NCBI GenBank assembly: GCA_002238685.1
Contig: MPMV01000001.1
Location: 186,001 to 250,000, forward strand
Direction of reading: 5' to 3'
Source of the DNA: a bacterium EF100-94H03 bin56
GTDB taxonomy: Bacteria; Pseudomonadota; Alphaproteobacteria; SP197
Length of the DNA stretch: 64,000 nt
The translations under genes and the position numbers were made by a program. This document shows positions 1-64,000 of this stretch, in pieces. Below the pieces are notes generated by a model, which searched no databases, was not told where the DNA came from, and saw only the letters and a list, made by a program, of their open reading frames with translations. Within the stretch, counting starts at the first letter, position 1. Each line of letters opens with the position of its first letter.

Positions 1-3000
1 GATGTAACCACTCCAGGGGCCTGTCTCGGGACGCTCCCCGGTGACGGCACTCGAGCCGGAATCAAGGTGACGCCAGAAAGCCGGCAGATCTGGTGCTCCC
101 GGGAATCGGCAGGCCATGCCCACAATGGCGATGCCGTCCGAAGCGTCGTCGTGATCGCGCACGGCTGCCGGCACGGTTCGCGCGGCGGGCGCGTCGGCGC
201 CCACGACTTCGGCGAGCTCATCCGCGAGAAAGGCGGAGAGTGCGGCGATGTCGGGGTAGTCGAACACCACCGTATTGGACGCCGTGTAAGCGCCTGCGAA
301 GGCGCGGTTGAGCCGATTGCGGAACTCCACCGCCATCAGGGAATCCATACCCAGGTCGAAAAACCCGACCGTGGGCGCCGGTGGTCTGGGAAGCCTGAGT
401 ACAGCCTTGATTTCTCCCTGGATAAACGACGCCATCACGTCTTCGCGCATTGCCGCGGGCGCATCCTGCAGGCGGGTGAACAGATCGTCGGCCAGGGAAT
501 CATCGGCGCCGTCGTCGGCACCGTCCGACAACAGGTCCTCCAGCAGGGGCGGACGGCTCTCGAGCGATTCTCCAAACGCCGTCCAGTCACGCGCGAGCAC
601 CACGGACGCCGTGGCGTCCTCGCGCACCAGCCGGTCGAAGGCCCTCATGCCCTGTTGCGGATCGATCCACTCGAGCCCGCCCGACGCGGAGCGCCGGGAC
701 ATCCGCTCCCGCTGTTCCTCAGCCTCCCCGATCTCCGACCAGGCGCCCCAGGCAATGACCTGGCCGGCAAGCCCGAGGGAGCGACGGTGCGCGGCGAGCT
801 GGTCGAGGAACGCATTCGCCGCCGCATGGTTGGCCTGGCCCGGATTACCAAGAACGCCCGCGACACTCGAGAAGAGAACGAACATGTCGAGATCGCGATT
901 TTCGGTCGCCCTGTGCAGATGCCATGCTCCCAGAATCTTGGGCCAGAGCACCGTTTCGAAGTTCTCCCAGCCCTGATTGCCGATCGCGGCGTCCGAAAGG
1001 ACACCGACGCTGTGGATCACGCCCGCGAGTGGCGGCAGGTCCTCGTCGATCCGCGCCATCATGGCGTCCATCGCGGGCGGATCGGTCATATCGGCTATCT
1101 CCACCCGCACCTCGGCTCCCCTCTTGCGGAGTGCCTCGATCACCCGCTCGACGTCGGGGTCGGGAGACCGTCGGCCGTTGAGCACGATGGAACCGGCGCC
1201 GCGGTCTGCCAGCCATTCCGCCACCGCGCAGCCGATGCCGCCAAGTCCACCGGTGACGAGATAGCTCCGGTCACCCCGCAGGGCTCCCCTGGCGAGCGGC
1301 GAGTTGGTGAAGACGATCTTGCCGATGTGCCGGGCGCCCTGCATGCACTTCATCGCAGCTCCCACTTCGGCCACGGGCCATCGCGCGTGGAGCAGCGGAG
1401 TCACCTCTCCGGCGGCAAGCCGCGCCATCACGCCGCGCAGGATGTCACCGGCGCGTGCGGGTTCGTCCTCCTTGAGAGCGTCGATCATGAGGATGGCATA
1501 GGACACGTCCGGACGCGCAGCCGCCATCTCGTCGTCGCTCAGGATGCCGACCCGGCCCATTTCGACGAAGCGCCCGCCTCGGGCGAGGCATGACAGGCTG
1601 GCCTCGATGAAGCCCTCGCCGGTCAGGCTGTTCAGCACCATGTCGACGCCGGCGCCGTCTGTCACCTCCAGGATATCCTGGCCGAAGGCCGTCGTGCGGC
1701 TGTCGAACACATGAGTCACGCCCAGCGATCGGAGATGGTCCCGCTTGCGCGCACTCGCCGTGGCGAAGACCTCCGCGCCCGCCGCCTGCGCCAACTGGAT
1801 GGCCGCAAGGCCTACCCCGCCTGCCCCGGCGTGGATGAGCACGCGATCGCCCGCCTTCAGCCCCGAGAGCTCGAACGACAGCGCGGCTGAAACAAACGCC
1901 GTCGGAAATGTCGCAAGCTCGCTGACCGAGAAACCCGGTGGTGCGGCGACGATCATCTTTTCCAGAGTCACGGTCTCGGAGCCGTAGTTGCGGAACGTCA
2001 GTCCGACGACGCGGTCTCCCAGGGAGACGCCGGTAACACCCTCTCCGACTTCGAGGACGCGGCCGCAGAACTCCCCGCCCATGAAGTCGTCGACGACGCC
2101 GATGGCGATGAAGACGTCGCGGAAATTGAGCCCGAAGGCGTCGACCGTTGCGCGGACCTCTCCGGGTTCGAGCCTGCGCGGCGGCACCTGCATGATCCCG
2201 ATCGAGTCGAGCGAGCCGCCGGCATCGGGCTTCAGTTCCCAACCGGGTTCCTCGGGAAGGATCAGCCGGTCCGCGACCGCTTCTGCGCGGACCAGCCGCG
2301 CGCCAAGGCGGCGGCCGAATCGATGGGCGATGTGTGTTTCCGCATCGGGATGGAGGAACTCGTCCGCCAGGCCGGATGGCAGGACCGCATCGTCGGGATC
2401 GAGATCCAGCATTCTCGGTTGCAGCTGGGGCGCTTCCCGTGCCGCCACCTTGCCGAAGCCCCACAGAGTGGCGCCGGTCAGTTGTCCGCCACGCTCGCGC
2501 TCCAGGATCTGCGCGCCCCGCGTCAGGAACCAGAGACCCTTCGACAGGGCCAGATCGCTGTCCACCAGCGCCTGGGTCAGTGCCAGCGCGCTCGCCGCCG
2601 CATGGCGGGTGTCCTCGGCCAGTTCCGCGGTCGTCGCCTGCGCGCCGTGGCCGTCCAGCCCGGCAAGATGAACGACGCCTGCAAGGTCGCCCGGCAGGTT
2701 TTCGAGCAGGGATGTCCACGACTCGCGTCGCTCCGCCTCCACGAGAGTCTTGACGACGCCCGCGGCCTCCGTTGGTTCACCGGGGGGCGTTTGCGGTCCG
2801 GCAAGCACCACCGTCTGGTTGTGTGCCGCGAGATCCGCCGCGAGATCCGCCGCCACGCCACCGCGGTCGGCGGCCAGGACCCAGATACCCCGCATCTCGC
2901 TCACGTCCGCCGGGCCCCGGGCAAGGATCACGCCCCGGTCCGGATTGGCGTTCGGGTCGGACTCGTCGAAGCCAAGGATCGCGATGTCTCCGAAGCCGGC

Positions 3001-6000
3001 GTCACCCAATGCCTGACGCCACACCGCCGGAGTGGCGAGGGCATGGTGTGGGCGATACGTGTCGGCAAATCGCCACCAGCCGTCGAGTTGCCCGAAGGTC
3101 AGGTCGAGCCATCCCTGGCCACGCAGGTTCTCCAGCGCGACAAGCTGGCCCGACGGGGCGAGGACCTTGAGGCAGTGCGCCAGCGTCTCGTTCAGATATC
3201 GTGTCGCGTGCAGCACATTGGAAGCGATCACGAGGTCGTAGCCGTGCCGGTCGAAGTCCTGTTCCGCCGGGTCCTTCTCGATATCCAGCACCCTGTAGTT
3301 GATCGATGCCTCGGCGCCGCCGAAGCGCGATTCCGCCTCCGCAAAGAAGCCGGCCGAGATATCCGTATAGGTGTACTCGTAGCGCCCTTCCGGAAACTCC
3401 GGGAGTATGGCCGCGGTGGCCGAGCCGGTGCCGGCCCCGATCTCCAGAATACGCAGCGTGCGTCCATCCGGCAGGGCTCGCAGCAATGCCGCCGTCGCAT
3501 CCGCCAGCATCCGGTTCGCGGCGCGGGCCACCGGCGCCTTCAGATAGAGGTCGGCCGCTGTCGGTTCGCCGCTGCTGAACAGCAGTGTCAACGGATCCAT
3601 GCGTCCCTGCAGGACATCGGCCAGGGCATCGGCGCTTCGTCGGAACAGGCCGATTTCGGTCGTGCCATGCGCGTACTGCGCCGCCATGTCGCCAGCCACG
3701 GCATCCGGGTCGCTCGCCAGTCCCCCCGGCAGAGGTGCTCCGGAGGAAACGTTGACGACGAAGCTGTCGCCCTGGCCCTCCAGAACCCCGTCCTGAGCCA
3801 GCATCTCCAGCATGCGGCGGAACAGTCGCCGGTGGTGGTCGCCGACCTCCAGACGCTCCCGCAACGCCTCGGACTCCACGCGTTCGCCGGCGATGCGTTG
3901 CCAGCCGAGCCTGTCCAGAGTCCGGAGGGCGTAGGCGCGCGCCAACTGCTCCAGATCCGCAAGCAGCGCGGCCCGGCTTTGCGCGCCCACATCCTCGTTC
4001 GCCAGGTAGTTGCTGAAGAGTTGGGTGTCGGCCGCAATGTCCCGCGGCCCGGTCAGGAAATCCGCAGGCAACATGCCGGGTGCAAGGGAGCGGTCCTGCC
4101 AGACGATCTCGTAGAGGAGATCGTCAATTCCTTCCACGGAAGCCAGCAACGCCGCCCGTGTCGCGCGTTTGACCGTAAAGCCGGCCAGTTCGCCGACCGG
4201 TACGCCGTCCGGATCATAGAGCCACAGATCGGCGGCCCGAACCTCGGGCTCATAGTCGTCGGCATCCGCTTGCGGACCCGCGGGAGTTTCCCTCATCTTC
4301 ACATGGCAAACCAGTCGACCCGGCAGACTGCCCGCCAGCCACAGTCGCTCCCAGGCGAAGGGGAGGTAGGTGATGTCCTCGCCGTCGCTGCCGGCGTTGC
4401 GCGCAGCGCCGACGGCCTGGAAACAGCCGTCGAGCACGAGCGGATGCACATCGAGCGCATCACCTTCTCGCTCGACGGGGAGCACCACGTCCGCGACCGC
4501 TTCACCGGCGTGGGCCCACAGCGCCTGCAGCGTGCGGAAGGAGGGACCGAGATCGATTCCGACAGCGGCCTTGGAGCGGTAGTAAGCGGCGAGGTCGACC
4601 GGCACGAGGCCGGCCTTAACTCCCTCGACATCGAGGCGCGACGGCGTCCGCGTCGAACCGGAGGCGTCTGTCGGGGTGCGGCCCTCTGCATGCAGTGTCC
4701 ACGTGTCCTCGCTGTCGCCCCTGCTGAGAATGCGAATCCGGCGGGAACCGTGGTCGTCGTCGTCCAGCAGGACCTGCATCCGCCGGCCCCTGTCGTTCGA
4801 TCTCTCCTCCGCGTCGTCTTCGGGAAAGACCAGGGCGTTCTGTATCTGAAAGTCCTCGACCGCAGCTTCCCCGCCGCCATCCCCGCGGATGCCGGTGGCG
4901 GCCATCGCACCGTAGAGCGCGCCGGGCGCAATCAGACGGCCGAACACCCGATGGTCGTTGAGCCACGTCGGGTCCGAGGCAAAGACCTCGGTGTCGAAGG
5001 CGACCTCGCCGCTCGCGGACTCGTGGCGTGTTCCCAGCAAGGGGTGGCCGGTCTGAGACCGCCGCCTGGTTCCCTCGACCCAGTAGCGTTCTCGCTGGAA
5101 GGCATAGCCGGGCAGGGCGATGCGGCAGCGCATCTCGCCCGTGAACAGTCCCGGAAAGTCGAGCGCCAGGCCCGCATCGTAGGCGCCGGCAACCGCCTCC
5201 GTGAAGCCGCCGCCCGAACCCGGCGGCGGCGGCTCCTCATCCTTGCCCGGCCGCCGCAAGCTTGAGAGCACGACCGGAGGTTCGGCTGTGGATTCCGGCC
5301 ATGCCATCGTTGCCATCGGGCCCAACACGGCATGGGGACCGATCTCGATGATCGCGTCTACGCCGATCTCAGCCAGGGTCTCGATGCACTCACGGAAGGC
5401 CACCGGTTCGCGCACCTGACGCCGCCAATAGGACGCGTCCGGCGCGACACCGGCCTCCAGCGCGCGGCCGGTCAGATTGCTGACGAACGGGATCGAAGGC
5501 GGAGCGAACACGGTTCCGGCCAATGCGCCTTCCAGGTCGTCCAGGGCCGGGTCGATCATCGCGCTGTGGTAGGCCGGGCTCTTGCGCAGTTTCACGGCCC
5601 GGATGTCCTGACCTTCCAGGCGTCCCAGGATCGCGTCGATCTCCACCGCCGGACCGCTGATCACCTGCTGGGCGCCGTTGTCCACCGCGATACAAAGGCC
5701 GATGCCGTCCGAAGCCGCATTGTGTTCGTCCAGTGCCTCGGCGACACGCGGAGCGGGCGCAAAAACCGCGGCCATCGCGCCGTCGCCGGGAAGCGCCCCG
5801 ATCAGCCCGCCCCGGGCTGCGGCGAAGCGCAGTCCTTCCTCCAGACTGAACACGCCCGCAGCCTGCGCCGCCGCGATCTCGCCAAGACTGTGTCCGACCA
5901 CGACATTCGGCCGTACGCCGAGAGTGTCCCACAGCGCGGTGAGCGCGCATTCAAGGGCATAGATCGCCGGCTGTTTCCACCGGGGCTCGTCGAGGTCACC

Positions 6001-7902
6001 CGCGGCTCCCGGTTGGCCGAACATCACGTCCAGCAGTGACGCATCCCGTTCCTTGGCGAGGATCGCGTCGCAGCGGTCGAGCACGGCGCGCACCGCCGGC
6101 TCGCTTGCGTAGAGTGCTTCGCCCATGCCAGGCCATTGACTGGCCTGTCCGGTAAAGGCGAACACCACCTTCCTCGCCGCCGCCGGCACCCGCGTGCCGC
6201 CTGCTTCCCGGAGATCTTGCAGGCCGGCGCGCAGGGATCCGGCGTCATGGAACACCACTGCCGACCGGCACTCGAAATGACTGCGTCCGACGGCGGCCGT
6301 CCAGGCCATGTCGGCAAGCGCTTCCGCACTGTCGTCGCGGGTGCCTTCATCGAGCCAGGACAGGTACGATCCCGCGAGTTCCCTCATGGCTTCGTCCGAT
6401 CTGCCCGAGAGAGGCAGGATTCGCGACCCGCGCGAGGCCAGTGTCTTCGCAACCGGCGCCGCTCCTTCGATTGAGGACGGTTGAATGATGGCGATGCACC
6501 GCGGCGGCCCGTCGGTCCAGCGTCCCGGATCTTCGGCGACGGTGTCGTGCCGGTCACCATACCCTTCCAGCACCACATGGGCGTTGGTCCCCGACCAGCC
6601 GAATCCGCTCACCCCCGCGCGCGGCGGCGCACCGGCAGACCGTGGCCATTCAGTGGGCTCTGCCGTCACCCGCAGGGGCAGACGGTCCCATTCGATTTCC
6701 GGACTGGGATCCCGGAAATGGAGGTGCCTGGGGATGACTCCCCGCCTCATGGCCAGCACCGTCTTGATCACCCCGGCGACTCCGGCCGCCGCTTCAAGGT
6801 GGCCGATATTGGTCTTGACCGAGCCGATCAGCAACGGGCGTTCCGGATCGCGTCCGTGGCCATAAGCCGTGCCGGTTGCCTGCGCTTCAATGGGATCGCC
6901 AACCTCGGTGCCTGTCCCGTGCGCCTCCACGTAGTCCACATCCGAAGGCATGAGGCCGGCCCGTTTCAGCGCGGACTCCATGACTTTTTCCTGTGCCGGA
7001 CCGCTTGGCACGGTCAGACCCGGGCTGGCGCCATCCTGGTTCAGCGCGGTACCCCGTATCACCGCCCATATGCGGTCGCCGTCGGCCTCGGCATCAGAGA
7101 GACGCTTGATCACCACGATCCCGCAGCCCTCACCGCGCACGTAGCCGTTGGCAGCCGCATCGAAGGTGGCGCACCGGCCGTCCGGCGAAAGCATGCCGGC
7201 ATTGGCGCGCATCTCCAGCAGACGACCGGAGAGGATCGCATGCACGCCGCCCGCCAGCGCCACGTCCGCCTCGTCTCGCTGCAGGGCGGTCACCGCCTGA
7301 TGAATCGCGACCAGGGAGGACGAGCAGGCCGTATCGAGCGCGAGCGCCGGGCCTTCCAGGCCGAGAGCGAAGGAGACCCGGCCGATTGCGGTGTTGAACG
7401 AGGTACCGGTGACGGAGTAAAGGCTCGCGGCGGGTTCGTCAGGCCGGGTTCTTTCCAGGATCAGCCCGCGATACTCGTTGTTGCTGATCCCCGCAAAGAC
7501 GCCGGTGCGGCTGCCCTTCAGGTTGTCGGGGTCGATGCCGGCATCCTCCAGCGCGCGCCAGCAGGTTTCCAGCATCATTCGCTGCTGGGGGTCGAGAAAC
7601 TGCGCTTCCACCGGCGAGATGCGAAAGAAGGCGGCGTCGAACCGATCGAGTTCGTCGAGGTAGGCGCCGAACCTGCAGGCCGGGGCTCGCCCCTCGCCTT
7701 CAGCGAACAGTTCACCGATGCGACCAACGCCGGAACCGGGAACCCCTTCGATCACGCCGCTTTTCCCCTCTTCCAGCATGCGCCAGAAGGCGAAGAGGTC
7801 GTCTGCGCCGGGGAAACGGCAGGCCATGCCTACAATCGCCATGGCCTCGCCGCCGGCGGACACTCCCTGTTTGCGGCCTTCCGTCCTGTTCGGATCCGTC
7901 AT
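1..7902 (-). CDS. Type I polyketide synthase, one full reducing module plus the start of a second KS (partial, runs off left edge)
   Basis: One uninterrupted minus-strand frame, at least 2634 codons, with no stop before the window edge. ATG at 7902 follows AGGAGAGCAGTCC. Domains in order: KS (about 15-440; DTACSSS with Cys193, EAHGTGT His328, NIGH His368); AT (about 550-870; GHSLGE Ser672; specificity region SPAYHSAM, nearer malonyl than methylmalonyl type); DH (about 950-1240; HRVFGRLIAP with His984, later DGCFQ); C-methyltransferase (IGAGTGSA near 1489); a linker probably holding a structural KR half; ER (HAGAGGVG near 2024); KR (TGGLGGIG near 2217); ACP (GMDSL, Ser2521). A second KS (IVGMACRFPGA) starts near residue 2590. 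A module with MT, DH, ER and KR should build a methylated, reduced chain. The KR has His2359 where a catalytic Tyr is usual (QANHAAAN). The product is unknown. It is the last gene of a minus-strand row with the permease, transferase and ACP. Confidence 0.95.
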   Translation of the reverse strand, partial: MTDPNRTEGRKQGVSAGGEAMAIVGMACRFPGADDLFAFWRMLEEGKSGVIEGVPGSGVGRIGELFAEGEGRAPACRFGAYLDELDRFDAAFFRISPVEAQFLDPQQRMMLETCWRALEDAGIDPDNLKGSRTGVFAGISNNEYRGLILERTRPDEPAASLYSVTGTSFNTAIGRVSFALGLEGPALALDTACSSSLVAIHQAVTALQRDEADVALAGGVHAILSGRLLEMRANAGMLSPDGRCATFDAAANGYVRGEGCGIVVIKRLSDAEADGDRIWAVIRGTALNQDGASPGLTVPSGPAQEKVMESALKRAGLMPSDVDYVEAHGTGTEVGDPIEAQATGTAYGHGRDPERPLLIGSVKTNIGHLEAAAGVAGVIKTVLAMRRGVIPRHLHFRDPSPEIEWDRLPLRVTAEPTEWPRSAGAPPRAGVSGFGWSGTNAHVVLEGYGDRHDTVAEDPGRWTDGPPRCIAIIQPSSIEGAAPVAKTLASRGSRILPLSGRSDEAMRELAGSYLSWLDEGTRDDSAEALADMAWTAAVGRSHFECRSAVVFHDAGSLRAGLQDLREAGGTRVPAAARKVVFAFTGQASQWPGMGEALYASEPAVRAVLDRCDAILAKERDASLLDVMFGQPGAAGDLDEPRWKQPAIYALECALTALWDTLGVRPNVVVGHSLGEIAAAQAAGVFSLEEGLRFAAARGGLIGALPGDGAMAAVFAPAPRVAEALDEHNAASDGIGLCIAVDNGAQQVISGPAVEIDAILGRLEGQDIRAVKLRKSPAYHSAMIDPALDDLEGALAGTVFAPPSIPFVSNLTGRALEAGVAPDASYWRRQVREPVAFRECIETLAEIGVDAIIEIGPHAVLGPMATMAWPESTAEPPVVLSSLRRPGKDEEPPPPGSGGGFTEAVAGAYDAGLALDFPGLFTGEMRCRIALPGYAFQRERYWVEGTRRRSQTGHPLLGTRHESASGEVAFDTEVFASDPTWLNDHRVFGRLIAPGALYGAMAATGIRGDGGGEAAVEDFQIQNALVFPEDDAEERSNDRGRRMQVLLDDDDHGSRRIRILSRGDSEDTWTLHAEGRTPTDASGSTRTPSRLDVEGVKAGLVPVDLAAYYRSKAAVGIDLGPSFRTLQALWAHAGEAVADVVLPVEREGDALDVHPLVLDGCFQAVGAARNAGSDGEDITYLPFAWERLWLAGSLPGRLVCHVKMRETPAGPQADADDYEPEVRAADLWLYDPDGVPVGELAGFTVKRATRAALLASVEGIDDLLYEIVWQDRSLAPGMLPADFLTGPRDIAADTQLFSNYLANEDVGAQSRAALLADLEQLARAYALRTLDRLGWQRIAGERVESEALRERLEVGDHHRRLFRRMLEMLAQDGVLEGQGDSFVVNVSSGAPLPGGLASDPDAVAGDMAAQYAHGTTEIGLFRRSADALADVLQGRMDPLTLLFSSGEPTAADLYLKAPVARAANRMLADATAALLRALPDGRTLRILEIGAGTGSATAAILPEFPEGRYEYTYTDISAGFFAEAESRFGGAEASINYRVLDIEKDPAEQDFDRHGYDLVIASNVLHATRYLNETLAHCLKVLAPSGQLVALENLRGQGWLDLTFGQLDGWWRFADTYRPHHALATPAVWRQALGDAGFGDIAILGFDESDPNANPDRGVILARGPADVSEMRGIWVLAADRGGVAADLAADLAAHNQTVVLAGPQTPPGEPTEAAGVVKTLVEAERRESWTSLLENLPGDLAGVVHLAGLDGHGAQATTAELAEDTRHAAASALALTQALVDSDLALSKGLWFLTRGAQILERERGGQLTGATLWGFGKVAAREAPQLQPRMLDLDPDDAVLPSGLADEFLHPDAETHIAHRFGRRLGARLVRAEAVADRLILPEEPGWELKPDAGGSLDSIGIMQVPPRRLEPGEVRATVDAFGLNFRDVFIAIGVVDDFMGGEFCGRVLEVGEGVTGVSLGDRVVGLTFRNYGSETVTLEKMIVAAPPGFSVSELATFPTAFVSAALSFELSGLKAGDRVLIHAGAGGVGLAAIQLAQAAGAEVFATASARKRDHLRSLGVTHVFDSRTTAFGQDILEVTDGAGVDMVLNSLTGEGFIEASLSCLARGGRFVEMGRVGILSDDEMAAARPDVSYAILMIDALKEDEPARAGDILRGVMARLAAGEVTPLLHARWPVAEVGAAMKCMQGARHIGKIVFTNSPLARGALRGDRSYLVTGGLGGIGCAVAEWLADRGAGSIVLNGRRSPDPDVERVIEALRKRGAEVRVEIADMTDPPAMDAMMARIDEDLPPLAGVIHSVGVLSDAAIGNQGWENFETVLWPKILGAWHLHRATENRDLDMFVLFSSVAGVLGNPGQANHAAANAFLDQLAAHRRSLGLAGQVIAWGAWSEIGEAEEQRERMSRRSASGGLEWIDPQQGMRAFDRLVREDATASVVLARDWTAFGESLESRPPLLEDLLSDGADDGADDSLADDLFTRLQDAPAAMREDVMASFIQGEIKAVLRLPRPPAPTVGFFDLGMDSLMAVEFRNRLNRAFAGAYTASNTVVFDYPDIAALSAFLADELAEVVGADAPAARTVPAAVRDHDDASDGIAIVGMACRFPGAPDLPAFWRHLDSGSSAVTGERPETGPWSGYI

Positions 7903-7992
7903 TGGACTGCTCTCCTGGTCAGCTGACCGCCATGATCATACCGCGAGCGAAATGTGAACAGGCAGCAACAGAGTCGTGACGCAATGCCGCTC

Positions 7993-9744
7993 TCAATCGG
8001 CGTCGGACATCGGCGCCGCAACGCGAACGGTCACGATGTCGACACCGTGATACTGCTGGTGATGAACAGAGGATGCCAGCCCGCGCAAGAGTCGCAGCGA
8101 CACCTCCCGCTCCGCGGGCGTTGCGCCCGGCTCGTCGCCGATCAGCGCGAGGCGATCCTGGAGGTTGACGTCCTGTGCGGCCACGACGAATTCGACGACC
8201 GCGCCGGTGCCTTCCCTGTGGACCGCCAGACGCAGACGCCGGCCCGGATTCGCCACGTCTGACCCGTCGTCCTGGTGGAGAAGAGTGAGAAGCGTCTCCT
8301 CGCAGGCAGCGTCGAGCCGCGCGGCCATCGCCGCGCCCCACCCGTTCCGGTCGGCAAGGATGCCGAGGAAACTCCTGATCTTCGGCATCGAGGAGGTCTC
8401 GAACGCAACCACGAGCTGGCTGCGGCGTGGTTTCGTCAATTCCACGAAAAGTGTCATCAGGATGGCCGTGGCGCCTCCTGTCATGACCCCGTTTCGCAGG
8501 AGTCCACCGGCGATCCCGGAAACATGTTCGGGATAGATCATGTCGTACTGGAAACCGATGCCGACCCAGAAGGAGACGCCAATGATCAGGCCCTTGCGGT
8601 AGTCGATCCCGTCGCGCATCGCGACACTCATTCCGACAATGAAGATCATGGCCAGCAACACCCCGAGATAGGCGGCGACCACCGGGCCCGGTATCGCCAG
8701 CACGACGGCGAGCGCCTTCGGCAGAAATGCGATTACGACAAGGATTGCGCCGGTGGCGATACCAACGCTGCGGCTCGCGACACCCGTCAACTCGGTTACG
8801 GACGCACCGACGGTCGTGGAAGCGTTCGGCACCGTACCGGCGAGACCGGTGAGCAGGTTGCCCAGACCGTCCACTGTGATCGCGCCCTGTACCGCGCGGA
8901 AATCCACCGCCCGCGGCCGGCGCCACGAAACCCGCTGGATGGCCACGGCGCCGCTGATGGTCCGGACCGAGGCAATGACGGTTACGAGCAGAAAGGTCGG
9001 CAGAAGCGACCAGAATGCCGGGCCGAATTCGAGATCGAAGCCCGCCCACTCGCCCGTTGGAAAACCGATCCACGGCGCCTCGATGATGCGGTCCGTGTCG
9101 TAGAGGCCGAACGCGGCGGCGACAACGGAGCCTGCGACCACCCCGACGATCGGCGCCCACAAGCGTGGCGCGTCCGTCACCTTCAGCGCGATGCCTACGA
9201 TGACGAGGAGTACCGCAAGGGCGCTCAGCGCCGATGCCATAACGGACGTGCCGTCCGGTACTGCGGTCAGGAGACCGAACACGGCAGGCATCACCGTCAC
9301 GGGGATCAACATCAGGACCGTTGCCGAAAGCGTCGGTGTCAGCAGCCGCTGGAACAGCGGCAACCGCGCGGCCAGCACGAGCGGAAGCACGGACGAGACA
9401 ACAACCAGGGTCGCCATAAGCGCTGGCCCGCCCTCGGCAACCGCGGTAATGCAGACGGCAATGTAGACCCCGGTGGGACCCATGACGACCAGGTGGCCGG
9501 TGCCGATTCGCCAGATCCGGATTGCGTGCAGGATCGTTGTAGCGCCGCAGATCGCGACCGTTGCGAACACCGCCCAGGAGAGATAGCTCTCGCTTGCTCC
9601 GCCGGCCCGCATCACGATCGTCGGGATCAGGATGATGCCAGCCAGTGAGAGAATGACGATCTGCAGTCCCAGGCCGAGCGAGAGCGCCGGAGCCGGCGTC
9701 TCATCGGGCTGGAAGCGGATGCCTCGCGTTTCGGCGGCGCTCAT
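7993..9744 (-). CDS. NCS2-family (xanthine/uracil-type) permease with C-terminal HATPase-like domain
   Basis: 583 residues from ATG at 9744; an in-frame start at 9813 adds 23 residues without hydrophobic character. Residues about 20-430 form many membrane segments and carry the NCS2-like stretch DGLGNLLTGLAGTVPN, as in nucleobase:cation symporters. The last 130 residues or so are soluble. They resemble the RsbW/HATPase_c fold, with DAACEETLLTLLHQ in the place of the N-box and a late EVSLRLLRGLASSV helix. I infer a transporter whose C-terminal domain binds a nucleotide or a partner protein. It ends 90 bp before the PKS start on the same strand and lies downstream of the phosphopantetheinyl transferase, so it may be co-transcribed with both. 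A SulP transporter was considered, but no STAS domain is seen. The substrate is unknown. Confidence 0.75.
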   Translation of the reverse strand: MSAAETRGIRFQPDETPAPALSLGLGLQIVILSLAGIILIPTIVMRAGGASESYLSWAVFATVAICGATTILHAIRIWRIGTGHLVVMGPTGVYIAVCITAVAEGGPALMATLVVVSSVLPLVLAARLPLFQRLLTPTLSATVLMLIPVTVMPAVFGLLTAVPDGTSVMASALSALAVLLVIVGIALKVTDAPRLWAPIVGVVAGSVVAAAFGLYDTDRIIEAPWIGFPTGEWAGFDLEFGPAFWSLLPTFLLVTVIASVRTISGAVAIQRVSWRRPRAVDFRAVQGAITVDGLGNLLTGLAGTVPNASTTVGASVTELTGVASRSVGIATGAILVVIAFLPKALAVVLAIPGPVVAAYLGVLLAMIFIVGMSVAMRDGIDYRKGLIIGVSFWVGIGFQYDMIYPEHVSGIAGGLLRNGVMTGGATAILMTLFVELTKPRRSQLVVAFETSSMPKIRSFLGILADRNGWGAAMAARLDAACEETLLTLLHQDDGSDVANPGRRLRLAVHREGTGAVVEFVVAAQDVNLQDRLALIGDEPGATPAEREVSLRLLRGLASSVHHQQYHGVDIVTVRVAAPMSDAD

Positions 9745-9885
9745 GTTGCCTGTCGGTCGCGCAGGCCGCAGGCCGTGCGGCGGCACGCTGGGCGAACGAC
9801 CGCATCGGGACAAGGGCGGACTCCGGCCACGGCGGTTACCACCGGGACTCGCTGTCCGGCGGTTCGTCGCCGGTATCGATCCGGG

Positions 9886-10590
9886 TCATGACGACAGCCG
9901 GTAGGCAAGCGCGGCGGCGAAACGAGGCTCCCCCAGGTCCAGGACCCGCCACGCCTGTGACGGCAGGTGCGGGAAGCGGAAGATGCCGGACCGTTCTCCC
10001 CGCAGCATCGGTCCGGGAACCTCGAATCCCGACGGGTTCAGGGAAAACCCGGTGCCGAGTGCCTTGATCAACGCTTCCTTCATGCTCCACAGGCGATAGA
10101 AGATCTGCACTTTCTCCCGATCCGAAGCGATCCCCAGGAACCGCCGCTCCCTGGGGCCGTACACCAGGCTGCCGATGCCGTCGAGATCGCGCTGAGGCGC
10201 ACGTTCCTCCACGTCGACACCGACACTCGCCTTGTCGGTGATCGCGATCAGGCCGTGCCCGCCGCTGTGACTGACGTTGAACGCCATGTCCACGGACCGG
10301 TCGGCGAGCCTCGCGTAGGGCTTGCCGTGTTCCAGAAAGCCGAACGAAAGCCGTTCACCAGAGCAGCCCAGGCGCTCGGCGAGGCTGACGCGAAGCGCCG
10401 CGCGGCAAAGGACGAACTCGCGGCGGGCACGCACGGACCGGAAGCGGAGGCCGCGCGCTTTCTCGCTGTCGTCGAGCAACGAGACCGCCCGCGCCTCGCG
10501 CCCGGCATCCGGCGCCAGATCGACATGGAGAACGGTCGTGCCATCCACCTCGCGCCAGTGAGTCCACCATGTGTTCTCCGTCAGGGTCAT
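9886..10590 (-). CDS. 4'-phosphopantetheinyl transferase (Sfp type)
   Basis: 234 residues from ATG at 10590, preceded by AAGGACTCCGACC; a longer in-frame start at 10638 lacks such a site. It moves the phosphopantetheine arm of CoA to a conserved Ser of carrier proteins. Family motifs are present in order: FNVSHSGG, then GVDVEE (Mg/CoA-binding Asp and Glu), then WSMKEALIKALGTGF. The length is that of Sfp/EntD enzymes rather than the short AcpS type. It lies between the stand-alone ACP and the PKS, so its likely clients are the ACP here (Ser35) and the PKS ACP (Ser2521). A wider role in the cell cannot be excluded. Confidence 0.93.
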   Translation of the reverse strand: MTLTENTWWTHWREVDGTTVLHVDLAPDAGREARAVSLLDDSEKARGLRFRSVRARREFVLCRAALRVSLAERLGCSGERLSFGFLEHGKPYARLADRSVDMAFNVSHSGGHGLIAITDKASVGVDVEERAPQRDLDGIGSLVYGPRERRFLGIASDREKVQIFYRLWSMKEALIKALGTGFSLNPSGFEVPGPMLRGERSGIFRFPHLPSQAWRVLDLGEPRFAAALAYRLSS

Positions 10591-11095
10591 GGTCGGAGTC
10601 CTTGGTCGCCATGCCTCCGGGGACTCTACCGGCCGCATTCAATTCCGCAAACGAGCCACGTCTCCCGGAGTCGACCATGGTCCTCGATAGCTCCACCCGG
10701 GCGATCGGCACGGACTGTACCAGGACGCTGGAAGCGTTCCGGCGCACAACCGGACGCCATTGGCACCGTTCGACTCGAAGTTCCGGTGCCGGCTGGATAT
10801 TCGTCGAGTTGGACAGGCGGCAGCTTTGGGCGTGGCGGCCATGTCGCCACCTGCTGACAGAGTGGATGCCCGGCCGACGCCGGTTCGGCTTCTCCGTGTC
10901 CCCTTTGCGGCACGTGTGCCGGTTGGCCGCAGGCGAAAGTCCGGAAGGCGCCAAGGCCAGCCGGCCTGCCCTCAAGAACCCATGGCGAGGAGCCCGTTGT
11001 TCGGTCGGGAACCCTGGCCCGGGCATCCTGTCGCACCGTCGACCCAGCGACGGGCCAGGTGCGACATCCTCTCAGTCGTCAGTGCAGATGTGCTG
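10591..11095. other. Intergenic stretch between ACP and phosphopantetheinyl transferase
   Basis: About 500 bp with no convincing coding frame. Short frames on both strands have no recognisable motifs or good start sites. It follows the ACP stop on the minus strand and may hold the promoter of the transferase-permease-PKS group. I see no clear terminator hairpin. Confidence 0.5.
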
Positions 11096-11326
11096 TTATG
11101 CCGCCTTCTGATCGATGTGCTGAACCAATTGATTCAGCGTCTCGAATTGCCGGCACTCCTCGGCGACCAGTCCCAGGCTGAACTCGTCGTTCACAATCTT
11201 GAAAAACGCGATGCAGTCTACCGAGGACACGCCGGAGTCAACGAGTTTCGCGTCGAAGTCGGGATCGCGACCAACGTCGAGATTATCGGCGATGATCTGC
11301 CTGATGCGGTCAGCGGTGGTGGCCAT
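11096..11326 (-). CDS. Stand-alone acyl carrier protein
   Basis: 76 residues, small and acidic, the usual ACP length. Start at ATG 11326 (MATTADRIRQ); a longer upstream frame to 11491 looks non-coding. The carrier-protein signature is VDSGVSSVD with Ser35 as the expected phosphopantetheine site. The usual D-S-L is replaced by S-S-V, which fits a specialised carrier rather than the housekeeping fatty-acid ACP. It lies upstream of the transferase and PKS on the same strand, so it may serve as a starter-unit or off-loading carrier for that pathway. That role is inferred from position only. Confidence 0.88.
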   Translation of the reverse strand: MATTADRIRQIIADNLDVGRDPDFDAKLVDSGVSSVDCIAFFKIVNDEFSLGLVAEECRQFETLNQLVQHIDQKAA

Positions 11327-11506
11327 GTGTTCAGTCTCCAAACAGGGTTGAGCAAAAGCAGTTCGACGATGCTGAAACGACCCAAAGCCCTGAAGAAGGA
11401 CAGACGGGCGACTGCGCCAACACGTCGACGTCACGCTAGAGATTCCCCTGTCCGGGTCAAGTGGGGTTTCCCGGATCGTGCAGAAGATCAATTGAAAAGG
11501 GGGTGA

Positions 11507-12673
11507 TCAGTCGGTCATGGCCTCAAGCTCGTCGCGGGTGAGTTCGATGCCGAAACCGGGCGTGGCCGGTGGAACGAGGCGACCGTCTTTCGGGATGGCC
11601 ATGCCCGGTGTTGGACGCCAGCCTTCCTCCAGCGGGATGCCGGGAGCCGAGTCAATGTAGAGTTCACCCCACATGTTGCTGGGCATGGCGTGGCACAGGT
11701 GCTGGCCGAACGAGTCGTTGACACCGCCGTGCAGGGCGACCTGGAGGCCTGCGCCTTCGGCGATGTGACCGATCTTGATACAGGCCGTCACACCTCCGAC
11801 CCAGCGGACGTCGGGCTGGAAAATGTCGACGGTGCGGCGCGCCGCTGCCTCGCCGAAGGGAAGATGGGTGAACCAGCGTTCGCCGGTAGCCAGTGTCTGC
11901 CAGGGAAGACGCCGGCGCAGTTCCTCGTAGGAGGCGAAGTCTTCGGGGTAGAGATAGTCCTCGAGCCACTTCAGGCCGTAGGGCCGCAGCCGTTCGCCAA
12001 GCCTTACCATGAACTCGACATCTCCGGCCACCCAGCAGTCGAGCATCAGTTCACGTTCGGGACCGATCATCTCCCTGGCGTGCGCCACCTTCTGCTCGAT
12101 CCTCTCCAGGGCCACGATGCCCTGAGCCTCACCTAGGAAGCATGGCAGTTTGACCGCCTCGAAGCCCGATTCGAGCATCCACGCAACGTCGTGGCCGGTG
12201 GCATAGCAGAAGGTCTCCGCGTGCGCCGGTCCGCCCAGCAGTTCATAGACCGGGCGCTGCAGGAGCTTTCCCTTGAGATCCCACAAGGCGAGATCAATGG
12301 CGCTGATCGCGTAGCTCACAATCCCGCCCACCCCGGGAACGCTGGCATGACGGAACATGAGATCCCACAACCGTTCGGTCGCCAGTGCATTGCCGCCTTC
12401 GATCATGGGAGCGAAGTACTCGTTGATCAGGGGCACGACTGCCCCGGAGAAATCGGTGATACCCATGCCCCAGGTGCCGTCGCCGGCGATTGCCAGGCAC
12501 AGCGCCGGCGGGCCGCTGCCGCCGGGGTCGCGGGCCCGTCCGGAAAACTCGCGGTAACGCGACAGCGTGTTGCCGCCATCGCCTCCGGGCGGGATGGACG
12601 CACGTGGCGACGTTCCCCGGTCGAGAGGCGATCCCCGCTTGAGCGGACGGGCGATGATGCGTTCGATCTTCAT
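11507..12673 (-). CDS. Mandelate racemase/enolase superfamily dehydratase, L-rhamnonate dehydratase-like
   Basis: 388 residues from ATG 12673; an in-frame GTG at 12847 would add 58 residues without family character. Such enzymes take an alpha-proton from a sugar acid and eliminate water to give a 2-keto-3-deoxy acid. Seen here: an N-terminal capping domain ending VSYAISAIDLALWDLKGK, then a barrel with the expected metal ligands in MLDCW (Asp), LKWLED (Glu) and ATGERW (Glu), and VALHGG supplying the His. The phrases PYGLKWLED, IFQPDVRWVGG and TPGFGIELTRDE closely match rhamnonate dehydratase as I recall it. It is divergent from the FGGY kinase. The substrate could be another C5 or C6 acid. Confidence 0.87.
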   Translation of the reverse strand: MKIERIIARPLKRGSPLDRGTSPRASIPPGGDGGNTLSRYREFSGRARDPGGSGPPALCLAIAGDGTWGMGITDFSGAVVPLINEYFAPMIEGGNALATERLWDLMFRHASVPGVGGIVSYAISAIDLALWDLKGKLLQRPVYELLGGPAHAETFCYATGHDVAWMLESGFEAVKLPCFLGEAQGIVALERIEQKVAHAREMIGPERELMLDCWVAGDVEFMVRLGERLRPYGLKWLEDYLYPEDFASYEELRRRLPWQTLATGERWFTHLPFGEAAARRTVDIFQPDVRWVGGVTACIKIGHIAEGAGLQVALHGGVNDSFGQHLCHAMPSNMWGELYIDSAPGIPLEEGWRPTPGMAIPKDGRLVPPATPGFGIELTRDELEAMTD

Positions 12674-12908
12674 GCCATAGACCCGAATCTCCGGCAGAGC
12701 GTATCCGATACGACCATCCGTCGCGATCCCGAATTCCTCGTCGCCCGGCGACACCGACCTGTCGATCTGCAGGTCGGGACAGCTCTGATTGGTGACGGCT
12801 TCGGGCTCGATCGTCCGCCATATCGCCCGATCGTCCCCGGTGATCACGCCATGAAGCGCTGATGCAATTCCGGCCGGTCACGGATACCCTGATCAGGATT
12901 CTGGTCAT

Positions 12909-14492
12909 GTGACGGACGGTACATCTGTGATTGCGGACGTGATTATCGGCATGGATGCCGGCACTTCGGTGCTGAAGGCCGTGGCCTTCACGCTGGAAGG
13001 CGACGAGATCGGTATGGCGTCGCGGCCCAACAGCTACCGGATCGGTCCGGATGGTGCTGCCGAACAGGACATGGAGCGGACCTGGGCCGGGACCGCCGGC
13101 GCGCTACGCGATCTCACCGACAGCACGCCCGGTCTGCGCGGCAGGGTCCGCGCCCTTGCCGTGACAGGTCAGGGGGACGGGACATGGCTGATTGATTCGG
13201 CCGGAAATCCTGTCGGTCCGGCGTGGTTGTGGCTCGACGGCAGAGCGGCGGAGGAGACCCGCCGGGTCCGGGAGAGGCCTGACTACCAGGCGCTCTATGA
13301 TGCCACGGGCACCGGAGTGGCGCCGTGTCAGCAATCGAGTCAGCTCGCCTGGATGGTCCGTCATACCCCGGATGTACTCCAGCGCGCCGCCACCGCCTTC
13401 CACTGCAAGGACTGGCTCTATTACCGGCTCACCGGCCAGCGCGTGACTGATCCGTCGGAAGCGGTCCTGACCTTCGGCAACTTCCGCACGCGCCAATATT
13501 CTGATGAACCCCTGGCACAATTCGGTCTTGAATCCCATGCCAGGCTGTTGCCCGACATCGTTGACGGAATGAAGGACTCCCACCCGCTCACGCGTGAAGC
13601 GGCTGACGCCACCGGATTGCCGGAGGGCCTGCCGGTGATTCTCGGCTACATCGATGGCGTCTGCACGGCACTTGGTGGCGGTATCCACGATCCTGCAGGT
13701 GGAGCCGCCTTCTCGATCATAGGCTCGACCGGCGTACACATGCGCTACGTGACCGGTGCACAGTCGGTGCGGTCCAGTCCCCGGCTTTCCGGCTACACGA
13801 TGTGCTGCCCGCTTCCGGAGACCTACATCCAGATGCACTCCAATCTCTCGGGCACACTCAACATCGACTGGCTGCTGGATCTCATGCGCGACATTCTCGA
13901 GGACTCCGGAGTCAGCAGGAGTCGTGAAGACCTGATGCCACGTATTGATGCTCTGGCACATGTCGGCGAAGCCGGACGGATCCTCTATCATCCCTACATC
14001 TCTCCGGCCGGAGAACGCGGGCCCTTCCTTGCTCCAGAGGCGCGGGCCAGTTTCACAGGGCTCGATTCGGGGGCCGGCCTCGCAGAACTGGCGCGCGCCG
14101 TGCTGGAAGGTCTCGCCTATGCGGCGCGCGATTGTCACAGCGACATGGGTCCGGTTCCACCGGAAGTGCGCCTCGCGGGAGGCGCGTCACGGTCGAGCGT
14201 CCTGCGTGCCATTCTTGGTGCCGTGCTGGACCGGCGCTTGCGCCGTACCCGGCGTGACGAGACAGGTGCGGCGGGAGCGGCGATGATCGCGGCCATGCAA
14301 CAGGGGATCTACACCACCATGGAAGACTGCACGGCCGACTGGGTGACACCGCTGCTGACAGCGGCCGAAGCGCCGGACCCCGAACTTGTCGGAATCTACG
14401 AGGAGCTCTATCCGCTCTATGTCCGAACCCGCGAGGCCCTGGCCCCGGTGTGGAGTGCGCACGCCGCCGTGAACCGCAGGGCTGACCGATGA
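12909..14492 (+). CDS. FGGY-family carbohydrate kinase, erythritol-kinase-like
   Basis: 527 residues from a GTG start; a second GTG at 12927 is also possible. It phosphorylates a sugar or polyol with ATP. Seen: the N-terminal phosphate-binding loop IIGMDAGTSVLKAVAF, AVTGQGDGTWLID, the CKDWLYYRLTG segment, and the C-terminal ATP-domain motif VRLAGGASRSSVLRAILG. The phrases RPNSY, AEQDMERTWA and PAWLWLDGRA recall EryA-type erythritol kinases, though xylulokinase-like sugar kinases are close. Its stop overlaps the start of the hydroxyacid dehydrogenase (ATGA), so the two are translationally coupled. No transporter for the substrate is nearby. Confidence 0.88.
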   Translation: MTDGTSVIADVIIGMDAGTSVLKAVAFTLEGDEIGMASRPNSYRIGPDGAAEQDMERTWAGTAGALRDLTDSTPGLRGRVRALAVTGQGDGTWLIDSAGNPVGPAWLWLDGRAAEETRRVRERPDYQALYDATGTGVAPCQQSSQLAWMVRHTPDVLQRAATAFHCKDWLYYRLTGQRVTDPSEAVLTFGNFRTRQYSDEPLAQFGLESHARLLPDIVDGMKDSHPLTREAADATGLPEGLPVILGYIDGVCTALGGGIHDPAGGAAFSIIGSTGVHMRYVTGAQSVRSSPRLSGYTMCCPLPETYIQMHSNLSGTLNIDWLLDLMRDILEDSGVSRSREDLMPRIDALAHVGEAGRILYHPYISPAGERGPFLAPEARASFTGLDSGAGLAELARAVLEGLAYAARDCHSDMGPVPPEVRLAGGASRSSVLRAILGAVLDRRLRRTRRDETGAAGAAMIAAMQQGIYTTMEDCTADWVTPLLTAAEAPDPELVGIYEELYPLYVRTREALAPVWSAHAAVNRRADR

Positions 14493-15529
14493 CCCGGAAC
14501 ATCTCGATCATTGGTGACCGCTTCATGCTCCCGTGGATGTTCGATGACGCCCTGCGCAAGGCCTGCGGGAGGCGGATCGTGACAAGGCTTCACGAACTGG
14601 CGTGGCCCGATGAGCCCATGGAACACGGCTACCGGGTTCCGGGAATGGAAGGTCTCAAGGAGTACATGGGTGTGCCAGACGACATCGTTGCGAGGATCGG
14701 CGTCGCCGAAGTCCTTGTGACCCATCTTGCTCCTCTTTCGGCCTCCATGATGGAGCGGTTGCCCCGGCTGAGGTGTGTTGCCGTCTCGCGCGGTGGGCCG
14801 GTCAACATCGATATGGCTGCGGCACGGGCGCACGGCATCCGGGTCGTCAACACGCCGGGGCGCAACGCATCGGCGGTGGCGGAATTCACCATCGGCGCCA
14901 TTCTCGCCTTGACCCGCAACATCGCCCGGGGACACGAGGCCTTGCGCCAGGGCGTGTGGCGGGGGGACCTCTACCGCGCCGACGAGGCCGGCGTGGAACT
15001 CTGTGACATGACTGTCGGTGTCATCGGCTACGGAAACATCGGCGCTCGCGTCGTTCGCCTGCTGCGCGCCTTCGATTGCCACATTCTTGTCGCCGATCCC
15101 CTGATCGGTGTGCCGCCAGGGGACATGGATGACAAGGTGCGCCAGGTGGATGTCGATGCACTCCTCGAACAGTCGGATCTCGTGACACTGCACGCTCGCG
15201 TCACCCCCCGGACCGAAGGGTTCATGAACGCGGACGCCTTCGCCCGGATGAAGCAGGGGGCCTGGTTCGTCAATACGGCCCGTGGACCGCTCGTCGACTA
15301 CGATGCTCTCGCACGTGCGCTCGACAGCGGGCACCTCAGGGGGGCGATGCTGGAGACTTTCGCCGTCGAGCCTGCGCCGGCGCACTGGCCGTTGCTCTCC
15401 CACCCCGGCGTGGTCCTGACACCGCATATCGCCGGGGCCTCCATGAAGACCGTGCGCGACGCTGCAACGCGGTTGGCGGAGGAAGTGCGGCGCTACATCG
15501 ACGGCGAGCCGCCGCTCAACCCCTGCTGA
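14489..15529 (+). CDS. D-isomer-specific 2-hydroxyacid dehydrogenase
   Basis: 346 residues. It interconverts a 2-hydroxyacid and a 2-oxoacid with NAD(P). The Rossmann motif is GVIGYGNIGARV (about 176-187). The catalytic Arg is in NTARGPLVD, the acidic residue lies in METFAVEPAP and the His in LTPHIAGAS. It overlaps the kinase gene by 4 bp, and its own stop is followed within 10 bp by the convergent gamma-glutamyltransferase. With the upstream dehydratase and kinase it probably handles a polyol or sugar-acid intermediate. 3-phosphoglycerate dehydrogenase is less likely because no ACT domain is present. Confidence 0.93.
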   Translation: MTRNISIIGDRFMLPWMFDDALRKACGRRIVTRLHELAWPDEPMEHGYRVPGMEGLKEYMGVPDDIVARIGVAEVLVTHLAPLSASMMERLPRLRCVAVSRGGPVNIDMAAARAHGIRVVNTPGRNASAVAEFTIGAILALTRNIARGHEALRQGVWRGDLYRADEAGVELCDMTVGVIGYGNIGARVVRLLRAFDCHILVADPLIGVPPGDMDDKVRQVDVDALLEQSDLVTLHARVTPRTEGFMNADAFARMKQGAWFVNTARGPLVDYDALARALDSGHLRGAMLETFAVEPAPAHWPLLSHPGVVLTPHIAGASMKTVRDAATRLAEEVRRYIDGEPPLNPC

Positions 15530-15535
15530 AACGGA

Positions 15536-17332
15536 TCAGCGACCCACGGCGTAGCACTGCCGGCGCGGACTGGCGGCGGCGCGCAGCACGCGGCCTTCCT
15601 TCGAGGCCATTGTCATCGAGTTGTAGTGACTCCAGTGCGGATAGATCCTGAGGTCGTGACCCCTGCGGTCGAGGTCATCGAGGGTGGACCGGGGGAAATG
15701 ATCCTCGATGGCCAGATGGCCCGGCATCCACTCGCGCGGGTAGAACGAACTCGGCATGTGGTCGGTGTAGAAGGATGGCGCGTCAAGGGACTCCTGGAGA
15801 GTCATGCCGTGATCCACATGGCGCAGGAAGGCATGGAGAGACCACTGGTCCTGATGATCGCCCCCGGGCGTGCCGAAGACGAGGCGCGGTTCGCCCCTGT
15901 GAAGCGCCAGGGTAGGAGTCAGAGTGGTGCGAGGCCGCTTGCCTGGCTGCAGTGCATTGGGATGGGCGTCGTCGAGCCAGAACATCTGTCCCCTGACCGA
16001 GACCGGAAAGCCGAGACCGGGTACGACAGGCGATCCCGTGAGCCAACCACCGGAAGGGGTGCCCGAAATCATGTTGCCATGGCGGTCGATGACGTCGAAG
16101 TGGCAGGTATCACCATGGCGCCGGGCCACAAATTCGCTCCATGTCCGCCACGGTTTCGATCCGGCGCTGCTCTCGGGAGAGGTCGATGCATGGGCGATGT
16201 TGGTTGAGCCCAGAGCTCTCAGCGTGATGGCGCCACCGTAACCGTCGATCGTTCCGGGCCGCATCTCCAGGCTGGCGGCTTCCTCCACGAGTTGGCGCCG
16301 GCTGGCGCAGTAGTCTTCGGACAGCAGCCGTTCAAGCGGCACATCGACAAAGCGGGGATCGCCGTAGAAGGCCTCGCGGTCGGCAAGGGCAAGCTTGGCG
16401 CATTCCTGAATCACGTGGACGAATTCAGGCCCCGACGCATCCATGGCCGCCACGTCGAAGCCCTTGAGGAGGGCCAGCTGCTGGAGCAGGACAGGGGCCT
16501 GGGACCAGGGTCCGGCCTTGCAGACGGTGTAGTCGCCGTAATCCAGAGTCACCGGATCCTCGACGGTGGCGCGCCAGCGCGCCAGGTCATCACCGGTGAG
16601 AAATCCCGCATGGGCCTCGCCGCTGGAATCCATGACCGGTTCGCGCATGAACCGGTCGATCGCCTCTGCGACAAACCCCTCGTACCATGCCTTGCGTGCC
16701 GCCTCGACCTGGGCCTCGCGGTCACCGCCCGCGGCCTCCGCCTCCTCGATGATCCTCTCCCAGGTCCGGGCCTGCATGGGCAGGCGGTGGAGGTCACCGG
16801 CCTCGAGGGTGCCGTCACAGTAGGCTTCTGCCGATGTCGGCCAGAACTCCTCCATGAAGGGACGCGCTTGCCGGAGAACGGAAGCGACCGTCGGAGTGAG
16901 CAGGAAGCCGTCGCGGGCGATGGCGATGGCCGGTTCGAGAACCTCGCGAACCGTGAGGCACCCGTAGTCGCGCAACAGCAGCATCCAGGCCCCGAAACTG
17001 CCGGGCACGACGACGGGCAGATGTCCGGTTCCCGGCATGATATCGAGGCCCATGTTCCGCAGGGCCTCACCGGAGATCGTCGACGGTGCCACCCCCTGTC
17101 CACAGATGACGTCGACCCTGCTCCTCTTCTCGCTCCACAGGATGAGGGGGACATCGCCGCCTGGACCATTCTGGTCCGGTTCGACCACATGGAGGACACA
17201 GCCGGCCGCCACTGCCGCATCGAAGGCATTGCCGCCCCGTTCCAGCATGGCCATGCCGGCGGCACTGGCCTGCCAGTGGGTGGTGGTCACCATGCCGAAG
17301 GTTCCGACAAGTTCCGGGCGTGACTGGATCAT
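15536..17332 (-). CDS. Gamma-glutamyltransferase family protein (Ntn hydrolase)
   Basis: 598 residues from ATG 17332, preceded by AGGGAGCCATGCC; an in-frame start at 17380 is possible. The family is made as a precursor that cleaves itself before a catalytic Thr. The expected nucleophile is in HGDTCHFDVIDRHGN, and oxyanion/glycine motifs include SGTPSGG and TPGGDHQDQW. N-terminal features ASAAGMAMLERGGNAFDA and NGPGGD are typical. No clear signal peptide is seen, so a cytoplasmic form acting on gamma-glutamyl compounds or related amides is possible. It converges with the hydroxyacid dehydrogenase and is on the same strand as the DUF427 and sulfatase genes. Confidence 0.92.
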   Translation of the reverse strand: MIQSRPELVGTFGMVTTTHWQASAAGMAMLERGGNAFDAAVAAGCVLHVVEPDQNGPGGDVPLILWSEKRSRVDVICGQGVAPSTISGEALRNMGLDIMPGTGHLPVVVPGSFGAWMLLLRDYGCLTVREVLEPAIAIARDGFLLTPTVASVLRQARPFMEEFWPTSAEAYCDGTLEAGDLHRLPMQARTWERIIEEAEAAGGDREAQVEAARKAWYEGFVAEAIDRFMREPVMDSSGEAHAGFLTGDDLARWRATVEDPVTLDYGDYTVCKAGPWSQAPVLLQQLALLKGFDVAAMDASGPEFVHVIQECAKLALADREAFYGDPRFVDVPLERLLSEDYCASRRQLVEEAASLEMRPGTIDGYGGAITLRALGSTNIAHASTSPESSAGSKPWRTWSEFVARRHGDTCHFDVIDRHGNMISGTPSGGWLTGSPVVPGLGFPVSVRGQMFWLDDAHPNALQPGKRPRTTLTPTLALHRGEPRLVFGTPGGDHQDQWSLHAFLRHVDHGMTLQESLDAPSFYTDHMPSSFYPREWMPGHLAIEDHFPRSTLDDLDRRGHDLRIYPHWSHYNSMTMASKEGRVLRAAASPRRQCYAVGR

Positions 17333-17429
17333 GGCATGGCTCCCTGGCCGGCTATGGACTTGGGCGACAGGGTAGAGCACGCACCTGAAGCGTGCCAGTC
17401 AGGGGGAGGGCACGGCGGCGCCTGTCCGG

Positions 17430-18392
17430 TCACCCCTGTTCCGGCCAGTCGTCCGGGCCTCCTCCGGCGCGTTCGACATCGAGGTCCATGACATCGTCGG
17501 GCGGGCCCTCGGCCCGGCCGTTGGGACGCGCGGCCTCGATCTGTGTGCCGATGCCTCGGCTCTTCATTGCGGCTGGCGGGGGTTCACCCCAGAACTCACG
17601 CCACGGCTGCAGCATTTCGCTGCCCTCACCGGCTGAGCGCACGCCTCTGTCCGGAAGGGGCTTTCCGTCGACGAAGATCGTCGTGTCGGCGCGCTCGTTC
17701 CAGAACGCAAAGTGTCCGGCGATCGCCGCCACCACGGGCAGGGGGCGGACATACTGCCAGGCCACATCCCTGTAGCGAGTGCCATCGATCCGTACATGAT
17801 GATAACGCGCACGACCCTTGTAGGGACAGAGCGTGTAGGTGGCACTCGGCTCGAACAATCCGGATTGCACGTCCTCTTCGGGGACATAGTAGCGCGTCAC
17901 CAGTCCGGTCTCGAACAACAGCACGGGACGGCGCGTTTCCGCAACGGCACGTCCGGCGATCTCGACCCTGACGGATCGGGCGCTGCGCACCGCGTCCACC
18001 CTCAGGAACGGATCGCGCGCGTGCACGAGAATGCGCTCGTCTTCCTCCCACCAGGCGTCCATGCTGTGCCAGTCGAAACCGTAGTGACCGCTGGTGTCGG
18101 GCGATCCGCCCTTCGGCCGCAGATATCGCCACACGGCGAAGCGCGCGACACGTGATCCGGTGTCGAGATGCCAGTAGTTCGCCGTGCCCTTGTAGGGCGA
18201 CGTGGTCGTATAGTCGGTGGCCACCAGAAGGTCGGTGCGCACGTCGTCTTCGGGAAAGTAGTAGACCGGCAGGAAGCCGTGCTGACGGAGCAGCATGGTG
18301 CGCTCGGAGTCCGCGACCCTGATGCCATCGAAGTGCACATGCACCCGCCGCGGACTTCGGTGCCATTCGTTCGTTGCGATCTCTGCCTTCAC
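17430..18392 (-). CDS. Tandem DUF427 protein
   Basis: 320 residues from a GTG start preceded by GGGGGGAGCCC. Two copies of the same domain are visible. Copy 1 (about 15-100) has VYYFPEDDV, TSPYKGTANYW and VWRYLRPK. Copy 2 (about 140-235) has RYYVPEEDV, LCPYKGRARYHHV and AWQYVRPLP. The C-terminal 80 residues are low in structure and Pro/Gly rich. DUF427 proteins are widespread small beta proteins of unknown activity. The repeated Pro-Tyr-Lys-Gly and Pro-Glu-Asp/Glu-Asp signatures suggest a shared binding site. No role follows from its neighbours. Confidence 0.85.
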   Translation of the reverse strand: MKAEIATNEWHRSPRRVHVHFDGIRVADSERTMLLRQHGFLPVYYFPEDDVRTDLLVATDYTTTSPYKGTANYWHLDTGSRVARFAVWRYLRPKGGSPDTSGHYGFDWHSMDAWWEEDERILVHARDPFLRVDAVRSARSVRVEIAGRAVAETRRPVLLFETGLVTRYYVPEEDVQSGLFEPSATYTLCPYKGRARYHHVRIDGTRYRDVAWQYVRPLPVVAAIAGHFAFWNERADTTIFVDGKPLPDRGVRSAGEGSEMLQPWREFWGEPPPAAMKSRGIGTQIEAARPNGRAEGPPDDVMDLDVERAGGGPDDWPEQG

Positions 18393-18629
18393 GGGCTCCC
18401 CCCTGGTTCCGTTCGGAGACGTCGATTCAGCCTACCCTGTGCGCGGATTGTCGGGCCAGACGTCACCCGGCCTGAAGGTCGGGCGCCGGTGGCAATTCCT
18501 GATCCACGTAGGGAGCAGGTCGATGCCGGCAAGAAGTCGTGCGTCGTGCGGTCATGTTGATGAAACTGCCACCGGCGTGGTCACGGGTGCGGCCGAGGTG
18601 GCGACCATGCCGTTTGTCATCCGGCGGTT

Positions 18630-20141
18630 TCAGGTCCTGGCATAGATGCCATCCACGTCACCGTCGCCACGCACATACTCACGCGAGGCATCACGCACCG
18701 GTTGCCAGTCCCAGGGTGTGCGACGGCCAACCGACAGGGCGGCGTGAAGGAACTTCCTGCGCCTCTGACTCTCGATCACGCGATCCTTCAGGGCCGCGGT
18801 ATCCCACCGGCGACAGACCTCGCCGGCAAGATCGGTCTCGACGCCGCCGACCTCCGGTGTCCCGGCGAGGTTGACGAGTTCGTCAGGATCCTGCTCGATG
18901 TCGAAGAGCAGGGGCGGATCATCCTCGCAATGGATGTACTTCCAGCGTCCGCGGCGAATCATGAGCACCGGTGAGGACGCGCCCTCACCGCAGTACTCGC
19001 TACCGACGACATCGGGCCAGCCGTCACTGTGTCCGGCGGCCAGTCCGGCGATGCTGGCGCCGTCGATCGGCGCGAACAGTTCCGGCAGTTCGCCGTCGCC
19101 GGCCCATTCCAGGAAGGTCGGAAAGAGATCCAGCAGGGACACGTTCTCCCTGACCCGGCGCGCTCGATAGAGCGTCGGTGCATGCACGATCAGCGGTACG
19201 CGCACCGACCACTCGAAGAAGTTCATCTTGAGCCACAGGCCGCGTTCGCCAAGCATGTCTCCGTGATCGGCTGTCAGGACGACGATCGTATTGTCGTGTG
19301 CGTCGATGGCCTTGAGGGTCTCCAGGATCCGCCCGATGCGGTCATCGAGCCAGCTCATCACGGCATAGTAGGCGCGTCGCGCCCGGCGTACGTCCGCAGG
19401 ACCGATCGTCTCCATGTGGCGACCGATCGTGTAGTACAATCTGCGACTGTGGGGGTCACGCTCCTCGAGCGGGATGTCGCCGACCCTGGGATCGTCGATC
19501 CCGTCGTCCGTGTAGAGATCCCAGTGAGACGGAGGCGCCAGGTAGGGGTCGTGCGGGCTGATGAAACTCGCCGCCAGGAAGAAGGGCCGGCCATCGGCCC
19601 GGTCGGCGTGATCGTGCAGCCAGCGGCAGGCCTCGACGGTTGCCTCCTCATCGTAGCTCGTGTTGACGCTGCGCCGCCGGGGTCCCGCATCGCGCACAAT
19701 CCGCACCGAGTGGAACCACGGTTCCCAGAAGGTCGGACCCAGCGACCAGTCGCTGGTCCACGAGAAGTCGGCGGGATAGACGTCGGTCGTCACCCGATCC
19801 TCGAAACCGTGAAGCTGATCCGCACCGACAAAGTGCATCTTGCCGGAAAGACACGTGTGATAGCCCATTGCACGAAGATAGTGTGCGAAGGTCGGGACCT
19901 CGGATGGAAATTCGGTTGCGTTGTCGAACGCTCCGATGCGGCTCGGCATGCGGCCTGACATAAGGCTGAAGCGAGCCGGCGCACAGATCGGGTAATTGCA
20001 GTAGGCGTTCTCGAACACAACGCCCTCGCCGGCCAGCCGCTCCAGATTGGGCGTCCGGCACACCGTGCCGCCGTAGGGCTTCAGCACCTGAGGCGCGAGT
20101 TGATCCATCATGACAAGGAGGATGTTGGGAGGTGCCGTCAT
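18630..20141 (-). CDS. Choline-sulfatase-like sulfatase (first copy)
   Basis: 503 residues from ATG 20141 (MTAPPNILLVMMDQL); the in-frame extension to 20300 overlaps the divergent promoter and is unlikely. It hydrolyses a sulfate ester, most likely choline-O-sulfate to choline. The sulfatase signature CAPARFSLMSG has Cys53, to be converted to formylglycine. An N-terminal metal Asp is in MMDQL, SGKMHFVG and LTADHGDMLGE follow, and the C-terminal TPWDWQPVRDAS tail is typical of BetC. No signal peptide is seen, so it is cytoplasmic. It is divergent from the FAD oxidase with only 67 bp between starts. A second copy is at 45.7 kb. Confidence 0.93.
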   Translation of the reverse strand: MTAPPNILLVMMDQLAPQVLKPYGGTVCRTPNLERLAGEGVVFENAYCNYPICAPARFSLMSGRMPSRIGAFDNATEFPSEVPTFAHYLRAMGYHTCLSGKMHFVGADQLHGFEDRVTTDVYPADFSWTSDWSLGPTFWEPWFHSVRIVRDAGPRRRSVNTSYDEEATVEACRWLHDHADRADGRPFFLAASFISPHDPYLAPPSHWDLYTDDGIDDPRVGDIPLEERDPHSRRLYYTIGRHMETIGPADVRRARRAYYAVMSWLDDRIGRILETLKAIDAHDNTIVVLTADHGDMLGERGLWLKMNFFEWSVRVPLIVHAPTLYRARRVRENVSLLDLFPTFLEWAGDGELPELFAPIDGASIAGLAAGHSDGWPDVVGSEYCGEGASSPVLMIRRGRWKYIHCEDDPPLLFDIEQDPDELVNLAGTPEVGGVETDLAGEVCRRWDTAALKDRVIESQRRRKFLHAALSVGRRTPWDWQPVRDASREYVRGDGDVDGIYART

Positions 20142-20208
20142 GGTTCGTCGGTCTGGTCTCGGTTCCAGCGGACAGACTAGACTACCCTCTGCATCGGGGG
20201 AATCCGTG

Positions 20209-21498
20209 ATGAAGCTGCCGGAGAGCCTGTGGGCCGCGAGCGCGGCGCCGGCCATCGACACGCCACCCCTTGCCGGAGAGACCGGTGCGGACGTCGCCAT
20301 CGTCGGTGGCGGCTTTACCGGACTGTCGGCGGCACTTCACCTGGCTGAAGCCGGCAAGCGGGTGATCGTGCTGGAAGCCGGAGAACCTGGCTGGGGCGCC
20401 TCCGGGCGAAACGGCGGCCAGGTCAATCCGGGCTGGCGCATGCTGCCCTCGGAGGTTGCGGCAAAGTATGGCGGCAACAGGACGCCTGCCGTATTGGCCA
20501 TGCTCGATCAGGCGACGGAACTCGTGTTCGACCTGATTGGCCGCCACGGCATCGACTGTGATCATGAACGCCCCGGACTGGTCAGCGCCGGGCTTGGCCG
20601 CCACGCCAAGGCCTTCCTCGAGGCGTGGTCCCGGGAATGGGGCGAACAGGGTGTGAAGGTCGAGCGCCTGGAACGTGCTGCCCTGAAGGATCTCATCGGC
20701 ACGGACTACTACCATATCGGCATGCACGACCCTCGGGGCGGTCACGTGCAACCACTGTCTTTTGCCCGCGGTCTGGCGCGGGCGGCCATCGCAAGGGGCG
20801 CCATCGTTCATGGCGGGACCCGCGTCCACAGTGTTCATGCGCATGGTGCCGGTTGGCGCCTGGCAGCCACCGGAGGCGAGGTCGAAGCCGAACATCTGCT
20901 GCTCTGCACGAATGGCTACAGCGACCGCCTGTGGCCCGGACTCGAGCGCTCGGTGGTGCCCGTCACCAGTTTCATCGCCGCGAGCGAGCCCCTGGATGAA
21001 GCCCGCCGCAGAGCCATCCTGCCCGGTCGTCATGCCGTCGCGGAGACCCGCCGGACGCTGCACTATTTCCGGCTCGATCGCGACGACCGCTTCGTCATGG
21101 GTGGTCGCGGCAATTTCACGAACGGTGCGGAGCCGGGTTCGGTCGGACATCTGCGCAAGATGGCCACGGCGATCTTTCCGGCGCTCGACGGCGTCGCCTG
21201 GACCCACCGCTGGGGCGGCCGGGTGGCCGTGACGCCCGATCACACGCCACGTCTCTTCCGGCTCGCCCGGAACGTCCACGCCGGTCTTGGTTTCAACGGA
21301 CGCGGCGTCGCCATGAGTACGATGTTCGGCACCCAGCTCACGCGCCTCGTTCTTGGCGAGGAAACCGACATGCCCGTGGAATCGCTGGGCCTCGTCCCCC
21401 GTCATGGCTTGCGACAGTTCGGTCTCACCTGGTACCTCGTCTCCGGCGTGATGCGCGACCGTCTTGATCTGCAGGAAACGCCGCCCACCTGGACCTGA
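20209..21498 (+). CDS. FAD-dependent oxidoreductase of the DAO family, PuuB-like
   Basis: 429 residues from ATG 20209 (MKLPESLWAAS); an upstream in-frame start at 20110 would run into the sulfatase start. The dinucleotide motif is VAIVGGGFTGLSAALHLAEAG, continued by VIVLEAGEPGWGASGRNGGQ, as in gamma-glutamylputrescine oxidase and related amine oxidases. The C-terminus has GLGFNGRGVAMST, a substrate/FAD-closing segment of the family. It probably oxidises a secondary or N-substituted amine, giving aldehyde and hydrogen peroxide. Its neighbour, a choline-sulfatase, would supply a quaternary amine. The true substrate is unknown. Confidence 0.9.
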   Translation: MKLPESLWAASAAPAIDTPPLAGETGADVAIVGGGFTGLSAALHLAEAGKRVIVLEAGEPGWGASGRNGGQVNPGWRMLPSEVAAKYGGNRTPAVLAMLDQATELVFDLIGRHGIDCDHERPGLVSAGLGRHAKAFLEAWSREWGEQGVKVERLERAALKDLIGTDYYHIGMHDPRGGHVQPLSFARGLARAAIARGAIVHGGTRVHSVHAHGAGWRLAATGGEVEAEHLLLCTNGYSDRLWPGLERSVVPVTSFIAASEPLDEARRRAILPGRHAVAETRRTLHYFRLDRDDRFVMGGRGNFTNGAEPGSVGHLRKMATAIFPALDGVAWTHRWGGRVAVTPDHTPRLFRLARNVHAGLGFNGRGVAMSTMFGTQLTRLVLGEETDMPVESLGLVPRHGLRQFGLTWYLVSGVMRDRLDLQETPPTWT

Positions 21499-21669
21499 CT
21501 CCCGGCTCTTGCGCTCAACGCACTGGCGAGGCGATGTGGCTGCCGACCAATCCAGATCGCCACGGCACGCGTTGGCCCCGGCCAGGGTCGCCTTGAGGAC
21601 CATGTCAATGGTCGATTGCGAGAGCGGCCCGGTAGTGGCCTCTCCGTTGCCAGCACAGCCGGTGCGGTA

Positions 21670-23610
21670 TCAGGGCAGGTTGAGGTCGGCCAGATCCGGC
21701 ACCGGGCCGTCCCACCGGGGATCCTCGGACCAGGTATTCCACGATGCATTGATCACCCGGTCACGCTGACGCCAGTCGTCCAGCACGAAGCTGATCCAGA
21801 ACTCCATCATCTCCTCGTCCGAACCCCAGCCCCACGTCACGGTCTTGGGCGGCAGCGTCGGGTTGTAGGGGTTGTGGGAGGTGTTGTTGAATCTTATCCA
21901 GCCGTCGATCGTGCTGCCGGCGGGCAGGTGGATCGGTTCGCGGAAGGTGTAGATGTTCTGCCACCGCAGATCCCATTCCTCGACATGGACGAGGGGCACC
22001 TGCGTGCCGTCCGGAAGGGTCGCGATCGCCCTGGCCTCGGCGCCCAGGTAATGCATGTGCGGCAAGATGTCGATCAGCTTGATCGACGCCGGAACCTCCA
22101 TCCGGACATGGCGCCAGTAGGTGTCCGATTCCGGAGGGATCGCGAGCTGTTGCGTGCCGATCACGAGCCCGTCAACCCAGTGAGCAACGGGCTCGTCGGC
22201 GAATCTCAGGCCGATTCGGCTCCGGTCCTCCGTGGCCCTGCCACTGAGGTGGTAGTGGATCTCGAACACGATGTCACCGGCGCCGGCCGGCAGCCACATG
22301 GCATGCTTGTCGGGCAGGACATAGGGATCGACGCCGGGTGTCCAGCCTCCGATGCCCCAGGTTTCCTGCTCGCCGCTGTAGTCGAAGAAGTTCCCCGTCC
22401 CGAAGACGGAAAAGCCCGGTATGTCGTCCTTGGCGTCCTCACGGCGCGCAGCACCTGAGTAGTCGACGAAAAGGTTGGCGTGATGAACGACGCTCTCGTC
22501 GCCGGGCTGGAATTCGATGGCCCTGATTCCATGCTCCTCAAACAGCTCGAACGGGATGACGAAGTACCGATAGATATCGGGACCAGTCGCGGGAATGGCG
22601 AAGGGCTCCTCCATCTCGAGAACGAGATCCGGTTCGCCGATGCGCCACTCGGGGTCCGGCCACACCGTTTCCGGGAGCGCATCCGCTGCGTCCCCCAGCG
22701 GTGCACCGGCTTCGGCCCATGCTGCGAGGAGAGCGATCTGGCGGTCGGAAAGATGTCGCTCGTCGCGGAAGGCACCGAACCCCTCGACGGCACGCCAGGG
22801 CGGCATGATCTGCTCGCGGGTCACGAAGGCCAGCATGCGGGCCCGGCGTCTGGCATCGACAAAGGTATCGAGCGGGAAGGGGGCAACACTGCCGTCCCTG
22901 TGGCACTCCGTGCAGTTGGCCGTGAGCAGGGGAGCGATATCCCGGTTGTAGGTCACGGATTCCGGCAGTCGGTCCGCATCCCAGCCCTCGAACACGCAGC
23001 CGACTGGCGTCGTGGAGACGGGCAGCGGATCGTCAACCGCCCCCACCATCGCGATGGCATCCTTGAGGTCGTGGCTGGTGATCTGGTTGCGCAGCACGCC
23101 GATCGCTTCGAAACGGTCGTCGATGCGGCCGCGGTAGATGACATTGTCTCCGGTATCGATGACAAAGGCCTCCGGAGTGACGACGGGGTTGAGGCGCAAG
23201 GCGAGGTCACCGGAGGGATCGAAGATGACGGGAAAGTCAAAATCGTGGTCAGCCACGAAGTTCCTGGCTTCGCCCACCGTCAGATAGGGGCCCGACATGA
23301 CACCGTAGAAGGAGGCGTCATGCGCATCGGCAAATGTGGCAAGGTCGTTGAGCTCGGGAGCGTAGCGGTTGGACACCGGACAGAAGGCGTTCATGAACAG
23401 GAGGACCACCGGCCGGACGCCGGCGTCGGTCCCGATGCGATGAACGGCGCCGTCGAGATCAACCATGCGGGTGCCGTAGACTTGGGCCACCTGGCCGCTC
23501 CATGCGTCGTGGCTATCGTAGGCGGTATCCCCCGTTGCCACGCCGAAGGGGCAGGCCAGGATGGCAAGAGCGAGGAAGTGAGCCATTATGGCGGTAAGGC
23601 GGCAGTGCAT
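21670..23610 (-). CDS. Exported redoxin / cytochrome c / copper type II monooxygenase-like three-domain protein
   Basis: 646 residues from ATG 23610 (GGAGAGGGGTGGATTC upstream). A signal peptide covers about 1-27. Domain 1 (about 40-190) is redoxin-like with FMNAFCPVS, where Cys77 pairs with Ser80, not a second Cys. Domain 2 (about 220-305) is a c-type cytochrome, CTECH at 233-237, with a candidate axial Met in REQIMPPW. Domain 3 (about 340-620) resembles peptidylglycine/dopamine monooxygenase copper domains, with ligand candidates HHANLF (376-377), EIHYH (452, 454) and LPHMHYLG (518, 520). It should be periplasmic and redox active. Electrons may pass from heme to copper in one chain. The substrate is unknown. 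It is divergent from a TetR gene across a palindrome. Confidence 0.85.
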   Translation of the reverse strand: MHCRLTAIMAHFLALAILACPFGVATGDTAYDSHDAWSGQVAQVYGTRMVDLDGAVHRIGTDAGVRPVVLLFMNAFCPVSNRYAPELNDLATFADAHDASFYGVMSGPYLTVGEARNFVADHDFDFPVIFDPSGDLALRLNPVVTPEAFVIDTGDNVIYRGRIDDRFEAIGVLRNQITSHDLKDAIAMVGAVDDPLPVSTTPVGCVFEGWDADRLPESVTYNRDIAPLLTANCTECHRDGSVAPFPLDTFVDARRRARMLAFVTREQIMPPWRAVEGFGAFRDERHLSDRQIALLAAWAEAGAPLGDAADALPETVWPDPEWRIGEPDLVLEMEEPFAIPATGPDIYRYFVIPFELFEEHGIRAIEFQPGDESVVHHANLFVDYSGAARREDAKDDIPGFSVFGTGNFFDYSGEQETWGIGGWTPGVDPYVLPDKHAMWLPAGAGDIVFEIHYHLSGRATEDRSRIGLRFADEPVAHWVDGLVIGTQQLAIPPESDTYWRHVRMEVPASIKLIDILPHMHYLGAEARAIATLPDGTQVPLVHVEEWDLRWQNIYTFREPIHLPAGSTIDGWIRFNNTSHNPYNPTLPPKTVTWGWGSDEEMMEFWISFVLDDWRQRDRVINASWNTWSEDPRWDGPVPDLADLNLP

Positions 23611-23663
23611 GAATCCACCCCTCTCCAGGTGTTCGTGGATGGCAATTCTGATAGATCAATATA

Positions 23664-23683
23664 GATTGTCAATAGTGACAATC
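23664..23683. promoter_or_regulatory. Palindromic operator candidate between the copper monooxygenase and tetR
   Basis: GATTGTC, a 6-base spacer (AATAGT), then GACAATC: a perfect 7-bp inverted repeat in an AT-rich patch, placed midway between two divergent starts (23610 and 23724). The layout is typical of a TetR repressor controlling itself and its neighbour. Confidence 0.6.
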
Positions 23684-23723
23684 AATTTTTCCGACAAGAC
23701 ACGCGCAATCCGGGGTGACATCC

Positions 23724-24311
23724 ATGGCGCGTCCTGATCTCAGTGCCGAGCGATCGGAACAGATTCTCGATGCGTTCTCGCGGTGCGTGGCACGGTCGGG
23801 GCTGGACGCCGCCTCCCTGGAGGAGGTGGCCGGTGAAGCGGGTGTCAGGCGCTCGATCATCCGTCACTACATCGGCAACCGAGACGATCTGGTTGCGGCA
23901 TTCCTCGATCGTCTGGAAGCCCGCCTCCAGCTGCAAAACGACGAGATGCGCGCCTGGTTCATCGCCAATCCGGGCGTCGGGAGCGTGCCGGACTACCTGT
24001 TTCCGGAGGCTCCGGACGACGAGTTGCCGGTCCTCGAATCGGTTTATTCTGCCGCCCGTCGCAATCCGGCGATTGCCGCCCGCCTCGAGAGCTGGCTCCA
24101 GGGCTTCGTCGATGCCCTCGGGGATGTGCTGCGTGCCTCGTTTCCCGATGCGGATCCAGATGACGTCACGACCGTTGCCCACGGCCTTGCCGCCATCTAC
24201 AACGATCACCAGTCGATGCTGACCCTAAGAGGACCGCCTCGCTACCGCGCCATGGCGCTTGCGGCGGCTCACAAGCTGATCGCCTCGCTGACAACGCGGG
24301 CAAGACCATGA
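23724..24311 (+). CDS. TetR/AcrR-family transcriptional regulator
   Basis: 195 residues from ATG 23724 (GGGGTGACATCC upstream). The N-terminal helix-turn-helix covers about 10-55, with ILDAFSRCVARSGLDAASLEEVA and the recognition part RRSIIRHYIGNRDDL shown in pieces. The C-terminal ligand domain has no family marker that I recognise. By position it should repress the divergent copper-monooxygenase gene and itself, through the inverted repeat at 23664-23683. It could also influence the downstream methyltransferase and agmatinase-like genes. Confidence 0.9.
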   Translation: MARPDLSAERSEQILDAFSRCVARSGLDAASLEEVAGEAGVRRSIIRHYIGNRDDLVAAFLDRLEARLQLQNDEMRAWFIANPGVGSVPDYLFPEAPDDELPVLESVYSAARRNPAIAARLESWLQGFVDALGDVLRASFPDADPDDVTTVAHGLAAIYNDHQSMLTLRGPPRYRAMALAAAHKLIASLTTRARP

Positions 24312-24425
24312 CCCAGTCCTTCGGACCAGCGGGAGCAGGGTCGATGGAGTGTCCGGTGCACGGAGGGTCGCACGACAGGAACCCACCGAACCAACTGCCG
24401 TCACCCCGACTGATGGAGGGATCCG

Positions 24426-24914
24426 ATGCGTGATGGCGTCGCTGGATGCTGTGACAACCTTGCCTGCCACATGGACAGCCGGCAGGCGGAGATTCTCGAC
24501 TGGGGTTGTGGCGACGGCGCGGCCGGCGCGGTTCTCGCAGGTCTTGGATACCGGGTCATCGACGGCATGGATGCCTGCGCCACCATGCTCGCACAAGCAC
24601 GCGCGAGGGGCGCCTACCGCCGGCTCTTCAGCGTCACGTCACCCGCTGATCTGCCGGATCGCACCTACGACGCTGTCGTCGCAGCAGGGGCTTTCAGGGG
24701 CGGCGATGCTTCTCCCGACGTGCTTGACGATCTCGTCAGACTGCTGAGGGCGGGAGGAGTATTGTCCCTTGCCGTGGCGCCTGGAGGCGGGCTGGCGGAC
24801 GCTTGCGAGCGGATGTGCGCGGCAGGCGCGCTGTTGAAGATGAAGGCTACCTGGGACAGGCTCCCGCCAACGGGAGAACCGGTCGTGCGGTTTCTGGTTC
24901 TCGGACGATTCTAG
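24426..24914 (+). CDS. Small class I SAM-dependent methyltransferase
   Basis: 162 residues, ATG preceded by GGAGGGATCCG. SAM motif I is ILDWGCGDGAAGAVL (about 23-37), motif II region YRVIDGMDACATML, motif IV-like YDAVVAAGAF, and a post-motif LLRAGGVLSLAV. The fold is complete enough for SAM binding, but the N-terminal substrate cap is very short compared with UbiE-like enzymes (about 230-260 residues). It may be a trimmed member or may need a partner. It is 15 bp upstream of the agmatinase-like gene and likely co-transcribed with it. Confidence 0.82.
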   Translation: MRDGVAGCCDNLACHMDSRQAEILDWGCGDGAAGAVLAGLGYRVIDGMDACATMLAQARARGAYRRLFSVTSPADLPDRTYDAVVAAGAFRGGDASPDVLDDLVRLLRAGGVLSLAVAPGGGLADACERMCAAGALLKMKATWDRLPPTGEPVVRFLVLGRF

Positions 24915-24929
24915 CTGGGGTCACACATC

Positions 24930-25895
24930 ATGCAGATCAACATGCAGGGGCCGGCAGGCCGCTACAATCCGCCCTACGGCGGAATCGCGACATTCCTGCG
25001 TCAGGACTACTGCGACGACATCGCCACTCTCGATGCCGACTACGCCATTCTCGGGACACCGATCGACGAGGGGTCTCCCTTCATGGGCGGGTCGCGTTTT
25101 GCTCCCCGTTCCATCCGGGAACACTCCCTGAGGTTCGGATCAGCGGGGTACTACGACAGCCTCACCGGCAAGTCCTACCTGGTCGAGGAAACGGCAAACC
25201 GGCGCATCGTCGATGTCGGAGACAGTGACATCCTGACCACCAATGTCGAAAGGACATTCGACAACATCACCGCTGATGTCGCGGGGATCCTCGAGCGCGG
25301 CGCCATGCCGGTCATCATCGGTGGCGATCACTCGGTTACCTATCCGGTGGTGCGGGCGTTCGGTGAGCCCATGCACGTCATGCACTTTGACGCCCACCTG
25401 GATTATCAGCCCTTCGTTCACGACCTGCGGTTCACGAACGGCCATGCCTTCCGTCACATCAAGCCCATGTCCCATGTGCTGTCGCTGACACAGATCGGCA
25501 TCCGCAGCCTCAGAAGCGCCCTCCAGGAGTTCATCGACGCCCGCGCCGAAGGCAGCCACATCGTCACCATGGATGACATCCGCCGGCTTGGCCCCGAGGG
25601 CTTTGTGCATGAGACCTTCCCGCGGGGCGAAAAGATGTATGTGTCGATTGATGTCGATGTTCTCGACATGTCGCTCGTGCCGGGCTGCGTCTCTGCCGAA
25701 CCCAACGGCATGCTCTATGCCGAACTGCGCGACATCCTGCGCGCCACGGCACGACACATGGACGTCATCGGCTTCGACTTCGTCGAGGTCAACCCCCAGC
25801 TCGACGTCGGCACCGGCGTGACGTCCTACCTCGGGGCTCACACCATGCTGGAGTTCCTCGGCGCCATCGCCGAGGCGAAGGCCGCCAGAAGGTAG
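24930..25895 (+). CDS. Agmatinase/ureohydrolase family protein
   Basis: 321 residues. Ureohydrolases split a guanidino group to give urea and an amine at a two-manganese centre. All three metal signatures are present: GGDHS (131-135), HFDAHLD (152-157 region, Asp153 and Asp157) and SIDVDVLD (Asp241, Asp243). The length fits agmatinase. HLDY in place of the common HTDT suggests a relative such as guanidinobutyrase or a proclavaminate-type amidinohydrolase. It forms a probable operon with the methyltransferase and converges with the CocE hydrolase gene (25 bp apart). The product amine would fit the amine-oxidation theme nearby. Confidence 0.92.
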   Translation: MQINMQGPAGRYNPPYGGIATFLRQDYCDDIATLDADYAILGTPIDEGSPFMGGSRFAPRSIREHSLRFGSAGYYDSLTGKSYLVEETANRRIVDVGDSDILTTNVERTFDNITADVAGILERGAMPVIIGGDHSVTYPVVRAFGEPMHVMHFDAHLDYQPFVHDLRFTNGHAFRHIKPMSHVLSLTQIGIRSLRSALQEFIDARAEGSHIVTMDDIRRLGPEGFVHETFPRGEKMYVSIDVDVLDMSLVPGCVSAEPNGMLYAELRDILRATARHMDVIGFDFVEVNPQLDVGTGVTSYLGAHTMLEFLGAIAEAKAARR

Positions 25896-25919
25896 GTTCC
25901 GCCCGGCACGGCAGGCGCG

Positions 25920-28011
25920 TCACACAAGATGACGGTCGATGGGCACGGACCAGCGGCGCGTCAGGATCCGGTCACGGCCCTCCCGGACGTCGAGATCGGC
26001 GGCGAGATGGAACTGTTCGCGTGATGCCCTGAGATGGGTGCGGGCACGCACGTCCACCTCGAAATCGCCGCGTTTCATGTGGGTGGTGACGACGACCTCA
26101 CTCTCGGCGGAGAGCGGGTCGTCCGGAGTGATGCTCATGCGTTCGAAGGTGTCCCTCGCGAACTCGAGACCATGGTCTTCGATGCGGTAGGTGCCGCTGC
26201 CCCGCTCGGACGTCACTTCGAGACGCCCTGATTGCTGATCAATCGTGGTTACGTTGCGCGATTGCGGAGCGGCGATCTGCGTCATTGCCATCGCCGGTGC
26301 CTGTTCCGGTTCCTCGAATTCACCGATCCGGGGCCCGCCCGTGGCAGGTCTCACCGGAAGGTCGAGCACACTGGTCCCGGTATGGACCGTCAGCAGTACC
26401 GGTTCGGGAGCCGGAAACAGCATCGGCCAGTAGGTTGTGGAGAGCGACATGCGGATCCGGTGCCCCTTGCGAAAGCGGTAGGCGCAGTCGTTGAGCGTCA
26501 ACTGCACCGTCGTCGGGCTGCCCGTGGGCATGGCTTCGGGCTCATCGTGTCCGTGGCGATGGGTCAGGTTGAGGACACCGAAGGACGCCCGTGACACCGC
26601 GCCATCGGGACGGACGTCGTTGAGGCGGGCGATGAGATAGGCGACCGGCCTGTCGACCTCGAGTTCAAGTTCCGCCACCGGCTGGCCGAGAATGTCGATG
26701 TCCGTGTCAAGAGGTTGGGTCTCGAAGGTGATCGACGCACCGTCGTCCTGGCGCTGATCGCCAGGGAACTCGGTTCCGTCACCGCCGGTGCCGTAAGGGC
26801 ACCATTCGCCGCCGGCAAGACCCAGCGTCTGGGGCGTGACGGCGGATCGCGGCTCGTTGCGGGCCGGCTTCCCCGCCAGAGCGCCCCGGGGCGGGGGGCG
26901 TGACGGCGTCTCGGGCCTCGTGGCGCCCCGCTCCCCCGCCGAGACCGTCCGGGTTCAGGTGGTAGCGGCGGTTGCGGATTCGCTGCGAGGGCCACGTGAC
27001 CTCGCCGATCCAGTGACCCGGACAGTCACGGTACCAGGAACGGGGCGGCACCCCGTCCTGCAGGAAGACCCGCAGCATGGGCTCTTCCATGATTCCCGTC
27101 TCCTCGTGCTTGAGCCAGTGATCCCACCAGCGCAGCATTTCCTGGAGAAAGCCGAAGTGGGGGCCGGGCGCGGTCTCCATATGGCCCCACTGGTGGGCAT
27201 GGGGGCCGATGAGTCCGAGGCGCGGTACCTCGAGCCCGGCAAGCAGGCGGAAGACGGCATTGGAATAGCCGTCGAGCCAGCCACCGACGGCGAAGACCGG
27301 GCAGCGGATGGCGCCATAGTCCTCGCACACCGATCCGTGACACCAGTAGGCATCGCGCGTCTGGTGGCGCATCCAGGTTTCGACGGGGCAGGGGACGTCC
27401 TCCAGCCGCGCTTGCCAGTTCGCTCGCCAGTCCTCTCCCATGATCAGCGGGTCTCCGGGGAGGGGCAGGATGCCGAAGAAGGTGGTTCCCCAGTCGAGGT
27501 TGTCGTTGAGCAGACAACCACCCATGTAGTGCATGTCGTCGCTGTAGCGGTCGTCGGTGGAGCACGACGTGACCACGGCCTTGAGTTCCGGAGGCTGCAG
27601 GGCGGCCACCTGAAGCGAGTTGAAGCCGCCCCAGGAGATGCCGAACATGCCCACGTTGCCGGTGCACCAGGACTGCCTGGCGATCCAGGCAATCACCTCG
27701 CGGCCGTCCTCGAGTTCCTGCCTGGTGTACTCGTCGCGCATGACGCCGAAACTGTCACCGGCGCCGGCTAGGTCGACGCGCAGGCTGGCATAGCCGTGGC
27801 CGGCGAACCAAGCGTGTTTCGGCTCGTCTCCCGGCCGCGTCATGTCGCGCTTGCGATAGGGGAGATACTCGAGAAGCGCCGGCACCGGGCGGCGTTCCGC
27901 ATTGTCGGGAAGCCAGATGCGCGCCGCCAGGCGAACGCCGCGCTTGAGAGGGATCCATACACCCTCTTCCCTCACCTCCACCTTCGAGGGCAGAGCGTCG
28001 ACGATGCGCAT
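25920..28011 (-). pseudogene. CocE/NonD-type serine hydrolase (X-Pro dipeptidyl-peptidase family), reading frame interrupted
   Basis: Start ATG 28011 (GGGAG upstream). The first part runs to about 26950 with FGISWGGFNSLQ (nucleophile Ser), GGWLDGYSN (Asp) and GPHAHQWGH (His), the S15 alpha/beta-hydrolase triad. The C-terminal jelly-roll part resumes one frame over (LAGGEWCPYGTGG to the end at 25920). The break is a 64-bp imperfect repeat at 26831-26958. Removing one repeat unit restores a continuous protein of about 670 residues. Family members cleave acyl or amide bonds (cocaine esterase, acylases). It is divergent from the solute-binding protein gene. The break may be an assembly error. Confidence 0.85.
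26831..26958. repeat. Imperfect 64-bp direct duplication breaking the CocE hydrolase frame
   Basis: GGGGCGTGACGGCG occurs at 26831 and again at 26895, and the sequence after each still aligns loosely. The copy at 26895 is the degraded one, and on the coding strand it reads as a G-rich string (reverse of 26932-26953). The offset of 64 shifts the frame by one. Confidence 0.75.
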
Positions 28012-28088
28012 GACTGTGACTCCCGCTGCTCCATGACAGTCTACACGCATCCGTGCCATAGCGCCTTGTCGTCGCGCCGGTGTCGAGT

Positions 28089-28106
28089 TTGATTGACCAG
28101 TCAGAA
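28089..28106. promoter_or_regulatory. BetI/TetR-type operator candidate, copy 1
   Basis: TTGATTGACCAGTCAGAA holds the partial palindrome TGAC-CA-GTCA. It lies between the divergent CocE and binding-protein genes and is kept in the second duplicated unit (30440-30457) although the flanking DNA has diverged. Confidence 0.55.
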
Positions 28107-28127
28107 AACCTGGGTGATGCTCACCAG

Positions 28128-28183
28128 GTCCGCAACCAGGTGACGCGGACACAACATGAAACCCGGGGCCACAGGGCTCCGGG
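28128..28183 (+). promoter_or_regulatory. Structured leader of the first solute-binding-protein gene
   Basis: Two stem-loops precede the start at 28211. The first is GTCCGC (28128) with GCGGAC (28145-28150). The second is CCCGGGGCC (28162) with GGCTCCGGG (28175-28183), loop ACAG. Both are largely kept in unit 2. A ribosome site (GGAGG) follows at about 28198. Confidence 0.45.
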
Positions 28184-28210
28184 CTGGTGACAATCTGGAG
28201 GATCACATCC

Positions 28211-29320
28211 ATGGATATCAGGGATACCATCAAGCGACTTGAAAACGGGGAACTGAGCCGTCGCGAACTCGGCCAGGCGATGGCCGCGGTCGGACTGGTG
28301 TCGACGGTGATGCCGTTGACGGCGGCCCGTGCCGAGGAACAGGCGATCTACTTCACGTGGGCCGGTTATGACGATCCGATTTACTGGCCAGGTTATGTCG
28401 AGAAACATGGCGTGGAGCCGGACTGCCCGGTCTATGGCGACGCCGAGGAGGGCTTCACCAAGGTGAGAGCAGGCTTCGTCGTGGATGTCATTCATCCGTG
28501 CAGCAACAATGTGCCCCGCTGGCGGCACGCGGGCATTCTCCAGCCCATCGACACGTCCAGACTTTCCAATTGGAAGGACTTGATTCCGGCGCTCTACAAC
28601 ATCCAGGACGCCCAGCACGAGGGAGAGCAGTATTTCGCTCCCGTCGAGTGGGGACAGACGTCGATCACCTACCGCACGGACATCGTCGACTGGCAGGGCG
28701 AAGAGGAGTCGTGGGGGCTGCTGTGGGACGAGCGCTATGCCGGCAGGCTTTCGATCATCGATGCAGCCGAGGATGCCTGGTGGTGCGCCGCCATCTATGC
28801 CGGCGTCGATACCGACAACCTGACCGATGAAGCCTTGGCAAAGGTGCTCGATATCCTGAGGCAGCAGCGTGACCTGCTGCGGTTCCGCCAGAGTGACATG
28901 ACGACGGTGGAACAGGCTCTCGCCTCCGGCGAACTCGTGGCGGCCATGACCTGGAACAGTTCGCCCCTGGAACTCACCAGGCAGGGCATTCCGGTGAAGT
29001 TCGCCAACGTCAAGGAGGGCGCGCTCACCTGGGTCTGTGGCACGGTGCTGACCAGCAATGCGCCTCACTACGACAAGGCCCACGATCTCATTGACGCGAT
29101 GCTCGCTCCCGAGGTCGGGGTGCACACGATCGTGGAAAACGGTTACGGTCACTCGAGCGCCGCGGCATTCGATCTCGTCAGTGACGCCGATCTGACGGCC
29201 CGTGGACTCTCGAGAAATCCCTCCGACATCCTGGACAAGGGTGTCTTCCTGAGAGCGCAGGAAGAAGAGATCGAGACCATGATCAACCGTGACTGGGGTG
29301 AGATGATCGCCGGATTCTGA
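28211..29320 (+). CDS. Extracellular solute-binding protein, PotD/PotF-like, Tat-type signal (copy 1)
   Basis: 369 residues from ATG 28211 (GGAGGATCACATCC upstream). The N-terminus has SRREL at 16-20 followed by a hydrophobic stretch and TAARAEEQ, a twin-arginine-like signal for folded export. The mature protein resembles spermidine/putrescine-binding proteins (GILQPIDTS, NNVPRWRHAG, WGQTSITYRTD, LAPEV). It would capture an amine in the periplasm. No ABC permease or ATPase genes are adjacent, so its transporter must be elsewhere. It differs from copy 2 at 29 positions, several in FTWAGYDDPIYWPGY (49-62) and EQYFAPVEW (139-147), probable ligand contacts. Confidence 0.88.
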   Translation: MDIRDTIKRLENGELSRRELGQAMAAVGLVSTVMPLTAARAEEQAIYFTWAGYDDPIYWPGYVEKHGVEPDCPVYGDAEEGFTKVRAGFVVDVIHPCSNNVPRWRHAGILQPIDTSRLSNWKDLIPALYNIQDAQHEGEQYFAPVEWGQTSITYRTDIVDWQGEEESWGLLWDERYAGRLSIIDAAEDAWWCAAIYAGVDTDNLTDEALAKVLDILRQQRDLLRFRQSDMTTVEQALASGELVAAMTWNSSPLELTRQGIPVKFANVKEGALTWVCGTVLTSNAPHYDKAHDLIDAMLAPEVGVHTIVENGYGHSSAAAFDLVSDADLTARGLSRNPSDILDKGVFLRAQEEEIETMINRDWGEMIAGF

Positions 29321-29350
29321 CCGGACATCTCACCTTTTTGTCTGACAGAA

Positions 29351-29381
29351 GGGAACCGGGACACGCGTGGTCCCGGTTCCC
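29351..29381 (+). terminator. Strong hairpin after the first binding-protein gene
   Basis: GGGAACCGGGAC pairs perfectly with GTCCCGGTTCCC across a 7-base loop. No T-run follows, so it may be an mRNA-stabilising or attenuating stem rather than a classical terminator. The stem is identical in copy 2; only the loop differs. Confidence 0.6.
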
Positions 29382-29409
29382 GTTCCCTTCACAATGTGGT
29401 GGAAGCGAT

Positions 29410-30096
29410 ATGCCAGATGTCGCATCCCCGGCTTCGACCGGGTCGCAACCGACCGGCACGGCGGATCGGCGCCTTGCCGCCCGGCAGGCACGGTGCCAGC
29501 AGCTGATCGACGCCACCATCGAGTCCATCGCCAGGCGGGGGTTTTCGGGCACCACCCTGGCAACGGTTACGAGAGGCGCCAGGCTCTCGCATGGCGTGGT
29601 CAACTTTCACTTCCGCACCAAGGAAGACCTCTATGTCGAGACCCTGGGGTACCTGGCGCGGGAGCACTATGCGCTGTGGCGTGACGCCATGCTGAATGCG
29701 GGTCCGGACCCGGCGAACCAACTTCAGGCCATCCTGGAGGCGGACTTTGATCGCCGGATCTGCTCCAGAAAGAAACTGGCGGTGTGGTTCGCCTTCTGGG
29801 GTCAGGCGAAGTACCGGCCCGCCTATCTCGAGATCCATCATCGCTTCGATGACGAGAGATACGTCGAGATCTGCCGCCTGTGCCGGGAACTGGTGGCAAG
29901 CGGCGGATACCAGAACGCCGACGCGGAAGGCATTGCCCGCAGCCTCGAGGCCCTGGTCGACGGCCTGTGGCTCAACCTTCTCATGTATCCGCGGGATATC
30001 CGCCGGCAAACCTCGAGAACGGACTGCCTCGCCTATCTCGCCACGGTCTTTCCGCATCATTTCGCGCGGCCGGTGACGCATGGCTGCACGGCCTGA
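29410..30096 (+). CDS. BetI-like TetR-family regulator (copy 1)
   Basis: 228 residues from ATG 29410. The helix-turn-helix is at about 32-75 (IDATIESIARRGFSGTTL and RLSHGVVNFHFRTKEDL). The ligand domain has LAVWFAFWGQAKYRPAYLE and a HHRFDDERY segment, like BetI, which senses choline. A 228-residue length is slightly longer than BetI because of a 30-residue N-terminal tail. The HTH is identical to that of copy 2, so both should bind the same DNA, for which the TGACCAGTCA element is the best candidate. It is transcribed behind the binding-protein gene. Confidence 0.9.
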   Translation: MPDVASPASTGSQPTGTADRRLAARQARCQQLIDATIESIARRGFSGTTLATVTRGARLSHGVVNFHFRTKEDLYVETLGYLAREHYALWRDAMLNAGPDPANQLQAILEADFDRRICSRKKLAVWFAFWGQAKYRPAYLEIHHRFDDERYVEICRLCRELVASGGYQNADAEGIARSLEALVDGLWLNLLMYPRDIRRQTSRTDCLAYLATVFPHHFARPVTHGCTA

Positions 30097-30100
30097 TGCG

Positions 30101-30154
30101 GTGACCCGGGACTTACGCCACGACATCCTGTTCGAACCGGTGGCCATCGGGCCG
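30101..30154 (+). pseudogene. 5' fragment of a TMA-dehydrogenase-like gene left at the duplication junction
   Basis: Eighteen codons from GTG 30101 match the first codons of the intact gene at 32451 (TRD-RHDILFEPVAIGP), then switch at GGCCGG into CocE sequence. It marks the joint of the tandem duplication. Confidence 0.8.
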
Positions 30155-30362
30155 GCGAACCACGCGTGTTTCGGCTCGTCTCCCGTCCGCGCCATGTCGC
30201 GCTCGCAACAGGGGGGCATTCGAGAAGTGCGGGCACCGGATTGTGTTCCGCATCCTCGGGTAGCCAGTTGCGCGCCGCCAGGCGAACACCGCGCTTGAGT
30301 GGGATCCACACACCTTCTCCCCTTACCTCCACCTTCGATGGCAAGGCGCTGACGATGCGCAT
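30155..30362 (-). pseudogene. Decayed 5' fragment of the CocE-type hydrolase
   Basis: From ATG 30362 it reads MRIVSALPSKVEVRGEGVW and closely matches the N-terminus of the hydrolase starting at 28011 for about 50 codons, then loses frame and ends at the duplication joint. It lacks the catalytic residues and cannot be functional. Confidence 0.88.
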
Positions 30363-30439
30363 GGCCGTCTCTGCGCTCGTTCATGCCAGTCTGCACACAA
30401 CAGTCGCGATGGGTTTCATTGGCCGGGTCACCTTGAAAC

Positions 30440-30457
30440 TTGATTGACCAGTCAGAA
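30440..30457. promoter_or_regulatory. BetI/TetR-type operator candidate, copy 2
   Basis: TTGATTGACCAGTCAGAA is identical to the element at 28089-28106, upstream of the second binding-protein gene. The hydrolase beyond it has decayed, so only the rightward gene is left to be controlled. Confidence 0.55.
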
Positions 30458-30561
30458 AAATTGGAAGATGCTCACCGGGTCCGCAACCGAGTGACGCGGA
30501 CACAACATGAAACCCAGGGCCACCGGGCTCCGGGCTGGTGACAATCTGGAGGATCACATCC

Positions 30562-31671
30562 ATGGATATCAGGGATACCATCAAGCGACTTGAAAACGGG
30601 GAACTGAGCCGTCGTGAGCTCAGCCAGGCGATGGCTGCGGTCGGACTGGTGTCGACGGTGATGCCGTTGACGGCGGCCCGGGCCGAGGAACAGGCGATCT
30701 ATTTCACGTGGTCCGGCTATGACGTGCCGGAAATCTGGCCAAGCTATGTCGAAAAACACGGTGTGGAGCCGGATTGTCCGGTCTTCGGTGACGCCGAGGA
30801 GTCCTTCACCAAGGTGAGGGCGGGGTTCGTGGTGGATGTCATGCATCCCTGCAGCAACAATGTGCCGCGCTGGCGGCACGCGGGCATTCTCCAGCCCATC
30901 GACACGTCGCTGCTTTCCAACTGGAAGGACGTGGTCCCGGCGCTCTACAACATCCAGGACGCCCAGCACGAGGGACAGCAGTGGTTCGCTCCCTTCGAGT
31001 GGGGACAGACGTCGATCACCTACCGCACGGACATTGTCGACTGGCAGGGCGAAGAGGAGTCCTGGGGGCTGCTCTGGGATGAGCGCTACGCCGGCAGGCT
31101 TTCGATCATCGATGCGGCCGAGGATGCCTGGTGGTGCGCAGCCATCTACGCCGGTGTCGATACCGAAGACCTGACCGATGAAGCCCTGGCAACGGTTCTC
31201 GAGAGCCTGAGGCAGCAGCGTGACCTGTTGAGGTTCCGCCAGAGCGACATGACGACGGTCGAACAGGCTCTGGCCTCCGGCGAACTCGTGGCGGCCATGA
31301 CCTGGAACAGCTCACCCCTGGAACTCACCAGGCAGGGCATTCCGGTGAAGTTCGCCGACGTCAAGGAGGGAGCGCTCACCTGGGTCTGTGGCACGGTGCT
31401 GACCAGCAATGCGCCCCACTACGACAAGGCCCACGATCTCATCAACGCGATGATCGCTCCGGAGGTCGGAGAGCATGTGATCGTGGAGTTCGGTTACGGT
31501 CACTCAAGCGCCGCGGCCTTCGATCTCGTCAGTGATGACGATCTTACGGCCCGTGGACTCTCGAGAAATCCCTCCGACATTCTGGACAAGGGTGTCTTCC
31601 TGAGAGCGCAGGCTGAAGAGATCGAGACCAAGATCAACCGTGACTGGGGTGAGATGATCGCCGGTTTCTGA
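30562..31671 (+). CDS. Extracellular solute-binding protein, PotD/PotF-like, Tat-type signal (copy 2)
   Basis: 369 residues, same start context as copy 1, SRREL signal and TAARAEEQ cleavage region kept. By my count 340 of 369 residues match copy 1. Changes gather in FTWSGYDVPEIWPSY (49-62) and QQWFAPFEW (139-147), and in GEHVIVEFGYG near the C-terminus. These are where PotD-type proteins hold their ligand, so a changed specificity is plausible. As with copy 1, no permease genes are adjacent. It is followed by its own hairpin and regulator gene. Confidence 0.88.
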   Translation: MDIRDTIKRLENGELSRRELSQAMAAVGLVSTVMPLTAARAEEQAIYFTWSGYDVPEIWPSYVEKHGVEPDCPVFGDAEESFTKVRAGFVVDVMHPCSNNVPRWRHAGILQPIDTSLLSNWKDVVPALYNIQDAQHEGQQWFAPFEWGQTSITYRTDIVDWQGEEESWGLLWDERYAGRLSIIDAAEDAWWCAAIYAGVDTEDLTDEALATVLESLRQQRDLLRFRQSDMTTVEQALASGELVAAMTWNSSPLELTRQGIPVKFADVKEGALTWVCGTVLTSNAPHYDKAHDLINAMIAPEVGEHVIVEFGYGHSSAAAFDLVSDDDLTARGLSRNPSDILDKGVFLRAQAEEIETKINRDWGEMIAGF

Positions 31672-31701
31672 CCGGATATCGCACCTATTTGTCCGACAAG
31701 A

Positions 31702-31732
31702 GGGAACCGGGACACACGTGGTCCCGGTTCCC
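31702..31732 (+). terminator. Strong hairpin after the second binding-protein gene
   Basis: GGGAACCGGGAC and GTCCCGGTTCCC with a 7-base loop. The stem is identical to that at 29351-29381, which suggests it is under selection or was copied recently. No T-run follows. Confidence 0.6.
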
Positions 31733-31759
31733 GCCCCCTTCACAATGCGGTAACGCGTT

Positions 31760-32446
31760 ATGCCAGCTGTCGCATCCCCGGCTTCGACCGTGTCGCAACC
31801 GACCATCACGGCGAGCCGTCGCCTTGCCGCCCGGCAGGCACGGCGCCAGCAGCTGATCGACGCCACCATCGAGTCCATCGCCAGGCGGGGGTTTTCGGGC
31901 ACCACCCTGGCAACGGTTACGAGAGGCGCCAGGCTCTCGCATGGCGTGGTCAACTTTCACTTCCGCACCAAGGAAGATCTCTATGTCGAGACCCTGGGGT
32001 ACCTGGCGCGGGAGCACTATGCGCTGTGGCGAGACGCCATGCTGAATGCGGGGCCGGATCCGGCGAAACAACTGCAGGCCATCCTGGAAGCGGACTTCGA
32101 TCGCCGGATCTGCTCCAGAAAGAAACTGGCGGTGTGGTTCGCCTTCTGGGGCCAGGCGAAGTACCGGCCCGCCTATCTCGAGATCCATCATCGCTTCGAT
32201 GACGAGAGGTATGTCGAGATCTATCGACTGTGCCGGGAACTGGTGGCAAGCGACAGATACAAGGGCGCCGACGCGGAAGGCATTGCCCGCAGCATCGAGG
32301 CCCTGGTCGACGGCCTGTGGCTCAACCGTCTCATGTATCCGCGCGATATCCGCCGGCAGACCGCGAGAACGGACTGCCTCGCCTATCTTGCCACGGTCTT
32401 TCCGCATCATTTCGAGCGGCCGGAGACGCAAGGCTGCGCGGCCTGA
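31760..32446 (+). CDS. BetI-like TetR-family regulator (copy 2)
   Basis: 228 residues, 210 identical to copy 1 by my count. The DNA-binding half from residue 32 to about 100 is unchanged; differences lie in the N-terminal tail and in the C-terminal ligand half (EIYRLCRELVASDRYKGAD against EICRLCRELVASGGYQNAD). Its stop is 4 bp before the start of the TMADH-like gene, so regulator, flavoenzyme and MBL protein form one operon. It may respond to a methylated amine and repress the binding-protein promoters. Confidence 0.9.
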   Translation: MPAVASPASTVSQPTITASRRLAARQARRQQLIDATIESIARRGFSGTTLATVTRGARLSHGVVNFHFRTKEDLYVETLGYLAREHYALWRDAMLNAGPDPAKQLQAILEADFDRRICSRKKLAVWFAFWGQAKYRPAYLEIHHRFDDERYVEIYRLCRELVASDRYKGADAEGIARSIEALVDGLWLNRLMYPRDIRRQTARTDCLAYLATVFPHHFERPETQGCAA

Positions 32447-32450
32447 TGCG

Positions 32451-34532
32451 ATGACCCGGGATCCACGTCACGACATCCTGTTCGAGCCGGTAGCCATCGG
32501 GCCGGTGACGGCCCGCAACAGGTTCTACCAGGTGCCGCATTGCACCGGAAGCGGCTGGCAGAGCCCGCACATCCTTGCCGGACTGCGCGCCATGAAGGCC
32601 GAAGGCGGCTGGGCCGTGGTCAACACGGAATACTGTTCGCCTCATCCATCGATCGACGACACCCCCTATCCCATGGCTTCGCTGTGGGATGACCGCGACA
32701 TCCGGGCTCACGCCCTGATGGCCGACCAGGTGCACGGGCACGGTTCCCTTGCCGGCGTGGAACTGGTTCTGGGCGGCGCGAGGATGGCCAACCACCTGAC
32801 CCGCGAAGTACCGCTCGGAGTGGTCAGCATGCCGCTTGCCACAGGAGAACCCTTCCAGACACGGGCCATGGATCGCCAGGACATCCGCGAGGTCAGACGA
32901 TGGCACCGCAATGCGGCTCTGCGCGCCATGAAGGCGGGTTTCGACATCGTCTACGTCTATGCCACCCACGATTACCTGCTGTCGCAGTTCCTGTCGCCGG
33001 TGCTCAACACCCGCTCGGATGAATACGGCGGATCGCTCGCCAACAGGGTGCGTCTGGTGCGCGAACTCATCGAGGACACGAAGGACGCTGTCGGCGCGAC
33101 CATGGCTGTCGCGGTGCGATTCTCAGCCGAGACGAACGGCGGCGGTGGCGGTGACGGCACACCGGTTCCGGGCGAAACCGAAGACATGCTGGGACTGCTG
33201 GGAGAACTGCCGGACCTCTGGGACATCAACGTCAGCGACTACTCCCTCGAAATGGGGCTGTCACGATTCGTCGGTGAGGGGTCCCTGGAATCCTACGTTT
33301 CGACCATCCGGTCCCTGACGACGAAGCCGATCGTGTCTGTTGGACGTTTCACCTCTCCGGATACCATGGCGGCCTGGGTGAGGAAGGGGCTGGTTGATTT
33401 CATTGGTGCGGCGCGGCCCTCCATCGCCGATCCCTTCCTTCCGAAGAAGATCGAGGAGGGACGTGTCGAGGACATCCGCGAGTGTATCGGCTGCAACATC
33501 TGCTACATGGGTGATGCCCGCGGCGCCCCCATCCGCTGTACACAAAATCCCACCATGAGCGAGGAGTGGCGCCGCGGCTGGCATCCGGAGTCCATCGCCA
33601 GCCGGGGATCCGCGTCACGCGTTCTCGTCGTCGGGGCGGGACCGGCTGGCCTGGAAGCAGCTCTTTCCCTGGGGAGACGGGGATATGACGTCGTGCTTGC
33701 CGAGGCTACCCGCGAGCTTGGCGGCCGGGTGACAAGGGAAGCCATGCTTCCCGGCCTCGCGGAATGGCGGCGTGTGCGTGACTATCGGGTGACCCAGCTG
33801 AACAGGCTGGCCAACGTGGAGATCTATCCTGAAAGCACGCTGGGTCCGGAAGATGTCCTCGAGGTGGCGGCGGACCATGTGGCTGTGGCGACGGGAGCGC
33901 GCTGGAGAGCCGATGGTTTCGGCACCAGCAATCGCCGGGGGATCGAGAGCCTCGGGCCCCGTGAGAGCCTCTTCACGCCCGATGACATCATGGCCGGACG
34001 GTTACCTGAAGGCCGTGTGCTCGTCTATGACGATGACCACTACTACATGGGAACCGTCATGGCCGAGGCGCTGCGTGGCCAGGGTCTCGAGACCACGCTC
34101 GTGACGCCGGAAGATGCCGTCTCGTCCTGGGGAGGATTGACCCTGGACCGCTGGCGGGCCCGCAGACGGCTCATGGAGACCGGTGTCGGCATTGTCGTGG
34201 CCCATGAACTGGTATCCTTCGATGGCCGCCGGGCCCGCTTGGCCTGCTGCGCGAGCGGCGAGGAACGGGACATCGACGCGGACTCCATCGTTCTTGTCAC
34301 TTCGCGGACCCCAGATGATGCCCTCTACCGGTCGGTTCGCGAAAGCATGGAGGCGGGAGAGAAGGGCGCGCCGAAGTCGCTTAGACGGATCGGTGACTGT
34401 GATGCGCCTGCCATCATCGCCGCGGCGGTGTACTCCGGCCACCGTTACGCCCGCGAACTCGACACCGACATCGATCGCGACAATCCTCTCAGACACGACC
34501 GGGTCAACGTGGAGACGAACCATGAAAACTGA
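32451..34532 (+). CDS. Trimethylamine-dehydrogenase-like FMN/4Fe-4S/ADP flavoprotein
   Basis: 693 residues from ATG 32451. The N-terminal barrel binds FMN; Cys31 in VPHCTGSG matches the residue that carries the covalent 6-S-cysteinyl FMN in trimethylamine dehydrogenase, and NTEYCS keeps the substrate-pocket Tyr. The cluster is C345-x2-C348-x2-C351 with Cys363 (ECIGCNICY then IRCTQN). A Rossmann domain starts at GAGPAGLEA (395). The Trp that follows the third cluster Cys in the known enzyme (as I recall it, ISRW) is absent here (YMGD), so the aromatic bowl differs. It probably demethylates a methylated amine; histamine or N-methylproline relatives are alternatives. Confidence 0.9.
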   Translation: MTRDPRHDILFEPVAIGPVTARNRFYQVPHCTGSGWQSPHILAGLRAMKAEGGWAVVNTEYCSPHPSIDDTPYPMASLWDDRDIRAHALMADQVHGHGSLAGVELVLGGARMANHLTREVPLGVVSMPLATGEPFQTRAMDRQDIREVRRWHRNAALRAMKAGFDIVYVYATHDYLLSQFLSPVLNTRSDEYGGSLANRVRLVRELIEDTKDAVGATMAVAVRFSAETNGGGGGDGTPVPGETEDMLGLLGELPDLWDINVSDYSLEMGLSRFVGEGSLESYVSTIRSLTTKPIVSVGRFTSPDTMAAWVRKGLVDFIGAARPSIADPFLPKKIEEGRVEDIRECIGCNICYMGDARGAPIRCTQNPTMSEEWRRGWHPESIASRGSASRVLVVGAGPAGLEAALSLGRRGYDVVLAEATRELGGRVTREAMLPGLAEWRRVRDYRVTQLNRLANVEIYPESTLGPEDVLEVAADHVAVATGARWRADGFGTSNRRGIESLGPRESLFTPDDIMAGRLPEGRVLVYDDDHYYMGTVMAEALRGQGLETTLVTPEDAVSSWGGLTLDRWRARRRLMETGVGIVVAHELVSFDGRRARLACCASGEERDIDADSIVLVTSRTPDDALYRSVRESMEAGEKGAPKSLRRIGDCDAPAIIAAAVYSGHRYARELDTDIDRDNPLRHDRVNVETNHEN

Positions 34533-35298
34533 CGGCGCCCTGCCGATAGCCGAAGTCTGGTTTGCCATCGAGGCTCTCGATGACGGGATCATCCGGTTCC
34601 GGGAAGACCACATCGATTCCTATGCCGTGGGCGACATCTGGCTTGTCCGCGGGCGGGACCGGGACCTTGCGGTCGATACGGGCACCGGCATCGTGCCGCC
34701 CGCCCCGCTCGTCGAGGCCGTGGCCGGCAAGCCCGTCACTGCCGTAGCCCTCAACTGCTACTATGACCATGCCGGCGGCTGGGCGAGTTTCGCGGACCGC
34801 GCCTGTCATCCTCTCGATGCACAGGAACTTCGCGCACCCACCCGGGAAAGCGTAGGCGCCGGAACCTATCTCAACCGGACGACGCTGTGGGCGCTGCCTC
34901 ATGAACACTACGACGTGGACGGCTACACCATGACTCCGGCCGAGCCCACGCGTCTTGTCGAGGACGGATCACAGTTTGATCTGGGCGACCGCGTGCTCGA
35001 TGTCCTGCATGTCCCGGGGCGCTCACCAGGCGGTCTTGCGATCTGGGACGGCACAAGCGGTACGCTCTTCACCAGCGACATGCTCTATGACGGCGATCAC
35101 GGACCTGCCTGGCCGCCCCCCGAGCCGGCCGCCTACTGTGTCAGCCTGAGGCGCATGCGCGAACTCCCGGTCAAGCGCGTCTGTCCGGGTCACTACGGTG
35201 TCATGGACCGCCAGTACATGCTCGATGTCATCGACCGGCAACTGGCCGATCTCGAGGCAGACGCCTCCCGAGACGATGGCTCTGGGTTAGTTCATTGA
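34522..35298 (+). CDS. MBL-fold hydrolase-like protein with altered metal motif
   Basis: 258 residues from ATG 34522 (GGAGACGAACC upstream), overlapping the flavoenzyme stop by 11 bp and so coupled to it. The metallo-beta-lactamase fold is clear (LAVDTGTG, LHVPGRSPGG, LFTSDMLYDGDHG, CPGHYG). The usual H-x-H-x-D-H is N78-C-Y80-Y-D82-H83 here, so two of the four His positions are lost while Asp and the later His/Asp ligands remain. It may bind a single metal or act with a thiol or formaldehyde adduct made by the neighbouring demethylase. That is inference. Confidence 0.85.
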   Translation: MKTDGALPIAEVWFAIEALDDGIIRFREDHIDSYAVGDIWLVRGRDRDLAVDTGTGIVPPAPLVEAVAGKPVTAVALNCYYDHAGGWASFADRACHPLDAQELRAPTRESVGAGTYLNRTTLWALPHEHYDVDGYTMTPAEPTRLVEDGSQFDLGDRVLDVLHVPGRSPGGLAIWDGTSGTLFTSDMLYDGDHGPAWPPPEPAAYCVSLRRMRELPVKRVCPGHYGVMDRQYMLDVIDRQLADLEADASRDDGSGLVH

Positions 35299-35570
35299 CC
35301 GCCGATGTTTGAGGACGGCTTTCCTCTCGGGGTATGACATGGCAGGTGGTTGACGAACCCCTTGTGTCATCACACGCCAGGTTGGAGGGTGCTGCTTGTT
35401 TGTCGTCTGCAGTCGAATTCGCCCAACCTTTCTGACAGGGAAGCGGGTGGGCATGATGGACTGGACTGTTCTTGGCGTCGCACTTCACTTCGGCATCTCG
35501 GGCCAGCTGATTGCCGGCGCGTGCGGCAAGAATGGACGGGGGAGGTCGGCGGGGCGATAGGAACCAACTA
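35299..35570. other. Border of the HNH/MNT-HEPN island
   Basis: 272 bp without a recognisable gene. A 35-codon plus-strand frame starts at 35453 (MMDWTVLGVALHFG) and ends just before the HNH gene; it has no family I recognise. Base use changes from strongly GC-rich to mixed here. Confidence 0.4.
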
Positions 35571-36470
35571 ATGCGGATGTTCGTTGTTCGTCTGAACCCA
35601 GATCCGCGCGAAAGCCCACCATACTCTCGATGTCCAACAGCCAAGGAATACGAGCGGGTGTGGCACTCGTCGCCAATGGATGGTTTCCACGAGGCGGTCA
35701 ACTTCCATTCTGAGAACGGAGTCATTCGGGGCTATCTCCCACCAAAGCATCTAAGAGCAATGCGAGACGGGGAGCCTTTCATTCTAGTCACCATTACCGC
35801 AAAGACAGCAATGCAAAACGCCAATGAAATCGTTGGCCTGCAGTCTGGCTGTAGATACGTGGGTGAATCTGTGCGAGGCGGGCGCGGCGCTGCCCTTGGC
35901 CTCACATGGCACTACTATTGTCCAGCATCTCTTTCGATGCTGCTCCCAGAACCCATCCACCACGCACGCGAGATCATTCTAGGAGAGGAAACCTGGGTAT
36001 GGGGCCCAACGTTCATGGCGCAACGCGCCTCCCAACAAAGAACCGCGGAGGCGATACTTACAAGTGTCAAGAAAGCTGCGGATAAGCGGAAGATCGAGCG
36101 CTCACTCGAGGGGTCGGGGATTGAGTCGGATCGCTTGGGCTTGGATGTAGAGGCGGATTTCGAGGCGGAAGTCTCGAGACAAATCAAGAAGCCACTTAGA
36201 GAGGTGAAGGGGAACCCGAATCCCCTCCAGCGAGAAGTTCGGTCACTCCAATACGTTCGAGACCCGAAGGTCGTCGCATACGTGCTCCGCCAGTCCAAGG
36301 GCAAGTGCTTCGATTGCAAGGAAATGGGACCATTCGTCTCCCGTACGACAGGGTTGCCCTATCTAGAAGTTCACCACATTCAGACGCTCAAGGAAGGAGG
36401 CGCTGACACAGTAGAGAACACTTTAGCACTCTGCCCAAACTGCCACCGCAAACGTCATCATGGCTGTTGA
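35571..36470 (+). CDS. HNH endonuclease domain protein
   Basis: 299 residues from ATG 35571 (AGGAACCAACTA upstream); an in-frame start at 35511 is less likely. The C-terminal 60 residues form a zinc-stabilised HNH nuclease: CFDC (246-249), LPYLEVHHIQTL (His268, His269), ENTLALCPNCHRKRHH. The N-terminal 150 residues match nothing I know and may recognise DNA. The gene uses more A/T than its neighbours (many AAG, GAA, ATC codons), which points to transfer. It could be a stand-alone restriction-type defence gene or a homing-type nuclease; no methylase is beside it. Confidence 0.85.
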   Translation: MRMFVVRLNPDPRESPPYSRCPTAKEYERVWHSSPMDGFHEAVNFHSENGVIRGYLPPKHLRAMRDGEPFILVTITAKTAMQNANEIVGLQSGCRYVGESVRGGRGAALGLTWHYYCPASLSMLLPEPIHHAREIILGEETWVWGPTFMAQRASQQRTAEAILTSVKKAADKRKIERSLEGSGIESDRLGLDVEADFEAEVSRQIKKPLREVKGNPNPLQREVRSLQYVRDPKVVAYVLRQSKGKCFDCKEMGPFVSRTTGLPYLEVHHIQTLKEGGADTVENTLALCPNCHRKRHHGC

Positions 36471-36911
36471 GCGAAGAGTGCTTTCAGCTGCACGGTGCAG
36501 GTGCGGGAGGGACTGAACGCCCCATTGGCAGATCCGGCTCCCTCGGTTGCTGCCATCGCCGAGATCCGGAAGAAGGCCGAGCAGGAGCGTCGCCGGCTGC
36601 GCTACCGTGGTGGCGGCCTCTCCTTGTGAATGCCCCGGTCTATTCCGGTGCGGCACCACGCCCCTTGTGCTCCAGGTAGTCCTTATCCTGTATGCCTTGC
36701 TGAAGGAGATACGGCCTTACCCGTCAGACACGGCGAATACGCTCAACCGAGCCGGGGAGCACGGACATGTCCTTTGATTTCATTTGCCGGCGACTCCATC
36801 CTGCCGCCATAATGTGGCGGGTTCAGATTTTCGAGAAGTTCGTGCCTGATTCCTTTGCCCTCGTTGCCACTTTCGGGGATGGAGGGACTATCCATACGAG
36901 AAGGAACGAGT
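36471..36911. other. Intergenic stretch with a possible gene remnant
   Basis: About 440 bp. From 36501 to 36628 an open frame without ATG reads VREGLNAPLADPAPS, AIAEIRKKAEQERRR and ends GGGLSL; it looks like the C-terminal tail of a lost gene. The rest shows nothing I can name. The MNT gene's ribosome site (AAGGAACGAGT) is at its right end. Confidence 0.35.
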
Positions 36912-37247
36912 ATGGACCGTGTTGACGATGCTCTTCTGCGGCGGATGACGGCGACCATCGTTGATACGGCTGATCCCGAACAGGTGATCCTCTTCGGCTC
37001 TCGCGCCCGTGGCGACGCCAAGCCCGACTCAGATGTCGATCTGGTGGTCGTCGAGGCGGAACCGTTCGGGCCGGGCCGGGACCGCGGCGCTGAAGAGACA
37101 CGCCTCTGGCGCGCGCTCGCGAAATTTCACGTTCCGAAGGATATCCTGGTTTATAGCCGGGAAGAAGCCGACCGCTGGCGCGGCTCCCTCAATCATGTGC
37201 TCGCGCGCGCGTTGCGCGAAGGCAAAGTGCTTTATGAGCGACCTTGA
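36912..37247 (+). CDS. Minimal nucleotidyltransferase (MNT), antitoxin-type partner of HEPN
   Basis: 111 residues from ATG 36912 (AAGGAACGAGT upstream). Pol-beta-type nucleotidyltransferase motif: FGSRARGD (Gly29-Ser30) followed by SDVDLVVV with Asp41 and Asp43, the metal-binding pair. In known MNT-HEPN toxin-antitoxin modules the MNT modifies the HEPN RNase with nucleotides and silences it. The start of the HEPN gene overlaps its end by 14 bp, so they are translated together. A third catalytic Asp may lie in PKDILVYS. Confidence 0.9.
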   Translation: MDRVDDALLRRMTATIVDTADPEQVILFGSRARGDAKPDSDVDLVVVEAEPFGPGRDRGAEETRLWRALAKFHVPKDILVYSREEADRWRGSLNHVLARALREGKVLYERP

Positions 37248-37542
37248 GCAGGCGGTGGAGCTGGCGGGCGCGGCTGAGAGAGACATTTCGGCGCTTCGCG
37301 GGATGGGTGATGCAACCGTCTTCGCCGACGAGATTTTCGGCTTCCACGTCCAGCAGGCGGCGGAGAAGCTGTTTAGGGCCTGGCTCGCTTCGCAGGGCGA
37401 GACGTACCCGCTGTCGCACGATCTGGCCGCTCTGTCGGACATGCTGAGCACCGGCGGAGCGGATGTTGCCCGTTTCAACGGGTTGGTGGACTACACGCGC
37501 TACGCCGTACGCCTGCGTTACGCGGGCGCGCAAGGAGACTGA
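37234..37542 (+). CDS. HEPN-domain protein, probably truncated at its C-terminus
   Basis: 102 residues, overlapping the MNT gene. The helical signature GFHVQQAAEKLFRAWLA and the LSHDLAAL segment are typical of HEPN partners of MNT proteins. The usual length is about 125-140 residues, and the last helix is missing after RYAVRLRYAGAQGD. No clear R-x4-6-H RNase motif is visible, so its toxin activity may be lost or may use other residues. The coding-like DNA that follows does not continue a HEPN domain. Confidence 0.85.
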   Translation: MSDLEQAVELAGAAERDISALRGMGDATVFADEIFGFHVQQAAEKLFRAWLASQGETYPLSHDLAALSDMLSTGGADVARFNGLVDYTRYAVRLRYAGAQGD

Positions 37543-37656
37543 GACCAAGTTCATCGAAACCGAGGCCGGCGCCGGCAGCCTGAAACTCATCGCCGACGCC
37601 CGGGCCGAGGTGGGGCTCGGCAACGACCTCGCCTATCCGGTTGATCCGGGGAGTCC
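37543..37656 (+). pseudogene. Coding-like fragment after the HEPN gene
   Basis: In one plus frame it reads ETKFIETEAGAGSLKLIAD then ARAEVGLGNDLAYPVDPG, with strong GC-rich codon bias but no start and an abrupt end at the amine-oxidase gene. I do not recognise the family. It may be the stub of a gene cut when the island arrived. Confidence 0.3.
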
Positions 37657-38994
37657 TCATGACAGCGTGGCGGCGACCTCCCGGGCGACGGATCGGCCGT
37701 TGAGCCAGGCGCCGCCGGCGAGCTGGTACCATGGCGCGGCCGTGGCCTCGCCGGCAAAGAAGATCCTGTCGGCGACCGGCCGGGCGAGTTCGGCCCGTGC
37801 GCCATGGTGGCCGGGGATTGCCGCGGCATAGGCGCCACGTGTCCAGGGATTGCTGTCCCAGTCCGTCGCCAGTCCCCTCACGAAGTGCTTGTGCACGTCA
37901 TTGCCGAAGATCGCGGCAAGCTCGCCCAGGGCGAAATCGATCGCGGCATCGGATCCCTCGGCCGCCAGTTCGCGGCCGAAACGCCCTCCCGTGAAACCGA
38001 TCATGAGATCGAAACTGAAGGGGAAGGTGAGGAAGTAGCAAGCCCGCGCCGGCAGCAGGTTTTCCACATGATAGGTCATCCAGTTGTTGTCGCCGAGACC
38101 GAACCGCTCACCATCGAACTCGAGAGCGATCTTCATCAGGAGCCCCATCGGCAACCGGTCGATGGCTTCCTGTTTCCACAACGGAAGGGCGGGAGCAAAG
38201 GAGATGTCTCCGGAGCCCAGCACGCCTGTGGATACGGTGACGATGCAGGCCCGTGCCCGCACGGTGCCCGACGGTGTCTCCACCGCAACGCCCTCGCCAC
38301 TCCAGTCGATGGCGGTCACCGGCGTCTCCAGCATGACAGGAAGACCGGATCCATCGCGGGCGACCAGCGTGCCGTACCCTTCTCGGATCATGTAGTAGGC
38401 GCCGGTATCGCCGAACATCCAGTTGTCCAGTGTCGACAACTCGTCAAAATCGACGGCGAAGTCCATGGGTCCCATCCACGTCTGGGAGACGCCGGAAAAC
38501 GGCATGTCGGACGGAACGACCGTCGCGGCGGCGACATCGAGACCATCGCGTCCCGCCTTGTTGAGAGCGCTGTTGATGGAGGCCCAGGCGCTGTCGTATT
38601 CCCCCCTTTCCTGGCCGGTTGCCTTGCGGTCGCCGACAAAGATGGATTCTCCGGCGCTGTTGTGGTTGTGCAGCGTGAACCCCCACTCGCGCGCCTTGGC
38701 GATGTAGGGAAGATCCGCCGGACCCATGACCCAGGAACATCCGTGATCGAAGGGAACGCCGAAGGTGTCGCTTTCCGTCCATGCCCGCCCGCCCGTTCGT
38801 CCCGCAGCCTCGAGGACGACGACGGACAATCCCTCGTCCAACAGGGTCCGGGCCGCTGCAAGGCCGGCCGCTCCGGCCCCCACGACCACGACATCCGGGT
38901 TGGTGGAAGCGCCAAGGGCGCTGGAAGGCAACGCCACCGTCGCCCCGAGGCCGGCCAGAAACGCCCGGCGAGAGAATGGTCGTGCATGAATCAT
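37657..38994 (-). CDS. Tat-exported flavin monoamine/polyamine oxidase
   Basis: 445 residues. The N-terminus SRRAFLAGLGATVALPSSALG is a twin-arginine signal, so the folded FAD enzyme should go to the periplasm. FAD binding: VVVVGAGAAGLAAART (39-44 core), then VLEAAGRTGGRAWT, and the C-terminal RIFFAGEATAAPWYQLAGG. This is the amine-oxidase pattern (oxidation of primary, secondary or poly-amines to aldehydes with peroxide). The length fits polyamine oxidases. It has its own short transcription unit between the MNT-HEPN pair and a small membrane protein. Confidence 0.92.
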   Translation of the reverse strand: MIHARPFSRRAFLAGLGATVALPSSALGASTNPDVVVVGAGAAGLAAARTLLDEGLSVVVLEAAGRTGGRAWTESDTFGVPFDHGCSWVMGPADLPYIAKAREWGFTLHNHNSAGESIFVGDRKATGQERGEYDSAWASINSALNKAGRDGLDVAAATVVPSDMPFSGVSQTWMGPMDFAVDFDELSTLDNWMFGDTGAYYMIREGYGTLVARDGSGLPVMLETPVTAIDWSGEGVAVETPSGTVRARACIVTVSTGVLGSGDISFAPALPLWKQEAIDRLPMGLLMKIALEFDGERFGLGDNNWMTYHVENLLPARACYFLTFPFSFDLMIGFTGGRFGRELAAEGSDAAIDFALGELAAIFGNDVHKHFVRGLATDWDSNPWTRGAYAAAIPGHHGARAELARPVADRIFFAGEATAAPWYQLAGGAWLNGRSVAREVAATLS

Positions 38995-39061
38995 GATCGA
39001 TCTCTTGCTTCAGTCTGCCCCCGCGTCACCACAGCAGCGTGTGGTTGTTCTGGATCCGGGA

Positions 39062-39343
39062 TCACGTCAGGTATCGTGACTTGCGGCGCCGGCGCACCAG
39101 CAGGAGGACCGCACTGACGGCAGCCGTGACGATCCACAAGGGACATCCCAGCACGGGCAGGCCGACATCCAGCCACAGGTCTGGATCGACATCCTTCTCG
39201 ATCAGCGCCTGCAATCCGACAAGACTGTTGGCATCGATCATGGCCCAGAGACCGCCGATGGAGAGGGATGTGAAGAGAACTGCCAGCACCACGGTGATGA
39301 TGACAAAGAGACTGGTCGTGATGAATCGCACCTCGGACACCAC
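39062..39343 (-). CDS. Small membrane protein with two predicted transmembrane helices
   Basis: 93 residues. A first hydrophobic segment lies at about 8-30 (TSLFVIITVVLAVLFTSL) and a second at about 62-83 (LPVLGCPLWIVTAAVSAVLL), followed by a basic tail RRRRKSRYLT that should face the cytoplasm. The loop between them is acidic (EKDVDPDLW). It is upstream of the amine oxidase on the same strand with 67 bp between. No family is recognised. It could anchor or assist the exported oxidase, but that is only positional. Confidence 0.6.
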   Translation of the reverse strand: MVSEVRFITTSLFVIITVVLAVLFTSLSIGGLWAMIDANSLVGLQALIEKDVDPDLWLDVGLPVLGCPLWIVTAAVSAVLLLVRRRRKSRYLT

Positions 39344-39631
39344 TACCCCCCTGGTCCCGGTCGGCCTTCGTACGATTTGCGGTCGGGGGAATCCCCGTGC
39401 CGGTTATCCGCACGGCATGCAGTGTAGCCGACATCCTCCGGTCCGTCATCGTTGGCCCTGGCGGATGTTGACGCGATGCGGGGCAAGGGGTGAGATTGGT
39501 TCGGCGTGAGGATCGGAGAGCTGCCATGCCCGCCGCGAGGGGAGACGGGACCTTTGTCGCCACGCCGGTTCCGGGTGATGCCATGGTAGAGCCGGGATGA
39601 CGGATCCGGACCGGCCACAGCGCGTGACGTG

Positions 39632-41544
39632 ATGCCGGCGGATCCCGGAGCATTCATCGCCTTTGCGTCCATCGTTCTGGCACTGGTGCTCTATGCTGCG
39701 CCACGGGCGTCGATGGAACTGGCCTCGCTCACCATCCTGTGCCTGTTGATGCTGGCGTTCCAGGTGTTCCCCGAAACCGGAGCGGACGGCCGCAACAGGC
39801 TCGGCCCCGATGTCCTGCTGGCCGGGTTCGCGAGCCCGGCCTTGCTCGCCCTGATCGGCCTCATTGTCATCGGCCAGGGTCTGGCCCAGACCGGAGCGCT
39901 TGACCGCCTCGCCAGGGTTCTGCTGGGCGCTGCCGGAGGGCGACCCAACGTGGCGCTGGTCTTTTCTCTCATGACCGTGCTGCTGATCAGCGGGATCCTC
40001 AACAACACGCCCGTTGTCGTGATCTTCATCCCCATCCTGCAGTCCTTCGCCAGCCGTGCCGGTACGCCTCCGAGCCGTGTCCTGATGATTCTGAGCTATG
40101 CCGCCATCCTGGGCGGCATGACGACACTGGTCGGCTCGAGCACCAACCTACTGGTCGATGGCATGCTGAATGATCTCGGGCAGCAGGGTTTCGGCTTTTT
40201 CGATTTCACGGTGCCTGGGCTCGCGATTGCCGTTCCGGGCCTTCTCTTCGCCCTTGTCGTGGTGAGGCGCCTGCTCCCCAGGCACGACATCTCCGGTGAC
40301 TCCACGCTGCCGTCGGCTCGCCAGTTCCTTGCCCAGATCGATGTCGTGACGGACCGCCCGCTCCACGGCCTCAAACCAAGGGGTGGATTCTTCCCCGATC
40401 TTGGTGAAGTGACGGTCCATGCCATCCGGCGCGGTGAGAACAGCCTGCTGCCGCCCTTCGAGGACGAGGCCACGTTGCGCCACGGCGATATCCTCATCCT
40501 CAGTGCCACAAGGGCCGCGCTCACCGAGACGGTTCGCGGCCAGATGGACCTGCTGCACCCCTCGCTGGGCGATGCCTGGGTACCGCGTGAGGACGAATCC
40601 CACGGCAGACCACCCTGGCTGCGTGGCCGGCAGATGTTGAGCGAGATCATGATCACGCCGGGTTCGGAACTCATCGGCCGCACGCTGGAGCAGATCGGGT
40701 TTCGCTATCGCTACAACTGTGTCGTGGTCGGTGTGCAGCGCCGGACCGCCCGCATAAGGCGGCCGATTACCGATCTGCCGCTCGCCGCAGGGGATGTGAT
40801 GCTGATCCAGGGGACCGCCGAGGCCAAGGCAGGCCTCAGGGGGCGACCGGGTCTCCTGCCGATCGAGTGGTCGGTGAGCGACATTCCGTCGGCGCCCGAG
40901 GCATGGCGGGGGGCGGTTCTCTTTTTCTCCTCGCTCGGGGGGGCGGGGCGCGCGAGGCATGGCGGGCGTTGTTCATCTTTTCCATCGTGATCGGTGCGGC
41001 GGCGCTCGATATCGTGCCGATTGTCATCAGTGCCCTCGCCGGGGCGGTCGCCATGCTGGCCATCGGTGTGATGACCCTGCGTCAGGCAGGCCGTTCCATC
41101 GGTGCGGACCTGGTACTCATGATCGCTGCCGCCCTGGCCCTGGGCAAGGCGCTGCAGGAAACCGGTGGTGCGGAAATCCTCTCGGGCCTGCTCGCCGTTC
41201 TCCTTGTTGATGCGCCGCCTCCGGTCGTCCTTTCCGCCTTCTTCCTGCTGGTTGCAGTGCTCTCCAACCTTGTGGGCGCCAAGGCGGTTGCCGTCCTCTT
41301 CACCCCGATCGCAGTGTCTCTGGCAGCGGATGTCGGCGCTCCCGTCGAGCCCTTCGCCGTCGCCGTGGTCTTCGCCGCGAACTGCGCCTTCGCCACACCC
41401 ATGGGCTTTCCGACCAATCTCCTGGTGATGGGGCCTGCAGGTTACCGGTTCATGGACTTTGTCCGCGCCGGCCTGCCCATGGTCCTCTTCGTGTGGGCGA
41501 CCGCCTCCATCGTGCTCCCCTTCCATTACGGCCTGTGGAACTGA
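39632..41544 (+). pseudogene. SLC13/DASS-type permease with RCK_C (TrkA-C) domains, reading frame interrupted
   Basis: ATG 39632 (or GTG 39629). The N-half has membrane segments with the family phrase LISGILNNTPVVVIFIPIL and GGMTTLVGSSTNLLVDGM, then two soluble RCK_C-like regions at about 220-420 (GGFFPDLGEVTVHAI; GSELIGRTLEQIGFRYR). After a 56-bp imperfect repeat at 40891-41002 the frame moves by two and the C-half continues to 41544 (LSNLVGAKAVAVLFTPIAV, CAFATPMGFPTNLLVMGP). Without the repeat it is one protein of about 620 residues. Such permeases take up dicarboxylates or sulfate with sodium. The break may be an assembly error. Confidence 0.87.
40891..41002. repeat. Imperfect 56-bp direct duplication breaking the SLC13 permease frame
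   Basis: GGCGCCCGAGGCATGGCGGG at 40891 recurs as GGCGCGCGAGGCATGGCGGG at 40947. The first copy continues as a G-decayed version of the second and contains CTCGGGGGGGCGGGGCGCG at 40934-40952. The protein frame resumes with AWRALFIFSIVIGAA from the second copy. Confidence 0.8.
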
Positions 41545-41616
41545 GTTCGGCACTGTGCCGGTTGACGGGCACCGGGTGTCGGGGGAGATTGACGGCACGG
41601 GTGACAACGGGGATGG

Positions 41617-42354
41617 ATGATGAGGAATGCGGCAGAACGGGAAGTGCGGTGCGACCTCGCGGCCGCACACCGTCTTGCGGTGCGTGACGGCCTCAACGAG
41701 GGAGCGTGGAACCACCTGTCGGTCATGTCTCCCGACGAACCGGGCGTGATGTTCATCACGCCAGGCTATACCCACTGGAGCATGGTCAACGCCAGCAACC
41801 TTGCGGCCGTTGGCGAGGACGGCGAGCCCGTCAGCGAGGGCGGTCCGGCCCCGTCCGTCGCCGGATTCATCATTCACATGCCTGTGCATCAGGCTATACC
41901 CGGAGCGCGATGCCTGATGCACGTCCATGCGCCCTACATTACGGCCCTTTCCATGCGCAAGGGTGTCCGGCTCGACACGTCGTCATCGCAGCAGGCGGCA
42001 CAGTTCTGCGATGATGTCGCCTACTACGACAGCTACGACGGACTTCTCGTCGCCGAGGACGAGGGCCTGCGCATGGCCGACGCGATGGATGGCAGGCGCG
42101 TTCTCATGATGCGCAACCATGGCGCCATGGTGGCGGGAGGGACGGTGGGTCAGGCCTACGTCGATCTCTACCAGCTCGAACGGGCCTGCATGTACCAGAT
42201 CCTCGCCACAGGCGACGGGTATGCGCTCGAGGAAATCCCTCCCTCGATTGCCGCGGCGATTGGCCGTGATGCGCGTGAACGGCCGCGCTCCGACCGGTTC
42301 TTTCGCGCCATGCGCGATGTGCTTGATGCCGGGGAACCGGACTACGCCGCCTGA
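41617..42354 (+). CDS. Class II aldolase/adducin family protein
   Basis: 245 residues (a second ATG is at 41620). Zinc-dependent aldolases and decarboxylases of this fold cleave or remodel sugar phosphates. The metal ligands are seen in LMHVHAPYITALS (two His) and MMRNHGAMVAGG (third His); EGGPAPSVAGFIIH is the substrate-phosphate region. It starts 72 bp after the SLC13 permease and converges with the MFS gene. The sequence is closer to the adducin/unknown branch than to fuculose-phosphate aldolase, so a substrate cannot be named. Confidence 0.9.
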   Translation: MMRNAAEREVRCDLAAAHRLAVRDGLNEGAWNHLSVMSPDEPGVMFITPGYTHWSMVNASNLAAVGEDGEPVSEGGPAPSVAGFIIHMPVHQAIPGARCLMHVHAPYITALSMRKGVRLDTSSSQQAAQFCDDVAYYDSYDGLLVAEDEGLRMADAMDGRRVLMMRNHGAMVAGGTVGQAYVDLYQLERACMYQILATGDGYALEEIPPSIAAAIGRDARERPRSDRFFRAMRDVLDAGEPDYAA

Positions 42355-42360
42355 GGCCAT

Positions 42361-43542
42361 TCAGTAGCGTTTCGGGATGTAGCGGGAGTACCAGGCTCCC
42401 GCCGCCATGCCGAGCCCGACCCAGGCAAAGACCGTCGACAGCGGAAGGACCAGCAGCACGACGGCGAAGACACTCTGGGGAACGATGCGCCCGAACTCCC
42501 TGTAGGTGGTGTAAAGCGACATCATTTCTGCCCGTTCGTGCGGGTGGACGGCACGCACGAACGGCGCATTGCCCACCGCATCGATCCAGGAGGCGCAAAG
42601 GCACGACACCAGGATCAGGCCGATGACGGCATCGGGAAGAAAGGCGAACAGCGTCGCCGCGACAGACACGACGGCGGTGGCGAGATAGCCGATGACGAGA
42701 TGCCGGCGCATGCCAAGCGAGGCGCCCAGCCGTCCCCACAGGGGGGCCAGCATGACAAAGAGGCTGCCGACGGAAATGATGAGACCGGCGTCGGCGTCGG
42801 TGAAGCCGTTGTTGACGCAGTAGATCGGCGTGTAGATGAAGAACACCGACCACCAGGCCGAACGCGCCAGGGCCAGCACGTAGGCGAGACGCAGGCGGGG
42901 TTGTCTGGCGAAGCGGGGAATGAATCGCAATGGATTCGAATGGCCGCGGACCATTCTCCTTGCAGGTGTCACATAGCGGCGCCACACGATCCAGGCACCC
43001 GATGACAACGCCAGGAGCGCCATCGCCGCGAAGGGAGCCCACAGTCCGGCGAGTGAAGAAAGCTGGACACCGGCCCACGGTCCCAGGGCGAAGGCAAGAC
43101 CCAATACAGCCATGCGGACCCCCTCGAAGCGCACGAAACTCCGTCGTCCCACCCGTTCGATGATGACCATGTTGATGACGATATCGGCGGCGAAGAATCC
43201 CCAGGTGTAAAGGACGACGGCGAGGAAGAAGGCCAGCCCGCTGTCCATCGGAAAGAGAAGGGCGGACACCAGCACGCCGGAGAAACCGAGCATGATGAGA
43301 CGGTAACGTCCCTGGCGCGCCAGCATGTAGGGCAGCGCGAGCGCTCCACCCAGGCCCATGACTCCAACGGCCGTGAAGAGCACGCTCACCTGCTGCGTGT
43401 CGCCCAGCAGTTCGAATGCCCGCAGCGGAAAGACGGTGACCGGTATGGCCAGGGCCAGGATCATGAGACCCTGGATCAGGGCCAGTTCGAAGGCATGGGG
43501 AATGCCTTCGATGTTCAGCATTCGAACGAGACGAACCGGCAC
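42361..43542 (-). CDS. Major facilitator superfamily transporter
   Basis: 393 residues from a GTG at 43542; ATG at 43521 would remove 7. About 12 hydrophobic segments are visible, in two halves of six. The central loop has RRYVTPARRMVRG. Length and helix pattern fit MFS drug/metabolite exporters or sugar porters. It is downstream of the alpha/beta hydrolase and DMSP-lyase-like gene on the same strand (85 bp gap to the hydrolase), so it may move a product of that pathway. The substrate is unknown. Confidence 0.87.
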   Translation of the reverse strand: MPVRLVRMLNIEGIPHAFELALIQGLMILALAIPVTVFPLRAFELLGDTQQVSVLFTAVGVMGLGGALALPYMLARQGRYRLIMLGFSGVLVSALLFPMDSGLAFFLAVVLYTWGFFAADIVINMVIIERVGRRSFVRFEGVRMAVLGLAFALGPWAGVQLSSLAGLWAPFAAMALLALSSGAWIVWRRYVTPARRMVRGHSNPLRFIPRFARQPRLRLAYVLALARSAWWSVFFIYTPIYCVNNGFTDADAGLIISVGSLFVMLAPLWGRLGASLGMRRHLVIGYLATAVVSVAATLFAFLPDAVIGLILVSCLCASWIDAVGNAPFVRAVHPHERAEMMSLYTTYREFGRIVPQSVFAVVLLVLPLSTVFAWVGLGMAAGAWYSRYIPKRY

Positions 43543-43626
43543 GAATGCGATCCCCGAAACGGACGACGCATCATCACTCCCGCCAGGGCGACGATGTCAA
43601 GCACCGGAATGACGAATGACGGGCTT

Positions 43627-44436
43627 TCAGCTGGTGATGATTTCGCGAATCTTCCGGGCGACGACTTCGGGCCTGTGCCGGAAGAGCGAACAGTGCCCCA
43701 GGCCCTTGAGAAGGTGGAAGTGGCCATCGGCCGCAGCCTCGGCCACCAGTCGGCCGCGGGCCGGCGGCGTCTGCATGTCCTGATCGAAGCCGATCACGTG
43801 GAGCGGTCGCGTACAGCCGGCGAGCCGGTCCATGGCCGAGTAGTCGAGGCAGGCCTGCCACTGGGCGGCGAGCATGTCGCCGTCGCGCTCGGCGTAGGCG
43901 GCGGCGACCACCGGCTTGCACTTCTCCCACATCTCGTTGTCGCCCAGAACCTCTGATGGGTACATCAACAGGGCATAATGGGCGAGAGCGAAGTCGGGAG
44001 GCAGCCGGTGACCCGCTTCCCGGAACCTGATCTCTGCATCCTCCCATTCCGCTATGAAACCGCCCTTGGCGCCTGATGTTCCCATGGCGATTCCCAGGCG
44101 TACGAGCTCCGGCCAGGCCAGCAGCATCTCCTGGACGATGAGCGCGCCCATGGAAAGGCCGACGATCACGACCGGAGGATTGCAGGCTTCCCTGATCAGG
44201 GCCGCGACATCTTCGGCGTACGTGGCGATCGGCCAGGGCGGCGGGCGGTGGCTGACGGTGCGCCCGGCGCCACGCGGATCAAAGCTTGTGCAGCGGTAGT
44301 CGGAAAAGAATCCGAACTGCTCCTCCCATTCCTCGCCGGTCTGGTCGCCACCCGGACACCAGACAATGTCCGGCCCGGCTCCCGCGCGGACCCAGTGGAG
44401 GGATACATCGGCTGTCTGGAGTGTCGCGTGTTCCAT
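43627..44436 (-). CDS. Alpha/beta-fold hydrolase
   Basis: 269 residues. The nucleophile elbow is VGLSMGALIVQEM (Ser), the acid is probably the Asp in IGFDQDMQTPP, and the His is in LKGLGHCSLFRHRPE. An N-terminal FDPRGAGRT strand-loop is typical of esterase/haloperoxidase relatives. It is cytoplasmic, with no signal. Its gene ends the pair with the DMSP-lyase-like cupin (4 bp apart), so translation is probably coupled. It could process an acyl product such as an acryloyl or acetyl ester, but no activity can be assigned. Confidence 0.9.
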   Translation of the reverse strand: MEHATLQTADVSLHWVRAGAGPDIVWCPGGDQTGEEWEEQFGFFSDYRCTSFDPRGAGRTVSHRPPPWPIATYAEDVAALIREACNPPVVIVGLSMGALIVQEMLLAWPELVRLGIAMGTSGAKGGFIAEWEDAEIRFREAGHRLPPDFALAHYALLMYPSEVLGDNEMWEKCKPVVAAAYAERDGDMLAAQWQACLDYSAMDRLAGCTRPLHVIGFDQDMQTPPARGRLVAEAAADGHFHLLKGLGHCSLFRHRPEVVARKIREIITS

Positions 44437-44439
44437 GAT

Positions 44440-45069
44440 TCAGCCGGTCAGCCGGGCGAGTTGAATCGGTCCCGGTGAAACCCAGAGGCAGAACGTGAAG
44501 AGCGGCGTGGTGCGGGTGATCATCTCGTGGGGAAGCCAGGGGGTGTTGTGAACCGGTTTGCCTGGCGGGCGCGGTCGGGGCGGGGCGTCATCCTGCCCCC
44601 ACAGTGTATCGCCGCCGAAGGGATAGTAGATTTCCACGGCTTCGTGATGGTGACGTGGATAATGTTGTCCGGGACCGATCACGAAGAACGCGGCGACGAC
44701 ACGGTCGTGAGGGATGAGGGCCTCGAAGCCCAGAATGTTGGTGTAGCAGTAGTTGTTCATGTAGTCGTCGCCAAGGCTCTCGCGATAGTGCTCGCTGCGG
44801 ATCCAGCGCAGTGAGGGTTCCAGTGCGGCAAAGGCGCCGGCGAGGCTGGCCATGGGACCCTCCATGGCCATGTCGAGCGCTGCATCGAGATGGCGGCAAC
44901 CCGGCAGCCGCCGCGCATCCTGGATCCTGTCCGGCAGGCGGGCGGCCGAGAGTTCCCGGGAGAGAATGGAAAGCGGCTGAGATGTTGGCCCGTCGCCCTG
45001 GCTGGCGATGAAGCGCAGGATTTCCTGGCGCACGTGTTCGAAACGCGCGTCGATACCATCGTGGAGCAT
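44440..45069 (-). CDS. DMSP-lyase-like cupin
   Basis: 209 residues from ATG 45069 (AGAGGCC upstream); an in-frame start at 45174 would overlap the divergent yciB start. The C-terminal cupin has GQHYPRHHHEAVEIYYPFGG (His140-142, Glu146, Tyr148-149) and a second-motif His181 in WLPHEMITR, followed by PLFTFCLWV. These are the metal and catalytic positions of DddQ/DddW/DddL-type dimethylsulfoniopropionate lyases, which split DMSP to dimethyl sulfide and acrylate. The length matches. It is paired with an alpha/beta hydrolase. Other small cupins could share the fold; the YxRHHHxxxEIY pattern makes the DMSP family the best fit. Confidence 0.8.
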   Translation of the reverse strand: MLHDGIDARFEHVRQEILRFIASQGDGPTSQPLSILSRELSAARLPDRIQDARRLPGCRHLDAALDMAMEGPMASLAGAFAALEPSLRWIRSEHYRESLGDDYMNNYCYTNILGFEALIPHDRVVAAFFVIGPGQHYPRHHHEAVEIYYPFGGDTLWGQDDAPPRPRPPGKPVHNTPWLPHEMITRTTPLFTFCLWVSPGPIQLARLTG

Positions 45070-45134
45070 GGCCTCTTTCCCCGTTGGCGTCTCCCTGCCA
45101 TGGTGGGCAGGAAACCGGTCGAAGAGTGGGGGCA

Positions 45135-45698
45135 ATGCAGACAGGACACAAGCCGGGGTGGCTGACACCGGCAACTGATTACGGGCCGCTCGCCCTCTTC
45201 CTTGCCGCCTATCTGCTGGCTGACCTGATGGTGGCGACAGGAGTGCTGGTTCTGGCGACGCTTGCCGCCGTCACCCTGGGATACCTGGTGGCCCGTCACG
45301 TGCCGAAGATGGCGGTGGTGACGGCCGTTCTGGTCTGCGTCTTTGGTGGCCTGACTCTCGCACTCCAGGATGCGACCTTCATCAAGATGAAACCTACGAT
45401 CGTCCAGCTGCTGTTTGCCGCGGTGCTGGCCGGCGGTGTCGCCCTCGGCCGGTCACCACTCAAGTTTGTCATTGGCGGCGCCTTTGATCTCGACGACCGG
45501 GCCTGGCGCACCCTGTCGCTCAGGTTCGCCGCCTTCTTCACGGTGATGGCCGGTCTCAACGAACTCGTCTGGCGCACCCAGGATGAAGAGACCTGGGTGT
45601 TTTTCAAGGTGTTCGGCATTCTCGGGCTGACAGTACTATTCGCCGTTGCCCAGACTCCGTTTCTGATGCGTCACAGCCGTTCCGACACCTCCGGTTGA
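45135..45698 (+). CDS. yciB: YciB-like inner-membrane protein (septation protein A family)
   Basis: 187 residues from ATG 45135, 65 bp from the divergent cupin start. Five membrane segments are visible, with the family phrase ATFIKMKPTIVQLLFA, LRFAAFFTVMAGLNELVWR and VFFKVFGILGLT. Members act in cell-envelope synthesis and septation in enteric bacteria and Shigella. It converges with the second sulfatase gene (6 bp apart). It seems to be a housekeeping gene in an otherwise accessory stretch. Confidence 0.9.
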   Translation: MQTGHKPGWLTPATDYGPLALFLAAYLLADLMVATGVLVLATLAAVTLGYLVARHVPKMAVVTAVLVCVFGGLTLALQDATFIKMKPTIVQLLFAAVLAGGVALGRSPLKFVIGGAFDLDDRAWRTLSLRFAAFFTVMAGLNELVWRTQDEETWVFFKVFGILGLTVLFAVAQTPFLMRHSRSDTSG

Positions 45699-45704
45699 CG
45701 GAAC

Positions 45705-47222
45705 TCAGCGCACGGTACCGGAATACGACGCCTGGATATCGCCGCCCTCGCGGAAGTAGAGCTCGGACGCATCGCGCAGGGGCTGGAAGTCCCAGGGAGT
45801 TCGCCTGCCGGTGTCGAGGGCAGCGCCAACCAGGCGCCTCGCGGACTGGCTCCGGCGCACAGCGGTGTCGAGTGCCTGGAGGTCCCAGGTCCGGTCGACG
45901 GCAGCTTCGAGTTCCGCACGCATACCTGCATGTGCGGGGTGCACCGCGAGATTCTCCCGCTCGTCCGGATCGGCATCGAGGTCGAAGAGAAGCGGTGGAT
46001 CAGTGGGACACGAGATCAGCTTGCAGGGGCCCTTGCGCACCATCACAAGAGGCGCCCGCACGCCCTCGGCCGTGTACTCGGCGCAGACGAGATCAGGCCA
46101 GTCATCGCCGCTGCCCGAGGCCAGTGGCGCGAGCGAGCGGCCGTCAATTGGCGCCGCCAGTTCCGGAAGCGCGCCGTCGTAGGCGACGTCGAGCAGGGTC
46201 GGGAGGAGATCGACGTGGGAGACGTTCGCACTCACCCGGCGCGGGGCGAAGGCAAGAGGCGCGTGCATGATGAAGGGAACACGGACCGACCATTCGAAGA
46301 AGGACATCTTGAAAAAGAGGCCACGCTCGCCGAGCGAATCGCCGTGATCGGAGGTGAAGACGATGAACGTGTCCTCTGCCATGCCGATCTCGTCCAGCGT
46401 CGCCAGCAGTCTGCCGACTTTCGCGTCTACATAGCTCGTCACCGCAAAGTAGGCGCGCCGCATGCGAAGAATATCCGCTTCGCCGATGTCCACCTGGTGA
46501 CGACCGGTGAGGAACCAGTGACGCCGGCTGTGCGGGTCGCGTTCTTCGAGCGGGATGTCCGGAACCCGGAGTGGATCGATTTCGATATCCCTGTACTGCT
46601 CCCACCAGCGGGGTGGAGCGAGGTAAGGGTCGTGGGGAGAGATGAACGAAACGGTGAGCGCAAACGGCCGTTCGTCACCGCTGTCTGCATGCTCGTGCAG
46701 CCATCGGACCGCCTCGAATTCGACTTCGTCGTCGTAGGCGATGTTCACGCTTCGCCGGTGCGGCCCGGCATCGAGGACCGCGTGCATGCTGTGATACCAC
46801 TCAAGCCAGCTCTCGTCGTCGAGACTCCAGTCCGGCGACCACAGGAAGTCGGCAGGGTAGACATCGGTCGTGACCCGCTCTTCGTATCCATGGAGCTGAT
46901 CGGGGCCGACGAAGTGCATCTTGCCGGCAAGACAGGTCCGGTAGCCGGCAATTCGAAGGTAGTGGTGGATGGTCGGCGTGGAAGCCGGGAACTCGACGGC
47001 GTTGTCGAATGCGCCGATCCTCGAAGGCAGACGCCCGCTCAGCATCGAAAACCGCGCGGGCGCGCACAGTGGAAAATTGCAGTAGGCGTTCTCGAACACC
47101 ACCCCGTCCCCGGCAAGGCGATCGAGATGCGGGGTCCTCACGCCGGTCCCGCCATAGGCGGACAGCACCTGCGGCGCGAGCTGGTCGACCATGATGAAGA
47201 GTATGTTGGGACGTTTTGCCAT
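45705..47222 (-). CDS. Choline-sulfatase-like sulfatase (second copy)
   Basis: 505 residues from ATG 47222. It has the same plan as the copy at 18.6 kb: NILFIMVDQLAPQVL, FGly Cys53 in CAPARFSMLSG, LAGKMHFVGPDQLHGYEE, FTSDHGDSLGE, and the C-terminal TPWDFQPLRDAS segment of choline-sulfatase. It is closely related to the other copy but clearly diverged, so the two are old paralogues or separate acquisitions. It is cytoplasmic. No choline transporter or betA/betB lies in the window. Its neighbours are yciB and trcR. Confidence 0.93.
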   Translation of the reverse strand: MAKRPNILFIMVDQLAPQVLSAYGGTGVRTPHLDRLAGDGVVFENAYCNFPLCAPARFSMLSGRLPSRIGAFDNAVEFPASTPTIHHYLRIAGYRTCLAGKMHFVGPDQLHGYEERVTTDVYPADFLWSPDWSLDDESWLEWYHSMHAVLDAGPHRRSVNIAYDDEVEFEAVRWLHEHADSGDERPFALTVSFISPHDPYLAPPRWWEQYRDIEIDPLRVPDIPLEERDPHSRRHWFLTGRHQVDIGEADILRMRRAYFAVTSYVDAKVGRLLATLDEIGMAEDTFIVFTSDHGDSLGERGLFFKMSFFEWSVRVPFIMHAPLAFAPRRVSANVSHVDLLPTLLDVAYDGALPELAAPIDGRSLAPLASGSGDDWPDLVCAEYTAEGVRAPLVMVRKGPCKLISCPTDPPLLFDLDADPDERENLAVHPAHAGMRAELEAAVDRTWDLQALDTAVRRSQSARRLVGAALDTGRRTPWDFQPLRDASELYFREGGDIQASYSGTVR

Positions 47223-47316
47223 CGAGCCTGCTCTCAGTGGTGGCGCCGCCATGACAGGTCAATGTCCGTGCCCCGGGTGACGAACACGAGGCCTCCGGGA
47301 CTCCGCAGGGTGTGCG

Positions 47317-47877
47317 TCAGGGAGCGCCCTGATCCGCCGGCGCCTTCTCGCGGGCCTGCTTGGCATCGGCCTTCTCGATTGCCTCGTTGAGTTCCGCCGC
47401 GGTACACAGCCCGGCAAGCACCGGATCCTTCATCTCGATCATGCTCGAATTGCGGTGGGTACCCTCCCGGATTCTCTCGATGGTCTTCCTGGTGGTGCCG
47501 ATGAGCCTTTCGATCTGCCGAGCCGACAGTTGGGGGTAGTTCTTGATGAGATAGGCGATGGCGTCAGGTTTGTTGCGGCGTTTCGAGATGGGTGTGTAGC
47601 GGGTGCGTGAGGTCTTTCGGGGCGTGTCTTCACCACGCTCGGCGAGCTGCATGGCAGCGGATGGATCGGCCTGGCAGCGGTCCAGTTCCTCCTTGGTGAT
47701 CTGCCCTGTCTGTATGGGATTCTGGCCGATAAGGTCCTTCTCGATCTCGCCATCAGCGATGTTCTGGATTTCCAGTTCGTGCATGCCGCAGAACTCGGCA
47801 ATCTGGCTGAAAGTGAGAATCGTGTTGTCGATCAGCCACACGGCTGTTGCCCGAGGCATCAGCAATTCTTGCGACAT
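47317..47877 (-). CDS. TrcR/DUF1013 cell-cycle transcriptional regulator
   Basis: 186 residues. DUF1013 proteins are conserved across alphaproteobacteria, and in Caulobacter a member (TrcR) was described as a cell-cycle transcription regulator. Here the N-terminal half has WLIDNTILTFSQIAEFCGMHELEI, a helix-turn-helix-like segment, followed by the signature RRNKPDAIAYLIKNYPQLSARQIERLIGTT, given here in description only, and a charged C-terminal tail ending KAPADQGAP. It stands alone between a sulfatase and a 300-bp gap. It is a strong taxonomic marker. Confidence 0.9.
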   Translation of the reverse strand: MSQELLMPRATAVWLIDNTILTFSQIAEFCGMHELEIQNIADGEIEKDLIGQNPIQTGQITKEELDRCQADPSAAMQLAERGEDTPRKTSRTRYTPISKRRNKPDAIAYLIKNYPQLSARQIERLIGTTRKTIERIREGTHRNSSMIEMKDPVLAGLCTAAELNEAIEKADAKQAREKAPADQGAP

Positions 47878-48186
47878 GGTTCATCTCCGCACCAGCAGTT
47901 CGGGAAGACGGCAGCGAGACATACAACGGTCATTGGTCACCGTGTTCTGATGGCATGCGACACGGCACCGCCTCACGGAGACCATAGAACACGGGCAACG
48001 GACGTGACAAGGTATCGGCCGGGGAATGCCCGCATCTTTCCGGATCCGGAACGCTGAGCCCATGGGCATCGTGCATGGCGACGCAAGGAGCACCCGTGGC
48101 CCCCGCGTGAACGAAGATGACCCGGAGTCCCGAAAGCGCACGGCACCGGCATGGCCTGGACGGTGATGCCGGAAGACCGCCGGTAC
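47878..48186. other. Intergenic stretch upstream of trcR
   Basis: 309 bp without a gene. It should contain the minus-strand promoter of trcR near its left end. A 34-codon plus frame starting near 48061 has no ribosome site and is not believed. I see no hairpin. Confidence 0.4.
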
Positions 48187-49176
48187 TCAGCTCATTGTCA
48201 GCACCACCTTGCCGACATGATCGTCGTCAAGAATGTCCTGGGCGCGGGCGGCCTCGGCGAGGGGAAGGGTGGCGTGGATGACCGGACTTACGCGGCCGCT
48301 TTCGAGCAGGGGCAGAACCTCGCGTTCAAGTTCGGCGGCGATGACACCCTTTTCGTTCACCGATCTGGCGCGCAACGTCGAGCCGGTGATCGTCGCCCGC
48401 TTCATCATCATTGATGCAAAGTCGACCGTCGCCCTGGATCCGGAGAGGAATGCGATGAAGCACAGGCGGCCTTCGGTCGCCAGAAGCCGGATGTTCCGGG
48501 GAATCGTCTCTCCTCCCGCCATGTCGAGGATGACGTCGATGCCGCGTCCTCCCGTCAACTCCCTTGCGAGAGCGACAAAGTCGTCCCGGTGATAGTTGAA
48601 GGCCCGTTCAGCTCCGAGCGACTCGCAGGCCCGGCACCTCGAATCGCTGCCGGCAGTGGCGAACACCCTGGCGCCTCTCGCGTCCGCCAGCTGAATGGCG
48701 GTGGTCCCGATACCGCTTGCGCCGCCGTGCACGAGGAATGTCTCGCCTCCGGAGAGCCGGCATCTCTGGAAGACATTGGTCCACACGGTGAAGAAGGTCT
48801 CTGGCACTGCGGCGGCCTCGGTGTCTTCGAGGCGGTCGGGAACGGGCAGGGCCTGAGGCACAGGAACCACGCAGTACTCGGCATAGCCACCTCCTGACAC
48901 CAGCGCCATGACCCGCTGACCCGGCACGAGAGTCCCACTCGACGGCCCATTGGCGATCACTTCTCCAGCGATTTCGAGACCCGGGATATCGCTCGCTCCG
49001 GGAGGGGGCGGATAGTTGCCGGCACGCTGCAGGATGTCCGGCCGGTTGACCCCTGCCGCATGGACCCGTACCAGCACCTCGCCGACGTCGGGTTGCGGGA
49101 TGGCGCGGCGTTCCATGCGAACCACACCGGAATCGCCGTGGCCGTCGTACACGATGGCATTCATGGTGGCAGGCAT
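48187..49176 (-). CDS. NAD(P)H-quinone oxidoreductase, zeta-crystallin/PIG3 type
   Basis: 329 residues from ATG 49176 (AGGAGAGTAACA upstream). It reduces quinones or enones with NADPH. Seen: the GroES-like N-terminal domain with VRVHAAGVNRPDILQRAGNY, PGLEIAGEV, and the Rossmann turn GGASGIGTTAIQLADARGA. Zinc-ligand Cys residues of alcohol dehydrogenases are absent, as expected for the quinone branch. The FLSGSRATVDFASMMMKRATITGSTLR stretch is typical of the PIG3 group. It is transcribed alone, away from yebC. Confidence 0.93.
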   Translation of the reverse strand: MPATMNAIVYDGHGDSGVVRMERRAIPQPDVGEVLVRVHAAGVNRPDILQRAGNYPPPPGASDIPGLEIAGEVIANGPSSGTLVPGQRVMALVSGGGYAEYCVVPVPQALPVPDRLEDTEAAAVPETFFTVWTNVFQRCRLSGGETFLVHGGASGIGTTAIQLADARGARVFATAGSDSRCRACESLGAERAFNYHRDDFVALARELTGGRGIDVILDMAGGETIPRNIRLLATEGRLCFIAFLSGSRATVDFASMMMKRATITGSTLRARSVNEKGVIAAELEREVLPLLESGRVSPVIHATLPLAEAARAQDILDDDHVGKVVLTMS

Positions 49177-49575
49177 TGTTACTCTCCTGTGCGCCCTGGT
49201 CACATGTGCCCGGAGACTCTGGTTTCAGACGACCGTCCCGGGTTGATGGAGCGTCTGTTCAGACATTCCACGCGCGACACTTGTGTTTGGAGGTCCGGCG
49301 CATCGGTCACTCATGTCCCCGCCGGCCTGGCTGTTCCTGATTGATCAACTGTCCTGTGCCTCATTTGCTCGCTGGCGCTCTTGAGCCACGCCAGTACCTT
49401 CACCTCGATTCTTCCCCTTCGTCGACGTCCGGCAAGGGAAGCTTCCCCACCAGACCAGCGCGCCGCTGATGCCGTCATGCCAGCGTCATCGAGAGAGGGC
49501 CTGTGCACCCCCTCTTGACATGGGATGTGCTATGGTTGCTGCCTCGGTAGTGGTCGGGAGATTGTCGGAAACGTC
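49177..49575. other. Divergent intergenic region between the quinone oxidoreductase and yebC
   Basis: About 400 bp with no gene. A TTGACA at 49515-49520 lies 55 bp before the yebC start but has no good -10 box at 16-18 bp. The yebC ribosome site is weak (GGAGATTGTC upstream). Nothing else is recognised. Confidence 0.4.
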
Positions 49576-50434
49576 ATGGCCGGGCATTCCAAGTGGAAGA
49601 ACATCATGTACCGCAAGGGCGCGCAGGATGCCAAGCGTGCCCGCCAGTTCACCAAGGTGGGGCGTGAAATTGCCGTTGCCGCCCGGTCGGGCCTGCCTGA
49701 TCCCGATCACAATCCGCGTCTGCGGGCGGCCATTCAGGCAGCGCGGGCGGTCAACATGACCAGGGAGGCCATCGACAGGGCCATCAAGCGAAGCACCGGA
49801 GGCGACGGGGCGGCCGATTATGTTGAAATGCGCTACGAGGGCTATGGTCCGGGCGGTGTGGCGATCATCGTCGAGGCCCTGACCGACAATCGCAACAGAA
49901 CGGCGGCCGAGATCCGCGCCGCCTTTTCGAAGAAAGGCGGGACTCTCGGGGGGGCGGGGCGCGGCCTGTTCTTGGTCGACGGCCAGGGGCAGGGCGGCCT
50001 TCAGGCGAGGGGCGGCCGAGATCGGCGCCGCCTTTTCGAAGAATGGCGGCACTCTCGGAGAGACGGGCAGCGTCTCGTTCATGTTCGAGCGCAAGGGTCA
50101 GATCGTCCTTGAGGCTGAGGCCGGTGACGAGGACGAGGTGTTCGAAGCGGCGCTCGAGGCCGGTGCCGGTGACGTCGTGTCCGACGATGACGGCCACACA
50201 ATCCTGTGTGCGCCGGAGGATTTCGCCGCCGCCAGTGACGCCCTGGCGGCGCGATTCGGCAACCCCCGCGAGGCTGGCCTCATCTGGAAGGCCTCGGTGA
50301 TCACGGAGGTCTCGGAAGACAAGGCGGCAACCCTGCTGCGGCTGGTCGGGGATCTCGAGGACAATGACGATGTCCAGTCCGTGGCGGCCAATTTCGAGAT
50401 TGCCGATGACGTGATGGAACGGCTGGTCGCCTGA
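49576..50434 (+). pseudogene. yebC: YebC/PmpR-family protein, reading frame interrupted by a 109-bp imperfect duplication
   Basis: Start [15 protein letters not shown] at 49576. The family is a translation/transcription factor of about 245-250 residues (YebC helps ribosomes at proline runs). The frame is good to about 49950 ([38 protein letters not shown]), is then disturbed by a second, degraded copy of the RAAFSK region, and resumes one frame over at about 50030 to the stop ([19 protein letters not shown]). With the 109 bp removed it is a normal full-length YebC. It is next to ruvC as in many bacteria. An assembly error is likely. Confidence 0.92.
49902..50090. repeat. Imperfect 109-bp direct duplication breaking yebC
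   Basis: GGCGGCCGAGATC occurs at 49902 and 50011. Copy 1 is a decayed version of copy 2, with A and T changed mostly to G, and contains CTCGGGGGGGCGGGGCGCG at 49945-49963. Offset 109 leaves the frame one base out. Confidence 0.85.
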
Positions 50435-50442
50435 GGTCCGGG

Positions 50443-50943
50443 ATGCGAATTCTGGGACTGGATCCTGGCCTCCTGAACACTGGCTGGGGAGTGATCTCGA
50501 TAGATGGTTCTCAGCTTCATCACGTCGCGCACGGTGTCATCTCGCCCCGCCCCTCGCTCGCCATGGCCGAAAGGCTGACCATGATCCATCGGGGGGTCAG
50601 TGATGTGCTGGCGGATCAGGTTCCCGATCAGGTGGCCATCGAGGAAACTTTCGTCAGCCTGAACGCGGCCAGCACCCTCAAGCTCGGGCTGGCCCGCGGC
50701 GCAGCCCTTGTGGCGGCTGCCGCTACCGGCCTTGAGGTCAGTGAGTACGCCACGCGACTGGTGAAGAAGACCGTGGTCGGAACGGGAAAGGCGGAAAAGC
50801 ACCAGATCGCCACCATGATCGGCATCCTGCTCCCGGGCGCAAAGGCGGCGCGCAACGACGCCGCCGACGCACTGGCAGTCGCCGTCTGTCATGCCTATCA
50901 CTCGCGAACCCTCGAACGCATCATGGCCGGAACCCGCACATGA
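50443..50943 (+). CDS. ruvC: Crossover junction endodeoxyribonuclease RuvC
   Basis: 166 residues. It cuts Holliday junctions to resolve recombination intermediates. Catalytic acids are Asp7 (ILGLDPGLLNTGWG), Glu67 (VAIEETFVSLN) and the Asp139/Asp142 pair (ARNDAADALAVAVCH), in the RNase H fold. Full length for the family. It overlaps ruvA by 4 bp, so the two are translationally coupled. The gene order yebC-ruvC-ruvA-ruvB is classical and shows a SOS/repair operon, although no LexA box was found upstream. Confidence 0.97.
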   Translation: MRILGLDPGLLNTGWGVISIDGSQLHHVAHGVISPRPSLAMAERLTMIHRGVSDVLADQVPDQVAIEETFVSLNAASTLKLGLARGAALVAAAATGLEVSEYATRLVKKTVVGTGKAEKHQIATMIGILLPGAKAARNDAADALAVAVCHAYHSRTLERIMAGTRT

Positions 50944-51530
50944 TCGGACGTCTCACCGGCCGTCTGGATGTGGTGGCTCACGACCGGGTGATTCTCGATG
51001 TCCAGGGTGTGGGCTACCGCCTTGCCTGCTCGGCGCGCACCATCAGTGCGTTGGCGGGGGAGGAGGGTGATGCCCGCCTCCTCGTCGAAACGATCATCAG
51101 GGACGATCGGATTGTTCTCTACGGGTTCGCCGACGCAGCGGAACAGGCAACCTTCACGATGCTGACTGCAGTTCAGGGGGTTGGCCCCCGCGGCGCCCTT
51201 GCCATCCTCTCGGTGCTGGGTCCCGATGACCTGGCCGATGCCGTGAGAGCGAGCGACCGTCGCGCCATTGCCCGGGCCAGTGGTGTCGGTCAGAAACTGG
51301 CCACGCGGATCATCACCGAACTTGCCGACAGGCTGGAGAGCTTGGCGCCACCTTCGGGAACCGGTGGGGAAACGGCGGCCGGTGGCATCGAATCGGATGC
51401 GATTGCCGCCCTGGTCAATCTGGGATACACGCGGTCCGAGGCGTGGCGCGCGGTCACCTCCGTGCGTCATGCCGCAAAGGCAGGTCTCGACGCGCTCATC
51501 CGGGCGAGTCTCAAGGAACTGGCGCGATGA
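50940..51530 (+). CDS. ruvA: Holliday junction branch migration protein RuvA
   Basis: 196 residues. RuvA binds four-way junctions and loads RuvB. The N-terminal OB domain begins [17 protein letters not shown]; the two helix-hairpin-helix motifs lie in [16 protein letters not shown] and [14 protein letters not shown]; the C-terminal RuvB-binding domain follows a Gly-rich linker (about 140-150) and ends in LINLGY-like [15 protein letters not shown]. Four-base overlaps join it to both ruvC and ruvB. Confidence 0.97.
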
Positions 51531-52567
51531 CGGACGAAGACGGGCGCCTGGTGGATGCCGCCGGGGCCGACGACGAACAGGCGCCGTCATTGCGTCCGCG
51601 CGGGTTTGCGGAGTTCATCGGCCAGAAAGCTGTAACCGAGAGCCTGATGACCGGGATTCGTGCTGCCCGCGGCCGCAGTGAAGCACTCGACCACGTGCTG
51701 CTGCATGGCCCGCCCGGCCTTGGCAAGACAACCCTTGCACGGATCATCGCCAATGAACTCGGTGTCAGGTTTCACCAGACGTCGGGCCCCGTCATCATGC
51801 GCGCCGGCGATCTCGCTGCACAGCTCACCAACCTCGATGATGGCGATGTCCTGTTCATCGACGAGATCCATCGCCTCAATCCTGCCGTGGAAGAGGTGTT
51901 GTATCCGGCCATGGAGGACTTTCAGCTGGATCTCATCATCGGCGAGGGCCCGGCGGCACGTTCGGTCAGGATCGACCTGCAGCGCTTTACCCTGGTTGGG
52001 GCAACCACGCGCGCCGGCCTGATCACCAAGCCGCTTTACGACCGCTTCCTGATTCCACAGCGCCTCGACTTCTACGAAGCGGACGACCTTGCCGTGATGC
52101 TCCTGCGTCTGGCGCGGGTGATGAACGTCGCCCTGGCTGCCGACGGCGCACGGGAATTGGCTGCCAGGGCGCGCGGAACTCCGAGGGTCGCCGGGAGACT
52201 GTTGCGCCGGGTCCGCGACGAGGCCTTTGAGAAAGTGGATGTCATTGACGCCGTGTTCGCCCGCCAGGCGCTGGAAACGCTCGGCGTCGACGACAAGGGC
52301 ATGGATGCCATGGACAGGAGGTATCTCGCCTGCATCGCCGACAACTATGGTGGTGGTCCGGTCGGCGTCGAGACCCTTGCGGCGGCGCTGTCCGAACACA
52401 GGAACGCCATCGAGGACGTCATCGAGCCGTTCATGATGCAGCAGGGGTTCATCAGGCGTACGCCCAGCGGCCGTGTCCTTGCCGCTGCCGGCTGGCGTCA
52501 CCTCGGACTTCCGGTCCCGGCAAACGATACCCCGGACCTCTTCGCAGACGAGCCGGCGGATGACTGA
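51527..52567 (+). CDS. ruvB: Holliday junction branch migration helicase RuvB
   Basis: 346 residues from ATG 51527, overlapping the ruvA stop. AAA+ motor of branch migration. Walker A is GPPGLGKTT (61-69), Walker B LFIDEIH (109-115), sensor 1 in VGATTRAG, the arginine-finger region in KPLYDRF, sensor 2 in [15 protein letters not shown], and a winged-helix C-terminus with [17 protein letters not shown]. The small insertions of some species are absent. The stop overlaps the start of the ybgC-like thioesterase. Confidence 0.97.
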
Positions 52568-52979
52568 ACCGGCTGGCAGGATCAGGACCAGGATCTACCA
52601 TGAAGACACCGATGCCGGCGGCATCGTCTATCATACCGCCTACCTGCGTTTTGCCGAACGGGGCCGCACGGAACTGCTGCGTTCCCTGGGACACGACCAC
52701 CGCGGTCTGCGCTTCCGGGAAGGGGGTGGTTTCGTTGTGCGTTCCATGGTCATCGACTATGCGGCGGCCGCAAGGCTTGATGACGAGGTCGAGATCGAGA
52801 CGGAGGTTGCCGATGTGAAGGGCGCCAGCCTCGTCATGCGGCAGAAGGTCATGCATGACGGTCGGACACTCGTCTCGATGGATGTGCGCCTCGCGTTCAT
52901 CGGTGCCGGGGGCAGGGCGATGCGCCTTCCCGCAGCGATCCGGGAGACATTCAACCGATACCCTGGCGAAGGAATCTGA
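52560..52979 (+). CDS. ybgC: YbgC-family acyl-CoA thioesterase, Tol-Pal associated
   Basis: 139 residues from ATG 52560 ([20 protein letters not shown]). Hot-dog fold thioesterase. The catalytic signature is [24 protein letters not shown], here quoted in part, with the family Asp in EDTD and His in VYH. It starts 8 bp inside ruvB and ends 3 bp before tolQ, so ruvB, ybgC and the tol genes form one transcript. The association with the Tol-Pal envelope system is general. Confidence 0.95.
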
Positions 52980-52982
52980 ACC

Positions 52983-53705
52983 GTGGAAGCGACTGTACTC
53001 GCGGATGTGTCCGCCCATGGCGACATGTCCGTCTGGAGCCTGTTCTGGCGTGCCGATGCCGTGGTCAAGTTCGTCATGCTGTTGCTGCTGGCGGCCTCGG
53101 TATGGTGCTGGGCCATCATCTTCGACAAGATCAGGAGACTTCGCCAGCTCGGCGCGCGGGCGGTGGAGTTCGAGCAGGCTTTCTGGTCGGGAGGCCCGCT
53201 GGACGAACTCTACAGGAACGTCGACGGCGTTCCGCCGCACCCGATGACGACGGTATTCAAGGCGGCGATGGACGAGTTGCGGCGTGCCATGGGCCACCAG
53301 GAGATGATCGCCGACAGCCGGTTGCGTGCAGACCTCAAGCAAAGGATCGGCCAGGCGATGCAGATCGGCATCGACCGTGAGATGGATCGCCTCGAACGCT
53401 ACATGGGGCTGCTGGCTACCGTGGGCTCCACGGCTCCATTCGTCGGACTGTTCGGTACTGTCTGGGGTATCATGAATGCCTTCACGGCCATCGCGGTCGA
53501 GCACAACACATCGCTGGTCGTCGTTGCGCCGGGCATTGCCGAGGCGCTCTTTGCCACCGCACTCGGCCTGCTGGCGGCAATTCCCGCCGTGGTGGCCTAC
53601 AACAAGCTTTCCGGCGACCTCGATCGCTATGCCAGCCGGCTCGAGAACTTTGCCACGGAGTTCCACGCGCTGCTGTCGCGTCAGCTTGACGAGCACGGCG
53701 GCTGA
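52983..53705 (+). CDS. tolQ: Tol-Pal system proton channel protein TolQ
   Basis: 240 residues from a GTG start; ATG at 53025 would remove 14. MotA/TolQ/ExbB family. The first membrane helix is at about 24-46 (VVKFVMLLLLAASVWCWAIIF), the large cytoplasmic loop is at 50-140, and the second and third helices are at about 145-165 and 180-205 (GLLATVGSTAPFVGLFGTVWGIM; GIAEALFATALGLLAAIPAVV). With TolR it makes the proton-driven motor that powers TolA. It overlaps tolR by one base. Confidence 0.96.
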   Translation: MEATVLADVSAHGDMSVWSLFWRADAVVKFVMLLLLAASVWCWAIIFDKIRRLRQLGARAVEFEQAFWSGGPLDELYRNVDGVPPHPMTTVFKAAMDELRRAMGHQEMIADSRLRADLKQRIGQAMQIGIDREMDRLERYMGLLATVGSTAPFVGLFGTVWGIMNAFTAIAVEHNTSLVVVAPGIAEALFATALGLLAAIPAVVAYNKLSGDLDRYASRLENFATEFHALLSRQLDEHGG

Positions 53706-54154
53706 TGGCGGTCCAGTTCACCACGGCCAGCGCCAGGCGCAGCGCCCGGGCCGGGCGCCGGCGTCCCCCGATCAGCGAGATCAACGTCACGCCCCTGGTC
53801 GACGTCATGCTCGTTCTGTTGGTCGTGTTCATGATCACCGCACCGTTGCTCACCGCCGGTGTCGAGGTCGATCTGCCGGAGGCTGCTGTCAGTGATCTGG
53901 CCGGTATGGATGAACCGGTTGAAGTCACGATCACGGCTTCCGGTGAGATCTGGCTTGGTGAGACACCAGTGGAACTGGATCAGCTGGGACCGCGCCTTGC
54001 CATCATCTCGGACAACAATCCTGATGTGAGAGTCTTCATCAGGGGAGACAGGATGGTGGCCTACGAGGAAGTCATGGCCGTCATGGGTGCGCTGACCGAG
54101 GCTGGTTTCCGGCGCCTGGCGCTGGAGGCACGACGGTTCGACGGAGATTCCTGA
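53705..54154 (+). CDS. tolR: Tol-Pal system protein TolR (ExbD family)
   Basis: 149 residues. A single N-terminal membrane helix (VTPLVDVMLVLLVVFMITAPLL) carries the proton-path Asp in PLVDVML, followed by a periplasmic domain of about 100 residues (VEVDLPEAAVSD, VFIRGDRMVAYEEVMAVMGAL). It complexes with TolQ and TolA. It starts within the tolQ stop and is followed 4 bp on by tolA. Confidence 0.96.
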   Translation: MAVQFTTASARRSARAGRRRPPISEINVTPLVDVMLVLLVVFMITAPLLTAGVEVDLPEAAVSDLAGMDEPVEVTITASGEIWLGETPVELDQLGPRLAIISDNNPDVRVFIRGDRMVAYEEVMAVMGALTEAGFRRLALEARRFDGDS

Positions 54155-54157
54155 AAC

Positions 54158-55003
54158 GTGTCTCCTGCGGGCTGGGCCGGATCGATCATCTTTCATGTGC
54201 TCGTCATCACGCTTGTGCTGATGGAGCTTCCCGAACTGTGGCGGACACGGCCATTCGTTGCCGACACGGTCACAGTGGATGTCATCACGGTTGCAGAGGA
54301 AAGCGTGGCGCCGCCGGAGAATGAGGAACCGGAGCCGGAACCCGAACCGGAACCGGAACCCGAACCGGAACCCGAGCCCGAGCCCGAGCCCGAGCCAACT
54401 CTCCCGACTCCCCCGCCACCAATACCTACCATCCCTGAAGAACCCCTGCCTGCCGAGGAATCCGCAGAAGAGCCGGTCGAGCCGGTGCGGGTGAGTGAAA
54501 CTGTTCCGGTTCCACTCCCGGCCGCAAAGCCCGAGGCACCGTCCCGCCCCGAAGAGGAAGTGCCCTTCACCAGTGTCAGGGAAAGTCTGCTGGTCGACCG
54601 CAGGGAACCGGCGCCGGAGGAGCAGTCCACCACCTTTGCCGATGTCGCATCGGCCCTTGACGGAGCGCCCGATGTACCGGTCTCGGACATCGAACTGGCC
54701 TCTCTGCGCCGCAGTATCGCCAACCAGGTGACAAGGAGATGGATCATCCAGAGCGGCGCCATCGATGCCCGGGACCTCGTCGTCACAATCGAGGTGGTGC
54801 TCTCCATCAACGCACACGTGCTGCGCGCACGAATTGTCGATGTCGAGGGTGGAGAGGATGAACACTCGCGGCGGGTGGCGGCCGAATCGGCCCTGCGGGC
54901 GGTGCTCTTTTTCCGCGATCATCCTTTCGAGAATCTGGACAGGCAGCGTTATGACATCTGGAAGGAACTGATCGTCCGCTTCGACCCCAGCGCCCAGTTC
55001 TGA
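54158..55003 (+). CDS. tolA: TolA-like envelope-spanning protein with a Glu-Pro repeat
   Basis: 281 residues from a GTG start. An N-terminal membrane helix at about 5-22 (GSIIFHVLVITLVLMEL), then an acidic Pro-Glu tract of alternating Glu-Pro at about 56-80, a Pro-rich stretch, and a C-terminal TonB/TolA-type domain (LRRSIANQVTRRWIIQSG to the end). It should bridge the inner membrane motor to Pal and TolB. Repeated EP units make a stiff rod, replacing the Lys/Ala coiled rod of enteric TolA. Length is at the short end for the family. Confidence 0.93.
   Translation: MSPAGWAGSIIFHVLVITLVLMELPELWRTRPFVADTVTVDVITVAEESVAPPENEEPEPEPEPEPEPEPEPEPEPEPEPTLPTPPPPIPTIPEEPLPAEESAEEPVEPVRVSETVPVPLPAAKPEAPSRPEEEVPFTSVRESLLVDRREPAPEEQSTTFADVASALDGAPDVPVSDIELASLRRSIANQVTRRWIIQSGAIDARDLVVTIEVVLSINAHVLRARIVDVEGGEDEHSRRVAAESALRAVLFFRDHPFENLDRQRYDIWKELIVRFDPSAQF
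54326..54396 (+). repeat. In-frame GAG/GAA-CCG/CCC tandem repeat in tolA
   Basis: About 12 units of a 6-base repeat (GAACCG, GAGCCC and variants) coding for Glu-Pro. Its third positions vary, so it is selected at protein level, but the track could still gain or lose units by slippage. Confidence 0.85.
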
Positions 55004-55210
55004 CGATTTTGTCCCGTCCATTCCCGAGAATCATCTGCGTGCCGCCGATTTGCCACATGAGCGGTCCACAAGCCGGCAGCCCGCCGGATGGTTGAGCGAA
55101 GGCATCATTCGGCGCTTGATTCGCGCTCGTGGTTACCGGTATCAACAGTGACGTGTTGAGGGTCTGCTGCCGGGCCGACCATCTGTTCGGGAGACAGGAC
55201 GACAAAATTG

Positions 55211-56557
55211 ATGATCGCACATGTCACCAGGTTCATTCTGGTCGGGGTCGTCTGTGCGGCTCTGTTCACGGACAGGGCCGATGCGCAGCTTGATGTCGGT
55301 GTCTTCGAGGGGCGTGCCGACCCGGTTCCCATCGCCGTCACGGATTTCAATGGCGTTGGCCCCCTGGCGGACCTGGGAGCGGACATCGCTTCGGTGGTAA
55401 AGGCGGATCTCGAGTTCTCCGGTCTCTTCCGGGCCATACCGCCGGGTGCCTTTCTCCAGGACCCCGCCTCGCTCGGGGAGGACGCGCAGCCTCAGTTCGA
55501 CCTGTGGCGCAGGAGCGGTGCACAGGCACTCGTGACAGGCTGGGTGTCAACAGAGAGTGATGGTCGGATCCGCGTGAGTTTCCGGCTGTTCGACACCCTT
55601 GCCGAAGAGGGGCTGGTGGGTTTCGTTTTCCGAGGCGGCGAAGGAATCTGGCGGCGTATCGCCCACAAGATCTCCGATGCCGTCTACCATCGCTTTACCG
55701 GCGAGGACGGCTACTTCGACACACGCATTGCCTATGTCCACGAGGAAGGCCCGCAGACGGCACTCACCAAGCGCATCGCCATCATGGACTACGACGGGGA
55801 GAACCACAGGTTCCTGACGTCGGGAGACCATACGGTGCTGACACCGCGCTTCTCGCCAACGATCCAGAAGATTGCCTACTTCTCCTATTTCAACGAGACC
55901 ACACCACGCGTCAACCTGCTGGATCTCTCGACAGGGCGACGCGACGTGCTGGGCGATTTCCCGGGTATGAGTTTTGCACCGCGGTTTTCACCCGACGGAT
56001 CCAGTGTGATCATGTCGCTTGCCATCAACGGCAACACGGACATCTATGTGATGAATCTCGAAACCCGTACCATCAGGCAGTTGACGAACGGGCCCTACAT
56101 CGACACGTCACCGTCCTACTCGCCGGACGGTTCCCGGATCGCCTTCACGTCGGACCGCACGACCCAGACACAGATCTACGTCATGAATGCCGACGGCAGC
56201 GATCAGCATCGCATCAGCTGGGATCTAGACAATCGGGCCTCCTACTCGACACCGGTGTGGTCGCCGCGCGGTGATCTCATTGCCTTCACGAAGCATATCC
56301 CGGACAGCGACTGGGCCATCGGCGTGATGACTCCGGAACCGGGCGAAGGGGAAAGGCTGCTGGCGTTTGGCGATCTTGTCGAGGGACCGACCTGGTCCCC
56401 GAACGGACGCGTCATCATGTTTGCCCATGAAACCTATGGTGCCGGCGAGGACACGGAGAGGGTCATCAAGAGCATCGATCTCACCGGTTATGTCGAGCGC
56501 ACGATCCGTACACAGGGTGCTGCCACCGATCCGGCATGGTCTCCCTTGATTCCGTGA
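55211..56557 (+). CDS. tolB: Tol-Pal system beta-propeller protein TolB
   Basis: 448 residues from ATG 55211 (a TTG lies directly upstream at 55208). A signal peptide runs to ADA-Q (about 26). The N-terminal domain (about 30-170) is followed by a six-bladed propeller with WD40-like repeats, each with a phrase such as PRFSPDGSSV, PSYSPDGSRIAF and PVWSPRGDLIAF. It is periplasmic and binds Pal and the TolA C-terminus. It lies 204 bp after tolA, with a ribosome site (GGAGACAGG). Confidence 0.96.
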   Translation: MIAHVTRFILVGVVCAALFTDRADAQLDVGVFEGRADPVPIAVTDFNGVGPLADLGADIASVVKADLEFSGLFRAIPPGAFLQDPASLGEDAQPQFDLWRRSGAQALVTGWVSTESDGRIRVSFRLFDTLAEEGLVGFVFRGGEGIWRRIAHKISDAVYHRFTGEDGYFDTRIAYVHEEGPQTALTKRIAIMDYDGENHRFLTSGDHTVLTPRFSPTIQKIAYFSYFNETTPRVNLLDLSTGRRDVLGDFPGMSFAPRFSPDGSSVIMSLAINGNTDIYVMNLETRTIRQLTNGPYIDTSPSYSPDGSRIAFTSDRTTQTQIYVMNADGSDQHRISWDLDNRASYSTPVWSPRGDLIAFTKHIPDSDWAIGVMTPEPGEGERLLAFGDLVEGPTWSPNGRVIMFAHETYGAGEDTERVIKSIDLTGYVERTIRTQGAATDPAWSPLIP

Positions 56558-56693
56558 CTTCCGGTCGTCTATAGAGGTATGGACCTTGTGAACAACACAG
56601 CCGAGACGAGGTTGACAGCCGGCGGTGTTTGCGGTCATTAGTGGCGCGGTTCTCGGGGTGTATTGGCGATCTATCCGGAAAGGGGGCTTTCCC

Positions 56694-57194
56694 ATGCGTT
56701 TCAAACTGATTGCGGCCCTGGCGGCGGGCCTTCTGGTAGCCGCGTGCGAGTCCACCCCGGAGGTCGCAGAGGAAGACGAAGGCACGGGCGCTGTCGAGGT
56801 CGTCACGGAGGAAGTGGTCGAGGCTGATCCCGTTGACCCGAGGTCCGAACGCTACATCGAGGAAGTCCTCGGCAAACGTGTTTTCTTTGCTCTCGACAGT
56901 TCGGTGCTCAATGCGCGCGCCCAGTCGACCATTCGACGCTGGGCTGACTGGATGAATGAGTTCAGCGATGTCAATGTAATTGTCGAGGGCCACTGTGACG
57001 AACGCGGCACCCGCGAATACAACCTGGCGCTCGGCGACAGGCGTGCCAATGCCGTCAAGGATCATCTCGTTGTCCTGGGGATCGATCCCAATCGCATCAC
57101 GACAATCAGCTACGGCAAGGAACGCCCCCTCGTGCTCGGTCACACCGAAGCCGCGTGGGGACAGAATCGCCGGGGTGATCTGACCCTCAGTTGA
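56694..57194 (+). CDS. pal: Peptidoglycan-associated lipoprotein Pal
   Basis: 166 residues from ATG 56694; an upstream frame to 56625 lacks a signal. The signal ends in LLVAAC-E, a lipobox with Cys19 or close by as the lipidated residue. A charged, Glu-rich linker follows, then the OmpA-like domain with VFFALDSSVLNARAQ and the peptidoglycan-binding GHCDERGTREYNLALGDRRA. It anchors the outer membrane to peptidoglycan and to the Tol motor. Confidence 0.96.
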   Translation: MRFKLIAALAAGLLVAACESTPEVAEEDEGTGAVEVVTEEVVEADPVDPRSERYIEEVLGKRVFFALDSSVLNARAQSTIRRWADWMNEFSDVNVIVEGHCDERGTREYNLALGDRRANAVKDHLVVLGIDPNRITTISYGKERPLVLGHTEAAWGQNRRGDLTLS

Positions 57195-57315
57195 TCCCGC
57201 TCAGGACGGCCGGGCGAGAGCGTCCGGCCTCTTGAATCCGGGCGGGTGTTGCAGACACCAGAACGTGTTTGTCGGGCGTCATGTTCGCCGGCGTTCCTGG
57301 AGAGGGATGGTGGCC

Positions 57316-58119
57316 ATGAAAAGACTCCTTCTGGTAGTTCTCGTCATTGCGTCAACAGTTCCGGCCGGAGCCCAGGACGGATCCGCCGAACTGGCGCAGG
57401 CCCTGGAGAGCCTGCGCCGGGACATGAGTGATCTCCAGGCGTTCATCTACAACGCGGGTTCTCTCGAAGACAGCAGCATTGCCGGTGCTTCCTTCGATGG
57501 CAGCAAGCTGCATGCCGGCATGCAGCAGATCCAGGAATCGCTGCGACAGCTTGCAGGGCGCATCGATGGCCTGGAGTTTGCCCAGCGCCAGATTCGTGAA
57601 CAGCTTGCAGCTCTCGAGGCCGACGTTGCGGCCCGAACCGCTACCGGGGCCTTGACCGCGGAGGTGGACGACGGCGTGCAGTCGCAGGACCCGCAGACCG
57701 GGGACTTTGCCGAGACGGGTGTACTGCCGCCGGGAACGGAAGTGGAGAAGTACGATCACGCCTTCTCCCTGCTGCGCAAGGCCGATTACGAGGCGGCCGA
57801 GATTGCCTTTTCGACCTTCATTGGCGAGCACCCGGAAAGTGAGCTGGTCGGCAACGCGTGGCACTGGATCGGCTCCATGCACCTTGTGCGCGACCGCTTT
57901 CACGAAGCGGCCGTCGCCTTTCTCAAGGGCTACCAGCACGACCCGGATGGGCCCAAGGCCGCCGGCAGTCTGCTGAAACTCGGCACGTCCCTTGCGCATC
58001 TCGGCAAGAAGGGGGAGGCCTGTGCGACGTTCCGCGAGTTCATGGAGCGGTTTCCCGATGCGGGCGAGGCGCTGCTCGGCCAGGCGCGCGAGGAGGCCGC
58101 CACCACCGGGTGCACCTGA
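57316..58119 (+). CDS. cpoB: Tol-Pal coordination protein CpoB (YbgF)
   Basis: 267 residues from ATG 57316 (MKRLLLVVLVIASTVPAGA signal peptide). A coiled-coil region at about 30-125 (AQALESLRRDMSDLQA; LAGRIDGLEFAQRQI) drives trimer formation. C-terminal TPR repeats start at YDHAFSLLRKADYEAAEIAF and include HWIGSMHLVRDRFHEAAVAF. It is periplasmic and ties Tol-Pal to cell-wall synthesis in the species studied. It closes the tol-pal operon, followed 29 bp later by tilS. Confidence 0.94.
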   Translation: MKRLLLVVLVIASTVPAGAQDGSAELAQALESLRRDMSDLQAFIYNAGSLEDSSIAGASFDGSKLHAGMQQIQESLRQLAGRIDGLEFAQRQIREQLAALEADVAARTATGALTAEVDDGVQSQDPQTGDFAETGVLPPGTEVEKYDHAFSLLRKADYEAAEIAFSTFIGEHPESELVGNAWHWIGSMHLVRDRFHEAAVAFLKGYQHDPDGPKAAGSLLKLGTSLAHLGKKGEACATFREFMERFPDAGEALLGQAREEAATTGCT

Positions 58120-58148
58120 TTCCCGGCGCCTCGCCCACATCCATCGCG

Positions 58149-59327
58149 ATGCCGCCTGAGGCCGCTCACGAGCCTCTGGGACGTGCGGAGTTCGCCGAAG
58201 CGATGGCGGCGCTGGCTCCCTTCGAAACCCGTCCCCGCCTGGCTGTGGCCCTTTCCGGCGGACCCGACAGCACGGCGCTTGCCCTGCTGGCCGACGATTG
58301 GGTGCGGGTCCGCGACGGCGCGCTCGTGGCCTTCATTGTCGATCACGGGTTGAGAAACGGATCGGCGGTCGAGGCACGGGCGGTGGCAAGGCGTTGCTCC
58401 ACGTGGGGCATCGCGTCACGAATTCTCACCTGGAGCGGGCCGAAACCGGCGAGTGCGATCGAGGAGTCGGCACGTCACGCGCGCTATCGTCTCCTCGAGA
58501 CTGCCTGCAGCCGCGACGGTGTTCTCCATCTCTTCACGGCACACCATCGCCGGGACCAGCAGGAGACGGTCGCCCTGCGCCGTGAAGCCGGCAGCGGACC
58601 GATGGGTCTGGCCGGCATTTCCCGATGCGTCGAACGGCCGTCCCTGAGGATCCTCAGACCTCTTCTCGGCTTTCATCCCGCGCGCCTGAAGGCGACACTT
58701 CGGGCGAGAGGCGAACACTGGCTTGACGACCCCATGAACCGGGACTCCAGGTTCGCCCGTGTCCGCCTGCGCCAGCAGGGTGTTCCGGACTGTGGCGTCG
58801 ACATTTCCGAAAGGAGAACAAGACTGGAACGAACGCTCGCCCGTGTTCTTCCCCGCGTGTCCCACGTCGATGGCCGGGGTGTGGCGACACTCGACCGCCC
58901 TGGCTGGCTATGCCTGCCGGCGGATGTGCGCCACATGGTTCTGGTGCGTCTTGCGATGACTGTGGGCGGATGCGCCTATCCTCCAGCCACCCGCAAGATT
59001 GACCGGCTGGATCGCCTGCTTCGTTCGCAAGCAACGGTGGCGGCCACTCTTGGCCATTGCCGGTGGCAGGGAGGCAGGGAGGTGACGGTCAGGCGCGAGA
59101 GGAGGAATCTGCCCGTCATCGAGGGGCATGGCGGGGAGGGCGAGATTCTCTGGGACGGACGGTTTCGCGTGACGGTGCCGGACAGCCCCTGGCGCATCCA
59201 GCCGGCTGGCGGTTCCTTCCCGGTGGTCGAGCGGCTGTCAGGAGAGCCCTGGCCTCCTTGCGCCACGTCCATCCGCTTTGCACCCCGCCACCCCCTCACG
59301 GCCCCGCTCTTCCGGGATGGCGCATGA
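58149..59327 (+). CDS. tilS: tRNA(Ile)-lysidine synthase TilS
   Basis: 392 residues from ATG 58149. It makes lysidine at C34 of tRNA-Ile so AUA is read correctly. The PP-loop ATP motif is ALSGGPDSTALALL (36-41 core), followed by FIVDHGLRNGS and IEESARHARYRLLE. The end of the N-terminal domain holds the family's WLDDPMNRDSRFARVRLR. The C-terminal tail is shorter than in E. coli, as usual in alphaproteobacteria. It sits between cpoB and ftsH, a common order in this class. Confidence 0.95.
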   Translation: MPPEAAHEPLGRAEFAEAMAALAPFETRPRLAVALSGGPDSTALALLADDWVRVRDGALVAFIVDHGLRNGSAVEARAVARRCSTWGIASRILTWSGPKPASAIEESARHARYRLLETACSRDGVLHLFTAHHRRDQQETVALRREAGSGPMGLAGISRCVERPSLRILRPLLGFHPARLKATLRARGEHWLDDPMNRDSRFARVRLRQQGVPDCGVDISERRTRLERTLARVLPRVSHVDGRGVATLDRPGWLCLPADVRHMVLVRLAMTVGGCAYPPATRKIDRLDRLLRSQATVAATLGHCRWQGGREVTVRRERRNLPVIEGHGGEGEILWDGRFRVTVPDSPWRIQPAGGSFPVVERLSGEPWPPCATSIRFAPRHPLTAPLFRDGA

Positions 59328-59411
59328 GGTGAGTGGCCAGGTGGCGCCGGCACTGGAAATTCGCTCGTTCAGTCACCATAATAACTGTCAGATCAGGGCA
59401 TCGAGACGTTC

Positions 59412-61333
<1,922 letters not shown>

Positions 61334-61337
<4 letters not shown>

Positions 61338-62401
61338 CCTCGCCGATTGTCAGCACGGATCCCGACGATCTCGCCGCCGCTTTCACTCCCCACTGCCGGC
61401 CTTACGTCAGGCCGGTGGGGAAAACGGGATCGATGGAGGTCATCGTCCGCAGGCCCGACGGCCTGCTTGCCGCGAGAATCGATGCTGCCGGCGTGGATGC
61501 CTGGACGGCACGCCTTCCGGAACCCGCGGCCCGTCGTCTTGCCACTCTGGTCAGCCGTCTTCGTTCACCTCCGCGCTCATTCGCCGGGCTCGACCTGACG
61601 GAGCCCCGGGTCATGGGCATCATCAACACGACGCCCGACAGCTTCTCCGATGCCGGCAAGGCCCTCGATCCTGATGATGCCATGGCACAGGGCGAGGCCA
61701 TGCGCGATGCGGGGGCTGCCATTCTCGATGTCGGCGGGGAATCGACCCGCCCCGGAGCCGAACCGGTGGACTGGCGGGTGGAAACGCGGAGAGTCCTGCC
61801 GGTCATCACCCACCTTGCAGGCACCGGGGGCCTGGTCTCCGTCGACAGCCGCAAGGCGGATGTGATGCGCGCGGCCATCGCCGCTGGCGCCGCGATTGTC
61901 AACGATGTCAGCGCGCTCACCCATGATCCCCGTTCCATGGATGTCGTGGCCGGGGCCGGCGTGCCGGTCATTCTCATGCATGCGCTCGGCGATCCCCGCA
62001 CGATGCAGGATGCACCGTCCTATGATCATGTCAGCCTCGACATCCACGACTATCTCGAGCAGAGGATCGCTGCCTGCGTTGAAGCCGGAATCGCCCGCCG
62101 CAACATCGCCATCGATCCGGGGATCGGATTCGGCAAGACACAGGCCCACAACATGACCCTGCTCGGCCACCTGGCATTGTTTCACGCTCTGGGTTGCCCC
62201 ATTCTTCTGGGTGCGTCACGCAAGAGATTCATCGGCCGGATCACGGGCGAGGAGAGGCCGGCGAGGCGCCTCGGCGGCAGCATCGCGGCGGCGCTGGCCG
62301 GGGTGGCAGCCGGCGTGCAGCTCCTCAGGGTCCATGATGTGGCCGACACGGTGCAGGCGGTAAGGATCTGGTCAGGCATGGCGGAGCCGGTATCGACATG
62401 A
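61334..62401 (+). CDS. folP: Dihydropteroate synthase FolP
   Basis: 355 residues from a TTG start overlapping the ftsH stop. It joins p-aminobenzoate to dihydropterin pyrophosphate in folate synthesis. The core starts at about 90: [17 protein letters not shown], then [26 protein letters not shown], and [14 protein letters not shown] near the C-terminus. The first 85 residues are an extension beyond the standard 280-residue enzyme, as in several alphaproteobacterial homologues. It overlaps glmM by 4 bp. Confidence 0.95.
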
Positions 62402-63747
62402 GACAGTTGTTCGGAACCGACGGCATACGTGGCCGGGCCAACCGCGAACCCATGACCGTCGAGACGGCATTGCGGGCAGGCATGGCGGCCGGAGTCCATT
62501 TCCGCAGGGGCGATCACACGCACCGCGTCGTTATCGGCAAGGACACCCGGCTTTCCTGCTACATGATCGAGTACGCCATGGCCTCGGGGTTCGTGAGCGT
62601 TGGCATGGATGTCCTGCTCATCGGTCCGGTGCCGACACCGGGCGTGGCCACTCTGACGCGTTCGATGCGTGCCGATCTCGGGGTGATGATCTCGGCATCC
62701 CACAATTCCTTCGAGGACAACGGCATCAAGCTCTTCGGGCCCGACGGCTACAAGCTCTCGGACACGGTGGAAGCGGCCATCGAGACAGGCATGGCCGGAG
62801 ACCTGTCGGCAGCCAGGGTGGACGCCAGTCATCTGGGACGTGTGCGGCGTCTCCAGGGAGCCCTCGGTCGCTATTCCGAGTTCTGCAAGAACATCTTTCC
62901 AAGGAACCTGCGTCTTGACGGTCTGAAGATCGTCATCGATGCGGCCAACGGCGCGGGCTACCGGGTGGTGCCCGAGGCACTCTGGGAACTCGGTGCCGAT
63001 GTCATTCCCCTGGGTGTCGACCCGGATGGCACGAACATCAACCGGAACTGCGGTTCGACAGCGCCCGGGGCGATGCAGAGGGCGGTGACGGAAAGCGGCG
63101 CCGATATCGGCATCGCCATCGACGGGGATGCCGACCGCGCCGTCTTCGCCGATGAAAACGGGACACTCGTTGATGGTGATCAGATCGTGGCATTGCTTGG
63201 CGACTGGCTCAACCGACGCGGCAAGCTTTCCGGCGGCGCCGTCATCGGCACCGTGATGTCGAATCTCGGCCTCGAACGCTTCTTTCAGGAACGCGGTCTT
63301 CGTTTCGAACGCACACCTGTCGGAGACCGCTACATCGTGGAACGCATGCGTGACAGGGGCTGCAATTTTGGTGGCGAGCCTTCCGGTCACATGGTCTTCG
63401 CCGATCACGCGACAACCGGGGACGGACTCATCGCCGCCCTGCAGGTCCTTGCCGTCCTTGTCGGGAACGGACGGCCGATGAGCGACATCGCACACCAGTT
63501 CCACGCGGTTCCGCAGGTGGCAAGCAATGTCCGTCTCAACGGCAAAGCGTCGCTGGCAAGCGACACGGTTCAGACCGTCCTGGCCTCGTCGCGGGCCCGT
63601 CTCGCCGCTGACGGGCGTCTCGTGGTGCGCGAATCGGGAACCGAACCGTTGATCCGGATCATGGTGGAGCACCCCGACGGCGGTCTCGCGCAACGTCTCG
63701 TGAGCGAACTCGAGAGCGCCATCCGCCTCGCGGCCGGCGACGCCTGA
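62398..63747 (+). CDS. glmM: Phosphoglucosamine mutase GlmM
   Basis: 449 residues, usual length. It converts glucosamine-6-phosphate to glucosamine-1-phosphate for peptidoglycan and LPS precursors. The catalytic phosphoserine is Ser101 in [15 protein letters not shown]; the metal loop is [12 protein letters not shown]; the sugar-binding GEPSGHMVF and phosphate-binding [15 protein letters not shown] motifs follow. The start overlaps the folP stop. The ftsH-folP-glmM order is widespread in proteobacteria. Confidence 0.97.
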
Positions 63748-63755
63748 ACACGGCC

Positions 63756-64000
63756 GTGCGCTGTCCCTTCTACCAGGTCGACGCGTTTACCGGCGAGGCG
63801 TTCAGGGGCAATCCCGCCGCGGTGCTGGTGCTGGAAACGTGGTTGCCCGACACCGCGCTGCAGGCCATCGCGGCTGAAAACAACCTCGCCGAGACGGCCT
63901 TCCTGGTGCACCAGGCGGACCGGGACTATCAGCTGCGCTGGTTCACGCCCGTTGTCGAAGTGCCTCTTTGCGGTCATGCCACACTTGCGTCCGCGTTCGT
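63756..64000 (+). CDS. PhzF-family isomerase/epimerase, partial (3' end beyond window)
   Basis: 81 codons from GTG 63756, frame open to the window edge. N-terminal signature [20 protein letters not shown], then [11 protein letters not shown] with the conserved Glu, and [17 protein letters not shown]. PhzF-like proteins are isomerases/epimerases of two similar half-domains; functions range from phenazine synthesis to unknown. It starts 8 bp after the glmM stop, so it is probably co-transcribed. Confidence 0.92.

Follow-up and report, generated by a model that had tools for sequence, protein, structure and literature searches.

In the sea, methylated amines serve as important sources of nitrogen and carbon. 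The closest described relatives of the flavoenzyme considered here belong to the trimethylamine/histamine dehydrogenase (TMADH/HDH) family, its best PDB matches being histamine dehydrogenases (3k30, E=7e-211, and 6de6), then 6l6j and TMADH (1djn), aligned from end to end; these nearest PDB relatives are amine dehydrogenases with covalent FMN and a 4Fe-4S cluster. The active site of the Rhizobium HDH has been described as comprising Gln60, Phe72, Glu74, Tyr171, His174, Arg225, Trp263, and Asp265 (PMC10180351). For the MBL-fold protein encoded next to the flavoenzyme, an analogy is offered by CphA, which carries Asn116 and works with one Zn in its Asp120/Cys221/His263 site (PMC5018959).

The locus lies in a window of 64,000 nt (the whole stretch of DNA analysed) on contig 48 of genome G000. 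From general knowledge of such MAGs, we take the host to be probably sponge-associated. On the plus strand the genes run SBP1-TetR1-[junction]-SBP2-TetR2-flavoenzyme-MBL, and a split CocE/NonD hydrolase gene lies to their left on the minus strand:

25920..28011, minus strand: CocE/NonD (S15 X-Pro peptidase-like) hydrolase, in two ORFs (25920-26678 and 26779-28011)
28211..29320, plus strand: SBP1, PotD-type solute-binding protein, copy 1
29410..30096, plus strand: BetI-like TetR regulator, copy 1
30100..30158, plus strand: 5′ remnant of a flavoenzyme gene copy, cut at the junction of the tandem duplication and continuing into the copy of the CocE 5′ end
30562..31671, plus strand: SBP2, PotD-type solute-binding protein, copy 2, 92% identical to SBP1
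31760..32446, plus strand: BetI-like TetR regulator, copy 2, with TetR_C_6
32451..34532 (ATG to stop), plus strand: TMADH/HDH-family iron-sulfur flavoenzyme of the DYxxEMGxSRF clade, 693 aa
34522..35298 (ATG to stop), plus strand: MBL-fold protein, 258 aa, with N78-C-Y-Y81-D82-H83, R167, D186, and H224

The MBL start overlaps the flavoenzyme end by 11 nt. The window contains a tandem duplication of 2.35 kb (27798-30158 versus 30150-32508, 90.3% identity over 2368 aligned positions), in which the first flavoenzyme copy breaks off after about 19 codons at the junction, into the copied CocE 5′ end. An earlier note on this DNA had counted two binding proteins; both are present, but they arise from this one duplication, and since a single SBP copy adjoins the flavoenzyme in the related loci L013, L014, and L049, the doubled binding protein is a local event and no feature of the system. 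A dS of 0.27 between SBP1 and SBP2, together with the finding that the L013 SBP is nearer to SBP1 than to SBP2, suggests copies of unequal age or recombination between them. The BetI-like control described in the same note corresponds to a pair of BetI-type regulators from the same duplication; copy 2 scores 116 bits on the NCBIfam BetI model, under the equivalog cut-off of 201.3, and has the C-terminal TetR_C_6 domain. The CocE/NonD gene is a single ORF of 675 aa in L013 and L014 and is probably frameshifted in the window. Genes outside the window were called with a small in-house codon-usage caller, and many of the compared genomes are fragmented MAGs. Elsewhere in the window, a sulfatase with a choline-sulfatase C-terminal domain is encoded at 18630-20141, and a second gene, at 45705-47222, resembles it at the N-terminus.

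The flavoenzyme combines an Oxidored_FMN domain (E=8e-68) with Pyr_redox_2, that is, an OYE barrel with a dinucleotide-binding domain, and its full-length alignment places it in the TMADH/HDH iron-sulfur flavoprotein family. The redox cysteines are kept in the TMADH alignment as had been claimed, with Cys30 at the position of Cys31 and the cluster ligands at Cys345, Cys348, Cys351, and Cys364, the cofactors being read from sequence alone. Y60, Y169, and H172 (TMADH numbering, common alignment) are also retained. The earlier note recorded the loss of one pocket Trp, and a Trp is indeed lost, but more than one is affected: W264 is replaced by Tyr and W105 by Val, and at the W355 position the Trp is absent and an HDH-type Asp stands instead. 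The TMADH aromatic bowl Y60/W264/W355 is thus not intact, only Y60 remaining, and D267 is further changed to Glu. In a quick tree of 60 rows (LG+G4, motif columns included), the 15 rows marked by the motif DYxxEMGxSRF, the window enzyme and 14 relatives, fell on one side of a branch with an SH-aLRT of 99. TMADH and the HDHs stand outside this clade, both HDHs in a different supported clade. No solved or characterized member of the DYxxEMGxSRF clade was found among PDB entries, a plasmid collection, the sampled genomes, and the open-access literature. On this alignment and tree, the window flavoenzyme belongs to an uncharacterized branch of the trimethylamine/histamine dehydrogenase family, a family that has nine members in G000 at E<=1e-150 and 3–15 in each of 16 genomes of the bacterial family.

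The window-clade flavoenzyme is steadily accompanied by a BetI-type regulator and by a PotD-type ABC transporter. In L049, from a genome of two contigs, the order is SBP-permease-permease-ATPase-TetR-flavoenzyme-MBL-DUF995. L159 contains an ATPase, two permeases (55–58% identical to those of L049), a TetR (25%), an SBP, and two tandem flavoenzymes, the second of which is the window-clade member; L102 has an SBP that is 60% identical and also two tandem flavoenzymes. The more distant clade members L120, L148, and L150 share one or more Rieske oxygenases, ABC/binding-protein genes, two FAD oxidoreductases, and GcvT, with amine oxidases among the partners alongside the Rieske oxygenases and GcvT and with BetI-type TetRs that are 37–39% identical to the window TetR; a class III aminotransferase is common to L120 and L150. 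The L120 Rieske protein matches the stachydrine demethylase Stc2 (3vca) with E=1e-71, and it and two L150 Rieske proteins carry, at the Group V site, the Cys-X-X-Cys that is characteristic of some oxygenases of this group acting on quaternary ammonium compounds (PMC10952381). No Rieske/GcvT-type cluster occurs in L147 or L149. Rieske alpha matches number 19–53 per genome across 16 family genomes, so that a single co-location of Rieske and flavoenzyme genes may be due to chance, and we give weight only to the three recurring multi-gene clusters. These Rieske, GcvT, and amine oxidase genes, together with the BetI and PotD-ABC partners, favour an N-methylated or quaternary amine. With the query sequences used, neither Rieske nor GcvT genes turned up in the window, and a complete ABC operon was likewise not found near its genes, so this substrate class is borrowed from relatives that are 54–57% identical. 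Homarine catabolism was also weighed as a possible pathway and was neither adopted nor rejected. Literature searches on sponge symbionts with TMADH and on the combination of Rieske, TMADH, and aminomethyltransferase returned nothing useful. Small genes near family flavoenzymes at L102:4263-5042, L150:15476-16261, and L112:6884-7705 are alike by eye, and the one in L150 reads as a SAM-dependent methyltransferase.

The window SBP is nearest to putrescine/spermidine-binding proteins, with E=8e-31 to the PotD-type 7xjm. In 13 of the 14 places compared, W-x-C-G stands where 7xjm reads W-M-D-S; the window protein reads W-V-C-G and retains the core Trp/Tyr residues. The Asp of W-M-D-S is a polyamine anchor in PotD, and its loss with the aromatic residues retained would fit a ligand other than a polyamine.

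The MBL-fold protein was recognized by Lactamase_B (E=1.5e-12; 48.3 bits over a cut-off of 22.7). It has N-C-Y-Y-D-H in place of H-x-H-x-D-H, exactly as claimed, and farther on it reads PGR for PGH, which removes the later site-1 His as well, so that all three site-1 histidines are gone and the signature of a di-metal MBL (HxHxDH plus the later site-1 His) is absent. Residues aligned with the site-2 ligands are present, D82 for Asp120, H83 for His121, D186 for the bridging Asp, and H224 for His263. In nine orthologues with identities as low as 60%, N78, Y81, D82, H83, R167, D186, and H224 are invariant, while Tyr or Ser occupies the place of the site-1 His118. A dN/dS of 0.12–0.21 indicates purifying selection on the MBL gene, and pseudogene status of the flavoenzyme and MBL genes was ruled out on dN/dS. 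A mono-metal enzyme thus appears likelier than a dead gene. Many MBL relatives within the bacterial family carry HxHxDH. In the MBL tree, in which the program flags long branches, proteins of the window type (N..YDH) and those of a second type (xLGYYDH) fall into separate clades that unite in one group (99/95), suggesting that site 1 may have been lost once in this lineage. The AlphaFold model has a mean pLDDT of 60, and of about 28–37 over residues 81–140 around the metal site, where it is unreliable; a fold search with this weak model matched MBLs. Two further settings were seen among the relatives. In L054, L057, and L066 an LGYYDH-type MBL adjoins a gamma-glutamyltranspeptidase-like gene, a relative of which lies in the window at 15536-17332. 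In L053, L059, L060, L116, and L117 tandem pairs of canonical (HxHxDH) MBL relatives stand beside a BKACE-type gene, several of them with a Rieske oxygenase, an arrangement that recalls carnitine/betaine catabolism.

A fixed trio of regulator, flavoenzyme, and MBL, as the earlier note envisaged, is not what the neighbourhoods revealed. Among nine window-clade flavoenzymes with a readable downstream side (64–94% identity; L102 and L103 were left out because they end at contig ends), six have the MBL next to them (the window, L012, L013, L014, L015, and L049), and three (L101, L076, and L159) do not, an outcome that the earlier note had itself named as refuting its proposal. The gene overlap is kept in L012, L013, L014, and L049, and L015 has a short gap. 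The MBL orthologues in L016–L019 do not adjoin a flavoenzyme, and in G756 both genes are present on separate contigs. No window-type MBL was found elsewhere in G012 and G013 (best match 41%), so the MBL was probably lost there, and G758, an MBL-bearing MAG that may be incomplete, gave no flavoenzyme-family match at E<=1e-100. The MBL is an accessory with a life of its own, loosely tied to the flavoenzyme. L064, with a BetI-like TetR, an SBP, a Rieske oxygenase, an LGYYDH-type MBL, and an HDH-type flavoenzyme, resembles the window locus but was rejected as an orthologue, its proteins belonging to other branches of both families.

Taken as a whole, the locus may be an amine-catabolism operon that combines a dehydrogenase for an N-methylated or quaternary amine with an optional mono-metal MBL hydrolase, an explanation to which we give about even chances; the amine that the operon imports and oxidizes is probably N-methylated. 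A BetI-like repressor would control the operon, and a PotD-type ABC system, of which L049 has the full transporter operon, would import a cationic, probably N-methylated amine. The flavoenzyme would oxidize the C–N bond beside the covalently linked FMN, the electrons passing via the 4Fe-4S cluster to what is probably ETF, and hydrolysis of the imine would then yield a less substituted amine together with an aldehyde, which would be formaldehyde for an N–CH3 bond. The MBL would be an accessory hydrolase, translationally coupled but optional. It would probably use a single metal in site 2 (Asp82, His83, Asp186, and His224), and its target would be the substrate or product in the form of an ester, lactone, thioester, or amide.

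A less probable possibility is that the flavoenzyme is an HDH-like primary-amine or polyamine dehydrogenase, turning an imported primary amine into aldehyde and ammonia, with the transporter carrying a polyamine or guanidino-amine. HDH-type enzymes of the same family use primary amines, and the HDH-like Asp at the W355 position and the rank of the HDHs as nearest solved relatives argue in this direction, as do the kinship of the SBP with putrescine/spermidine-binding proteins, an arginase-family gene at 24930-25895, and an agmatinase that adjoins an MBL relative in L123. However, the Rhizobium HDH pocket residues Q60, E74, and W263 (PMC10180351) are Y, M, and Y in the window enzyme, both HDHs belong to another supported clade, the SBP is without the Asp of W-M-D-S, and Rieske/GcvT genes stand beside the more distant clade members.

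The MBL could be read differently as well. The earlier note had it processing the formaldehyde, or a thiol adduct of it, released by a demethylating flavoenzyme, and we consider this very improbable: the overlapping genes and the glyoxalase II-type hydrolases among the MBL relatives are consistent with it, but three close flavoenzymes have no MBL, some MBL orthologues do not lie beside the flavoenzyme (with no match at E<=1e-100 in G758), metal site 1 is lost, and the related clusters carry the folate-dependent GcvT instead. Nothing supports a role in handling the one-carbon unit. It is also unlikely that the MBL is a non-catalytic, binding or regulatory protein, a mere passenger of the operon since the loss of its metal function. 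The loss of all three site-1 histidines would agree with this, as would the related LGYYDH clade, which has also exchanged the bridging Asp for Glu; against it stand the invariance of D82, H83, D186, and H224 across the nine orthologues and the low dN/dS. The earlier observation holds and its interpretation is partly supported: of the undescribed module for demethylating a quaternary or methylated amine, the uncharacterized clade and the favoured substrate class stand, and the fixed trio does not. A stronger version of the amine-catabolism operon, in which an uncharacterized TMADH-family clade oxidizes one specific quaternary or N-methyl-amine of the sea while a mono-metal MBL of a new, site-2-only lineage catalyses a separate hydrolysis in that pathway, is a tentative proposal that we would rather doubt than accept. 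A clade with marker pocket residues and a recurrent transporter–regulator setting is a concrete starting point for substrate assignment, and in the MBL lineage nature offers a way to test whether site 2 alone is enough for an MBL enzyme to work.

Compared with known systems, the window flavoenzyme resembles TMADH of Methylophilus W3A1 (1djn) in the Cys30-FMN site, the four cluster Cys, Y60, Y169, and H172, and differs in W264 to Tyr, the lost W355, D267 to Glu, W105 to Val, and the position of TMADH outside the window clade. With histamine dehydrogenase (3k30, 6de6) it shares the highest PDB similarity, the Asp at the W355 position, and the domain order, whereas Q60 and E74 of HDH are Tyr and Met, a Trp is Tyr, and the HDHs fall in their own supported clade. 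The window SBP belongs by sequence to the same family as PotD/PotF and keeps the core Trp/Tyr, but it has W-V-C-G for W-M-D-S and no acidic residue there. Subclass B2 CphA has Asn at position 116, as does the window MBL, in which His121 is also present; sequence kinship was undetected, Asp stands for Cys221, and the window MBL has lost the His118 and His196 that CphA needs, so CphA serves as an analogy only. In the marine amine-catabolism clusters of the Parasedimentitalea marina plasmid pW43C (L120) and of G224 and G322 (L148 and L150), Rieske oxygenases, GcvT, and FAD oxidoreductases are present but an MBL is not, whereas in the window it is the MBL that is present, with none of those three alongside; what unites them is a DYxxEMGxSRF flavoenzyme together with PotD-type ABC genes and a BetI-type TetR.
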